Source of the DNA: Apoderus coryli
Taxonomy: Eukaryota; Arthropoda; Insecta; Coleoptera; Attelabidae
Length of the DNA stretch: 64,000 nucleotides
NCBI GenBank assembly: GCA_911728435.2
Contig: OU452202.1
Span: forward strand, 15,045,135 to 15,109,134
Direction: 5' to 3'
The first letter of the stretch is position 1; every line of letters begins with the position of its first letter. The translations under genes and the position numbers were made by a program. The notes under the pieces were generated by a model. That model saw nothing but the letters and a program-made list of their open reading frames with translations. It was not told the DNA's origin and ran no database searches. Shown here one piece after another: positions 1-64,000 of this stretch.

Positions 1-871
1 CTGTGAACTTAGCATCACTTGACGACAGCGCCTCATGGTCGAAATAATGACATGGTCAATATGCACCAACTGATTTTTTTTAATGTTAAATTTATTATGT
101 TTTTTTACATAATAATACGCACAAATCAAACAAAATAAACTAAAAAATGATAAATGAATATTTTTAGAACTCTTCTAAATCAAGATATACTAAAAAATAA
201 CTTCGATAGCATCACTGATAAAAAAATATATTATATAACGTACGGCTTATGGCTCCCAATTTTGGGAGATGGGAATAGTGGCTAAAGATAGAAAGTATTT
301 TGGGCTATTTACGTGCCAAACGACATTGCTTTTAAAGATCGCTAAGTGTCTCTTTGTATCAAAAAACATCGTAGCGTCAGCCAAACTGATATTTTTGCCA
401 TCGAATATTAACTATTTTTAACTGTGTCTATGCCATAGATTGTTTGTTTATCTATGCCATTGTCTTTATAAACACATATGCCTATGTCTACAACCAAAGA
501 TTAATTGTATTCCTTAATTTTTGCTACAACGGCCCCAATTTTGGGAGATGGGAATAGTGGCCAAAGATAGATAATATTAAGGACTATTCACCATCTACCA
601 AAATTGGGAGCCGTAAGTTATAGTAGTAATACGTATTTGTATCAGTGATTCTTTTGATCTCTTTTACTCTAATAAGTATATTTTTATTTAGAATAATTAT
701 CAAAATACTAATTTATCATTTGTTTGTTTATTTTGTGCGTATAATTTTGTAAAAAAAAAAATATAATAATAAATTCAACACTAAAAAAAAACAGTTTGGG
801 CATATTGACCATGTCCTTAATTCGCCAGTGAGTCAGTGAGGCGCTGGCGTCAGGTGACGCTAAGTTCACAG
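1..871. mobile_element. Foldback element with about 275-bp inverted arms
   Basis: The first bases (CTGTGAACTTAGC) are the exact reverse complement of the bases ending at 871. The match continues with gaps through about 275 bp on each side, including the motif TATTGACCATGTC near both ends. Near the inner end of each arm sits a near-palindromic block, CTCCCAATTTTGGGAG at about 253 and its inverted partner at about 597. A direct copy of GGGAGATGGGAATAGTGG is present at about 260 and 543. No coding frame is visible, so this is a non-autonomous foldback or MITE-like element. The left boundary could extend past the window edge. Its right end lies 114 bp before a candidate start codon. Confidence 0.8.
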
Positions 872-985
872 CAGTCGCTGGACGTCATTTTAATGTTTAT
901 AATTATTTTAATTTGATTTAAACAAAAATGTTTAGTTATTTATTGTGTAGTGAATTTAATATAGAATTTTTATAGCCATTTAGCA

Positions 986-1028
986 ATGGGAACAACTGGA
1001 CATTTAGACAATACATTTAATATTGCCG
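986..1028 (+). CDS. Candidate first coding exon, unidentified host protein
   Basis: An ATG with G at -3 and G at +4 opens 14 codons (MGTTGHLDNTFNIA) plus one base, then meets a good splice donor, GTATGT, at 1029. An in-frame stop at 962-964 makes this the first possible start. The single leftover base joins the first two bases of the exon at 1702 to give an Asp codon, so the phases agree. I do not recognise the protein. The foldback element at 1-871 ends 114 bp upstream, so the 5' UTR or promoter may lie next to or inside transposon DNA. The call rests on phase, the donor and start context only; RNA evidence is absent. Confidence 0.5.
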
Positions 1029-1701
1029 GTATGTTGATAATAATTTATGTATTGTTTTTATCAGATTATTTACATTACGTTATCACACATATTCAGGATT
1101 TCATTAATTGGTTTCTTAATAAATAGTTATTGTCGTAATCATAATCAAAAATAGGCAAAGTGATATTGTAAATGATTACTGATACAGTTTTTTCAAGAGA
1201 TGGGTTCTAATTCTAACTGTAAGTGTTAATAATATTCCTGTACTTTATAAGTACCTACATACTAACAGTTGTAGGTAGGTACCTTACTAATTACAGTTAC
1301 GGGTTTGCTAAATTTGGACGTAATATACCTAGGTACCCAGAGCAAATATTAAGTAACATGATATATTTTTTTCCTAATCAAAAACTTAAATATAAACAAT
1401 CAGTTCATTTTACCTTTATCAATATATTAAGTATCATATCTGTTCTATTACTCAAACTGCATAGTTATTTCAAAAATATTTACTCTTGACGACTTGTAAC
1501 TTCATCAATCTGTAGGTATTTACATTACAAAAAAGTTTTCTTATAAAACTCGTTAAATAGAAGAACATAGGGTTCGACAAACCCAAATTCAAATAGATAG
1601 GAGTCATGCAAAGTAAATGGAGTTAGTTCCTCAATTCTTCCTAAATTTCATAAGCGAAAGTAGGTACCTAACTATATTTTTCATTGTTTTTGTATTTTTA
1701 G

Positions 1702-1775
1702 ATTTAACTCCCGAACAACAAAAGATTTTAATAGATATTAGGAGACGAAAAACTGAGTTACTGTTACAAATACAG
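1702..1775 (+). CDS. Candidate second coding exon (charged helical segment)
   Basis: A pyrimidine-rich tract ending TTTTTAG at 1701 precedes 74 coding bases that end at a strong donor, GTAAGC, at 1776. Joined to the exon at 986-1028 it completes an Asp codon and adds 24 codons containing LTPEQQKILIDIRRRK followed by TELLLQIQ, closing in phase 0. The heptad-like spacing of Leu and Ile with many Glu, Lys and Arg suggests an amphipathic helix or coiled-coil start. Composition is more codon-like than the flanks. I do not recognise the family. No convincing third exon was found in the rest of the window, so the next intron is either long or the model is incomplete. Confidence 0.5.
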
Positions 1776-2880
1776 GTAAGCAATAGTTTTTTAAATTTAA
1801 TTCTTTATTGTCACAATTATTGCTTAGGTATTTAATAAAGGACGTTTGTTTAAGCCTTATACTTATTATGGTTAGTTCATCTTATCTTTCTATTGGTTTT
1901 TACAACATAATGAATGTAACTAGTGTCAAACAGTTAGTTACTTCCATGTATAGTAAGTTTTGTCTAATTTTGTAAAGTGACTGTAGTGAAGTAGGTGTAC
2001 TTACCTGATATACCTGATACCTAGTACATACCGATAACGAAAAATTATTTTAATATATGGTGAAAGAGCAAGGAAATCAATTTTAAAATTGTGCAGTCAA
2101 ATAAAAGTTGATTTTATCATTGAAAAGGTATAATGAGCATAAAACATATTAGAATATGCCAACCTATACTTACAACAAAACAGGATTCTCAAAAAATCAA
2201 ACTGGAAAATACAAATAGGTATCTAAAAGTACCTAATACACAATACCTAATAAACAAAAAATATCTTTACGTACGACTTATACATACTTAATTAACTTTT
2301 AATTTTCCTATTTCTATTTTCAAACTTATGTTATTGTCACATAAGTACGGCAAAATAGTGTTGTGAGGATGAGATAGTCATTTTGATACTTGGATTTAGG
2401 TACTAGTGTTTTGTTGCTAGGAGGTTTAATATTTAAATCGTATTGGAAAGATGGCATTTGAGGATACATATTCATTGATTTCTATGCATATTAGGTCAAG
2501 AAGAATGGATACATTGGATTTTCTTTTTGTATTATTTTACTAACAACCATTGGCAGTAATCCTTTAGTTTCCTGTAAAAAGGGTTATGATTTATGGCTGT
2601 TCAACTGTTCTTGAAGAAAGGGTGTATCTAATTTTCATCAGTTGCATCATTTTCGTTCATGGTATATCAACGGCAAAATTTTTGAAGTATCCCCTCGCTA
2701 TTTTCAAGTAAACAATAGCATATTTTTAAGGTTATCCTTTGTCAGGATCTCTCATATGTTTTTCCATACAACTTAGCCCTTGATCCGTACATTTTATTTT
2801 TGTTCAAAAATAATTCTTAGTGTGACGGTGGAATCTGTCATCGTTGTAGTTCTAAGGAAGCCATGTTGGGAATTTGAAAA
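1776..2880. other. AT-rich intron-like DNA, no feature seen
   Basis: This stretch follows the donor at 1776. It is AT-rich, with TAGGTACCTA-type simple motifs and no open frame, RNA gene or paired repeat that I can support. Confidence 0.4.
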
Positions 2881-2882
2881 TA

Positions 2883-3672
2883 CAAGGTATTTCTAAAATA
2901 GGTGGTCAAAATTTGTGAGCGAATTGGGGACGTCTAATCATGAAAAAAAAACTAAATTGTAATTTTTCGAAAAGTTCTTATTTACAAAGATACAGTGTGT
3001 TAAAGATGACTGTCTGATGATGATTTTTTTGAAATATTTTCGAAACGATTAAAGATGAATTAATCAAATGTAGCATATTTATTCACCTAGTTAAATGTCG
3101 TAAACTCACATGCAATTAAATAAAAAAGCATGACCATAGGCGGGTAAACGGGGGGGACCCTTCCCTTAATTATAACCTAACTTTTTTTCTTGTGACTTTT
3201 ATTCCTTTTGTGTCGTGATAAAATAAAGTTTTCTACATAAAAAAGGCAGACTTGTTTTTTCTCGAAAAACTTAAAGGTTTTCGAGAAATTCGAGTTTGAA
3301 AATTTTAGGACAAAACTGGCCTTAGTACACAGCAGTTTATTTTGATATTGAAATACAGTTTGCTAACGAAAAGTTTTCCAAAATTTTATTAATGCTGTGT
3401 ACTAAGGCAAGGGTCCCCGCCGTTTATCCGCCTATGGTCATCCTTTTTTATTCAAATTCATGTCAGTTTACGACATTTAACGCGGTGAATAAATATGTTA
3501 CATTTGATTAATTCATCTTTACTCGTTTCGAAAATATTTTAAAAAAATCGTCCTCAGTAATCTGTAACACCTTGTATCTTTGTAAATGAGGCCTTTTCGA
3601 AAAATTACAATTTAGGTTTTTTTCATGATGAGACGCTAAAAAATTTTGACCACCTATTTTAGAAACACCTTG
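2883..3672. mobile_element. TA-flanked foldback element, about 790 bp
   Basis: The ends are inverted copies beginning CAAGGT..TTTCTAAAATAGG, each flanked by TA (2881-2882 and 3673-3674), as expected for the Tc1/mariner class. The arms run about 290 bp on each side (to about 3170 and from about 3395). A second inner inverted pair, CCTTAGTACACAGC at about 3320 against its complement at about 3393, surrounds the centre. There is no transposase frame, so it is non-autonomous. The left arm contains CTGATGA (3014-3020) and GAAAC (3042-3046), a spacing like a hammerhead core but without a convincing stem. Confidence 0.8.
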
Positions 3673-3728
3673 TATACCAGAGTTATGCTTGAAAATATAT
3701 AAATTGGACTTCATCACAACATACCAGG

Positions 3729-5327
3729 CAATTTATAGACTTGGCTAAAGCATTTGACACCGTTGACCACAACTTGTTATTGGAGAAGTTGGAAAGAGCG
3801 GGTGTCAGGGGACTGCCACTGAAATTGTTCCAGAGTTATTTGACTGGAAGAACTCAAAAAGTTAAAATACACACTGTTGTGAGTAACGCACAAAAAATAG
3901 AATGCGGAATCCCTCAGGGGACAGTTCTGGGCCCAATTTTGTTCAATGTGTATTTGAATGATTTGCTCTCTTTGAATTGCAGTGGCACTTTGGTCTCGTT
4001 TGCAGATGACACGGCTCTTTTTGTTGAGGGGGGAAACTGGACTGAAGTTAAGGAGCAAGTAGTTCGTGTTATAGATAATCACTAAATGGTTTGATAAATA
4101 TAAATTAACAATAAATCTAAACAAAACGGTATATTTGCCTTTTACAAATAATGTTAAAACGCTGCCCCTAGATACTAATTTGAATGTGTTCCTGCCTCAG
4201 AGAAATCGGCCGTGGGACATAGAGAGACGAGACTCAGTTAAATACTTAGGAATAATTCTAGACAAACATTTAAAATGGGATCTTCATATAAACTCTTTAG
4301 TCTCAAAAATACGATCGCTGATGTTTATTTTTAAACAAACAAGAAAAATACTTACGATCAAGGAAAATTTGACCCTCTATTACTCGTTGGTCCAATCTTT
4401 GCTAAGTTACGGAATAGTCGGTTGGGGAGGGGCTTATAATTCCAATTTAAAGCCACTATTTATTATTCAAAAGAGGATTCTAAAAATAATATTTCATCTG
4501 AATGTTCGATTTCCATCAGTCTCTCTATTTCATAAGTGCAAAGTTCTAAATATCCGAAACTTGTTTTATAAAGCAGCTTTATTGCAGTTGCATAAGGATA
4601 AAATGTTGCTTAGTCCGATTGAGCATAAACACAATACGCGACAAAAATATAATAAAAAAATACGACAACCAAAAACAGCAAGAACTATCGGACAAAGGTC
4701 TTTTTTTCTGAGACGGGAAAAAAGTTTGACATATTTACCCTCTTGACAGGTAATAAAATGTCACTTTTTATCCCCGGGAAAAAAGTGAGTACTTTTTTCC
4801 CGGACACATAAGTAACGGTAGATATTTAATTCTAGGAAATTTTATTATACAAAAGTTACATTTTCTTTATATATCAAAACTGGCAATAATTTGTGACGCT
4901 ACTTTTGCTGCTTCTACTGACTCCGGTGGAGTGTTCGCAATTTTAAATTAAATTACAGAATGAAATTGACAGATATTTGATTACTTTTTTAAAACTTCAA
5001 ATTTCACTTGGATAATTTTCTGACTTTTTTCAATATTAAATCGAAGTTTTTCCCGTGTCAGAAAAAAATAGTGTATCATACACGGGAAAAAAGTTAGATT
5101 TTAGCTCTCGGTTTTTTGTCTCCCTCCGCTGCGCGTCGGGAGATAACACAACCTCGAGCTAAAATCTAGTACTTTTTTCCCTTGTATAATAAATAACTAT
5201 TTTTTATATAGGCCATAAATTTTATAATGTTCTACCAGAAAATATAAAAGCAAAAATGTACTTGGCGTGTTTTAAAAGGACGGTGAGCTGTTGGCTTGGG
5301 GAGTATAATCCCACATTAATGACATAG
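3729..5327 (+). pseudogene. Jockey/CR1-like LINE reverse transcriptase, broken
   Basis: The reading frame from about 3729 gives FIDLAKAFDTVDH (palm motif A with its first catalytic Asp), then GIPQGTVLGPILF, then SFADDTALF with the second Asp pair. A one-base frameshift near 4085 moves the reading into the frame that continues DKYKLTINLNKT and YLGIILDKHLKW, the thumb region typical of jockey and CR1 clade LINEs. An inserted palindromic element (about 4702-5200) splits the C-terminal part. The frame resumes at about 5202 with YIGHKFYNVLPENIKAKMY and stops at 5325-5327. The endonuclease domain and 5' end are missing: the DNA immediately upstream is the foldback element at 2883-3672. This is a 5'-truncated, inactive copy. 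Confidence 0.9.
4702..5200. mobile_element. GGGAAAAAAGT palindromic element, copy 1
   Basis: A roughly 500-bp insert interrupts the LINE reverse transcriptase. It is almost identical to 55514-56015. It starts TTTTTTCTGAGACGGG, and the reverse complement of that start recurs internally near 5046-5068. A palindrome with 13-bp arms, CCGGGAAAAAAGT and its complement around GAGT, sits at about 4775-4804. The last about 120 bp form another hairpin (TTAGATTTTAGCTC against GAGCTAAAATCTA) whose loop holds a GC-rich hairpin, CTCCCTCCGCTGCGCGTCGG. GGGAAAAAAGT occurs repeatedly in alternating orientation. There is no coding frame. Superfamily unknown; the T-rich target is consistent with a short duplication that cannot be fixed. 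Confidence 0.8.
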
Positions 5328-5792
5328 GTAATTCATATATTATGTAATGTATATTGCTTTAAATTCATTTTTAGAGGACTGTGTCTGTTCTATGTGGGAT
5401 CGTACGCAGAAGAAATTGTGTTTCTCTTTTTTCTGTTTATCTGTATTTTAATGTTTTAAGTTTATGGATATCATCGGGGAACCACATTATATTGTTTTGA
5501 AATTTTGCGTTTGGGGGGATTTATGTTATGGGATTTGAGATTGTTCAGTTCAGGGTCAGGATGGAGCTGTGAACAGAAAAAATGTAAAGTATCGGCCGTT
5601 GAGCGGGAGCGGACAAGTTTTACTAAAAAACTTTTGCTCCTTGCTCAGGGGTTTGAGTATTATATATTTAAATCGTAGCATAATATTATTTTTCTTATAT
5701 TTATTTCTGGCTTTATATGTATTATAAACAAGTTTATATTTTGTGGAATTTTTTTTTTAATGGAAATAAATATATTATTATTAATTATTATT
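5328..5792 (+). other. LINE 3' untranslated region and ATT-repeat tail
   Basis: Non-coding DNA continues from the LINE stop codon through a T-rich region to GGAAATAAATATATTATTATT, an ATT-type tail that probably marks the 3' end of the LINE insertion. Confidence 0.55.
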
Positions 5793-5921
5793 GACTGTTT
5801 CCATTTTTATAAAATGAGTTTTATATATTTGAATGATGTGTTGTTGTAATTATAAAGAAAATTGTTTGTTGTTTTTTATTTTCGATGTATTGGAATTTGT
5901 GTTAGATGGAGAAGATTTTAT

Positions 5922-5964
5922 CAAACCTGAAGAAGTTACTAATTAGTAACGAAACGTCGTTGTT
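5922..5964 (+). ncRNA. Hammerhead-core-like motif, degenerate
   Basis: CTGAAGA is followed by a 6-bp stem (GTTACT/AGTAAC, loop AATT) and then GAAACGTC. AAC before the first box can pair with GTT after GTC. This matches the order of a type I hammerhead core, but stem III has almost no room, so self-cleavage as a monomer is doubtful. Confidence 0.3.
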
Positions 5965-7376
5965 GTTATCGGTTTATTTAATTAATTTGACGAAAATAAA
6001 AATGGATATTGTTTTTGCTTAAAAAAGTTTTGAAATATTTTTTTTTTTATAAAAACACCCAAAGAACAAATCAACTAAAAAAAAAATATAGAATTACGGT
6101 TCAAGAATAAACAAAGAAAAAATATATATAAATTGGGGTCTGAAGTTGGGGATTGGGCGATAATTATTTACAATCTTGTGCTATTTTTTGCGACTAACGT
6201 ATTGTAACATATTAAGATAATTTTTTTGTAAATGTAGCTTAAATCTTGTAGAACAGGTTTGACCTATAATAGTTGATTTTAAGCAATTGGTTATTATGTC
6301 ATATACAGAGGTAAAAAGAAAGTAATGATTTTTTGTTAAATTTTAGAGCAATCTGTGGAGTGAACGAATGAAAGTAGAAATTATTCGATAATGACAAATT
6401 AAAGATTGATCATTTCTGAGCAATTTGGTTTTTTACTCACTCTGAGAACTCACTTATTAAGGAAGTTACGGGGTTCCGTTAAAAAGGTGCATATTGGTCA
6501 CGCATTTTATGGGGATCACATTGGGTCAACGGATATTGCTTAGAGATCATTCGGCTAATTTTGCCGATGTGTGTAGTTGATTTTTCTAGGATATTCCTCA
6601 ACTACCTTCAAAATTTCAAGAGCCTCTGTCTGTCTATTCAGGTGACAAACTGTCGAATATTTTCAGGAAACCTGTTTTGGGCCAAAAAAAAAATAGTGGA
6701 AGATAGGTATTAAGACAAAGTACTCTAAAAAGGATATGGAACCAAAAATATAATTATTATGTACAACGTGTTCCATTTAATAAAAAAGTGGGTATCAACT
6801 TCCGGTATAACTGGAAGTGGCTCAAATATTTTAGACGTTTAGATTATATTGACTTACTTCAAAGAAACGTCTAACCTACCATCCGACCGTGTATAGATAC
6901 ACAATAATTTTATAAACGAATTAAATTTTATGTAATGAACAGATGGAGAGAAGTAGCTTAGTTTGGCAAAGTGTATTATTATACATCGTGAATTTTTTAT
7001 GGTTGCACGTTGTTTTTCCATAAAATTGAAATAATTAAAGTAAAGTTGTATGGCTTTGTAATTTTTCCTTTCTAGTATTATTATTAGGTAACTTGTTCTT
7101 GACGTCAGACTGTTCGACTCTCGTTTATAAAATATTCCGTATATTGAGAAATTAGGAATAGAGGAAAACAGGTTGCTTGGTAAAATAAATTGTACGAGGG
7201 TTCCTAGAGAAATTTCGGGATAAACAAGTAAAAACAATTATTGATTTGTTTCAACCAACGCATTATCAGTGGTCGGTTTCACTGCAACCTCATGGGCTTA
7301 TTGTGAAAAGACGCCGTATGTTATGCCACCCTATCCAACAACCCTGTACCCTCCACTAACTTGTGGAGTTCAGTTA
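5965..7376. other. Repeat-derived DNA without a recognisable gene
   Basis: Nothing with a supportable coding identity was found. ACAACGTGTTCCATTTAATA at about 6761 looks like a transposon terminus of the TA class, but I could not find its partner. A 127-codon minus-strand frame at 6854-7237 has AT-driven composition and no motif, and I do not regard it as a gene. Confidence 0.35.
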
Positions 7377-7547
7377 ATGGCATCCCTTAGTTTCTTTACT
7401 AAGGACTGCATACATGTACTCTCTGAGCCTCTCTCACACATTTTTAATTTAATATTGAGCATCGGAAAATATCCTGCTTCGTGGAAGACGGCTGTGCTTA
7501 AGTTTGGCACACCCAATTTAGTGCATAAGAGTTTGACCTCAACCTAA
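7377..7547 (+). pseudogene. LINE reverse transcriptase fragment (fingers region)
   Basis: The frame reads SFFTKDCIHVLSEPLSHIF followed by NLILSIGKYPASWKTAVLKFG. This is the segment that precedes the catalytic palm in jockey-like reverse transcriptases (pattern: L..PL..IFN.SL..G.FP..WK...V). It stops at 7545-7547 with no catalytic motif, so only a short dead fragment remains. The element borders are not visible. Confidence 0.6.
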
Positions 7548-7980
7548 TAATCGTTCTAGTAGCCTAGCATTGACGTGCAATAAGTTATGGAGGAATCAGA
7601 GAATTTAGCTTTCTTCTGAACTACAAACTTGGTTTCTGAATTATGTTAGTGTCAGTCTCTCTTGGAGTGTACGACTTAATACATTAGATTTTCAGAAACC
7701 TACGCTGTACTTCGTCAATTGAATTTTTATGTGATATAGAATAACTATAGGGATATCACGTAAATTTTACTCAATAGCTATCTCCGCTAATTTTGATCAG
7801 ACAGTATAGTTTAAATTAGCAAAGTTGTAGCATTTTCTCTGAATCGTCAGCTTATGGTTCCAGAAATCACGTATGTCAATCCATTGTCAAAATTTTGACG
7901 TATGATTAGTTGTTCTAAATGGAATATTTTGTATTTTGTTTTCTCAATCGGTAGAGCTTTTTATTCTGAATTCAAATGTA

Positions 7981-8300
7981 CACTGTGTCCAAGATAAGAA
8001 TGGGATAGCATTGGAATCTTGGAAACGGTTGGAGTTACAATGTCGGTTAAATTAGAGAAAAATTGGACAATTTAAACACCTCTTAATTGGTGTTTTCAAA
8101 ATTAAACTAACTTTAGTCGTTTTCGAGAATTTTTCAAAAAACAATTGTTTGTTATTTTAGTTTTTATTTATTTCTGACATTATTATTATAGATATAAAAA
8201 AATGAATAGCACGTTCTCATTATTACTTTTTGAGGAGAATAAGATAGCGTTTACAAACTTTCTCTACCGACGTTTCGTTTTTGAAAAAAAATAGCAACTA
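7981..8300. repeat. Single arm of the CACTGTGTCC foldback family
   Basis: From CACTGTGTCCAAGATAAGAA the sequence follows, with substitutions, the arms of the complete foldback at 38522-39652, including TTATTTATTTCTGACATTAT and GACGTTTCGTTTTTGAAAAA. The opposite arm is missing. A similar solo arm lies at 35362-35640. Confidence 0.75.
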
Positions 8301-8354
8301 AGGAATCTGTTCAAAATGGGCCCCATTTACCTTTACATAATTTATATCTTTTTA

Positions 8355-8669
8355 TTAAACTGTCCACATTTTAAATATGTCCAGTGGGGTTAAGTCAGGA
8401 CTGTTAGGAGGCCAAATAATGGTCTCGTTTCTGCCAATCCATATGTTTTAATTGACATTCAGGTATTCTCGAACGGTTAAAACACTATGAGGTGGTGCTC
8501 CGTCTTGTTGCGAGATTATGTTTCTAGATATACTTAAAGGGAGCATATTAATTTCTTCTTCTATTATATTTGAAGGAGCTCCAAGTATCGATGCCGCGAC
8601 AGAGACACTTATCGACTCTCGGCCAGATCTTTTCAGTGATAAAGTTTTTCTAGGATTTTCCGCTGCCCA
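8355..8669 (-). pseudogene. IS630/mariner-class transposase relic
   Basis: Read on the minus strand the frame gives WAAENPRKT, then a decayed middle, then ISQQDGAPPH, VREYL, one stop, WIGRNETIIWPPNSPDLTPLD and a final stop. The QDGAPPH block holds the second catalytic Asp of the DDE domain, and WPP-SPDLTPLD is the block just before the third acidic residue in the IS630/mariner superfamily. The usual FFLWG that follows SPDLTPLD is lost. The first catalytic Asp is not recognisable. It is clearly inactive. It may belong to the element at 7748-9207 or to the CACTGTGTCC family next to it. Confidence 0.8.
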
Positions 8670-9207
8670 AAATTTAAAATTTAAGTTAGTTGGGGTTTAA
8701 GTAAATACCTTGAACATTTAGGATATTTAATCCTTGATTTTCCTTTGGTCGCACAATTTTGGTCTGTTTTAATGAGTTCGTATTTCTTAAACGTTGATAA
8801 AGTTGAGAAATGTTCTGGCACTATAGGAGTTTCCCTGTTAGGATAAAGTCGTCTATGTTTCACTGTCAAACAGAACAACTTAATTTTTTTCCATGTCGAT
8901 AGCAATTTTCATAAAAACAAATCAACACTGACATAGATAGCCTGGCTCAGCTGCGAAAAATGCATCTTTGTCGAAAACTACTAAACATAACTTGAATAAA
9001 GCATAATATATGTATTTGAATTGAGAATAAAAAGCTCTACCGATTAAGAAAACAAAATACAGGATGTTCCATTTAAAGTAACTAATCATATCTCGAAATT
9101 TTGACAATGGATTGATATACGTCATTTCTGGCACCATAACCTGACGATTCACACTGTGTGATCAAAATTAACAGAGACTATTGAGTAAAATATACGTGAT
9201 CACACTG

Positions 9208-12200
9208 TAAGTGCTCTAAAAGTATTTTTATTTTTAAATCCTCTACAATTCTTAACTATAATACCATAGGGTCTCAAGGATACTATTTTGGGAATGTTTC
9301 ACAATTGTAAATTTAGTAGCAAAAATTATTAAATTGTTTTGTTTAATTCAAATTTTAGTCCTCCTGCCAAATGTCCTTGAAAATAAAGTATTTTCGATTT
9401 TTAATATTATTTACTGAATGGGAGATATTAAATTGACACTATATTATGCAAATAACATTTTTTTGAGACACTGTATATATGTATTTTTTTCTGCTTCAAT
9501 TTTCTAAATCTGCCTTCCAAAAAAATTTAATATCAAGCTCACGTTTGCCATAAGTCTCCGCACCCCAAAGAGCGGCAATGTATATTCCAAGATCTCAACC
9601 TAATATAAGTTTAAAGAGAAAAAAAAACCGTTTATCTGTCTCTCTTTCTTGCATGGTATTAGAGATTATAGCAGGCGTTTCCGTTAAACACCAGATAAGG
9701 GCTGTTCAACAAATTCTGGCAGATCTGGAATTGTTTGTTTTGGTTATCAACTATTTCCTGTATACGTTTTGCATAGATTACCGTTAAATCATTGTATTTA
9801 GTTTCAATATAAAATCTTGCGATAATTTTGTATTTTGCAATATTTATGAGAGGGAAAAGAAAAGATACAGGGTGTATTCATTCTCTAAAGGTTAAAATTT
9901 TGAATTTTGGCAAGGCTACACAATGACAAATCGGCCGCAATGTCAATTGCATATTTGTAGACGAGTCAAAAAATGAGGAATTTCCAGTTGGCTTTTGGCT
10001 TTGCCAAAATCTTTAATCTGGACGTAGGTGCCTTAAGAGTTACTAGGTACTTTTCCTAATCTTAGACAAGCAAAGAGAGAGGACGCGTAACACGAACGAA
10101 AAAGTGAAGCACTTTGTCATCACTCAACTGCTTCCAGTGGCGTATCGGAAACACTTGGATTGGAACTAAAATATTTTAAAATTAAAGTGGCTTTTTGTGG
10201 CGAAATGAATATTATGCAGTATAAGAAAATTATACTTTTTTTATTTTATTTTATTTTCATTCATTTAATTTCAATGTTACTTCACTAGAAACATGCCGCT
10301 TATTAAAATCCTGAATAACTATGTGTAAATTATTTAGTTTTAACATTTCCCGGTAGACAGCCTAGTCAATTCATCAAATATTGTTTGATCTATCAAGTAA
10401 TTTTATATTTCCTATCAATTTAGATATTGTTCTTAACACGTGGCGTCAAGGGAAAACGTAACAAAGACAAATTCTTTACATTTCGTGCCTCACGCAAAAT
10501 GCTTAAAAGCTATAGCGATTTTCATGTCATGTAGATACATATTACACTCAAATTTAATAATAATAATGCTCTTCGATACTCTCTTGGAACAGTTGGCGTG
10601 CGGCAAATATTTGTGTAAGTAGTGAATTACAAAATAAACATTTTCTATAGAGTAATTGTGTATGTTGAGCCTTTGCTCTCGTCGCACTATGCAAAGACCT
10701 GGTCAAAACATGAAAGCGTCTCCAATTTATATGGAATTTTGTATGTTAATGGAGTTTGAATGGGGGATAATGGATACTAATACAGGGGAATCAATATCTA
10801 ATCCAAAGTAATGTTGATTTTTGTATAATTTTAATGTGATGTTTTATTGTGACAAATAACCAAAAAATATTTTCCATAGGCATGACCTCGGTAGAAATTT
10901 CTAAAACATTAATAAGTTGAGTTTCTCTTTTCGCCACTGATGTTGGAACTAGGTGAGTTCCGAAACATGTTAGGAGACTGATAATTATAAATTTCTATTA
11001 CATTATTTTTGTGGAGATTCGACTCTTATTTCAACATTGAGAATATACAACTCCACTTAAGAATTGGACTATTTTTTTCAAATTAATTAATTAATTATTA
11101 AAATTTTATTTTTCTATTTGCAAATTTACACAGACAAGTTATACTGTGTGGCAAACGAATCTGTAACAGCGAAAGGAATTGGGACAAAAAATCCGATATT
11201 GCCAGATTTAACTACAAAAAAGCACTAGTTCTAGGCAAGAAGTTGCATTAATTTGAAAATCGATTTTTTACAATTACAAAAAAATAATAATGGAGAAAGC
11301 TCAGCATTTTTAAGTGGTTGTTAACTAAAATTTTTACCACTGAATATTAAAATAGGGAAAAGAAATTATGAATATCTGTAAAATTGGCAATACCACGCGA
11401 AATGGGTGTTTAGACGCCGCCTGAACGATCCTGTTTGGTGCGTAGACCCTCGCACGTTTTGTCGCCATGCGGGTGTTCAAGTCGCAATTGGTGGAAACTG
11501 AGTAGTTCCCCGCAATCTTTGCAGTCCCTCTTGGAATATCGTGTAATATTGAATCAGCCAGGGGCAGAGTGGTGTTATTTATACCTTTGTTGTCGTGTAT
11601 GAGTTGCAATATTATCAAATATTATATCAAATTATTATTGTATATTTAGTCTTCTGTTACTTGTGTGTTTTGTGATTTTGAACAATTTGCTGTTTTGCTA
11701 CTTTGCTTCATTGTTTGTTAGTTCGTACTAGTTTCATTATTTATTTTTTTTAATAAACAAATTTACTCCCAGAAAAACTCTCAACGGCCAAACAAGAGAA
11801 CTGATAGCGAATGTTTATAGGTAAATAATCAAAAAACACAGAAATATGAGCATATAGTGTCAAAGTCGCCTCGTTTGATGGCATACTTTTACTTAGCTAC
11901 CTGTTTTATATGTTCTTTTTCAAAGTACGGAGATATCGTCAATAGGGGCGAAATATTGTTATTTGGAAAAGTGACTAAGTTTTGGAGGAAATTGAGCACA
12001 TTATAATAACTTAAGGACAAGATGACGACAGCGAGACTTATGATAATGATGATGGTTAAGTTGACGAAATCTAAGAGATTGCCACCTATAAAGCAGTAAT
12101 ACTGTCTATCGTTATATTTAATCAAAATATTTAAAACAGTTAATTATCGTTCCTAAACGTGACTCAAATCAACAAAAAGATCCAAGATATTTTAATTATT

Positions 12201-12290
12201 TTCGTGTTAAGTTGTTTTAGATTTTTTTTTTAGTTTAAATCAAGCAACACTTTAACAGATGATTATATAGAAATAAAAAAAAATATATGG
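9208..12290. other. No gene recognised; scattered transposon ends
   Basis: The stretch holds isolated Tc1/mariner-type ends (TACAGGGTGTATTC at about 9865, GGGACACCCTGTA at about 12290) without partners. A locally GC-richer minus-strand frame at 11334-11618 (94 codons, including LADSILHDIPRGT) shows no family motif; it could be a decayed element or an exon, and I cannot decide. Confidence 0.3.
10933..10974 (+). ncRNA. Hammerhead-core-like motif, degenerate
   Basis: GCCA-CTGATGT is followed by a 5-bp stem (GGAAC/GTTCC) and GAAAC. The last base of the first box is T instead of A, and the sequence after GAAAC cannot rebuild stem I. It is probably a decayed relative of the motif at 14570-14611. 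Confidence 0.25.
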
Positions 12291-12428
12291 GACACCCTGT
12301 ACGCGGTTTCATGATCCGGGTGTTTCATCGTTCGACTGCCCTAGATAATGTGTTGTTTTTATAATTTAGAAGTGTGTAATCTGTTGTCGAGGGTGTTTAT
12401 TCCGCAGTGTAAATGCGCGAATTTATAC

Positions 12429-12505
12429 ATGTCGAAAGAAGCAGAAGAAATAGATTCTGAAATTCTGATCGGCCTAGTTGAAGATCGACCAGAAATATGA
12501 GAGAA
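12429..12505 (+). pseudogene. Possible MADF-domain N-terminal fragment
   Basis: ATG at 12429 opens MSKEAEEIDSEILIGLVEDR followed by PEI and a stop. The I..LIGLVEDRPEI pattern resembles the start of a MADF DNA-binding domain (L..LV...P.LW), found in host regulators and in the accessory protein of Harbinger-type transposons. Only about 17 codons match, so the identification is weak. Confidence 0.2.
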
Positions 12506-12564
12506 AGTTGTTGAGGATAATAAGGCTCCTGGCAGATGTCTGGTTTCTAATTTAGAGTGAATAC

Positions 12565-13140
12565 AAATTTGCCTATTGCGATTGAGAGGCCGGGAGCGTG
12601 GAGTGAGCGCTAGGTTGAGGGAGCTTCAATGGCGAAATATGAATGAAAGACGGTTGTTCCATGCATTGGTTTTATACAACACAGTAATAAATAAAAAGAT
12701 ACCGGATTACCTTTACAATAAAATGCAATTCAGGGGTACAAATATTGTTACAAACTTGAAACATAGAATGTCGATAACTCCACCTGCTCACCGTACTGCT
12801 ATGTTTGAACGCTCGCAAAACTATACAATAAGTTCCCAAATAATTATAAAATTCTGAAGGGACTTGGATTTAAGGAACTTATCATTCGCTCTCAATTCTC
12901 ATCATTCTTAATGTGTGTAGAACTCTCTTATGTATTTTATTTTATCGTAATTTTATAGAGCACACTCTATATTCTATGAACGGTTGTCAACGTGCATTAC
13001 GTGCCTTTGTTTCTTTTGTTTTTTATTACAGTAAGGTTAATCTAAGATTTATTATTAAAGTAGGTTAAGCTAGGAGGCTTAATGCCTCAACTTCGCCTGT
13101 TGTAAATATTTAATTTGCAATAAAGACATTATTAATATTA
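12565..13140 (+). pseudogene. LINE 3' end: reverse transcriptase tail and UTR
   Basis: The frame gives ARLRELQWRNMNERRLFHAL, then VLYNTVINKKIPDYL and later AHRTAMFERSQNY, the C-terminal part downstream of the palm in CR1/jockey-type LINEs. It matches 33968-34420 in order and spacing (LKELAWLPMR, LTFVHNIIKINEPAYL, HGTALFERSFSY). A frameshift near 12840 breaks the frame. The 3' UTR ends in GCAATAAAGACATT, like the end at 34640, which places both in one LINE family. The catalytic domain is absent, so this is a 5'-truncated dead copy. Confidence 0.7.
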
Positions 13141-15214
13141 AGATTTCTTTGTAGCCGACGTTTTAACAATAAAGCCAACACAAGGTTTCCTAGGTCTACT
13201 ATCCATTCTAAATAAGAGGTAGTAGTCGGTAAACTGAACTAGTTCCTAGGCCTACAGCACCAAGAGATCCGGATTTTGGCGGGCACTCGTGTGAAGAGAG
13301 GGCAATTACTCAGACGGACAAATACTTTGACCGTGTGAAAGCACTATAGAGCAATTGATTTTAAAGTTGTTAATACACGGTAGGCAGCAAAAATCAGACC
13401 TGCTAGCCATATCTGCATCAGGCCCAAACACTTATCACCGCATCGTGCGTTGTAAGAAAAGGCCACCAGCAGAATCATTCTGATTATGGATAAGATATGA
13501 GGACCTTATAGCTAGATGGATTTCTTCTTGTATAACATATGGAGTAATCAAACTATCTGATCTGATCTAGTCTTTTTTCCAATATTCTACAGAGATTACA
13601 TAAAATTAAAAACCTCACGGCCTCGTAATTAATGCAAAATAAGGCTTTTTCCGCCTTTCCATTCGTCGGGTCTCATTGCCTATTATCGCGCATTTGTAAT
13701 ACGTGACATTCTTTTGTTTAAATAAATGAAATATTATCGTTGAAATCAAAGGACGTTGGTCTGATAGAGTAGTGATAGAAATATAAAACAACTAAATTGC
13801 TACTTGTAAATAGTGCTCCATGATTTTTGTTTCAATTATATTTTCTAGTTAGACATACGTCCGTCGGGCAAAGAGATATTAATGAGCCCAACATGACTTT
13901 GTTTAAATGGTAAGTAGGTATAGTTGGTTTCATTTGAAAATCGTTAGATTATGTAATAGCTTTAATTAAGTATTAGATATGATGTTATCTACTAAAGTGT
14001 TTTATTTATTAGTTCACTGATTGCAATTTGTAATATTGAATTGATTGGAATTTGATATAAATATACAGGGTGGTTCAAAGCAAATGCGGGTTGAGATGAT
14101 TAACATCAATTGATTAAAATCAGATTTTAAGCAGTATGGTTTTTTTTAAATCATAATTAATTTAAAAAAGAGTTTTAAATTTTTAAAACTTAAAATGTAT
14201 TTATTCATAAAAAATAAAACCCAAATGCATGTTTAGATGGTGTTATTTATTATAACAAGAAATCCCTTTGGGATTTCCCAGTCGTTTTGTGGCAGTTTTA
14301 TCTATGAAAAAAGTCATTGAGGGTTGCAAAAAAAAAATAAGTTTTTCCTACTAATAATGGTTAGTTAAGTCGTTGCGGCATGTCAACAAATAATTTAATC
14401 AAAGTGTATGGTGATAACCCTAATTTATATGATTGTACACTTATCTTCCGGTATATATTCTTTTTCAATTTATACTAGCTATAACACTTTCAGTTTGTAT
14501 ATGTTTATATAATCCATGCCATACTGTTTTTGACTTTACCTAAAATGACAGCGTAACTGTTTATTATGAGCCACTGATGATGGAAACTTAGTTTTCCGAA
14601 ACATATCTGGCGCTGTAATTGCATACTAATATACGAATAGTTTGGTGGAGTAGACGTTGTTTTTATTTGTGTCTTATTGTATTTACGTTGTTTTACTATA
14701 GACAGTATAGTACATGTTAATTATTATGACATAATATTATGGATTTATGTTATAATTTGACACTATGGAAAACCTCTACTTCTTTGGTGGTGGAGTTCAG
14801 TGTATTTGCATTATTTTTTAGATAAGTAAGCATCAGTTTTGACTGGAAATTTTCATATAAGGTTTGTTAGCTAGGTGCTTCCAATACAAACAATTGTTTA
14901 TTGATATCGTATTTTTTTTTTCATTTATTATAATAATCGAAAAGAACAGCTGGTTAATACAAAAATAAAACTTAAAAAAATCTTTTTGATACAAAAAATA
15001 TTTAAATAAACCTAAGTGTTATAACTCCTATCGAAGTCTCCTTTTGGATAATATTTATATGAGGTGCTTATTTTGGATTTTGTCTTTCGGTGCTTTTGTA
15101 TTTTGCATTATTTTAGTATTTTAATTGTGAGATATAGGATCTATAATTAGTGCATAGTGTGTAATATGGAGATTTTTTTTTTAATTCAAATAGAAGTTAA
15201 GTGTAGTTTTTTTT
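13141..15214. other. No gene recognised
   Basis: A GC-richer patch at about 13240-13520 has no frame or motif that I can name. TACAGGGTGGTTCAAAG at about 14064 looks like a transposon end with a TA target, but no clear opposite end was found. The hammerhead-like motif at 14570-14611 is listed separately. Confidence 0.35.
14570..14611 (+). ncRNA. Hammerhead-ribozyme-like motif
   Basis: GCCA precedes CTGATGA; a stem GGAAAC/GTTTTCC follows, then GAAAC, ATATC and TGGC. GCCA and TGGC form a 4-bp stem I, and the two invariant boxes are intact. Stem III is not formed by the CATAT between GAAA and C, and stem II has an extra T, so activity is uncertain. The layout matches the better copies at 16494-16536 and 62737-62778. 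Confidence 0.4.
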
Positions 15215-15415
15215 ACTCGAAATTCACTTTTTTCAAAATTTTTTGTTCAATAACAAACGTTGCTTCACACAAAATGCTATAACTCACGAATTAATAGTCA
15301 GATTGCTGTCAAATTTATATACATATCGTTTGAAGGTTAGTACGAAATAAAAATCATATGGAAAAAATTTTAGTAACGCCATCTGTGTGTCATCCTATGG
15401 CCTAATACTACCATG
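15215..15415 (-). repeat. Solo 5' end of a mariner family (copy D)
   Basis: This block (AATAACAAACGTTGCTTCAC, then GTCAGATTGCTGTCAAATTT and GTAACGCCATCTGTGTGTCA) recurs at 21085-21245 and 57500-57690, where it sits just upstream of minus-strand mariner relics, and inverted at 50404-50510. It is therefore the non-coding 5' end of that mariner family. Here no transposase remains to its left. Confidence 0.65.
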
Positions 15416-16107
15416 TTAAAGTGGAAAATACTACCCTATATTTTAACTATTTTAATAAAATATTAACTTATTTTTCTGAGAATCATTAGTCTCCTTGTTT
15501 TATGGCCTCCCTGTATAGTTAAGTTAAGTGAAACGCACTATACCTCTACAGTTCTTCCAACAAAAAGTATAATAGAGCCAAGTAGAGACGCCACTAGTCT
15601 CGTCGCCAGTCGTTGCACGCTCTAGCGGAAACATTTGACTATCACACTCTGTAAAATGTAAAAACGCACAACTCAAATCAAACAGTAAACAGTAGTCGTC
15701 GTCAAGTCATGCACTAGAGTTGAAGTTAGTCTCGTCGACGCGTAACAAAACCATACGTATAGTGTGAATTGCAATACGCGCGATTGTCATTTTCTTGGTT
15801 ACTGTTGCTTGTCCATTTATTTGAAAGTGCACGCGGTCTACTTGATTTTCAGTGCAATTCCCACAAATTAAAATTAATGACATTCGACGGCGGGATTTTC
15901 GACAATTAATTTCGAATTTTAAATAATTTTGTTGTTTGTAGAATGAATTAAAACTAAAATGTATCAACATAATTGTCAGTTTGTATGATTTTATTTAGAA
16001 AAGAGTGTGGTTGGAAGTTTTATCAATTTCCGTGTTGTGTTTGTGTCATTTTTATCAGCATTTTTGCCTGTTGGAATACGATGAGTAATTGGTAAACGCA
16101 ATAAATT

Positions 16108-16133
16108 ATGGTTCAAGCAAATTTAGTGGAAAG
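16108..16133 (+). CDS. Weak candidate first coding exon
   Basis: ATGG with A at -3 opens MVQANLVE plus two bases, ending at a donor GTATGT at 16134. An initiator-like TCAGT lies about 130 bp upstream near 15976. The phase does not fit the exon at 1702, so it would belong to another gene or transcript. Twenty-six bases are too few for a confident call. Confidence 0.22.
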
Positions 16134-16306
16134 GTATGTTTTGATTTTCTAATTTAAATGTTTTTTGTTTTTTTACTTTCTTGAAGATGATTTGCTCACG
16201 AATGTCTGCAACATTATTTTTTAATATCTAATATAAATATGTAAAAGATAACTTTTGATAATTACAATTATTAGTAAACGATACACAACAAATTATTATA
16301 AGTATA

Positions 16307-16625
16307 AGATGTTTTTGGTGACATTTAGTGTGAGCAGGCAATATGCCTGGTGAAATACAGTTCACAAACGAAGGCCGGACGAGAAGCAGCAACTCCATCA
16401 TATCCTATTGCTAACTCTAGATGCACCCGAATTCCCTGGCGGGAGGATTTCTTTATGAATTATTGCTTGTTACATAAAGTAACAAAGTGCTTTCTCCAGA
16501 CGGGACGTTTCGTTGATCCACAACTCATCAGTGGTGGTAGGCAGGCAATGTGAACCAAATTTCCAACATAACTAAAAGTCTTGTTACTTTATGTAACAAG
16601 CAATTATTCATAAATTATTATATTT
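16307..16625. mobile_element. Hammerhead-bearing foldback element, copy 1
   Basis: It begins near TTTGGTGACATTTAG and includes TAGATGCACCCGAATTCCCT followed by GGCGGGAGGA. Inverted arms follow, ATTGCTTGTTACATAAAGTA at about 16461 and the complement at about 16583. Between them lies a minus-strand hammerhead ribozyme. The copy at 62520-62965 has the same order: TTTGGTGACATCTAG, TAGATGCGCCGATACTCCCT, inverted arms with CTTGTTTAACAAAACAAG, and a hammerhead. No coding frame is visible. Confidence 0.55.
16494..16536 (-). ncRNA. Minimal type I hammerhead ribozyme
   Basis: Read on the minus strand: CCA, then CTGATGA, then stem II GTTG/CAAC with loop TGGAT, then GAAA, then CG-TCC-CG (2-bp stem III), then TC and TGG. 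CCA and TGG close stem I at the junction, the A of GAAA can pair with the U before the cleavage site, and the predicted cut is after the C of TC. All invariant core bases are present. Such two-pair stem III hammerheads are known from Penelope-like elements and other retroelements. No Penelope protein is seen here. Whether it cleaves is inference. Confidence 0.65.
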
Positions 16626-17589
16626 TCCGCCATTTTGTCTGTATATTTTCAATTATTTTATTCATATAGTGATACGCCAGTTAAATTTCCAGATATAACA
16701 CGTGATCTTATAATTTGATTTCCTAATATGCCGCACACTAGACGTACCTATATGTTTTGAGGGTGTTGTGCATGAACCTCGCGGAATAAATGTAAGTTAC
16801 TATGGTCTCAGTAATGCTAGTTATGCCTATTCTAAGCACCATTCAAATAACAGCCTTATTCGTGTAGGCAGCGCAACAGGCTTAGAAAGCTAAAAAAATC
16901 TTGATGTGTGCTTATGAAAGCGTTCTGAACTAGGAACTGCCTCTGTAAACAAGGCTAATATGTACATTTCTCGGAAAAGCAAACGTTAAATAATAAGTTC
17001 GAATCTTCATTTAAATGGTTGACTCATTTCTTCACAAAAGTGCAGCTTACGTATCGGTAAACTTTTGGACTAGTTGGTAACATTATACGAATCATTCACA
17101 TTTTTATTGTGAGTGTTATTATACAAACGAGCAGAACTATCATTTTGAAATTAGAGTTCAATAATTTCAACTCGTGTCATTTAATTCTTCGAATATTTTA
17201 TTCATACATTAATCATATTCGTAATTTCAAATAATACGGGATGCACAAACGTACGGCATAGTATGACTCGTCAAGAATAATCTTTCCGCTAATGGCTGGT
17301 TTATTCCAACTGTTAAAATTTCAATCTGTCGATTATAGTAGATGCACTGTTCCTCAATAACCTAAATATTTAACATCAAGCAAGCATTTTTTTATTTTTA
17401 ACATTTAGAACCCGTACTTACATTTGAATATCAGACCCATTCGATTAAATTTGTAACAATTTGGCGTTCTAGTTTCCTTATCTTATTTTTATTTGAAACT
17501 TAACAACTGCATTACAAGATGTTGGTAAGTTTCCAAAATGCAGAGCTGTCAAAAATAAAAGTTTTTGTTTGGAATTTGTCGGTTGTATA

Positions 17590-17931
17590 CAAGGTGTTTC
17601 AGAAAGACATGGTTATATTGGTAGAGGTGATAGAACTGCTCAAAATAAGTGTGGCTTGTTATATAATTTTTTGCCGAAGAGGCCTTCCATTTCGAGATAG
17701 AGGGAGTTAAAATAAAGCGAGTATTTTTATTCCATTCTGCGACCCCAAAAACATTCATATGAAAAAATTGAGGCCGGTATTTCTCATAATTCATAGTCAG
17801 ATATGATAATAAAAATAATATTTTTTTAACTCCTTGTATCTCGAAAAGGAAGGCAAAAGCAAAAGGCTACAATTATTTTGAGCATTTCCATCACCTCTAG
17901 CAATATGGCCATGTCTTTCTGAAAGACCCTG
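17590..17931. mobile_element. TA-flanked MITE, 342 bp
   Basis: Ends CAAGGTGTTTCAGAAAGACA and its inverted partner (CAGGGTCTTTCAGAAAGACA) are each flanked by TA. The arms are about 120 bp, carrying AGAGGTGAT and GCTCAAAATAA inside. There is no coding frame. The termini match the ends of mariner-like elements in this window such as that ending at 60704. Confidence 0.8.
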
Positions 17932-18064
17932 TATTTGACATACTCAAAAGTCACGAAAATCTATCGAAGACAGTTGCCAAATATGTTGTTGCTTCTAACA
18001 TAATATGATTCCATTGTTTATTTAATTCGTCCACGACTGTATCGTGCTCGTTATCATGAAAAGA

Positions 18065-18175
18065 AAAATCCAATCCAAAATCAAATTTATTCATTTTTAG
18101 GTTTTACAAAAAAATATAAGGCATGGATAGCCAAAAAATTATGGCTGCGCCGTCTAATATACATTAGATATTTTC
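18065..18175 (-). other. Possible LINE 3' tail
   Basis: On the minus strand the sequence reads TTTGGCTATCCATGCCTTAT followed by an A/T-rich stretch with AATGAATAAATTTGATTTTG, which resembles the short 3' end with AATAAA of many insect LINEs. No reverse transcriptase is attached. Confidence 0.3.
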
Positions 18176-18670
18176 TAATCTAATCTTAATAATATGATTA
18201 TACATTTTTATATTCAATAAACTAAACTAATTTTTGCAAAAGAAAAAAAATAATAAATATAAAAATAAAAAAATAAATTTATGCCCCATTTTTGACTAAT
18301 TTTAATTAAAAAATAATTAATAAATTGTGTTTATTATCTAGTAAATCAGCAATCCCCGCTCGTTCTGTAAACATTGCCTCAAAGCATCGGTTTACTTAAT
18401 TTTATAACCTTCGAGATACTCAATGTTTTCGCAAAGGGATGTAACTTAAGAAATAGGCGTTGTATATTAGCTCAACTTTTATTCGAAATCTTATGCATAC
18501 GAATATTTGAGTCTTTTTTCAAGAACTTGTTATATACCTAATTAAGAATGGAAAAATAGTCTCCTGCACGCATCTTTGGTTCAAGGCTGTTTGATCAGTC
18601 GCTAAATCTAAAGGCAGGCAAATGTTTGAGTAAAGAATGTTGAATCTTTATCATTAACCGTGATTGATAC

Positions 18671-19247
18671 AATCAGCCTTATGCTGTAAAAACATTGACT
18701 TCAATGTCAATGTTGAAATAATTTCAATAAATGTTGACTTTCATTTCAATATTGAAATTTATTGGTATGCTGTATCGACACTTGACTACAACTTATTGAA
18801 ATTTTAGAGCATACCAAATATTGAAATTTACAAGGCCACTTGACTTTTTTCAATTTCTTGAAATGTAATAATTTCAATTATTGATGTGAGGACATTACAG
18901 CATACCAAATGTCAATATTTATTGAAATCTCTGTAAACGACACTTTTATGTCATAATTTTATCGTTGACATCAAGTCAATGTTCTTACAGCATAAGGCTG
19001 ATTGACTTTTTTCACTCTTGACTTGTAATTATTTTTCAATTTTTGCTTTAGAGCATACCAAATATTGAAATTTACAAGGCCACTTGACTTTTTTCAATTT
19101 CTTGAGATGTAATAATTTCAATTATTGATGTGAGGACTTTACAGCATACCAAATCGCAATATTTATTGAAATTTCTGTCAAACGACACTTTTATGTCATG
19201 ATTTCAACGTTGACATCAAGTCAAGGTCCTTACAGCATAAGGCTGAT
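18671..19247. mobile_element. MITE with terminal repeat and tandem 3' half
   Basis: The left end AATCAGCCTTATGCTGTAA is inverted at the right end (19229-19247) and also at 18984-19002. The block running from GAGCATACCAAATATTGAAA to TACAGCATAAGGCTGATT occurs twice, 245 bp apart, so the element carries a tandemly duplicated 3' half with two right termini. The interior is dominated by ATTGAAAT motifs. No coding frame. Confidence 0.8.
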
Positions 19248-20164
19248 TATAGATGGAGGGAGACACATGATAGACCGCAAAATTTGCCCGATTATTGGTA
19301 AACATGTATTTGCTGTTGGCTACTTGTTACTGTCTTTACTCTTTTTTCAATGATAATATTGCTTTAGAAGATGAAGGTTGATTCTAAGCTTCTATAAGAG
19401 TAGAATTTCGAGGTCTCAGTCAACAGAACGTACAATGCCTCTTTAATCTAGGTGATTCATATGTCATCAGCTCAAAAATGGTGTGGGAATGCTAAGAGGT
19501 CTTGACGAGCTTATCAAGAATAATAGTTTCCCTTGCCCTGCGGCTACATAATGAAAAATAATTGTAAAAAATAAGTGCATAATTAGCCATCTTTTATACT
19601 TTTGCATTTATGGAGACTACTCAAACATCCTTAAATATTATTTGTGTTTGTACCTTTCTAACACTGTATATTTACTGCTGCACATAAGCGGTATATGTGC
19701 ATGTTGACAAACGTAGAATCCATTAAAGAATTTTTATTAAACAATTACTATAAACTGTTCTTAGAGAGAAAATAAATAGATAACGAGAGCACGGGTATAA
19801 TTTTTTTAGGGCAGGTGCTGTGTTTATTATATAAATGCATAAACATTCTATAATAATGAGTACATGGGTTTTTCGTCTGAGATATACAAGGTATTTGAAA
19901 ACTACATAACATTACATTATTTATTTCAGTTATAAAGTAATAGTTTGTTTCTGTATTGCACTTAGAAAATGCATTTTTTAGCTTTTGATTTCAAAAAGAT
20001 TTGCAACAAATTTAGTGTTTTGGGGACCTATAAATAATATTTAATTTTTAATGTATTCATACATAGTTAATCACAATAAATATTCTTTATACGAGGTATG
20101 ATAATAATTGATGAGCCTACCAATGAAAACAATGTTTTTAGGGCGATACATTGTTTCAGCCCGA

Positions 20165-21245
20165 TCCAAGTGTTCATGTTTAAAAATCAAGACCTAAAAA
20201 ACTATCCTTAATGACCCTGCCTCCGCATGTCGTTTGGCGTGTAGATAGCCCTTCATAATATCATTGTCCTGCGTAAATATCACGACCCCACGACATTGTT
20301 ATTCGTCGAATATAATCAATAAATCACTACAATACTGCACCATGACCGTTCTTTCGTTCGACTAATAGTCACACCTCTCGAATCCCATGAACCGGGTGTA
20401 GTGATGGACACATATTTCTTCCATGGTTACGTAACACATGCAAAAGTCTCTCGAACTTCGCTTCAATACGAGGGCTAAAACCCTCCTCAAAAGTGGTGGT
20501 CCACGATCACAAACGTGGCACTCATTGAGTCGAAAGGTTTCTCACATCCTAATGTTCGTGCACGATATTTTGCCAGCTATCTTCCTCAACTTCGATCTTT
20601 CCGCAACATGTCATTTGCTATTGTTTGTCTCCATGGTAACCTAAATTGGGTGTCCTGGACGGACCGAATTTTGGCAATTAATGGTGGGGCCTCTCCATAC
20701 CTTTCCCATTCAAAAACAGAGAGGGAATCACAGACTGTTAGTCTTTTTCCATTTCACAAAAAAAATAACCCAAAACTTGTCCCTTTGAAACAGCTGTCGC
20801 CTACGAAACTACTCGAAGGAATTTATATTGTGAACGTAGCGTAGCGTATCTTGTGTAAACAACAAGAATAAGATGCAGTGTTGCCAGATGGCTTCAAGGC
20901 TTACCAGTTATATCTTTCCCGGTCGCATTTTCGGAATTCGGCGACCCATTAGCCACTCGGAACAACTCGGGTAATATGAATCACATATTCATAAAGTCCC
21001 GACGTATTAGGCTAATGCGTGTATTTCATAAATCGCCGACGCATTAGTCTAAAACGTCGGGGCTTTATGAATCTGTGATTTTTTTTACACTAACAAAAGT
21101 TGCTTCACACAAATATAACTCAACGAATCAATAGTCAGATTGCTGTCAAATTTATACACGTATCGTTTGAAAGTTAGTACTAAATAAAAATCATATGGAA
21201 AAAATTTTAGTAACGCCATCTATGTGTCATCCTGCGGTCTCATTG
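20165..21245 (-). pseudogene. Mariner transposase relic (copy A)
   Basis: On the minus strand one can read HEH.DVRNLST..VPR, then EAKFERLLHVLRNHGRN, RKNGHGAVL and IDYIRRITM. These correspond in order to mariner HEHLGM.K..WVPR, the helix before the first catalytic block, and IDYLQKG. Stops and frameshifts are frequent and the DDD triad is not readable. The DNA at 21085-21245 is the 5' end shared with the copies at 15215 and 57500. A palindromic MITE at 20979-21080 is inserted between the 5' end and the coding part. Confidence 0.55.
20979..21080. repeat. 102-bp near-perfect palindrome (mini-MITE)
   Basis: AATCACATATTCATAAAGTC at the left is inverted at the right, and the complementarity continues through the GACGTATTAG segments to a short loop with TGTATTTCATAAAT. 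It can form a hairpin of about 40 bp. There is no coding capacity. Confidence 0.75.
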
Positions 21246-21864
21246 AATGACCTAATAATATTTACTTTTTTGCAATAAAAATGTTTACGACGTACCTACG
21301 TAGATGGGAGATGTTATCTCATCGTTATGTTGTACAGGGTTAACGATAAAGTGGACGTTATCCTATGTTGAATTAAAACCTAATTAGTTATGTTAGTGCA
21401 ACCTGTATAAATATATTATATACAAGTAGTTATACCTAATCATTTACGTCTCATGAATTACGATATAATAATGTATTATCTTATATAGATCTAAAAAAAT
21501 TAATTGACTTGTGCAGCTTGTGTGCATTTTGTATGATTATTACATATTATAATAATATGTAAGTGAAGAAAAGAAAAATTTCTTTAAACAGGATGACCCG
21601 CATATATTATTCAATATGTACGACTGATATTATATGTGTTCAACCCGTATAAAGCAATTTAAAATATAATTTAAAAAATGTGGAAGGTATAATGGCAGTT
21701 TAATATTATTGAGTTATAATAATATAAGCCCTGAAATTGTATAGGGTGTCTTGCCGAGAGTTACGCTTAACATTTTGTATTAATAGTACGTCCTAATTTC
21801 GCGGGGGGTATTAGTCCGATGGGTTCGTTTTTTTCATGCCTGAAAAGCGAGCTTAGATAGATAT

Positions 21865-22868
21865 ATTTATTCACCATCTTATGTTACCTAACATGTATAG
21901 TACGTCAAAAAAGAACAAAAATTAATCAATCAAAGTTACAGCAACAAAGAAAGGCTTACAAACAAATTAAAATAGCATCAACATAAAACAAACTAAAATC
22001 TAGAAAAATCTTACAATATCGCATCTGAAATAGTCCTCAAAGGTATAAAAAGCTTGAGATATCAAAAATGATTTAATACTTTTGTTAAACTGGACTTCAC
22101 CAAGGTTCTTTATGTGAGACGGCAGCTTATTATAAAATTTAACACAATAATAGTCAGAACCTTTCCTAGTCCTCAATAGGCGGTGAAATTCAGGCAATAT
22201 GTCATTACGAGTTCGCGTACCATAATTATGCATATCAGAGTGAAGAGTGAAATGCGAGGCATTGGTTCGAATGTAGCCAAGAGCCAGTTTAAGATGTACA
22301 AGGAAGGCAAAGTAAGTAGTCCGTGTTCAACAAAATACTTTTTACAGCAGTCACGTCATCCGAGCCCCAACATTGTACGTAAACATCTCCTCTGTAGCTT
22401 GAAGATTTTCATTGCATGGGAACTATGTCCCCAGTTCAAAATACCATACGACATACGGGAAACAAAATAACCATGATATACCGTCAACAGACTGGCGATT
22501 GAAACACTCTGCGCAAGCCTTCTGATCAGATATATGACCCTGGACAGCGAGCACCCAAGTTCTCGAACATGACTCTCCCAGGTTAATTTAGGATCAAGAT
22601 GAACCCCAAGGAACTTCACGCGAACATCGCTCTGAAGATCGATAGGCGCAGAACGCAATGTAAAGTTCATGCTCTGAGTTTTAGCCTGATTCAAGCTCAG
22701 TTCATTTGCCAGAAACCAATTGCCTATGTCAGTCTCAACAGCATTAACCAACTCTCCTAAAGGGTCGTTTGGTCGATATCTAATCAGACTAGTTGTGTCG
22801 TCAGCAAAGAGGATTATATTTGACTCTTCTTGAAATTTGTATAAATCATTTACGTATATTAAAAACAA
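21865..22868 (-). pseudogene. Jockey-like LINE reverse transcriptase, 5'-truncated
   Basis: On the minus strand the frame starts FLIYVNDLYKF and ILFADDTTSLI with the catalytic DD, continues with VKFLGVHLDPKLTWESHV and SRMSYGILNWGHS, then QRRCLRTMLGLG. Frameshifts occur near 22340 and near 22275, after which LALGYIRTNASHF and HNYGTRTRNDI continue the C-terminal domain to the stop at 22000. The UTR ends in AATAAATATATC near 21875. Motif A and everything before it are missing; the truncation point abuts the transposon end at 22888. Confidence 0.9.
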
Positions 22869-22889
22869 TAAAGCTTAAAAGTAACTGTA

Positions 22890-23393
22890 CAGGGTGAGCA
22901 AAACATTGAAAATTTGTTGTAGTGATTGATTTCCTATAATTGATTAGTAGTAACCTATAGTATTACTATGTTTAATTCTTTGGTAATAATAGTTACTATT
23001 AAATATTATCATCTGTTTTTGTAGTGTTTAATAAGTAATTATTATTAACAACCGATGGATAATACGTAGGTATCTTCTCTCTTGACTGAATATCAAATGT
23101 TTGACTTATATTAGAAGTTATCACACACGAATACTATTTGTCAACCATTAGTTTTAGTATTGACAGATATAAATGCAGTTTGTTTCCAAAGCCTACTTGT
23201 GTAAAAGTTGTGACGGTTGCGAATTTTTCATATTAGTTTTTTCTACAAATTTGCTTATAATTTTTTAACGAATGAAGATAGCACATTTTTTTCTTTACAA
23301 AAGTTGTTTAGAAAAATTAGCTCTTTTGAACTATGCAAAAATATAGGTATGTTTCTGGAAAAAAAAAGTTGATGACGTCATTTACTTCAGTTT
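22890..23393. mobile_element. Internal-deletion derivative of the 58969-60383 mariner
   Basis: The left end (CAGGGTGAGCAAAAC, preceded by TA) is joined directly to CATTGAAAATTTGTTGTAG, which in the longer copy is the last few codons and stop of the transposase at about 59775-59790. From there the sequence follows the longer copy until about 23393 and loses the right terminus. Only 15-17 bp of left end therefore remain beside the 3' half. Confidence 0.8.
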
Positions 23394-25078
23394 TACGACT
23401 GTTTTAATATACAGGATGCTTAAATAGTGTGCTTTTGAATGAATTAAAGATAATAATTTTTAGGAAAATATTTGTTTTTCCTTACCTATACCCTGTAAGC
23501 GTAAGTAAGTATTAAATTGACTAGGTGGTGTTAACCTATATTTACTATCACTGTTTTTCATTATATAAATAGCTTTGAAACCTTCCGACTCAGCAACTAG
23601 TGGGAAATGAAAAACAGCATTACAATGCCTACATTTTCAAGTTATGATTGAACATATAATAAATGCAGGCGTAGGAACAAGCATTTACAATTTAATTATT
23701 TTAAATTGGTTTCATAGACGAACAATAAAATAAGACGTTACTTTACAATACAGACCCAAATTACGATAAAATTTGAATTTATCGTATCAATATTGGGCAA
23801 TTGTGACAATTCAAAATAAAAAAACAAAATTCGAGTTGCAATTTACTAATAATAGCTCTCCGCCCCATTTTTTTTGGGACACCCTGAAACAAACAACAAA
23901 CTTAAAAATAATATATTTATACATCCAAGTAAATTATTTAATATTTAGTTTGTAACACAACCTTGCAATTCTTTACAATGTCATGTTATTTCCCCACAAA
24001 TTCCAAGTAGCATTCGAACCAATGACTCAGAATTATTAATAATAACAAATTATTTTTTTATCCATAAAATAAATAAATAATTGTTATTTGAACATGTTAT
24101 TATTATTGAATTTAATAAAGAGTATTTGGTTGCAATATTTTTGATATAACAGGAAATTTTGATGGTCTATTTCCGAAATTTAATTGGATACTTTCTTTAA
24201 TTTTAATCAAATTTTGTTATATAATTCGTCGTTTTTCCGGTTGGATTTATTTATTGATGTTCAACTGTATTTCATATTTCAATGTAGAATAATCCTTTAA
24301 TAAATATTGTCACTTTCAGGCAATTGCATTTAATTCATTATGACATTATTATATTATTTTTATAGGCCGCGAAATACGGATAATATGTAAAATGTCAGCT
24401 GAGCCAAACATTTTCATTTAATTCCATGTTGGCTGTCGTTCATAAATTTCTAACAATAATAGACTATAAATGTTTGTTTAGGCATTATTTACGTTCTGGT
24501 ATTCTATATTTATGCATAAATAAGGGTTGGAATACATATCTGCGTAAAAATCAATGTTATTTTATCAGTTCCCCCTTGTGTTTACGTTATTATGTCTGTA
24601 TATATACGGGGTGTTCAATGGTAATTGAACAAATAAATACGTACTTCATCATCCTGGCATAAATATGCATTATGCATCTCAGATTAGGTAGGTATATGTG
24701 TGTGATTTTAACAAAACTAAATTTCTTACGATGGAGTTTCGACAATAATCGTTGTCTTTATACTGCTTTTTTAGTCAAAAATGATATTTAAACACAACAA
24801 ACAGACGATGTTTTGACGAAAAGACAGGTTTTATTCAAGTATAGTGTAGGTGGTTTGATATACCGTCACATGCGTTTTATTTAAATTTAAAATACCTTCG
24901 TGCGATGTGTGACGATTTGATGAGGTGTTTTTTCCAACAGTATTTCTAAAGTATTTTGGACCGCTTGTCAATTAGTAGTACAGTTTCTGAGTCAGATGGT
25001 TTATTACAAATGTATGGAATCTTTTTTAATGGTGGTAAATGTTATCGGGTGACAAATAAATGTCTGATACTTAATATA
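23394..25078. other. AT-rich DNA, no gene recognised
   Basis: Single transposon-like ends occur (ATACAGGATGCTTAAATAG at about 23411, GGGACACCCTG at about 23876, TACGGGGTGTTCAATGG at about 24604) but no paired end or coding motif could be assigned. Confidence 0.35.
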
Positions 25079-27481
25079 CAGGGTGAACTATCACTCAAAA
25101 ATAAAAAAAAAATAAAAAATTTTGACCACGTGCTCAGAGAAGCATGAAAAAAATTTGTTTCGGAATTTTTATTCCATGTTTACAAAATGGGGCAAATCCA
25201 CGTTTTTCCGCGGTAAATCGGCGCCTATGACAACCATTTTTCAATATGACCTCCAACATATGAACAGCTGTAGGGTGAATATTCGCGGCGTTGCCAATTG
25301 TAGAGACGGCGAAAATGAACAGTTTTGTTAATAATAATAATTAAAATACCTGATAAATAAGTTCATCTGCATAATTGTACATTACTTCTTCGCTTTTGGA
25401 AACTGCTAAAAAGATATTTTCGCATATTGAACAACTACACTAATAACAAAAACCGCAAACACACTAAAATGTCCGATTATTTTACTCAAATGGGTTATTT
25501 TTACAACTTCTCGCGTAGCGAAAAAACCAAATGTTCGAAGAGGCCACCGTTAACTTCACTTTATTTCCGCTCTTAATCACTGAATTTCATCATCACCAAT
25601 CTCCGTTTCATAGACAAGTCTTCATGTAGATCACAAAATTTAAACAAACAAATCATAGATAAATGTTTATTAAAACAAATAAAAAATACGGTTAATAATC
25701 TTAAGGTATAAACATGCATTATAATATGATAAAAATTTTGGGAATTTGTTTTTGCAAAGCAGCAATTTTATTATTAATGAAATCTTAAATATTCACTGTT
25801 AATAGCAAAAAATAACAACTAACAACAAACTTGTTATATTGACATAAAAAAAATATTTGACAGTTCACAATTTCCTGAAAACTAAAACATTAGTCGAATT
25901 CACGCCATGACCGATTATATCCGGTTATAAAAGGTTTAACTTTTTGCATTCACGCGACCCCGGATATTGCCGGTTTCACTATGATGACGTGACGAAAAAG
26001 CCCTTCATGAATATTATCATTAGCACTGTGTTTATTATTATAATAAACACAATTATATTATATTATTATTATAATAAACTCAATGTCATTAGCTAATTTG
26101 CGCTTCATTTTTTAGGTAACTAGGTTTGTTTTCACAGGCTGCATGCTTAAATCGTCAGAAACAGTCTCTATTCTGCGCAAATCAATTACATCGCGTGTCA
26201 ACAAAGTTATGCGCAGAATCCATACTGTTTCTGACAGTTTTGAAGCCTATGAAAACAAATCTAGTTACGTGAAAAATTAAGCGCAATTTGCTAATGACAA
26301 TGTTGAGTTTCACGTTCCTTTTACAAAAAAAAAAATCAAGTGAGATGAGCCGTAGGTGTTCATGTCACATCATTGGTTTGCGCAGAATCCCGACTGTTTC
26401 TGACGGTTTCGGACTCTTGTGAAACCCCAAAGAAAATATATAATGTCACAGTTAACATACACATGTTAGCTAACATACACATGTTAGCTGTGATAATGTC
26501 ATGAAGGTCTTTTTCGTGACGCCATCAAAGTGAAACCGCCAATCGGGGTCGCGTGAATGCAAAAAGTTAAACCGGTTATAATCGGTCATGGAGTGAACTC
26601 GACTTATGTTTTAGTTTACAGGAAATTGTGAACTGTCAAATATCTGTTGTAAATATAATTTATATGCACAAGTTAAGTAGTTGTTGATATTTTTTGCTAA
26701 GTAAAGATTTCGTTAATAATAAAATTGCTGCTTTGCAAAAACAAATTCCCAAAATATTTATCAGAATATAATGCAGGTTTATACCGTAAGATTATTAACC
26801 GTATTTTTTATTTGTTTCAATAAACACTTATCTATGATTTGTTCGTATAAATTTTGTGATCTACATGAAGACTTGTCTATGAAACGGAGATTGGTGATGA
26901 TGAAATTCAGTGATTAAGTGCGGAAATAAAGTGAAGTTAACGGTGGCCTCTTCGAACATTTGGTTTTTTCGCTACACGAGAAGTTGTAAAAATAACCCAT
27001 TTGAGTAAAATAATCGGACATTTTAGTGTGTTTGCGGTTTTTGTTATTAGTGTAGTTGTTGTGTTAAACAAGAAGAGTGAACGAGGAAAACCAAGCGATC
27101 CCCAGGAAGTTCAAAAATCATTCTATGGCATGTTAGACATATCCGAAAGGTAGGTGCTAACATAATATTTAATATTTCGCATGATTGCAAGTCACAAAAT
27201 CATCTACATTTTCTAAATAAATTTTTTACTTTAAATGCTCGGTAAATCGATACACTTGGCAACATGTCGCTGTATTATAACCTTTAGACTAATGTCTAAT
27301 TTTAACTTCAGTTGGGCAGGCGGTCATAGGCGTCGTAAAAAGGGAGTTTAATATGATTTACAAAAAAATTATTTTCAGCCTTAATAAAAATGTTGGAAAT
27401 TTTTTTGAAAGGCGATTCTGTTAAATCTTATTTTTCTCTACCTCCAGTTAAAATTTTTGTACTGAGTGATAGTTCACCCTG
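25079..27481. mobile_element. TA-flanked 2.4-kb transposon enclosing a giant hairpin
   Basis: The ends CAGGGTGAACTATCACTCA are inverted copies flanked by TA at 25077-25078 and 27482-27483. Outer inverted similarity extends about 160 bp, including the CCTATGAC segment. Inside is a second, much longer inverted repeat (25428-27062). No transposase motif is visible in any frame I read. A short open frame with a splice-donor-like end lies at about 26940-27149. It is a non-autonomous or degraded element of the Tc1/mariner target class. Confidence 0.8.
25428..27062. repeat. Giant inverted repeat, arms about 0.6 kb
   Basis: The left arm (about 25428-26024) and right arm (about 26495-27062) are inverted copies with few differences, for example AACAACTACACTAATAACAA at 25428 and its complement at 27043, and TGAAATTCAGTGATTAAG-type segments in both. 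The loop holds a second inverted pair of about 100 bp (about 26086-26190 and 26205-26310) built around GTCAGAAACAGT, and a third partial copy at about 26373. A transcript crossing the unit would form a long double-stranded RNA. Confidence 0.85.
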
Positions 27482-28387
27482 TATATAATTGTAATAAGAG
27501 TTAAAAATTCAATCTAGAAAAAATGTGATTTAAAAACATCTCAACTTGCAAATCCGTTATTGAAGTTTTATATACTTTTAAAAATGTGGAATAAAGAGCT
27601 GGTTAACTTTTCCCAAATTATATAAAAACAAAAACTTGAAGAACGCTATGAAGGTCATTGAAATTTGATAGGTACCTACATAAAATCATCATTAACGACC
27701 AAACCTTGTTTTTAATTGTAACTAAGATAAACATATTTAACTTAACTTTCAAACGTCATTTTTGACATAAATTTTTTGAAAAACAATTCGACTTAAATGA
27801 ATGAAATGTGTCTAGAATTCTAAAAATAACTAATGTAGGTACAAATAGTTCTCACCTCCTAGTATTTCATAGTTTTTCCAATTACTATTATTGTCGTTGT
27901 TTCTGGAATTACATTCCGTATATATGATATTTCCATAGTGACATATGGGGTTGTTCAATTGTTGTATATTTAATTTTACAAAAACTTGTGCACGCGATCG
28001 AAGTAAGTTTTTTTTTATAAAAAAGGTGAATACATTTTACGCTACACTGAGCCATATAATTCTTTTGTTTTATTAATGTAAATTATACGTGTTTCCTTCA
28101 TTAGTAGTAAGTTAATTAATACTAAGATCATAATTTCTACATAAATATACGGCGTTTTTCCGAAATAACAGTAATAGATAATTTGGTTAAATAGATATTA
28201 TTAGACGCAGACACAGAACCACAAAATAATATCAGTTTTTAATTTTAAGATTAATAATAGTTTTAAAACTACTTTAGATATTTAAATGACATTTGGTACG
28301 TTTGGATAGATAATTTAGATGCATCTTTTTACGCAAAAAATATTATTTTACTTCGACTAGCGGCTTTGCACATTTTTAATGAAAAAT
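27482..28387. other. AT-rich DNA, nothing assigned
   Basis: No open frame, paired repeat or RNA motif that I can support. Confidence 0.4.
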
Positions 28388-28677
28388 ATGGTACGCCACT
28401 GATTTTTTAGTCGCAAAAATTATTTCTAGAACTCATGTTCAATTTACAACAAAAAAATTTTTTTTTTTCGTTTGACACACCGTTTGCAAGTTAAAAATGA
28501 AAATACCTACTGATTTCTGAAATAAAATTACACAAAAACGAAAATAAGAAATTTAATTAGTGACTTTGAACAAGAATAACAAAATGAAAGGAAAAAGTGA
28601 GGAGTATTTTTTTTTTGTTGGAAATTGAACAAGGATTCCAGAAATAATGTTTACTTAAAAATACAGTGGCGCACCAT
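28388..28677. mobile_element. MITE with ATGGTACGCCACTG ends, 290 bp
   Basis: ATGGTACGCCACTG at 28388 is inverted as CAGTGGCGCACCAT at 28664-28677, and the complementarity continues about 60 bp inward (TTATTTCTAGAACTCATGTT against the partner). No coding frame. The superfamily is not clear from the ends. Confidence 0.7.
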
Positions 28678-29879
28678 TTACAAATTCATTAAGTAATCAC
28701 AAATCACACAATACGTTTGTACAATCCTAATACAAACACTAATTGATTAAGGTGACTACTTTATCTTGCAAAAAGTATTAAAAGACTAAGACAAATTTGA
28801 ATCTACTTCATTTTCTGCTTGCACAACCTAACTCTGCGAAAGCTCAAATCTTAATGAATCTTAAAATAAAAATATAATAAAATAAAATAAAACCAATACT
28901 CCACGTTGGCACTTTGAACTAAATAATTTCAAACCGTGACGCATGACGCCGCCATTTTAGGAGAGAAGTCAGGTCCTGACTAAAAATATTTAAGTACCTA
29001 CATAATAATGTCGCAGCCAATTTCAAAAACATTTGTGTGTGTGACATAGTGATTGAAAACATCCTTGGGTGGTGTTATCAGTTAAATGTTGATGTGATTG
29101 GGTTGTCCCATGATACAAAATAGCAGAATTTTATAAGCAGTATGAAGTGTCAAGAAAATTTCAAATAAATTTGATTATACAAATATATAAACAAACTACT
29201 AAAATAAACATTACAAATTTCGTCATATAATAAATTTGTCTTTATGAAAATTCCTGTTAACATAATATTTTAAAGTAAAATTAATCCTAACTCAATATAA
29301 TCGCAAAACAAACTTAACCTTACTCCCTGGCACCTATTTGGTACTGTGTTAAGTGTCACGTGTTTTGCCTAGTCGTATACGTAGAGAGAAAGAATGTTGC
29401 AAGTTTTTAAATAGGTAATTTCAATATTCGATATTAAAAGTTTGTTTATATTTATCGCATAAATTATTTTTTAGTATATTATAAGCAGTAAAATACGACA
29501 TTGTAAAGAATTCCAAGGTTGTGTTCCCGGTCACAGAATATATTGAAAATTTCATGTTGTAAATATACGTATTATACCAGGTGTGTGTATATGTACTTTG
29601 CAATAAGATTCATATACAGGTTACAGCGAAACTAAATTACGTATTTTTTTAATTAAATTACACCATTAACGTAATTATTATCGTATAATTAATTAAGTTG
29701 CTAGGTGTTTTATAGCAGACGGTGTTCACAGTCTGTTATTAATTTCAACGTAAAAGTGTGAGTATGTATAATATGTTAGATGGTTTTTTTGAATTATTCA
29801 TTTCGTTTCAATTCCCCTAGTATCATAAAATATGGCCTATTCACATTAATTGTCTTAAGCGTAGAATTCATGAATGTGT

Positions 29880-30480
29880 ATAGTCTTTCTAATTTTAATT
29901 TAAAATGATATAAAAAACCACAACTGAATACCCCTTTGTAATGTCGATACCGACCGTAGCCGTCCATAGGCGCATCCTTTTAACTTTTCATAACAATACA
30001 TGTCCTACGATATTTTATAAATCTTTTATGTATTTACAATTGTATGTTCATTTGTATAAAAGTATACTGTATTTTTCCTTGCCGCTCCAACACGGCAACA
30101 TATAAACCTACGCTAAAAAACACTTTTTGTTTTTAGAAGTTTATATTGATGCACACGCACCTAGTCCGTGTTCGAACAGCAAGGAACATACCTTTATAAT
30201 AATTAATACTATTGTTAATACTTGTTATGCATATAGTAGATACATTTATAATAATATGCTTCTGATATTATAAACTAACAACAAATTTTACTCACTTAGT
30301 CAGTGACATTTTCTGTAGAACGTAAAATTTTATAATATGTGTATTCGTCACTTCATTATTTTCAGACCTGAACTGATGATAAATATTTAAAAGAAGTCGC
30401 TGGCTTTGCTCATATAAATCTTGATGCTTAAAATCCCAACGTGTTCCGCCTGTGTCGTATATGGACTGGCCGTGTCGGGT
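29880..30480 (+). repeat. Dispersed 600-bp repeat, copy 1
   Basis: This block matches 52763-53360 over its length with scattered differences, for example TAGTCTTTCTAATTTTA, CCGTCCATAGGCGCA, CTCCAACACGGCAACATATA and CTAGTCCGTGTTCGAACAGC. There is no long open frame. Identity is unknown; it may be part of a retroelement or a long non-autonomous transposon. Confidence 0.75.
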
Positions 30481-30498
30481 ATACACTGTCACTGTATA

Positions 30499-30800
30499 CA
30501 GTGACTGCAAAAAGTTTCATCAACTTGAGGTTTTATTAAAAATTATTATCTAATTTGATAGATCTTCTTTCATTTTATTACTCTACGAAAAACTATTGAA
30601 CAAATCATGGTTACAATATTCTGCCACCGTGTTTTACTGTCGGACACAAATTTACACAAATTTTTTTGTTTAAATTCCACATTAAGTCTTCGCCATACCA
30701 TATGATGTCCATCCGATTATATTTAGATTAATCTGAGAAAATAGCACGTTGCCAAAAATTATTTGTGGCATTCATATTATATTTATTTGCAAACTCTAAT
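30499..30800 (-). pseudogene. Tc1-like transposase relic with 3' terminus
   Basis: The minus strand gives FANKYNMNATNNFWQRAIFS, then D.SKYN, WYGEDLMWNLN and PTVKHGGR, matching the Tc1 order FW..VIFSDESKF...WR......PTVKHGG. The first catalytic Asp is in IFSD. The frame then breaks and is joined to the terminus CAGTGACTGCAAAAAG next to TA at 30497-30498, so the rest of the DDE domain is deleted. The abutting inverted motif makes an 18-bp palindrome, GTCACTGTATACAGTGAC. Confidence 0.7.
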
Positions 30801-30837
30801 CATTAATCCAATTTTTTTTTTAGTCATTGTAGTTATT

Positions 30838-31040
30838 TTTATTACTGTCGGTATCTTTTGGCAGACATGATTTATTATACGTCATATATACGAGGGAGAA
30901 ATGTATCAAAAAACGCTGCGTTCGCTGCCCTATTATAATGTAAAGAGGCCTGGGAGCGGATAGCCCCGGTAGAATCACTAAATTTATGTATTTAAAATTA
31001 ACTTTGGAAAAACTGTAACTATAAAACTGTATATTCGTAG
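30838..31040 (-). repeat. Repeat inverted relative to 52560-52745
   Basis: TACGAGGGAGAAATGTATCA, AAAAACGCTGCGTTCG and GTAAAGAGGC recur in inverted orientation at 52560-52745, where they directly precede the second copy of the 600-bp repeat. Here they follow the first copy in the opposite orientation. No coding frame. Confidence 0.65.
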
Positions 31041-31617
31041 TGAATATACAGGGAGGCAAAAATAAAAAATCATATTCTAGAGAAAATATTATAAATATAA
31101 CAATTAGTAGAACAATAATAAGTAGGAAAGAGGGAAGGTAACAGGAGTTAATAAAAATTAGAATAAACCAAAATGATGATGAATGATTCATCAAATTTCG
31201 TCCTAAAACTCGTATTCATTGTGACTCACCCTGTTTACTAATGCTGAAGAGTTGCATTGTAGAGCATCTGGTGTTGCCATACCATCATGTGCGATCATAA
31301 TAATTATAAAATTATTATTACTAAAATTATAGCATCATCTGCGTCATAATATATATTAAAATGTATGATAACCATTCACTAGTTCTACCGGTTATTAATT
31401 TATTTCTACCGTGGGGCTTATTTATGTCGTTTTAAATTCCACTAAATTCACTGTCCTTTGAAAATTATTTTTAACAATTTACTTGGAAGTACACGTTTTT
31501 CCGAACAACCTAAAAATTAGTAGAAACAAAAGGCTACTAAAAAAGATATTGTCCGATTACAGTTCTGACTTTTTTGTTGAAGATATTTAGGAGGGTAGTT
31601 CGTTTTAGCATTGACGT

Positions 31618-31800
31618 AACAGGTCATTCAATAAGTCCCTAGGAGAGTTAAGAGAAAAACAAAATTTTGACAAAACTCGATTTTATTATTCAACATAGTT
31701 GCTTTCGAGGGCAATACAACGGGTATAGCGTTTTTCCAACTTTTTGATACCACTTTTATAGTACGATATTTAAAATATTCCAATTAGGTGAGATTTTGGG
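31618..31800 (-). pseudogene. Mariner C-terminal relic and terminus
   Basis: The minus strand reads IKKLEKRYTRCIALESNYVE followed by stops, matching the mariner C-terminus (GI.KL..RW.KCI...G.YVE). It ends at ACAGGTCATTCAATAAGTCC, a mariner-type inverted terminus. The DDD domain is not present. Confidence 0.65.
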
Positions 31801-32429
31801 TCCATATTCAAGATAAAATTATTTGTTGAGAGTTTTTGTGCTGTTGTTTTCTGGCTTTAGATGCGTTTAATTTATCCACAAATTATAAGCTGAAACTAAA
31901 TCACAGATAAAGCAAATGCCACCGACATGCAATAAGTGATAATACTAAAACGTAGTTTTTTGTTGTTAATGTTACTTTTGAACTCTTTTGTATGACCTTC
32001 GATAAACTTTGTGCGAAACGTGCTGTAGAAAATCACGAAAAAGAATTCCACAAAGTGATAATCAAACAAATTATCACTCACATTTGCTATTAAATCAAAC
32101 GATTTAAATAAATAAATTCTGGTTACACATAACGCAGACAGTATTAACAATAATTTGTAATCTCTATTATTGTTATTATTATTATTATTGGTATCTGTTA
32201 AATGGACATTAACAATTTCGCATTTATGTCACCAGAGTATAATTATTAGTTCTATGAATGATGAATGATTTAAATTTCTATTATGGAAAATGATTAAAAG
32301 TTTAAAATTTTAGTATTCATTTGTTAATCAATCCTTAAAAATAAATAAAGAAATATAAGATTTTTTAGCTCTCCATATCATATATGTATATGGAGACTAT
32401 TAGTTTCATAAACATTTTTTTTTTTTTAA

Positions 32430-33800
32430 TTTCACCGGAAATACTTGTTTTTGTTCATTTTATACATAAATAAGTAGTTTAAAAAAAATGTCTGTCTGTC
32501 TGTATCCACGAAAACGCAAAAACCGCTTAACAGATTTAACCAAATTTGGTACAAAAATACTATTGGACATGGCAAGGAGCTAATTAGATTTTGGGAAACA
32601 TTGAGCGTAGGCCAGGGGTTCAAAAATTTAAAAAAATCATAGTTCTTAAACTTATCTGAAATACTGCATAACTTTTTACGCATTTAATTGAATATAACCT
32701 ATAAAATGTGTCCTAAATAACTTACTTTCATAGGCTTTCGTAAATAGTGGAAAAGGGGTCAAACAATAAAAAATATATTATTTCCTAAACTTATTCGAAA
32801 TATGGAATAATTTTTCATATTTGTGATAGAATATAACATAAAAAATGTTACATAAAAGAATTGGTTCACACAGGCGTTCGAAAATAGTCTAAAAAAGGGA
32901 CAAAAACGAAAAAAAAATGTTTTCCAAATATACCAGCAAAATTGGCTAATTATATATAGCTTTGACATAAGATAATCTAAAAAATGCAGCATCAAATTTT
33001 ATTTACATAGGCGTTCGTAAATAGTAGAAAAAGGGGTAAAATAAAAAAAAATTAAAATGTAAAAAATTTTATATTTAACTAGTTGAATTGGTGTTAAAAA
33101 TACACGACAAAAAGTAATGTACCATAGGCGTCCGTGAAAATTCTATAAAAGGGTCAGAAAAAATTTGTATCCGTGATAACTCAAAAACCACTTAACGGAT
33201 TTTAACCACATTTGGTACGAAAATACTACAGGATATTTATAGGTAAATAAAATATTGAATATTTTTTTGTGCGTTTAATTAAACATAACCTAAAATATTT
33301 AACCTAAACAATTAGACCACAGTGACATTCGAAAAAAGTGTAAAATGGGGTAAAAAGGTTAGCTTAAACATAGCAGAAATATTGACTAGTTATTTATAGC
33401 TTTGATAGAATATAACCTAAAAAATGTGTCATAAATAACTTGTTTTCACACGCGTTCGTAAATAGTGTAAAAGGGTCAAAATAAAAACATATATACTTCC
33501 TAATCTTATTCGGAATACGGAATAATTTTTCGTAGTTCTGGTAGAATATAACCTAAAAAATGTTACATAAATGAACTGGTTCACACAGGCGTTCGAAAAA
33601 GCGTCAAAACCAAAAAAAAAAAATGTTTTTCCAAATATAACAGAAAAATTGGCTACTTATATATAGCTTTGATATAAGATAAACCTATACAACATGCAGC
33701 ATAACAATTTTGTTTACATAGGGGTTCGTAAATAGTAGAAAAGGGGGCAAAATAAATTTTATAATAAAACTAAAAAAAATCAATTATTTTGCGTATAAGA
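32430..33800. repeat. Degenerate tandem array, about 130-bp period
   Basis: A motif like GGCGTTCGTAAATAGT followed by GAAAAGGGGTCAAA recurs at about 32732, 32870, 33007, 33123, 33321, 33450, 33588 and 33718. Linking units share ATAGAATATAACCTAAAAAATG. A higher-order copy is visible: the 33166-33790 block repeats 32497-33060 in the same order, including AACCACTTAACGGATTTTAA-type sequence. TAGCTCTCCATAT at 32366-32378 is inverted at 34685-34697, suggesting that the array is part of a larger element. Confidence 0.65.
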
Positions 33801-33967
33801 ACTTGGCCTAGAAGATCTGAAATATAAAATATGTACGTATAAATAGTGCCTCCAAAGAGAACATGAACAAAACCCGATACTTAAAAAAAATAGCTGATGT
33901 CTAAAACAAAACAAAAATTTATTAAATTTAAATAAATGACAAAAAGGTCATAAAATTATTACTTTTA

Positions 33968-34680
33968 CACTTAAGAGACTATATTTATGGCCCGGGTCTG
34001 GATCAGAGAACTATTGCTCGAATACAGGGAGTCCAAAATGCTTGCTGTCGATTGATTTATGGTTTGCGCAAATTTAACAGAGTCTCACATAAGTTGAAGG
34101 AGCTTGCTTGGTTGCCTATGAGGTATATGTGGGAAGTCCACCTCTTGACTTTTGTTCATAATATTATAAAAATCAATGAACCGGCTTATTTACGCAAGAA
34201 ACTAAGACACAGATACTCGCTCATGGACAGAGAGATTCGTGCTGTACAATAGTCGCGCCTCAACATCCCGCGGCATGGTACTGCGCTGTTCGAGCGCAGT
34301 TTTTCTTATAATGCGGTACATTTGTATAACTCACTAAATAGCGAATTCTTGGCATTGAGCTCCTACCTTTTTAAAAAACGTATAAAGGAGTTTTATCTGA
34401 ACAAACATTTGGGAAATTGATTGTCATTGCTGGATGTATATTATAGTAAATTGATACTCTGCTGTGTTTGTGTGTGTGCATTTCATTGTCCTCCAATAAG
34501 TGCTGTATTATTATTGTATGTCAAATTTGTAACGCTATCATGGTTAGCCATAAGAGTGTTTATTCGTTGTTTGTTCATTGTACCTTAGGTTAAGCATAAA
34601 TAGCTATTGCAGCTAGGCTTCGCCTTTTGTACTATTTATTGAATAAAGTCGTTTTTATTATTTATTTATTATTTATTTAC
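33968..34680 (+). pseudogene. LINE reverse transcriptase C-terminal relic and 3' end
   Basis: The frame reads RDYIYGPGLDQRTIARIQGV, QNACCRLIYGL, LKELAWLPMR, LLTFVHNIIKINEPAYLRKK, one in-frame TAG at 34250-34252, then HGTALFERSFSY and FKKRIKEFYLNKHLGN to a stop at 34418-34420. This is the post-palm domain of a CR1/jockey-like LINE, the same family as 12565-13140. The UTR ends with TTCGCCTTTTGTAC, GAATAAAG and a TTATTTATT tail. Apart from the single stop the frame is intact, so the copy is fairly young but 5'-truncated. Confidence 0.8.
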
Positions 34681-35361
34681 TTAAATATGGAGAGCTATTC
34701 GTGCTTTGAGGGTAACAGTTTATTTTATATGAAACAGTGTCGTCCAGTTCTGGATTGGAATGAAACATTGACCAGAAAATATTTTTTTCTAACCAGAAAC
34801 TTTTCTCCCCGTCCTCGTACATCATATTCTTAATGGCTTCCTAACTAATTATACCAATCCATTATGATACCATACAATACATTTGTTAATTGTAATAATT
34901 AAGTATTTCCGGAAAAGAATCCAATATGGTATACATTGTTATCTATAATACACAACACAAAAGCCGTCGTCGGTCAGGTCAATTTGAAGAAATCTCACGC
35001 ACAGAAGTCAGCAATCTCTATTTTTTCCTCTTTAAAACTTCCTTATTGACTGCTGTTTTTATTAGTTTTGTTGTTCTATTCATACATTCTTTAGATATTA
35101 CATTGGCCTCAAAGTATGTGAATATAGTGTTGCAGCAGCGATGTTTGTATCGATTTTTGCTATTGCGATATGTGATTTAAAAAAAAAATCCAACTAACTC
35201 TTAACCCCCTTTAATGACCTTGAAAATAAGTGAATTAACAAAGTTGAAGGCAACTTTATAAAATATATTTTTCACATATTGCCGTCTTTACCAGACAAGT
35301 TCTTAGATGTCTTGTATACCGTATGTCCGAATATAAAACGAGCTGCTAAGGAAGGTTGGTA

Positions 35362-35640
35362 CTATGTCCAAGATAAGAATGGGATAGCATTGGAATCTTG
35401 GAAACGGTAGGAGTTACAATGTCCGTTAACTTAAAGAAAAGTTGTACAATTTCAACACCTTTGAAATGGTTTTTTCAAAAGTAAACTAACTCTAGCCGTT
35501 CTCGAGAATTTTTGAAAAAAAGATTTTTTGCGATTTTAGTTCTTATTTATTTCTGACATTATTTTTACAGATATTAAAAAATGAAAAGCACTTCCTCATT
35601 GTTACTTCTTGAGGAGAAAAAGAGTTTACAAATTTTCCCA
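35362..35640. repeat. Solo arm of the CACTGTGTCC foldback family
   Basis: From CTATGTCCAAGATAAGAATG to GAGTTTACAAATTTT this follows the left arm of 38522-39652 with scattered substitutions. The other arm and terminus are missing. Confidence 0.7.
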
Positions 35641-37772
35641 TTCATTAATAAATCGATTTTTCAATGAAATCGAAATAACTACCGACCTACTAGTTCTCGT
35701 ATGGTATCTGAATCATAACATATGAGTTGTAGGTAATTGCAGCTTATCGGAATAATAATTATTGTTGGTATAAATATATAGAGAAGTCAACTAAAATCTG
35801 ACCTGTGAATGTAGGTATATCTCAATATACCTATAGGTACCTACATGTACTTTGGTACATTTTATTACTCATAATTAATGAAGAGGCTAGTGATGTTTTG
35901 TCCTTGAATGTTCATTGGTCATATTTATTTGCTATGATAAATGTTTAAATTATTTTCCCAAGAAACCAACTTGACATTTTGATGAAACATACATAGAGGA
36001 CTATTTAAAAATAATTTATAAATTTCAGAAGAAATTTTATTTCCAATCATTTAGTATATATTATACACCTAGGGACTAAAGGGACTCTTTTTATTCCGAA
36101 AAGGTTGTAGCCCGACCGATCTAAAAAAATCCGCTATAATTTTCAATTCGAAATAAATTATATATAGGTAAAAAGAACATTTTTCAAATTGTAAGGAGGC
36201 ATCTTAAGTTAAGTTTATTATTTTATTGATTTCAATACCTATTTTACTTTCTAAGTCTGCAGTTCATTTAAAAAAAATTTTGATAAGGCACTACTTTCGA
36301 TTTTAACCATCATCAGTGTTTACTTGCCAAACATATCTAATAGCTATTATAAAAGACTTATGGGCGTTATAGCTCTATGTTTGTTTGCGAAGTTTGTAAT
36401 GCCAAAACTAGTTCTTTGCGAATAATATTTTGGAATAAACTATGGAGTTGACTTTAGTTATTTTATTTACTTTTTAAAATACCAGTTCACTTTGTGAATA
36501 ATGGATGATAATCTCTATCATATTTTCAATTTATATCAGAGATGAAAAAATTATACAACAAAGATAATATGTCCTTTTATAATCGATATCAAACTATTGG
36601 TTTCTAATTATTTAGTGATTATTATTTGTAAATTGTGAAAGGGATAGAATTTATGTTTGAAAATATCAGTAAATATTAGTTCACTTAGAAGTGTTAATGG
36701 TAAACTATGTTTAAATTAATAGAAAGAGTAAACAGCTACTAGCATTGGTTATTGTTTAAAATATCGGAATACCTACTCACGTATTGTTTCTTTCTGAACA
36801 ACATGTACTTATGGGAAAAGGAATACAACATATTATAATATGATTGTTGTGTACTTAAAGTACTTAATATTCTAGTTCAAATATTTAAAATTATCTGTAT
36901 CGAATTGTTAATAATTCATTGATAACAAAAATATTACATTTCTGTATCAGTTATTTATTAAATCAATATAACATAATTGTAATGGAGTTATAATATTAAT
37001 AGACAGTACTGTTATGGATGTAGCGGAAATAATCATAGGCGCCATTATTTTATGGCTTTATACTATTGTAAATATTATAATGATTATAGTTATGCCGTGC
37101 CGCATGGCAATATATAAAAGCTATTTTACCATATGTTTGGCTTTGACAATTGCCTTAATATTGATATCAAGTTAAAGTCCGTTATCTAAATATGGTCGAG
37201 TAGGTTTCGTTGAAGCGATTCTAATGAAAATATAATCACTAAGGTACTCACTCATTGATGACCTGCAACTACCACCAAGTTCTCGATCCTACCTCGAGAT
37301 ATTTGTGGATTGTCAGGACGAACACAATCAGCTTGCTAGTCTTACAACCAAGACAAAATATGAGCACGTGGATTGAGGAAAAGGTTTCGGCATTAATTGA
37401 AATGTTATATGCGATCAAAAAAATAAAGACTATTAAAAAAAACATTTGAGTTGAGATGTTTCTGCTGAAATTGGTTGTGTATAATGGACACATCATCATC
37501 ATGGGCAGTTTTTAAATTTAAAGCTTTTCTGCTATTGGTATTTGTGTTTTTTTTTTGAATCTTTGGACCAATCAAATTAATGCACAAAAAAGAAGTGAAG
37601 TTTATTATTGCGATCCTGCTATATACTCAAAAAAACCGCCTCTATTAGTTAAGCTTAAAATTGACTTTGATTTCACATCTAATATCGGTCGAATTTACTC
37701 CAAAATCTACTATGTATATTCATCATTGCTTGGGTTTTTCTGACTACTTTTTTGCTTTAGTTTAATCCCAAT
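35641..37772. other. No gene recognised
   Basis: AT-rich DNA. A degenerate hammerhead-like motif lies on the minus strand at 36295-36316 (CTGATGA to GAAA with GGCA/TGCC nearby). A minus/plus pair of short frames at 37255-37502 has no family motif. Confidence 0.35.
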
Positions 37773-38440
37773 AAACACACGTACGTAAAAAAAACTTTAA
37801 ATTTACTAATAATGTTTAATTAAAATCGTGTTTTTATTACGTAGAATCTACTCAAAAATGTCGCGGTATTAAAAGTTACATACAACGTGTAAAGAAAAAC
37901 GTTTTATATTGGTGAATAAATAACAACTTTGTGTGGTGTTCAAAACACGTCAAAACTACGTTGATATTAATATTTTTAAAATTTTTCCAGTATATGTCGA
38001 ATACACGTAGAAAATAAACGATCCATACACGAATTTTATTGTTAGATATTTATTTTTAAACAACGTTTCTAAAGAACATTGAATAAACGTGTATTTTTAA
38101 AACAATACATTTATTAACGTAATATGGACGTATATTGTAAGGATTTTTTTAAATTTGTTTAGTGAATAAATCGTTTAAAAAGTTGGTAATTATTTTTTAG
38201 GTAAATGCTCGCAAACGTGAACTTTAATTTTTAGGTGCAGTTGTATACATGAAAGTATAAATATCACTGCACCTACAACTAAAAGTTTTCTTAACTTAGA
38301 TTTTGGCCAGAAATGTTCGTATTAAAAACGTTGAATTAAAACGGTGTTATTTTGTACCAAAATAAAACGGTTATTTTTTAAACGTACACGTTAAATCAAC
38401 CAATGACACGTTGATTTTACGTTTAAAAAACGTATGTGTC
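37773..38440. repeat. ACGT-rich element with dense AACGT motifs
   Basis: AACGT or its complement ACGTT recurs many times in both orientations in about 670 bp, far above the density in flanking DNA. The outer sequences ACACACGTACG (left) and the complement of CGTATGTGT (right) look like weak inverted ends. A hairpin with GGTGCAGTTGTATAC and its partner CACTGCACCTACAACT lies at about 38234-38279. Subterminal arrays of short motifs are typical transposase binding sites, so this may be a non-autonomous DNA transposon. Confidence 0.5.
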
Positions 38441-38521
38441 ATGATCATGATTTTCTTGATTAAATGTGCGGTTGACGTGAACTGATATCCTTTCTTAAAT
38501 TACTGTCCGCTCATTAGTATA

Positions 38522-39652
38522 CACTGTGTCCAATATAAGAATGGGATAGCATTGGAATCTTGGAAATGGTAGGAGTTACAATGTCGATTAAATTAGATAA
38601 AAGTTGTACAATTTAAACACCGTTTAAATGGTGTTTTCAAAAGTATAGTAACTTTAGCCGTTTTCGAGAATTTTTTAATAACGATTTTTTGCGATTTTAG
38701 TTTTTATTTATTTCTGACATTATTCTTACAGATATAAAAAAATGATAAGCGCTTCCTCATTGTTACTTTTTGAGGAGAAAAAGATAGCGTTTACAAATTG
38801 TCACTACGACGTTTCGTTTTTGAAAAACCATCATCAACTTTGTTTTTTTAAATATGGCCCTGGATTTTTTATTGTTAAATTTAAAGCCATTTTCAATTCA
38901 AAAATAGGTGGTATATCACACGTAATGTTTTAAACAAGTTTTCAGTATTTTTAGCTGTTATTTAAAATTATTCAAGAAAAATCGCACTTATTTTGCGTAA
39001 AACATGCATCTGAGAAAGGCGTTTATTTGATAACTAAAAAAAGCACAAAAATTTCAACTAAATTTAAAAAACCGTATAGAGAATAAAATGTTGGACTGAG
39101 ACAGAAATAAATTGGCAAATAATAATAAATAATGTGAGTAACGACGAACTACTGCTTACTACTCTGCATTCAGTCAGAAGTGCCAAACTATGGTGATTTT
39201 TCTTCAAGAACTTTAAATAAAAGCTAAAACTACTGAAAACTTGTTTCCACCATTACGTGTGATATACCACCTATTTTTGAATTGAAAATGGCTTTAAATT
39301 TAACAATAAAAAATCCAGGGCCGTACTTAAAAAAACGAAGTTGATGATGGTTTTTCAAAAACGAAACGTCGTAGTGACAATTTGTAAACGCTATCTTTTT
39401 CTCCTCAAAAAGTTACAATCAGGAACCGCTTTTCATTTTTTTATATCGGTAAAAATAATGTCAGAAATAAATAAAAACTAAAATCGCAAAAAATTATTTT
39501 TTCAAAAATTCCCCAAAACGGGTAAAGTTACTTTAGTTTTGAAAACACCATTTAAAAGGTGTTTAAATTGTACAACTTTTATCTAATTTAACCGACATTG
39601 TAACGCGTACCGTTTCCAAGATTGCGATCCCATTCTTATCTTGGACACAGTG
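38522..39652. mobile_element. Complete TA-flanked foldback element, 1131 bp
   Basis: CACTGTGTCCAATATAAGAA at the left is inverted as the right end, with TA at 38520-38521 and 39653-39654. Arms of about 480 bp surround a spacer of under 200 bp. Each arm holds TTGATGATGG, a GTTTTT/AAAAAC stem and GAAACGTCG (plus strand 39341-39369, minus strand 38809-38837), a hammerhead-like order with the first C replaced by T. No coding frame. Solo arms occur at 7981 and 35362. Confidence 0.85.
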
Positions 39653-40192
39653 TATATCAAAATCTCAGACCCTTTGTTGCCTGAATAGTGTTTTAACATG
39701 CCTCGTAGAACTGATCGTAGTTATTTGTTTTTTATTTGGCAAATTATACTTTGATAAAAAATACTAAAATTTGAATTACATGGAAACATGAGCGCAAATG
39801 TGTGAATAATAGTGAATTATCCACAATTACGGCATATTTTAATAGAAATCCAGAGGCATCTTGTCAGACTCCTTTAATAAGTTACAAGGGTATGGAATAG
39901 CATTTTTTTACATTATCGATATGAAACAAATGCCAAATATCACACATACCTAGTTTAAGTGATGGTATACTTATAGACCAAAACCAATTTCTTATTTTAT
40001 TGCAAATTTAACGGTCTCTCATTTTGTGGAAGAACATCTGGGTGCAATGTGCCATTGCTTTATATTTTTTTCACAAACATGTTTAGTACATTGGCTATAT
40101 AACCATATTTTTGTGTATTTCCACATAAACATGTTTTTGTGTAGCAAATAACATATCATTTATTTGTTCGTAATTATTTCAAAAGCAGCGGC

Positions 40193-41350
40193 GTGCAATG
40201 CATAAAAGCACAAAGGCATTGTTATATTTATATATTATATTATAATACATTGCCACAAAAAAATTATATTGTGCAATGCTATGGAATTAGGGAAAACTCG
40301 TTAAGAGAAATAATAAGGCTAAAATTCCCAGATAGTGTTGTGTCACGTACAGCGGCTATGAGAATCATAAAAAAGTTTTTGGCTACTGGTAGTGTTCTAA
40401 ACTTGAAGAGAAAAAAAAGTTATAGCATGACGCAGACTCAGGGAGCTTCAACGAATTTACAAAGTAAAAATAAGGGCCCATAAAGCTATTCATAAACATA
40501 CACTTGAAGAAGGAGATCATGGCCGCAGGTTGGATTTTTGTTTAACTATTGGAGAAAAAAATTATAGAAGACAGATATTTTCATCAAAATTGGTCATCTG
40601 AAAATCCCAATTTTAGAATTCATTCTAGACGACAGTATTATAAAAAAGTAAAGCCAGCACATTTACTTAGAGATTCTTGAATGATTTTCTCAGGAAAATC
40701 TACATAATTTTAGAAATATGCTTTTAATTCATTTAGAACACGCGACGGCTGCCCTATTCACTCCACAGAAGCAGTTAATCAGTGGTTGAATTTAAATTTT
40801 GGAGACCATTGGCTTACCAGAAATGAACTGATCAAGTGCCCGCCGAGATCCCCTGACTTATCAATATTGGACTTCTTTTTATGGGGTCGTCTCAAACAAT
40901 TGGTTTATGCTGAACCATTTCCTAATGATGCGGCAATATTACAGGAAAGAATTAGATACGCTGCAAACTCTTTGACTTTAGAACAAATTCAAAATAGTTT
41001 TAAGAAATTCAGGATCGAAAGATGTGCGGTGATTATATTGAATAAATGTATATTACAAAATATTAAACCTATACATTTGTTGTCTCAATTTTGATATTTA
41101 TTATGTGTTATAATGTTTATGTGGCGTTTGTTCTAAGATACAAAATAAAATAATACGAAGTATTCTAAGATAATACTAATTATTACAAAAAAGTCTTTTC
41201 TCAAAAATATGCTTTTATATTCTTGAAATTCGGTGCGGAGATATAAAATTGCATTCGAAACAACTTTTGTGACAGAATTTTGGCGTATGCTTTAAAATAA
41301 AGACAATCCATTGATGATGATTTTTATAAATTTGTTTATAAAACACCCTG
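40193..41350 (+). pseudogene. IS630/mariner-class transposase relic
   Basis: The N-terminal frame (to 40480) reads GIRENSLREIIRLKFPDSVV then RTAAMRIIKKFLATGSV, a helix-turn-helix like that of IS630-class transposases. In other frames follow HKHTLEEGDHGRRLDFCLTI, then GCPIHSTEAVNQWL, WLTRNELIKCPPRSPDLSIL and DFFLWGRLKQLVY, with a C-terminal helix to the stop at 41092-41094. PPRSPDL...DFFLWG is the conserved block near the last acidic residue. The middle, including the first catalytic Asp, is decayed and shortened. The right terminus, AACACCCTG followed by TA, is at 41350; the left terminus was not found. Confidence 0.8.
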
Positions 41351-41479
41351 TACAACACGGATTTAACTTATTTGGATGACTTAGTTTTAAAACAAGCAGA
41401 ACTCATTCCCCAATTGTGAATCCAAATTTCAAAAATTGTTGGTCCTTCACAGCTCTCTTTGTAATCCAACAAAAGAATG

Positions 41480-41515
41480 GACACGTTTCCGAATCTTAAC
41501 TCCATCATCAGTCTT
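41480..41515 (-). ncRNA. Degenerate hammerhead-like motif
   Basis: The minus strand has CTGATGA, a possible GGAGT/ATTCG-type imperfect stem, and GGAAACGTG. The extra G before GAAAC and weak pairing argue against activity. Confidence 0.2.
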
Positions 41516-42499
41516 AACGGTAATTTCAATATTAGTTGTTTTGCATCCAGGAATACTTAGACCAAATTAGGTGGTATTGCATACCCTGTTGTAAATGTAC
41601 GCCACAGTTTAAAAAACGATCAATTTTATTTTGCTATAAATGTTCCATTAATTACAATTACAGACTTGATAAACATCGCGAATAAAGTTCAAAAGTCAAA
41701 TAAAATGTAAATCATAAATACAAGGTGTCTTAAAGTGCATTCACTATAGCATTCGACATAATGTCTGGCGATTAAATAAATATCGAGATATGTTGTGACT
41801 ATGGATTATTCATAACTCTTTAATAGTCTTAATGTTATTTTTTGTAGCTAAATCAATTGTGGTTATTCTAAAACAAGACAATATCAAAGTTTTAAGGAAA
41901 GTAAAATTAGTTTGTGTGAAATATACTTGAATTGAATGTAAAAGTAAATAGAAAACAACAAAATTATGCAAATACCTAGTAGTAGGTACGTGTTTACGTT
42001 TATCATGTTTATAATCAGTTTTCATTTAAAGTATGGTTTAATAATATACAAAGAAAAAAAATCGGTCAATTTTATTCATTCATTCCGGTTATTTACAGTG
42101 TAAAACGACAAGCCACAAATAATTAAAATAAAAATACGAGAAATTTAACAATAACTAGAATAGAATAATGTATACAGTGAGCGTGTATAAAATATGGAAA
42201 CGGCTTATAATTTACGTGTCGATTTATACCAAATTTGTTACAGTTGTCTAAGAGGATCTTAAGCACCCTGTGATGCTATTTGCGTTGTTGCCAGCTTCTT
42301 AGTTTTTATGAAAATCAAACCAATCAAATTGTTACACGTAACAACCTGTATCTTTTCTTCATTTATAGATTCTATACGTTACATTTGCTATAATTTTGAT
42401 TGAAACACTTTTACAAATTACTGTAGATTCAGAAATAACAATTTGTTTCGAAAATATTCACAGATCGTGTTTAATTTATTAACAAATACTGACAACTGA

Positions 42500-42647
42500 A
42501 ACACGTTTTACCACTTGACCAAAACACTTTTTTTATTATCGACGCGCATTTCGCTTTCAGTTTTAATTCTCTCCTGAGGATGCTAACCTTGTTAGCGAAA
42601 CGCGCGTCGAGAATAAAAAAGTGTTTTGGTGATGTGGTAAAACGTGT
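42500..42647. repeat. Hairpin with hammerhead-like loop
   Basis: AACACGTTTTACCAC at the left is inverted at 42633-42647, and the pairing continues through CCAAAACACTTTTTTTATT and CGACGCGC to AGCGAAACGCGCGTCG. Between the arms are CTGAGGA (42574-42580), a 6-bp stem GCTAAC/GTTAGC and GAAAC (42597-42601). Because GAAAC itself also pairs with TTTC at 42550, the hairpin and the hammerhead fold are alternatives. Confidence 0.6.
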
Positions 42648-42827
42648 TGTACATAGCACTTAATTTAGAGTTGAGCATCAGACAATAGAGAAACGTAGAG
42701 TTACCTCACACATCCTTGAACCTACTGCTCAACCGAGTTCCATCGCTAACCCCAGCACAAGACGAAGATGATATTACAATCAGCGATTGCAATTTAGGGT
42801 CATCAGAAGATCAAGGAGGGGTGATTT

Positions 42828-43051
42828 GAGAAATTATTGAGTTCAAATATAAAACATGGTAGTGTTGTTATAGATAATGCACCGTATCATTACAGGCAAA
42901 TTTACAAAATACCCAATATGTATTCGAAAAGGCGAGAAATTCAAGAACTTCTTCGAAAAAATAATTTAATTTTTTGGAGAGCTGTATTCCAAACAGAATT
43001 ATTGGAAGTTCTTCGTAACATTGGCAAATACTTTACTATACGTCTGTATTA
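42828..43051 (+). pseudogene. IS630/DDE_3-type transposase fragment
   Basis: The frame reads KHGSVVIDNAPYHYRQIYKI, then PNMYSKRREIQELLRKNN and ELLEVLRN, matching the block around the second catalytic Asp (VIDNAPYH) of IS630/DDE_3-class transposases and the charged helix that follows. It ends at a stop at 43050-43052, immediately before another transposon begins at 43063. The rest of the domain is not present on the far side. Confidence 0.6.
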
Positions 43052-43062
43052 AACGTATAGTA

Positions 43063-45543
43063 CAGGCTTACTTGTAAGTAGACCTGAATATTTTAGGACG
43101 TGATAGCAGGAGTCATAAGAAGCCAATTTGACTATATAGTACCCTGGTCCAAAGTGGACCCTTTTCAAGATATTCGAATTTTTAAGATTTTTTGGAAAAG
43201 TGTCACCTTGAAGTCTAATATTTATAATATTTTTTTAATTTAGTCTCGTTTTGAAGATTTTTTGGTGGTTTTTTGTTAAAAATAAGGCACTTAATTAAAA
43301 GTAAAATTTAAATAAATAAATATTTACAATAGAAAATATAACAAACATCTTTAAAAAAATTAAATTAAAAATTAATAATGGGACATTACATTCAAAAAAT
43401 AATTATCTACTATTGAATAAAACTTATGTTGCTATGGAAATCTAGGTAATTCTATATTTTTTTTCGCCTGCCTGCATTAAAACAGAGTTTTACCGCCCGC
43501 ATATGCAAATGACCATTTAGCGCCCGCTCTTTTTATTTTTTTTCATAGATGGCGCTACTATTAAATTTCCAATAATAACGTTAACATCAGTAGTTTTCAC
43601 TCACTTAACTTAATGTGCATTCCATCTAGAGGATAAGTTGACAGCTAATTAAGAAAGTTTACTTAGGAAGTCGTCTGCCATTCCGCTAAACTCATTTAAT
43701 TATTTAAAATTGTCCATTATTAATTAATAATCACTTTTTAATTATTATTGTAGTACCGAAATATACCTAAGATTCTAAAATCAAATTTCTATAGCGTACA
43801 CGCTCAGATAATAATTTGACAGCTTCTTTCTACATTTAAAATACTCAACATTGACATGTGAGCCTGTCACATAAGTTTATCTGATCTGAGTTTGTCAAAG
43901 GATAACGCCTATTATCATGTACGTCAAAAAATACTCCCATTAATTACTGTCAAAAACTGTCAGTTCATAACAGTAATAATTAATTATTAAAATAAAGTTC
44001 TTTTGGTTTAATATTGTAGTATGAAGAGGCAGGCGAAAAACAGTTGTAAGCACCACTGGCGGTAAAGCCGCTGCAGCCCTTCGCTGTATAGCTGCCCTCG
44101 CTCTCTTCGCTCACTCGTGCGTCTATACAGCGGCGGGCTGCAACGAATGCTTTACCGCCCTTTATACTTAATATACTATTTTCGCCTGCCTGCACTTAAA
44201 CAGAGTTTTACCGCCCGCATATGCGGGCGGTAAATGACCAGTTAGCGCCCGCTCATTTTAATTTTTTTTCATAGATGGCGCTGCTGTAAGATTTCCAATA
44301 ATAACGTTAACATCAGTAGTTTTCACTCACTTAACTTAATGTGCATTCCATCTAGAGGATAAGTTGACAATTAATTGAGAAAGTTCACTTAGGTAGTCGT
44401 CTGCCATTCCATTATTAATTAGTAATCACTTTTTGATTATTATTGTAGTACCTAAATATACCTAAGATTCTAAAATCAAATTTCTATAGCGTACACGCTC
44501 GGATAATAATTTGACAGTTTCTACAGTTAAAATACTCAACACTGACATGTGAGCCTGTCACATAAGTTTATCTGATCTGAGTTTGTCAAAGGATAACGCC
44601 TATTATTATGTACGTCAAAAAATACTCCCATTAATTACTGTCAAAAACTGTCAGTTCATAACAGTAATAATTAATTATTAAAATAAAGTTCTTTTGGTTT
44701 AATATTGTAGTATGAAGAGGCAGGCGAAAAACAGTTGTAAGCACCACTGGCGGTAAAGCCGCTGCAGCCCTTCGCTGTATAGCTGCCCTCGCTCGCTTCG
44801 CTCACTCGTGCGTCTATACAGCGGCGGGCTGCAACGAATGCTTTACCGCCCTTTATACTTAATATACTATTAACAAATTGATTAAATGTATAATAAAATA
44901 TTAAATTACTACTAAATAACAATAACAAAATAACAGTGTCTTTAACACAGCGAACTTGATGTATTGCATATAAATGCCGAAAGCACAGTAATAATGAAGT
45001 GGGGAATCCCCAGCGGGGATCACTAGGACCATACTATTGTTGTAGACGACCAATCGCAACGCTTTAAATCACCACAGTGGTAAACATTGAAATAGCGTTA
45101 GTCGGGATTTGACTACTTCAGTGCTTTGTTATCGAATTTACCAAAAGATCATACACAGATAAGGCAACTATTTTATCTTTTTGGACGTTTTTTAAATAAT
45201 CTGCACAAAAAATGTTACTGAAATATTTTTGACAAACCGTCGATTTAAATAAAAGTGTTAATATTTTACATTTAATGTAGATTTAAGGGGCTACCGCTCC
45301 AGTAATTACCAGATATCTGGTAATTTAAATTTTACTTTTAATTAAGTGCCTTATTTTTAACAAATAAACACCAAAAAATCTTCAAAACGAGACTAAATTA
45401 AAAAAGTATTATAAATATTCGACTTCAAGGTGACACTTTCCCAAAATATCTTAAAACTTCGAATATATTGAAAAGGGTCCACTATATATTCAAATTGGCT
45501 TCTTATGACTCCTGCTATCACGTCCTACTTACAAGTAACCCTG
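43063..45543. mobile_element. TA-flanked transposon with inserted GC-rich tandem units
   Basis: Ends CAGG(C/G)TTACTTGTAAGTAG are inverted copies flanked by TA (43061-43062 and 45544-45545). The arms of about 230-260 bp include GACGTGATAGCAGGAGTCAT and AAGGCACTTAATTAAAAGTA. The interior holds two tandem units (43461-44872) and, at about 44990-45130, another imperfect inverted pair with GAAGTGGGGAATCCCC. No transposase is visible. Confidence 0.75.
43461..44872. repeat. Tandem duplication of a GC-rich hairpin element
   Basis: Two direct units of about 700 bp (43461-44178 and 44179-44872) each start TTTTCGCCTGCCTGCA and carry its complement AGGCAGGCGAAAA near 44027 and 44718. Each ends with a GC-rich hairpin whose arms share GCGGTAAAG, GCTGCAGCCC and CTGTATAG, with CGCTCGCTTCGCTCACTCG in the loop. 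The copies are near-identical. CGGTAAA and TTTACCGCC recur at both ends of the unit. A minus-strand frame crossing the hairpin is caused by the repeat and is not a gene. Confidence 0.8.
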
Positions 45544-47355
45544 TATATGTATGTAATCGACTATCTTTGACGCTTACTCGACTTTTACCGAAATGTTATT
45601 TTCTATTACTAATTTTATATATATATTTTTTTTTGTTTTGTTCAACATTGAAAAAAAAAAACGATCTTAAAAAACCTGAGGGCTTGGTATTTTTTGCAAA
45701 AAAAAATCAGTAAATTGTAAGGTTATTAAGCTGTTTTCAGACTTTATATACACACACTGTATATGTCTTTGGAGGGAAACCATAATTCCTATACTGTCCA
45801 AAATATACAATGAAACCAATTATAATATTTAATAGCCTGGAAATTAGTTTATGAACGTAACATTCTTTTTCTGAATTTCTTATACAGTTCATTCTTTTTT
45901 GCCAATATTGTTTGCCTGTGCTAATTACTAGATATATATGATAATTTAAATTTTGTTCTCATTTGGTTAAAATGAAAAGTATGGTAATTCTTGATAACAA
46001 TAATTAGATATGAATCTATAACAATTACGAGAAATTAGGACATAATGTTGTGAATTTTATATTTTTAAATAAATTAATTAAACAACGAAAAGTTGATTTA
46101 TGGAAAATAAATGAATACTTGGTAATTTATTTAGCAATTTTTTGATGGGAAAATCCTATTTCTAGGGTAGATATCCAAAATATGATGGAGCCGAATTTCT
46201 TCATCTGATTAGGAATTACGAAATTATCATTTCGATTTTTCGTTTATTAATTTTTTAATACTCATTAAGGATTTTGAATTGCAAACATTGCTTAGTTGTT
46301 TAATAAATTAATTACTCATAACACATGAGTATGAGAATCACGACACAAGCGTATAGCGAGTTTCATAGTGAATATGAGTAGCTTAAGAACAATTGAATGC
46401 GCGTTGCATACGATTCACTTACATTCATCAAAGGCAACAAAATTATTTATTAAACATGACATTTGGAATTAGGAACTATCAATTCTTATTTCTATATTGG
46501 CTGAGTCATAATGAATCTCATGAAAGTACCGAGTTTTAAAAAATCTTGTCATCCTACTTACGCGATTACTAAAGAAAGGCTTAACGAAATTTGGTACAAG
46601 CATACTGTTGGTCATAGCCAGAAACTGAATAGATTTTGAGCCACATAGTATATAAAGGACATACAAAAATCGGTTGGGTCGCCCCAAAACTTTATTTTTG
46701 TAGTAATTATTATAATTGTATTATTTGCATTATATCTAATTAACTAACGTAAGAAGCTAAGTACTTTATTCAAAAATTAGAATGACGCCAAAGATCCTTT
46801 ATCGAATTACTTTATCATATTCTAATAAGAGCTATTGGTTTCAACTATCTAACTGGTGAAATGTTAAACGCGTTTTGGGCGCTATCGTGGAAGAATACAT
46901 ACAGACGCACACACACATGGTCTTTATCGTCTCAAGGAACTTCAAAATGGTTCACAATACTTTCCCTGTGCGGGAGAGGAAAATGTGTTGGAATCAAAAT
47001 ACACTAATAAAGTCATTTTTTAAATAAAAATCACTTCGTGATACATTAAAGCGTCTCGAGCACCAATTAAATTTTATTTTTAGATTGACGTGGTTTATGT
47101 TGCGTATCTCGTGCTCCCTGTTAACGCATCTAAGAAGTCAAAGTAAAAGGGGTATAAGGGCTCAAGGGCAGCATTTTATTTTTTTTATTGAAATACATTA
47201 GATATTTATTTTTATACTTTATGAATTTGAAAAATACCAAATTTAATTGTTTAAACATCCTTAAACATAAAGACGGATATAACCATTTTGCTGTGCCTTG
47301 ATATTAATTCAAAAATTCACTTATCAAACCACCCAAAATTGTTTTCCAACTTATT
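45544..47355. other. AT-rich DNA, no gene recognised
   Basis: No coding motif. At about 46540-46690 the phrase AACGAAATTTGGTACAAGCA with AGATTTTGAGCC resembles the AACCAAATTTGGTAC segment at about 32540, so it may be a decayed relative of the array element there. Confidence 0.35.
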
Positions 47356-48495
47356 AGACCAGGGTCGATAATTTTAAAAATGGTAAAAAGTGAAAAAAAA
47401 TTATAGTAGGATGATACCCATTGGAAAAGGGAGAGAATATAACAAAAATGAAAGGAAAAATAAATTACGGCGATCTGAGGTCGGGGAGGGGGTGAGTTTT
47501 TACGGGTAAAAAACGGTTAATCTCGATTTCCGGTAAAACTGCAAGTCCTATGAAAAAAAGTTAAATGGCAAAGTTGTAGGTAATATAAAGATCTACAACT
47601 TTTGTATCGACAATTTTTTCACATAACCTCAAAATTTATGTGAAAAATTCGAATAACCGAGTTTTTGGATTTTTATTTTTATCTTTTGCAAAAAAATTTA
47701 TATATATTTATTACCTTTGTATGTCCCAAACATACAGTAATTTTTTTGATTTAAAATATTCATTTTTTCACCTTATTTTGACTTAATATCGAAAAAGCAC
47801 CCTAATTTTCAATCGCAAATTCTCACGTCAAAATATCTGCTTTTTTAAAAAAGTTGGTGTGTTTTTTGATGGCATAAAAAAATATACACTACTATGGTAA
47901 ATGTTCTCAGAAAATGCAAATAATGATCTAATAGTTTCAAATATGAATCCTTAAAAAAATATCGTTGCATTTCTCCATTGTTTTTCTGGTTGCGATACAA
48001 CATCTGGATTTGCCGGAAAAGGAAAGAAAATTTTTTGCCCAATATTTTTTATAAAAAAGATGCGAACAAAGAAGATATAAAAAAAATGGATTACAACAGA
48101 TTGGGACTGGAAGCAACATCAACGCCTAGAAAACATGGTTTAAAATGCACAAATTTATGCTCAAATTGTCATGGTTCTAAAACATGCTCCAATGTGGAAG
48201 AAAAAACCTACGAGGAAGTTGATGATTCAGATGAAATTGTGGATGAAGGACGAACCAATGCAGACCGGAAATCTTGGAGACGAAGACGGTGATGGTCTTG
48301 AAGCTTTCGAAGATCCACTAGAATCGGGAAGGTTTGTTGAATCTAACGATGAAGAAATGCCATCAAAGAGACAAAAACTAATGGAGAAGTAATTAGAAAA
48401 AAAAATTCGGAATCGAGTTTTTTTCATTATTTGCATTTTCTGAGAACATTTACCATAGTAGTATATATCTTTTTATACCATCAGACCCTGGTCTA
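47356..48495. mobile_element. Transposon relic with AGACCAGGGTC ends
   Basis: AGACCAGGGTC at 47356 is inverted at 48485-48495. The next part of the right arm (GATGGTATAAAAAGATAT, then ATGGTAAATGTTCTCAGAAA) finds its inverted partner only at 47867-47935, so about 500 bp seem to have been inserted between the left tip and the rest of the left arm. A cysteine-rich coding remnant lies inside. Confidence 0.6.
48020..48392 (+). pseudogene. Cysteine-rich transposon-protein C-terminus
   Basis: The frame reads MDYNRLGLEATSTPRKHGLK then CTNLCSNCHGSKTCSNVEEK, followed by an acidic tail that changes frame near 48270 and ends EEMPSKRQKLMEK at a stop at 48390-48392. The KHGLKCT..C..C.G...C.N pattern resembles a cysteine-rich C-terminal tail that I associate with insect transposon proteins, but I cannot name the superfamily. 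Its position inside matching inverted ends supports a transposon origin. The catalytic domain is missing. Confidence 0.5.
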
Positions 48496-50019
48496 TATAT
48501 CGAATTAAACACCCTATGGTAAAGTTTGAAACTCCAAATTTCATGTGGGAATTAAGTTATCACCCGTTAAATCAAATTGAAACCAATATTATTTCTTTCC
48601 ATATAATATATAAAGTTCACTCCCTATATAGCATGTAAACAGTTTAGATTAAATGTATATAATATAGTAAACATTTTATTTTAGTACACACACACCCCAA
48701 TTTTATTACACTGTATAGCATGGTTAGACTAATATGAAAGTATCAACAATTAAATCACCGAACTTTACATATGGGCGTAATCAAGGCCAGTTCTCTATAT
48801 TATGCCACTTTAATATCAATGGTATCAATCAATTTTACTGCTCTATTATTCCCGAAGCGAATGTACCAACATGTCACTGCAATTTTCTATTATTAACATT
48901 TCTATATCACTATTTAACGTATTAAAGTGTCACTTTACATGATTGTATTATATGTTATATACATACAGTGTTTCCAATTACACAGCCCTTGGTTAATTGC
49001 GAAGTTTTACTCAAAGAGTAACCGCTCGATTTTACAAATAGCCATTCGATCGGGCGAGATTGATTCGAGGTTCTAATGCGAGGTTTAACCGTACATCGGA
49101 GCCATTTGGAAGAAAACTGTGGCCTGAGACCAGAAATCAAAGATAATGATGACGTACGCTATTTTCAGATAACTAATATTGGTTTTTTGCTCGATTATGT
49201 ACCAGATTTGGAAAAAATAAAATAAACTGGATAACGTCAAAAATTGTAATTCTGCCTATCTTTCCTACCAACCTTGGTAATTGTCGCTGATTCTATGCGT
49301 ATATATGTGAATAGTTGTAATATTTATTTTCAAAATCTTAAACGGATTTCCTTATTTAAAATTTATGCATATAAAAATACTTAATTAAAATAACATTTTG
49401 TTACATTCCTGGCATATAATCGGTCTCCGAATAATTCATTCATTCTCTCAAGTATACTGTGTGGCTGTATCATTTTACATACCGGGCTTGATAATGTGCA
49501 TTTTTTAATAATTATCAATGTAAAACATTCCTCATTACAGAGTAATGAGTCATTTTGTTAAGTGATAAATAATAATATACTGTAGGTACTATCGTCATAA
49601 TATGCAATGCACAGCTTGCAGCGATATTAGTTATTTATTTTGAAGTTTTTTATAGCGTATTCTTGGGGGCAAAAATGTAGTATAGCCCCCTGTAAAAGTC
49701 GTCTATTTAGATAGAGAGAAAACCATCGAGCAGTCGAAAATTAATTATGAGTAATACCTTGTGATACCCTAAGCATATAGCAGACAGGACTTTTGAACTC
49801 CTTTTAAAAGGCATGGACTAATAACTAAGGAATGAAATATTAATACATTGAAATTGTTTTATATTCTTGTTTTATGCAAATACAAAATTTGACCCAGTTT
49901 AATTATTTGCAAATACATTGGAGCTATGCTATTTTAGACAAACTGCGGCAATCCGTTTTTAAGCATGTCTGTGTTAACCAATGTTTAAAAAATCAAATTA
50001 ATTCACTAAAAAATATTTC
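48496..50019. other. AT-rich DNA, no gene recognised
   Basis: No coding motif, paired repeat or RNA gene was identified. Confidence 0.35.
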
Positions 50020-50110
50020 CTGTACGCGAATGGCCACCAAACACCAAAGGGACCTTGTGAACTTTCGTACCTACCGGGATTCGAACTCAGGACCTCCTAA
50101 CTCAAAAACA
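50020..50110 (-). repeat. tRNA-like fragment, probable SINE piece
   Basis: The minus strand has GAGTTCGAATCCCGGT, close to an RNA polymerase III B box and T-arm. No A box or acceptor stem pairing is found at the expected distance, so it is not a tRNA gene. Confidence 0.35.
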
Positions 50111-50504
50111 TAACCTAATTTCCGAATTAAAACAAAAAATAAAATATCTCGAAAGCGAAAAGAGATATGAAAAAAAAATATCTACTTAAGATCTATAATA
50201 TTGTTCTTATACATGATGAAACGTACGTCTTTTAGTTTGAGATGATAAGTATATTGACATGACGGTGTTTCTTTAAACATTTCAATTTAGTATTGATAAG
50301 CGTTTTGCTTATCAAAATCCACTTTAAGGACAGTGTGGAACTAAATAGACTCTAAATTGGGTAAACAATTAGTTACTCTGGTTTAGAGGGGAATCAAACG
50401 GCGGCGGAGGATGACACATAGATCGCGTTACTAGAATTTTTCCATATGGTTTTTATTTATTACTAACCTTCAAACGATACGTGTATAAATTTGACAGCAA
50501 TTTT

Positions 50505-50975
50505 TTTGAGGGGGGGCGCAAAATATAAAAGTATTAGTAAATAATACACTAACAGACTGATAATAATATATGAAATAATAACGATAAAATAAAAAATAAG
50601 AAACTTAATCTAATGATTAAACTTTTATATGTTACGGCTAAAGCTGTTACCCTGCTCTTATGTGAACTATCCTGCGAGTTTAGAATCTTGTTGTGCAAGG
50701 GTAAGTTAGTTTATATACTATCCAGCTAGTTTACAAATTAACAAAGTAAGCATTTTAACCCTAACATATTGGTACATTTACAAAACAAAATCAACTTTTC
50801 GTTTTTGAACAGCTAATCTATCAATAATGCGCTCTACATCTAAATCAATATTTCGGTGAATATATAAGAGGGCAAGATCATTAAGTCGGTCTTGTGCTAC
50901 TGTAGAACGCAGATAACTTTTTAAAACTCTTAACGTAGAAAAACTACGTGCGTTTACTCCCTAAAATTATCGCTG
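50505..50975 (-). mobile_element. hAT transposon fragment inserted in mariner
   Basis: The right end reads, on the minus strand, CAGAGGCGGACCCAGCGATA, a typical hAT terminus (CAG.GGCGGA). The left end, GAGGGGGGGCGC, is a plausible decayed partner. Between them is only the end of the transposase gene, so this is an internally deleted element. An 8-bp target duplication could not be confirmed. Confidence 0.6.
50778..50960 (-). pseudogene. hAT transposase dimerisation-domain remnant
   Basis: The minus strand reads ARSFSTLRVLKSYLRSTVAQ then DRLNDLALLYIHRNIDLDVE, IIDRLAVQKRKVDFVL and stop, an uninterrupted 60 codons. This is the C-terminal hAT dimerisation domain (SFS.L...K..LRS.....RL..L.LL.I). 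The zinc finger and RNase H-like catalytic parts are absent. Confidence 0.8.
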
Positions 50976-51234
50976 GGTCCGCCTCTGCTTGTTGATGAAA
51001 CAAAATACAGTGGAAATCAAACAATGGCTTGATAAACATTATCTGAACTCTGTTTTATCGAAACAAATGGTAGAGAAGTGGATTGCTGAATTTAAACGTG
51101 CGGTCGTACCAGCACAAATCATGCAGAGGGCAGTGGACGCCCAAATGAGGCTGATAGTCCAGAAAACGTCAAAAAAAATCACAAATTGGGTATGAAGGTT
51201 GCACGAGCTAGCTGTCATTGTAAAGATATCAGAT

Positions 51235-52274
51235 CTGCGATGCTTAACAATGCACCCACTTGTGCCTGGATGTAGCTTCGTCCTTCTTGACGAAGCTACA
51301 TTGAACGTTGAGTGAAATAGAAATAGGCATGGTGGCAGTGTAGGGATCTTTCCGAACGTTTTATGTAGTTTTTAAACCATTTCTGAGCCAAAACGAGAAA
51401 GTTGAAAAGTATGTATTAAAAGGCGTCGGTTCAAACTTTAAAAAACACACGATGCTAACTCGGTCTAACGGCACAAGCTTTAAAGTTATATCACCTTATT
51501 TGGGTTAGTTTTTAATGTCTGCGTTTCAAAAGGGAATCGATCGTGTAGGTTGGAGAGTATCCAAGATGTTGTTAAAGGTCTCCGCTCACTCACTTATAAA
51601 TATATCCGATGGCAACTGGGCCAGGAAACATCGAACATTAAACTTTGTTGTTAGAGCTTAATGGGGTTAATTTTTCAAATTCAGTTTTTGCAAATAAGTT
51701 AATTTAGTAATTTTTGATTTTGACATGAGAGGTAGAGAAGCACGTAGGTTCAGAAATGATGTTTTTTTTTATCTTTTGATTGGGTCTGGTAGATATTGAA
51801 GAAATTACATGCCGAAACAACAAAATAAGCATTGCATTCTGATCACGTCACTACAGTGTTTCTCTATGATGTATAAATTATTATTACAGTTTATCTATAA
51901 GAATAATGCCGTATATCTTGAGTACAGTGACATTTTCAATTTTAAATTATGCATTTTGAGCACACACATATTTCAATCATTTTATTTTTATTTACATAGG
52001 CGATGCGTACTCTTGTATTATACTATATTCCGACGCGATGTTGCCATTTTTGTATATATTTACTTATTGGGATAGGTCAAAATCGAAAAATACAAATATC
52101 TATTTACCAAAGTAGTCGAGAAAAGAGTCACGTGGTACAAGAAAGTATTGTTAATTAATTATTGTATTTAAGAGGTCGCCAGTTAAATTGTTTAACGATT
52201 ATATTTTAATTTGATATAAGGACCTTAATTAGGATGTTCTGTTTGTTGTTCATTCGGTCAATCGTCTATATTTA
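51235..52274. other. Mariner 3' remainder and AT-rich DNA
   Basis: The first few hundred bases may continue the decayed mariner but show no readable motif. The rest has no gene that I recognise. Confidence 0.3.
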
Positions 52275-52505
52275 TTTGAGTGGCATACAGTGTGTCCACG
52301 TTAACGACTTCCAAATGCAAATCGCCAAATAGAAAAATACAATGGGGTGAGGTATGCGGAACGGGCTGGCCATTTAACGGGTGCCTCTTGACATCTACCA
52401 GTCCAACGATTAGGAAAGATTTCAATGTAAATAGGCCCTAAAATTTCTAGGAAAGTGCGCGGGAGCACCATCTAGTTGGAACCTCATATTTTGCCGCAAT
52501 TACAG
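52275..52505 (-). pseudogene. Mariner-like transposase relic
   Basis: The minus strand reads LRQNMRFQLDGAPAHFPRNF then RAYLH and, after frameshifts, VKWPARSAYLTPLYFFLFG. QLDGAPAHF carries the second catalytic Asp. WPARSPDLTPLDFFLWG is the expected family block, here with Asp changed to Tyr at two positions. The terminus CAGTGTGTCCACG lies next to TA at about 52287. Confidence 0.7.
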
Positions 52506-52559
52506 AGGCAAAAAAAAATTCGCTTTCAAATATTATATAATTTTGTTACAAAACAACAT

Positions 52560-52745
52560 CTGATATTTATCAAATTAATTATCTCTGATATAGTTTATCC
52601 AAAGTTAATTTAAAATATATAAATTTAACGATTCTACCGGGGCGATCCGTTCCCATGCCTCTTTACATTATAAAAGGGCATCGAATGCAGCGTTTTTTGA
52701 TACATTTCTCCCTCGTATATAAGGCGTATAATAAATCATGCTTGC
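52560..52745 (+). repeat. Inverted relative of 30838-31040
   Basis: It contains GATTCTACCGGGGCGATCC, TGATACATTTCTCCCTCGTA and ATAATAAATCATGCTTGCCA, the reverse complement of 30838-31040 with substitutions. It sits directly before the second 600-bp repeat copy. Confidence 0.65.
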
Positions 52746-52762
52746 CACAGGATACCGACAAT

Positions 52763-53360
52763 ATAGTCTTTCTAATTTTAGTTTAAAATTATATAAAAAA
52801 CCACAACTCGATATCCCTTTGTAATGTCAATACCGACCGTGGCCGTCCATAGGCGCACCCTTTTAACTTTTTATAACAATACATGCCCTACGATATTTTA
52901 AAAATCCTTTATGTATTAACAATGGTATGTTCATTTGTATAAAACTATACTGTATTTTCCCTTGACGCTCCAACACGGCAACATATAAACCTACGCTGAA
53001 AAATACTGTTTTTGTTTTTAGAAGTTTAGACATAAATGCACACGTACCTAGTCCGTGTTCGAACAGCAAGGAACTTGCCTTTATAATAACGAATACTATT
53101 GTTAATACTTGTTACGCATATAAGTAGATAAATTTATAATAATATGCTTCTGATATTATAAACTAACAACAAATTTTACTCACTTAGTCAGTGACATTTT
53201 CTTTACAACGTAAAAATTTTATAATATGTGTATTCGTCACTGCATTATTTTTAGACCTTAACTGATGATAAATATTTATAAAAGAAGACGCTGGATTTGC
53301 ACATATAAATCTTGATCCTTAAACGTGTTCCGCTCGTGTCCTATATGGACTGGCCGTGGA
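52763..53360 (+). repeat. Dispersed 600-bp repeat, copy 2
   Basis: It follows 29880-30480 from TAGTCTTTCTAATTTTA to TATGGACTGGCCGTG with scattered substitutions. Coding capacity is absent. Confidence 0.75.
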
Positions 53361-53869
53361 TAGCAAAATGCTTGTAAATAAATTGTTGTTGTAAAAAAAG
53401 GTAGTGTTGCCGTCATTGCCGTATGTAAAAATTAAAAAAAACTCCAACCATTTAAATGAAGTTGCATATTTTTTAGCTTTTTCTACGTTGAAACATGCGG
53501 CTAAAATTGTAATATTAATGTAACAAATATTTTTTTTAATCAAACTTTAACAGCCTGTATGTCGGACATGGAGCCGTAAAATGGAAAATGGCTTAATTAA
53601 AGTGCAATACAATTTGCTCAGGGAACACGGATTAAACCATGTTTTGGGACACTCTGTATAAAAATTATCTAAAAATAATTAAGAACGTGTGGTGTAAAAC
53701 TTGTTTTCTATTTTTTAACCTAAACGCTTTCCCGCACTATTTAATAAAAAAAAAATACACGTGCAGCACAGTACACGTCATAGAAGTGAATACTTCTTTC
53801 ACGAGAGAGGAAGGGAATACGAATGACGGTACAAAAGGGACAACCGAAGGATAGGCAACGTTAAGCCGC

Positions 53870-54035
53870 TATATAGCGATAGGTCACTTTTGATATTTGC
53901 CACCATAATTCTCGAAAAAATTACGTTTAAAATTGCACCTGGTTGGAACCTATACTCTTATAAGAATATATTATGTAGTATTTGAGTACTTTAACACATT
54001 CTAATCCCAGCTCTGGCAATATTTTTTTTTAATTT
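53870..54035 (+). repeat. SINE-like element, internally deleted copy
   Basis: GGTCACTTTTGATATTTGCC, then ACTCTTATAAGAATATAT, then AATCCCAGCTCTGGCAATAT and a T run match the beginning and the end of 56095-56510. The middle, including the tRNA-like region, is missing. Confidence 0.55.
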
Positions 54036-54512
54036 TCGAATAAATCTTGTAAATGTTGCTGAAAATAAATATAAATGAGATTTTATTTTATGAATGGTAA
54101 TAAATAAGGTAAGATTTATGAATGATTTTGGAACACCCTATATGCGGCTTTAAGAAATGTTCGTAACTAAATGATCAGACTTGAACCAATTGCTAAAAAT
54201 TAATTCAAATCGTTGTGTTTAAAGTTTTTATTCCACATTGAGAGAAAAAATTTCAGATACAATATTACTGGCAATAATTGAAGATGTTAACTGCAAAAGG
54301 GTCTAAGTGCCAAAAATTCAAAATATGAGATTTTTACATAAAGATACCAAGGCCAACGATATCCAAATATGTCCAAGTGCAATCGCGATGTATTTAGTTC
54401 AGCAGAGTGGCGTTAATATCACCAATCTGTATGTACCAGAACTATATGCCTACAAGGGGCAGCCGATGTTTGTCTAAACTAAATATATCTCAAGCATGTA
54501 TTTTAAAAATAA

Positions 54513-54791
54513 CGAAAGATAATCCCAACTATTATAAAAATTAAGAAAAGCTTAAGCGAGGTTGAATGCTGGAAGGAAGTTAATGTTTTAAAAAGAGGAA
54601 AGTCTATCAAAGAATTAGCGAAATTAAGACTGACCGATCAAATTTTAATATCACGGATTACCAAAGAAAAACTCACAATCCTACCAGACATGGTTCCGTT
54701 AATACCAATCCAGCCTCAAGAATTCTATAAAAATTTACGAGAAACCCAAACTTCTACTAATGGCATTACGAGGCTAAATGAATACTTATAA
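54513..54791 (+). CDS. Unrecognised open frame, partial
   Basis: A 92-codon frame without an ATG near its start runs from 54513 to a stop at 54789-54791. It includes KSLSEVECWKEVNVLKRGKS, then IKELAKLRLTDQILI, and QPQEFYKNLRETQTSTNG. Its amino-acid mix is more protein-like than the surrounding AT-rich frames. It may be the 3' end of a decayed retroelement or a terminal exon. Preceding frames at 54420-54510 show other coding-like scraps (SKLNISQACILKITKDN) in a different frame, which favours a frameshifted element. Confidence 0.3.
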   Translation, partial: RKIIPTIIKIKKSLSEVECWKEVNVLKRGKSIKELAKLRLTDQILISRITKEKLTILPDMVPLIPIQPQEFYKNLRETQTSTNGITRLNEYL

Positions 54792-55513
54792 CTTTTTGTG
54801 CGTTTGATGCCTATGGACTATGTCTTATTTTATTTATGTCTAGAGAATTATAATTTTGTTCATTTTCTTCTTTAAATAGCATTCTTGTATTGCGTTATTA
54901 AAAATAAAAATAAATCAACACTATTGTATCTAATTATTTCTTTAAAAATTACTTTTTTGTTAATAACTCTTATTAAAGTTTTTGGTACTTAGAACCTTTT
55001 GAAGTCTGTCCAAATAATAAAAATTCTAATAATTGGGTAATTTTGATCAAATATTTTAAAGCAGGGGTTGGTATGTCCCACACGACTTGTAGAAAATATT
55101 ATTTTAATTTTTGTGTGCACTCCATTTTTAATTTGACCTTTGGATAAGGTGGTCGACTTTGATACATAGTTTATAGTTTTATTTTTCTCTTTGTTTTATC
55201 AACACATTGTTTTCTCACGACATATCCAGTTCACATTTGTTTGTTTCTTTCTTCGCTCGCTAACTAGAGCTCCAATTACTTACAAAACGAACTAAATTAC
55301 GGCAGAAAAAAATAGCACCACACAGGTTATGTATGTATCCTGTTGTATCTGTGAATATTTAATGTCTCAGGAAATGTTGGTACTTTTCCGGATAGTTAAT
55401 ACAAAGGTATAAAATTACCATTTATATGGAGAATTGTTGGAAATAGAGTTTTTTTTTTGTGTGCCTACTTTATACCTAAATTAAAAGTGTAGGTATTATT
55501 TTTAAAATATTTA
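54792..55513. other. AT-rich DNA, no gene recognised
   Basis: No feature can be supported apart from AATAAA-like motifs near 54900 that could end the preceding frame. Confidence 0.3.
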
Positions 55514-56015
55514 TTTTTTCTGTGACGGGAAAAAAGTTTGACATATTTACTCTCTTGACCGGTAATAAAATGTCACTTTTTATCCCCGGGAAAAAAGTGA
55601 GTACTTTTTTCCCGGACACATAAGTAACGGTAGATATTTAATTTTAGGAAATTTTATTATACAAAAGTTACATTTTCTTTATATATCAAAACTGGCAATA
55701 ATTTGTGACGCTACATTTGCTGCTTCTACTGACTCCGGTGGAGTGTTCGCAATTTTTAAATTAGACCACAGAATGAAATTGACAGATATTTGATTACTGA
55801 AAGGTTTTTAAAACTTCAAATTTCATAATTTTCTGACTTTTTTCAATATTAAATCGAAGTTTTTCCCGTCTCAGAAAAAAATAGTGTATCATACACGGGA
55901 AAAAAGTTAGATTTTAGCTCTCGGTTTTTTGTATCCCTCCGCTGCGCGTCGGGAGATAACACAACCTCGAGCTAAAATCTAGTACTTTTTTCCCTTGTAT
56001 AATAAATAACTATTT
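55514..56015. mobile_element. GGGAAAAAAGT palindromic element, copy 2
   Basis: This copy is nearly identical to 4702-5200, with small indels (for example a deletion near CAAATTTCATAATTTTCTGA). It keeps the TTTTTTCTGTGACGGG start, the 13-bp-arm palindrome, and the terminal hairpin with the CTCCCTCCGCTGCGCGTCGG core. The flanks are unrelated to those of copy 1, so both are separate insertions of a recently mobile family. Confidence 0.85.
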
Positions 56016-56094
56016 GTGTTTCGAGGGTGTGCTAGGAAAGGAAAGTGTCATTTGTTGTTTTTTTTTTTGTTGAAATCGCTTAATCTTTGTGATA

Positions 56095-56510
56095 GGGGTC
56101 GATAGGTCACTTTTGATATTTGCCCCCATAATTCTCGAGAAATTTCACCAGTTAGGTACTTGAAACATATACTCTTATTAGAATATATTTCCATCGAATA
56201 TTAACTATAGATAAGAAGGTTCAGTAGACGCTGAAAACAGCATCGACTCGTCACATTCCCAGCCACATTTCTGGCCCGCTACTATATATACTATATCTAT
56301 ACATACGATAACTATAAGCGCGGCGATTTGCTTTGGAGACATGACCATCAAACCTGCGAAACGCGGTGAAGTAACTGTATATTATTTTAAACTGTGATAA
56401 TACAGTAATTTTTTGATAAATGATATTTGGCGTCATTGACAGAGCGTGCGATTCGCATGCGGAAGGTTCTGGGTTCGAATCCCAGCTTTGGCAATATTTT
56501 TTTTTCTAAT
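56095..56510 (+). repeat. SINE-like element with tRNA-like end
   Basis: The element starts GGTCACTTTTGATATTTGCC. Near the end it carries TGGCGTCATTGACAGAGCG, an anticodon-arm-like GCGTG/CATGC stem, CTGGGTTCGAATCCCAG (a perfect T-arm and B box) and a T-run tail. The acceptor stem does not pair, so it is not a functional tRNA. A deleted relative lies at 53870-54035. The tRNA-like part is at the 3' end, unlike the usual 5' head of a SINE. Confidence 0.55.
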
Positions 56511-56739
56511 TATTTTTTTCTAACAGCAGTGGCAGTAGTGAAGTCTCTAGAGATCAGCGAAGGTATGGTGAATTGTTTACATTCGAATTGAGATCAGTTT
56601 TCTCAGTAGGTGTGGATTAATAACACTCCAGCAATAACTGTGCAGTAATTTTTTTCTTTGGGTTTTGTTCCAGCGTCGAATCTTTATTTTAGGGAACAAA
56701 AGAAGTTGTAAAGCCCGCAAGTGGGGTTTTTCAGATCAA

Positions 56740-57690
56740 AATGATGAGTCGCCCTCTTACCAGATTCGTTTGAAAGCTGTAGCTACGACTAGAAGCAAAA
56801 TCCTCTTCTGATCAGCTCGTCTGCTGCGTATTCTACCAATCTGAGATGATTGACAGTTTGTCTGAGACTTTCCTCGCTCTCCAGAGTATAATTCGTTCTG
56901 CTATCTTAGACATGACCGTAGTGTAGACTTCTGTATCACATTGACGCTGTTAGTGACCGTCACTATTCCTTTGATTGCCTTGATGTTGGAGCCGTGTGGA
57001 TCAGGTGTTTTCCGTAGGTCTTCATTTTCCACAATTTGTTGCCCAATACTTCATGTGAACTTTCGACCCTGCGTCTCCAATTTCTCATCGTCCGTCATCG
57101 GGGTAAACGTTTTCCACACTACTCACTTTCAAGGCAAATACTTCTGCCTTCTAACCTTCCAAGATGTGTGCAAACAATCCTGACATATGGGTCATGGGCG
57201 GCACCCACTTTGCACATAGCTTGCGCATACCCAAATGTTCGTGTAAAATATCTTTACAATGTCAGCTAGCTCGGGCACCTTCAATTTGCGATCGTTCATA
57301 ACCAATTTGGGAATTTTTTTGACGTTTCCTTGAATAACAGCCTCATTTGGCGTCCACTGCGCTCTGCATCATTTAAATTCAGCAATCCACTTCTCTACCA
57401 TTTGTCTCGATGGAGCAGAGTTCGGGTAATGTTTAAGAAGCCATTATTTGGTTTCGACCGTATTTTGTGTCATCAAAAAGCAATGTTTTATCAAAATTCG
57501 AAATTCACTTTTTTCCGTTTTTTTTTCAATAACAAAGGTGGCTTCACACAAAATGCTATAACTCACCAATCAATAGTCAGATTGCTGTCAAATTCATACA
57601 CTTATCGTTTGAAGGTTAGTACTAAATAAAAATCATATGGAAAAAATTCTAGAAACGCCATCTATGTGTCATCCTACGGACTTATTGACA
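56740..57690 (-). pseudogene. Mariner transposase relic (copy B)
   Basis: The minus strand reads WLLKHYPNSAPSRQMVEKWI, AEFK, NEAVIQGNVKKIPKLVMNDR then KLKVPELADIVKI and a damaged HEHLGMRKLC.KWVP. This is the mariner N-terminal helix-turn-helix pair and linker. The following DNA has many stops and no clear DDD motif. The 5' non-coding end at 57500-57690 is shared with 15215, 21085 and 50404. Confidence 0.65.
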
Positions 57691-58589
57691 ATTGCATTAA
57701 GCTGGTGGAGATAGACGCTGTCGTCTGGGGCTTGCGTATCGATTTCTCTTTGAATCTTCCTCTTAATTTGTACACTATACACTATGTAATCGAGTTTGAT
57801 TCTGCTATTTTAATCTTCAAAAATTGGCAATTACAAATTTTAATTTCAACATCCAACAAGCGTTACTATATTTGCCGAGATGAAACAATAAAAGTTCATT
57901 CGCAGACTTTATGGTTGCCAACAAATTTAGCACTATTCGATCCCATAAATAAATGTAATAATAAAATCGATGAATAGGTTCACGTTTGAGAAGCCTGAAC
58001 AAGTTTTCTGTTAACGACAAGTTATCAGCAAACATCTGTGTTGAACTCATTTTTGGCAATACATCAAAATGGTTAAAAATAAATCATAATTAAAATACTG
58101 TTGTGCCTGGAATATGATGGAAGTGTAATTATTGTTTTGTGTATAATACCTTTAAAATGATTTGGGTTTGAGAATATAATTAAAATTATACAGAATGTCC
58201 TCGGTGTTTTCGCCCAGAAACTGGCGTAACCTTGACGGACTAGCAACAAACTAAGAATATTGTAAATATATGTGATTGTGGAAAATAAAAGGATCTCTTT
58301 GCTAAGGATTTGTGTGCGTGTATTATACAATTACATCTGGACTTCAGGATTTGATTTGCCAGCACTTTGTGTGGCAGCCATCGTAATGCGCTTTGTGCAC
58401 TGATCAAAAGTAATTTTCTCCACCTCTTTTCCTTCACAACATTTCGTAACCGTTCTAATAGTGCGGCGAAGTATTCCCCGGGAGTCCTTATGTATCCTTA
58501 TGAAATCGTGGCCATGCGCTTTGTAGCTTACATCTTTGGAGACGGTATACCCTTTTTGTGGAATGCAGCATTAACTCTATCTCAATGAT

Positions 58590-58690
58590 GAAGCATCCTG
58601 TCCTCGGTCAAGTGAATCTCTGCCTTGTTTGAAGAGTTTCAACCACTTGTAAGCCATGATTTTACCAGGGCATCCCCACATATTCTAAAA
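58590..58690 (-). pseudogene. Mariner-type helix-turn-helix scrap
   Basis: The minus strand reads AYKWLKLFKQGRDSLDRGQD, matching the second helix-turn-helix of mariner transposases (W...F..GR.S..D). No further domain can be followed with confidence to the left. Confidence 0.45.
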
Positions 58691-58968
58691 TGATCTGACT
58701 ATAGATTTTTCTTACGAATTGACTTGTTTGATCGTGAATAAATCTGTATATAATAACCTAGTTTTATGTTTTTTATACTCCTGAGTCAACAGTGCAGGAA
58801 GGATGTAGATGTAGATTCCTTAGATCCTCCACATTTTCGACAGGAGTAGGAGCAGGAGGCAAAAATCCAGTGGGTTTAAATGCGGGGATCGTGCAGGTCA
58901 TAAGTGAGGTCCACCTCAACCAATCCAGCGATTTGAACCCGACTAGAATGCGATGGTGCACCAGCGTA

Positions 58969-60383
58969 CAGGGTGAGCAAAACTCGATGTCCCAGCTCTG
59001 TTAAGAGAAAATGAAAAACGATAGACAAATTCTGAAAAGAGATTCTTAAATGGGATTAAGTAAGCTCCATTTTGACGCACATTTGATTTTGTTTCCAAAT
59101 TTGGACGTCAGCAACTTTTTTTTCCTGAAGCATACCTATATTTTTATATAGTTCAAAAGAGCTAATTTTTCTAAGCAACTTTTGTAAAGAAAAAAGTTTG
59201 CTATCTTCATTCGTTAAAAAATTAAATCCTAATTTGTAGGAAAAACTATTATGAAAAATGTCACAACTTTTAAACAAGTAGGCTTTGCAAACAAACTGCA
59301 ATTATATCTGTCAATAATAAAACTAATGGTTGACAAATAGTTTTATCGTCATTTAATGTGTGCATTTTATGTTAAATGTTTACGCATAACGAAAAAATTG
59401 ACATGTTATTTGTCAATCCAATTGAAAACGGGAGGACATTTTGGCATTAACTTTGGTGTGGTATTATTAACGGACATTTAATTGCTCCATACTTTTACGA
59501 AGGTGTTTTATGCAGTGAAAAATATTTGCAATTTCTTCAAGAGCAACTTTCTGTGCTTCTCGAAAATGTGCCCTTGCCGTTACGAGCAAATATGTTTTTC
59601 CAGCATGACGGGGCGGCGCTCCAAGCAAGAATTGCTAACACATAACTTAGAGCATTTAAAGGAAAAAATTAGAAATGCATGCAATGAACTCTCAAGAGAA
59701 ATGTTATGTAAGGCCTCAGGAAGAGAAGTAAGGAGGAGATTAAATAAGCGTTTACAACTAGGACGTGGTCACATTGAAAATTTGTTGTAGTGATTGATTT
59801 CCTATAATTAATTAGGAGTAACCTATAGTATTACTATGTTTAATTCTGTGGTAATAATAGTTACTATTAAATAATATCATCTGTTTTTGTAGTGTTTAAT
59901 AAGTAATTATTATTAACAACCGATGGATATACGTATCTTCTCTCTTGACAGAATATCAAATGTTTGACTTATATTAGAAATTATCACACGAATACTATTT
60001 GTCAACCATTAGTTTAAGTATTGACAGATATAATTGCAGTTCCAATGCCTACTTGTGTAAAAGTTGTGACGGTTGCGAATTTTGCATATTAGTTTTTTCT
60101 ACACATATGCTTATAATTTTTTAACAAATGAAGGTAGCACATTTTTTTCTTTAGAAAAGTTGTTTAGAAAAATTAACTCTTTTGAACTATGCAAAATATA
60201 GGTATGTTTCTGGAACAAAAAGTTGATGACATCATGTACTTCAGTTTCCAAACTTGGAAACAAAATGAAATATGGGTTAAAATGGAGCTTACTTAATCCT
60301 ATTTAAGAACCTCTTTTCCGAATTTTTCTATCGTTTTTCATTTTCTCATAACAGAGCTGGGACATCGAGTTTTGCTCACCCTG
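58969..60383 (+). mobile_element. Nested mariner-class transposon, 1415 bp
   Basis: Ends CAGGGTGAGCAAAACTCGAT are inverted copies flanked by TA (58967-58968 and 60384-60385). The arms are about 380 bp (to about 59350 and from about 59995) with few differences. It sits inside the coding region of an older mariner-like gene. A partial transposase on the plus strand lies between the arms. A deletion derivative is at 22890-23393. Confidence 0.9.
59468..59790 (+). pseudogene. Transposase relic of the nested element
   Basis: Across two frames one reads GHLIAPYFYEGVLCSEKYLQ then FLQEQLSVLLENVPLPLRAN and MFFQHDGAALQARIANT, which holds the second catalytic Asp. The reading then jumps to LKEKIRNACNELSREML, VRRRLNKRLQLGRGHIENLL and stop at 59788-59790, the normal C-terminus. 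The intervening WP.RSPDLTPLDFFLWG block with the third acidic residue has been deleted, so the copy is catalytically dead. Confidence 0.85.
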
Positions 60384-60704
60384 TACATAAACCACATTAC
60401 ATTTCTTATTGCCAATGGTACGTTTTTCAGAAATCCAGGAAGCGTGTGTTCCATAAAGTCGCAATTTACCTCTCCGGTAAGTCTTTTTGGTAAAAATACG
60501 GATCCAATGAAGCAGTAACCCACAATTCCATTCCAAACGGTCATATTTCAAAGAAATCGGCAAGGAATTTACAAAAAAAAACTATAACACCTTGATCTTG
60601 GAAACAATGCATTTCCGGACGTATGTTTATGGAACATTTTTTTGGATAAAATGACCTGAAAAATCACCCCCTTGAATATTTCCGCGTCTTTCTGAAACAC
60701 CCTC

Positions 60705-61244
60705 TATAAAGAAATCTGATGTTTGATTTTATAAAGAATTTTTTTGGTATCGATAATTATTCACTCAAAAAAATTATCTTTTTGTTTTCAAATTTCTAAA
60801 TAAGTAAAAATTCTTCCATGTCTCCATGCGGTATTAGAAAATAACACACGTTGCTACGTCTATACACGTCCTCAAAAAAGTCTGTCTATACGTTATGTCC
60901 CGAAACACCACATCATGCATATTTAAACTAACTTAGTGTATTTATGTACTTGAATGACCTTTGCAAGGTCAAGCCCTTTATTGTTGTTTTAGGTAGAAAT
61001 CAGATTTTTCTAGTCTACCCAAATCAGTTGTTATTTTGAAAAGGTTTCTTTCATGGATTTGTGTATTTTTCATTCTCATATTCTTTCAACACACTTGTTA
61101 TGGGTATTCATGTTCGTATATACATAATATTATATCGATAGATTGCCCAATTTCCTGCGTGAAATGCCTGCTTTTTATGGCATCTGTTTCTCATATAATA
61201 GAAACAGATTAGTTTGGATTTCTTAACATTTTGAATTTGAAATA
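60705..61244. other. No gene recognised
   Basis: AT-rich sequence between two transposons with no coding or repeat signal that I can support. Confidence 0.4.
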
Positions 61245-62257
61245 GGGTAAAGTAGGGTATATTCGTGATGATTTTCCTTTTTTTCGCTGGAGAGTAATGC
61301 AAATAACATGCGTTGTTGCTACAATTGTGAGGGACTAACACCCAATAGTTATTCTTGAGATTTATGTATTTTTTTATGACGAAACTTAGAAAATTACTTA
61401 AAAAAACATTCAAATGACTGTCCTAGTCAAGGAAAGGTAATTTCATGACTAGGATATGTAATTTCGTGTTATGGGGTAGGTTTATTCGTGATACTACAAT
61501 TAATGCTAAAAATTGGTAGGTAAGATTTTATTAACAGTTACATTGTATCATTAACGCATAACATCTTATTCTGAGTCACCACTGGTATTTCCAGTGCATC
61601 GATTGCACATTAAAACAATTTCTTCGTCAGATGCTTGACATTTTAAGTGATATCGTCCCAAACAGTAGTAACATTGTATCCACTGTGCTCCATTTTTTTT
61701 CTTACAATTTAATGTGTAATAACCTTTCCTTTAGTTTAGGTTTGTAGTCTATTATAAACATAACATTATCTAAAAATATGGAATAATTTTACTGCACACA
61801 AAAAAAGATATTTAACATTGAATGACCCTTGTATTTTTAATGTATTCAACGCATGAAAAATATTGTAACAAACAAGCTCCACGGAATAAGCAATTACGGT
61901 AAAATTAAGTCAAAATTTGTTAATTATTGTGTACAGGAAGATTACTCATCTAAAATACTATAGATTAATGTAAATTTCAATATCTCAGCTTTCAATTATT
62001 CCTGTTATTCCTTTCCTGTAGATCGCTTCCCAGTTGCAAAACCCGCCAAAAATCACAACGTAATAAGCACTACATGTAAACAAAGTTTTCTAATGCCTGG
62101 AATATTCGTGACATAGAAACGCGACAGATTGCATCATCTAGTAGGAACATACACTTACTACTATCCGAGATGTCATCCATCTAAAGCAAAAGATAACTTG
62201 CTGACAAATTTTCATAATTCTATCACGAACTTACCTATATCATACCTTACTTTACCC
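61245..62257 (-). mobile_element. Pogo-like transposon relic
   Basis: The left end GGGTAAAGTAGGGTATATTC and the right end (on the minus strand GGGTAAAGTAAGGTATGATA) are inverted copies; the left one is preceded by TA. TTCGTGAT follows in both arms. GGGTAAAGT.GGGTA ends are seen in insect pogo/Tigger-like elements. A zinc-finger-like transposase C-terminus lies inside on the minus strand, but the DDE domain is deleted. Confidence 0.65.
61566..61705 (-). pseudogene. Pogo/jerky-like transposase C-terminal zinc-binding tail
   Basis: The minus strand reads KKNGAQWIQCYYCLGRYHLK then CQASDEEIVLMCNRCTGNTS and GDSE before a stop at 61566-61568. The W..C..C....H..C and C..C spacing is the PHD/RING-like tail found in many insect pogo-class transposases. 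Only the last 45 or so codons survive. Confidence 0.7.
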
Positions 62258-62519
62258 TGTTTGTTCCTTAAGTAACATATTCGCGTATCTAAAAATTATA
62301 ATGATCATAATACGTCTTAAATACAGGGTTCGCACAAATTAATTCATATAAATTTTTAGAAAAAGTGACGAATTTTTTCCAACTTAATTTTTTTTACGCG
62401 AGTTTATTCATAATTAACGTACACCTCGTTTAGAAAATATGATTTTTTAAATTTTCAACCCCTGAAATAATACTTGCTCTATACACCAATAGTCAACAAA
62501 AATAATAGGAATGTAAAAG

Positions 62520-62965
62520 AATGTGTTTGGTGACATCTAGTTTTTGTTGGTAGTACGCCGAGCGAACAACAATTCACTATATCGACTGCTTGGGAGGTCC
62601 TGGCCCCATAAAGCACAACTACCAACATATAGATGCGCCGATACTCCCTTTAGCGGGACGCCTATATTAAAAATGGGCTCTTGTTTAACAAAACAAGACT
62701 TAATTCCGAGAGTTTGTCTGTCAGCCACTATACTTTCACCAGACGGCCGTTTCGTCGATCCGCTACTCATCAGTGGTGATCGGTCAGTAGTTGACAGCCA
62801 AACTCTCGTAAATACTGTGGTATATACCCCACATGCTAGAGAGATGTAAACGAATGTCGTGGATCGGCGAAACGGCCGTCTGGTGAAAGTATAATGGTTG
62901 ACAGACAAACTCTCGAAATTAAGTCTTGTTTTGTTAAACAAGCCCATTTCTAAAAATAATGGTAA
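62520..62965. mobile_element. Hammerhead-bearing foldback element, copy 2
   Basis: It begins near TTTGGTGACATCTAG and has TAGATGCGCCGATACTCCCT followed by an inverted repeat. The left arm (62668-62760: CTTGTTTAACAAAACAAGAC, GAGAGTTTGTCTGTCA, CACCAGACGGCCGTTTCG) is repeated inverted at 62860-62950. The left arm carries a minus-strand hammerhead; in the right arm the GAAAC half is present but CTGATGA is lost. The same architecture is seen at 16307-16625. Frames crossing it on both strands come from the repeat and are not genes. Confidence 0.65.
62737..62778 (-). ncRNA. Minimal type I hammerhead ribozyme
   Basis: Minus strand order: CACCA, CTGATGA, stem II GTAG/CGAC (one mismatch, loop CGGAT), GAAA, CG-GC-CG for stem III, then TC and TGGTG. 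CACCA and TGGTG give a 5-bp stem I. All invariant bases of the hammerhead core are present, with cleavage expected after the C of TC. The stem III loop is only two bases, which is tight; dimeric folding across two units is an alternative. Relationship to 16494-16536 is clear from the shared GGATC..CGAAACG...CGTCTGG sequence. Confidence 0.65.
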
Positions 62966-63187
62966 AGTAACGGAACGTGCGATTATTTTCAAAATGGTAC
63001 ATTTTTAAAAGAAAAGAAATTTTATTATTGTGCCCTACGTTACTCGCTATAACTGCTGCGTTATTGAGCACATCAGATCAGTGCTTTGCCCTTACCGATG
63101 ACTTTCCCCGTCATGTGTTCATCCTAAACTAACCCAACTACCTACTTTATTCCAAAACTATAAATAAAAAAGTAAAAATAATAATTA

Positions 63188-64000
63188 CGAGGGTTGCCTT
63201 TTATATTTCGGGATCTGGCAACCCTGGTGTTGCAATCTGGCAACTGACAGCTCTATCGCAAAGTTGGACATTTTTGAGGTTATACGTACTCAGAACGTTT
63301 TGACATACGAGCGCTATTTGTGTTGTTTACAGTAACTTAAAAGATTCATCTTGGCCCAAAAATGGAATTAAATCGTGAACATTTTCGTGCGATTATTTTT
63401 TACAACTTTCGACGTGGATTAACTCAGTAACAGTGCATGGATGAACTTAATTCAATTTTTGGCGATGAAGCTCCATCAAGGACCAGTGTTTATCGATGGT
63501 ATGGTGAATTTAATCGTGGTCGTAGTTCACTTCAAGACGAATTTCGTGAAAGTCGTCCAAAATCAGTTGTTGTTCCGAAAAACATTGATGCTGTGCGCGA
63601 ACTGATATTGCAAGATCGTCATGTGACCTATCAAGAGATTGAGACAACCTTAGGCATTAGTGGGATCAGCATACATTCAATATTGCATAAACATTTGACT
63701 GTCAAAAAAATTTATTCGCGTTGGATCCCACACAGTTTGTCAATCGCTCAAAAAGAGGCTTGTGTCGATTGGTCGAAAGAAATGCTCAAAAAATACGATC
63801 GTGGTGCTTCGAAACACGTCTATAATCGTGGATTTGCGCGTATGAGCCCGAAAGTAAACAGCAGTCGACTGTATGGGTGTTTCAAGATGAGCCAAATCCA
63901 ACAAAAGTTGTTCGCGCACGAAGCACTTCCAAGCAAATGGTCGCCTGTTTTTTCGAAAAAACTGGACATGTCGCAACCGTACCACTAGAACAACGCAGAA
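63188..64000 (+). mobile_element. Mariner element, 5' part, runs off window
   Basis: The left terminus CGAGGGTTGCCTTTTATATT follows TA at 63186-63187. About 170 bp of leader precede the transposase start at 63362. The right end is beyond the window. Confidence 0.85.
63362..64000 (+). pseudogene. Mariner transposase, inactivated, 3' end outside window
   Basis: ATG at 63362 opens MELNREHFRAIIFYNFRRGL then TQ and an in-frame stop at 63428-63430. After it come the first helix-turn-helix, SRTSVYRWYGEFNRGRSSLQ for the second, SVVVPKNIDAVRELI, and GISIHSILHKHLTVKKI then RWIPHSLS, all in one frame. At about 63825 a short deletion removes the residues around the first catalytic Asp (TGDE block) and shifts the frame; the frame one step over continues with QSTVWVFQDEPNPTKVV and KQMVACFFEKTGHVATVPLE. 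The stop, deletion and frameshift make it dead, but the small number of lesions suggests recent activity of the family. Confidence 0.92.

Follow-up and report, generated by a model that had tools for sequence, protein, structure and literature searches.

A predicted hammerhead ribozyme in Apoderus coryli marks two-armed, retrozyme-type insertions with two fixed outer ends

RESULTS

Hammerhead in the window

The window, by which we mean the whole 64-kb stretch of Apoderus coryli DNA analyzed here, carries near its right end a hammerhead core, CTGATGA...GAAA...GTC, on the minus strand at 62742..62773, recognized from its sequence, its Rfam score, and a strict descriptor. Read on that strand, positions 62737-62779 run TCACCA-CTGATGA-GTAG CGGAT CGAC-GAAA-CG GC CG-TC-TGGTG. 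All the invariant core bases of a type I hammerhead are present at 62742-62773, confirming the core elements that an earlier note had listed in describing a near-canonical ribozyme, and cleavage is predicted to occur after the C at 62742. Two stems depart from that description: stem II, given as 4 bp, has three of its four pairs in the window copy, with an A.G mismatch, although the intact family core does read GTCG/CGAC, and the 5-bp stem I exists but belongs to a longer inverted repeat, of which it forms the inner portion and which continues for ~30 pairs in the predicted fold of the intact unit. Stem III is short (ACGGCCGU) and self-complementary, a feature that may fit the idea of better cleavage as a dimer.

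Rfam Hammerhead_1 (RF00163) gives the window copy 30.0 bits (E 7.2e-5 in a 2-kb search) against a gathering score of 34 bits, so that on its own this copy falls short of the Rfam check that the earlier note had set. A run at the gathering threshold returned no Rfam match in the full 64-kb window, and an E-value run over the full window with stricter filters did not list the 62742-62773 site; the latter run lists a hammerhead at 42568 and several other families, all below their own cut-offs. Intact units of the relatives described below also score just under 34 (33.8 bits for five units at locus L009 of family A and 32.3 for six at L057 of family B). The strict descriptor, which combines the core with at least 4, 2, and 2 pairs in stems I, II, and III, finds one site in the window (62742-62773); of 100 dinucleotide-shuffled versions, 2 had one, a mean of 0.02. 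With a looser pattern there were 55 overlapping matches in the window where 10.4 were expected, and all but four sites were dismissed by eye. Together with Rfam, this pattern points to three more hammerhead-like sites, at 16499-16531 (-), 42574-42608 (+), and 5927-5966 (+), none of which the strict descriptor picks up.

A score under the Rfam gathering cut-off could suggest a chance hammerhead inside an unrelated inverted repeat, but we find this scarcely conceivable. The host's 428-Mb genome has 1,796 exact occurrences (899 + 897) of the intact 42-nt core and none of a reversed-pattern control, and the shuffle rate given above is very far from one site per window. The chance-motif reading is refuted by these genome copies of the intact core. 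The core pattern had no match in the viral contigs and none in the prokaryote genomes searched. Judged by its sequence, the window hammerhead is a real but decayed copy of a large family.

Two retrozyme-type families

The ribozyme lies in a decayed insertion of family A at 62507..62951, made of two head-to-head arms that are 90% and 93% identical to the intact unit. The left arm (62511..62857, minus strand) is slightly over one unit long, carries the hammerhead, and has its outer end at what we call site 2 (unit position ~231); the right arm (62856..62951, plus strand) is short, is without the CTGATGA side of the hammerhead, and has its outer end at site 1 (unit position ~70, AAGCCCATTTC). The ribozyme sense points outward, and the copy is flanked by 9-bp direct repeats, the target-site duplication AAAAATAAT at 62498..62506 and again at 62952..62960 (both plus strand). 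What had been taken for a foldback element does contain an inverted repeat (87 nt, 93% complementary), but the element is larger than that and spans 62507-62951. It is short and non-coding, as had been said, yet the inverted repeat does not stand alone as a unit: the whole is a single insertion, in two arms, of a 333-bp unit also found in tandem. A family B insertion, also with two arms (site 2 left, site 1 right), occupies 16301..16611 and contains the hammerhead-like motif at 16499-16531 (-); its target-site duplication, AAATTATTATA, lies at 16290..16300 and 16612..16622 (both plus strand).

Other repeats were seen in passing. An interrupted frame at 63360-63998 (+) looks by eye like a mariner-type transposase, with HTH_32 at 1.5e-5 as its only Pfam hit, below cut-off, and a second mariner-like piece, again by eye, lies at 40714-41094 and has no Pfam match. 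RVT_1 fragments, LINE-like by eye, occur at 3693-4085 (+; 61.3 bits) and 22356-22874 (-; 27.9 bits, just under cut-off). Inverted-repeat stretches at 26100-26286, 5075-5189, and 47542-47630 match miRNA families far below cut-offs and are perhaps MITEs. In the genome at large, COX1 with in-frame TGA gave 93 matches in all, found on C129, which is probably mitochondrial, and on other contigs as numerous fragments that are probably mitochondrial DNA copied into the nucleus.

When the window's inverted repeat was searched against the host genome at the DNA level, the best 40 of 1,225 candidates yielded 157 matches, many of which stand in tandem, 332-333 bp apart. At L009, identical units lie head to head, about 1.8 leftward and 3.5 rightward, between copies of (T)AAATAATAAGAT, while at C1:19274729-19279190 at least 14 intact cores, as listed, follow one another in a row at 340-bp spacing. 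(A further palindromic repeat adjoins the L009 insertion at 4116-4645 of that locus; it is 96% complementary, and related stretches lie at 1968-2236 and 5459-5718.) The unit measures 333 bp in family A and 336 bp in family B, with GC contents of 0.45 and 0.44; the ribozyme region and general layout are common to the two families, which are much less alike elsewhere. No stop-free run in the A and B units exceeds 56 aa, and an ORF with RT and GIY-YIG, as in a Penelope-like element (PLE), is absent from them.

Two fixed outer ends

We scored the ends of the two window copies, L002-L005, L009-L028 (picked by similarity to the window copy), and L029-L068. The last group is made up of the 40 clusters of ribozyme sites listed for the first 14.1 Mb of C1, taken regardless of their arms and all with an intact core; the C1 clusters L013, L014, and L017 were already in the sample and thus stand outside the 40. 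Scoring covered 66 loci, or 65 (42 of family A, 23 of family B) once the duplicate L012 was dropped, and one insertion was scored at L035, where there are two.

Both outer edges point outward in 48 of the 65 loci, and 44 of these 48 two-armed loci (32 A, 12 B) combine a site 1 end with a site 2 end; one is site 1/site 1, none is site 2/site 2, and three have odd ends. Site 1 is mostly at 70-72 in A and mostly at 76-78 in B, and site 2 is mostly at 227-229 in A and at 231-234 in B. Among the 40 C1 loci taken by themselves, the ends are heterotypic in 22/26 two-armed loci, or 25/29 if L013, L014, and L017 are included. The site 1/site 1 score belongs to L031 and the odd ends to L041, L046, and L053. 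By eye, the edges of L031 and L046 hold short pieces of the other site (at L031 a site 2 piece in the left flank), and at L053 the scoring script overlooked an outer piece whose end is at 70; L041 is decayed and has no duplication. The one-armed copies, 17 of the 65, end at site 1 (four) or site 2 (four) in A and at site 1 (seven) or site 2 (two) in B, and two of the one-armed site 1 copies of B, L040 and L055, have a short site 2 piece in the flank. Direct repeats accompany 41 of the 44 site 1/site 2 loci, with a median length of 13, a mode of 12, and 34 of them perfect. The scored outer edges all avoid the ribozyme cut site, to which that of L041, at 314 of 333, comes nearest. The outer ends, which are internal positions of the unit, are fixed, with one site per arm, and the inner junctions are variable, as are unit numbers, from locus to locus.

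Nearly constant outer ends and regular duplications could also be expected of a foldback or MITE DNA transposon that has two different ends and moves by cut and paste, with the ribozyme as a passenger. A constant interior would go with such an element, but here inner junctions and unit numbers differ by locus, and 17 of 65 copies have one such end only. Units are, moreover, more alike within than between insertions: full units within an insertion are identical at L009, L045, and L057 (1.000) and nearly so at L011 (0.982), no other locus having more than one full unit, against a mean identity of 0.966 between insertions (65 pairs). The varying interiors, the one-armed copies, and the likeness of units within an insertion lead us to reject a DNA transposon or MITE, which we regard as highly improbable.

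Templates and predicted folds

If the two arms of an insertion were copied from one RNA, they should resemble each other. An arm shares 97.3% mean identity with its own partner and 95.1% with arms of other same-family insertions (41 loci). The partner match exceeds the mean over the other insertions' arms in 35/41 loci and ranks best or tied in 15/41; in the remaining 6/41 it does not exceed that mean. Clear arm-arm matches are those of L045 (685/685) and L029 (403/403), in both of which the arms differ from the reference; the arm-arm identity is not above both arm-reference values in 19/41 loci, and the old copies L051 and L041 fail. A common template for both arms is thus suggested on average, not at every locus. 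The identity of units within insertions fits repeated copying of one circle, and a linear multimer may have been the template instead.

In its predicted circular fold, the A unit is a rod in which the region between sites 1 and 2 forms a long hairpin, and the B unit is similar. The mean predicted unpaired probability over 16 units is 0.76 at site 1 and 0.71 at site 2, compared to 0.36 overall. Both sites fall in the same predicted loop in 8/16 units, versus 0.109 for rotations; in these models, the shared loop is a tendency and not a constant.

Penelope-like elements of the host

The earlier note had pointed out that no Penelope protein was visible, and indeed none was found in the window, but GIY-YIG matches in the host genome are many (1,260 candidates, of which the best 150 were scored), and the window does hold PLE-derived hammerhead-like pieces. 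A short two-armed PLE insertion, of subfamily C, lies at 42494..42645, with both arms matching the 3' end of the PLE at L077 and a minimal hammerhead in its plus arm at 42574-42608 (+; Rfam 24.7 bits, below cut-off); it is too decayed for its tail or duplication to be read. The hammerhead-like motif at 5927..5966 (+) is in a fragment resembling the end of a second PLE group (D; compare L102).

Among the scored matches, neighboring GIY-YIG pairs less than 6 kb apart are arranged minus then plus, 3' ends outward, in 18/18 cases. The two 2.26-kb arms of L077 share 99.2% identity and hold, in their unedited form, frames of 718 and 774 aa, and the long frame (773 residues) contains both RVT_1 (2e-15) and GIY-YIG (4e-6), as a PLE ORF should. 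A minimal hammerhead was found by pattern in each L077 arm; Rfam at E 0.01 does not list them. A ~32-nt "tail" closes one arm of L077 and is missing from the other, and a tail on exactly one arm was seen in 17/17 readable PLE insertions (19 examined). The 19 comprise eight short copies (L069-L076), L077 itself, and ten further pairs: in L069-L077, eight of nine were readable and 8/8 heterotypic, the ninth being the decayed window copy, and in the ten further pairs, nine were readable and 9/9 heterotypic, with L084 unreadable. Three mutated tails were missed by a strict match and recovered by a looser match and by eye. As for the 18 GIY-YIG pairs, four were left out, and three, of the second PLE group (L101-L106), had ends that lay out of reach or could not be read. 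In 15/17 readable PLE insertions, the flanks are direct repeats of 11-14 bp. The tail pattern has 414 occurrences, and among the first 100 listed there is one minus/plus tail pair within 6 kb. This tail/tail pair, L098 (C5:43790580-43790960), is a complex palindrome with its flank inverted too and is an exception to the one-tail rule; we read it as a different rearrangement or template switch.

Another possible source of inverted arms is self-priming, or snap-back copying with an antisense template, the route suggested for rotifer PLEs in the parts of PMC3846280 drawn on here, where head-to-head is the most frequent arrangement and self-priming is the preferred explanation. The inverted flank of L098 would suit such a process. 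Simple snap-back copying should, we infer, give both arms the same outer end, but the ends differ in 44/48 retrozyme loci and in 17/17 readable PLEs. These differing outer ends are why snap-back copying is rejected, and as the source of the arms we judge it improbable.

A target preference common to retrozymes and PLEs

Insertions were restored to their empty sites for 32 retrozyme sites with perfect repeats and for 15 PLE sites. In both, the trimer most often found outside the cut is AAC, at 17/64 half-sites in retrozymes versus 1.2 expected and at 9/30 in PLEs versus 0.8 expected, the count allowing slack in the cut position and the expectation being thus somewhat too low. By offset, AAC/GTT half-sites peak at the edge of the duplication, with 13 for retrozymes and 6 for PLEs, all other offsets having at most 5 and at most 3, respectively. 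Going by these restored sites, retrozymes and PLEs both prefer a palindromic AAC^N12^GTT cut site, and this is a preference only, with AAC at 17/64. CGCCAAA, a 7-mer found both in the PLE tail and at site 2 of the retrozymes, does not reach significance (shuffle P 0.10).

Because the paired insertions obey the same rules as the host PLEs, PLE machinery suggests itself as the mover of the retrozymes. A LINE might have done this instead by ordinary twin priming, a process known for LINE-1, and the window has the LINE-like RVT_1 fragments described above; duplications of human L1 are 15 bp in the portion of PMC4245944 consulted. The two fixed internal starts, one per strand, and the AAC^N12^GTT preference are nevertheless both common to the retrozymes and the host PLEs, which argues against a LINE, in our judgment an unlikely mover.

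DISCUSSION

How such an element is copied can be reconstructed in outline. We think it likely that the ribozyme is part of a non-autonomous, non-coding element of animal-retrozyme type and that PLE machinery copies this element from RNA, probably in the form of circles, priming both nicked strands at two fixed RNA sites. By analogy with the published family, arrays would be transcribed and the hammerhead would cut the transcripts into 333-nt RNAs, to be ligated to circles. A Penelope-like RT/GIY-YIG enzyme, the presumed partner, would nick both strands of an AAC^N12^GTT-like target ~12 bp apart, in keeping with the observed preference and duplication. Both nicked strands would then serve as primers on the RNA, site 1 (~70) being used by one and site 2 (~228) by the other; these stretches are predicted to be mostly unpaired, and they flank the long hairpin. 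Each cDNA would run to a variable stop, sometimes going more than once round the template, and joining of the two cDNAs in the middle would produce the two head-to-head arms that we observe. PLEs would insert likewise, via the two sides of their own tail.

From this reconstruction we lean, if only slightly, toward a broader proposal, that PLEs and animal retrozymes have a distinct mode of integration. One circular or multimeric RNA would template both nicked strands from two fixed internal starts, one per strand, with repeated rounds of copying, and the retrozyme hairpin would play the part of the PLE tail. The rule of two fixed ends, combined with the PLE-like cut preference and duplication length, supports PLEs as retrozyme movers. 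It also predicts exact RT start positions, which can be tested with purified PLE protein, and it offers a simple reading of both the PLE tail and the head-to-head PLE copies.

Metazoan non-LTR retrozymes, as presented in the sections of PMC7229834 (Cervera & de la Pena 2020) used here, have a type I hammerhead and ~170-400-nt non-coding tandem units of low GC, with duplications of >4 bp and PLEs in the same genome, and insects are among the named hosts. Families A and B resemble them in having a type I hammerhead with a complete core and three stems (Rfam 33.8 for A and 32.3 for B, with a gathering score of 34), a short non-coding tandem unit of low GC that lies within the ~150-450 bp we allowed, and a target-site duplication of >4 bp (median, 13). 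In the published model, as far as the sections used of PMC7229834 and PMC7761336 describe it, circles are copied by RT, priming is left open, and PLEs are a strong candidate; the same part of PMC7761336 describes the repeats as lacking any conserved motif from which the autonomous partner could be recognized. The families differ from published retrozymes in that most of the insertions examined here consist of two arms, set head to head, whose outer ends are fixed at two sites; the main text of PMC7229834 nowhere uses the word "inverted". Within the open-licence literature searched, to the extent that its texts were accessible, we found no description of retrozymes with PLE-like anatomy, one start site per strand, and a common cut preference.

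For PLEs themselves, the part of PMC11167929 considered here reports that a purified protein (anole) cuts and extends both strands and that RT starts internally at two sites bounding the tail; in that account, the ribozyme is not needed in vitro and the start site is without strand difference. Rotifer PLEs, according to the portion of PMC3846280 cited above, are mostly head-to-head, with a tail that is optional on one of the inverted pLTRs and with self-priming favored. Families A and B are like these PLEs (PMC11167929, PMC3846280, in the same portions) in their head-to-head arms, minimal type I hammerhead, and AT-rich targets and, as reconstructed above, would also share the internal RT start and both-strand cutting. 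PLEs encode RT and GIY-YIG, whereas the A and B units encode nothing visible, and the two proposed start sites of the retrozymes are ~158 nt apart, versus ~32 in PLEs.

The LINE-1 system offers a second comparison. In LINE-1 twin priming, inverted arms result from two primed strands, copying starts at the 3' end of the RNA, and twin priming is a minority outcome. Families A and B differ from LINE-1 on both counts, as both proposed starts here are internal and one end of each kind is the norm among the loci examined.
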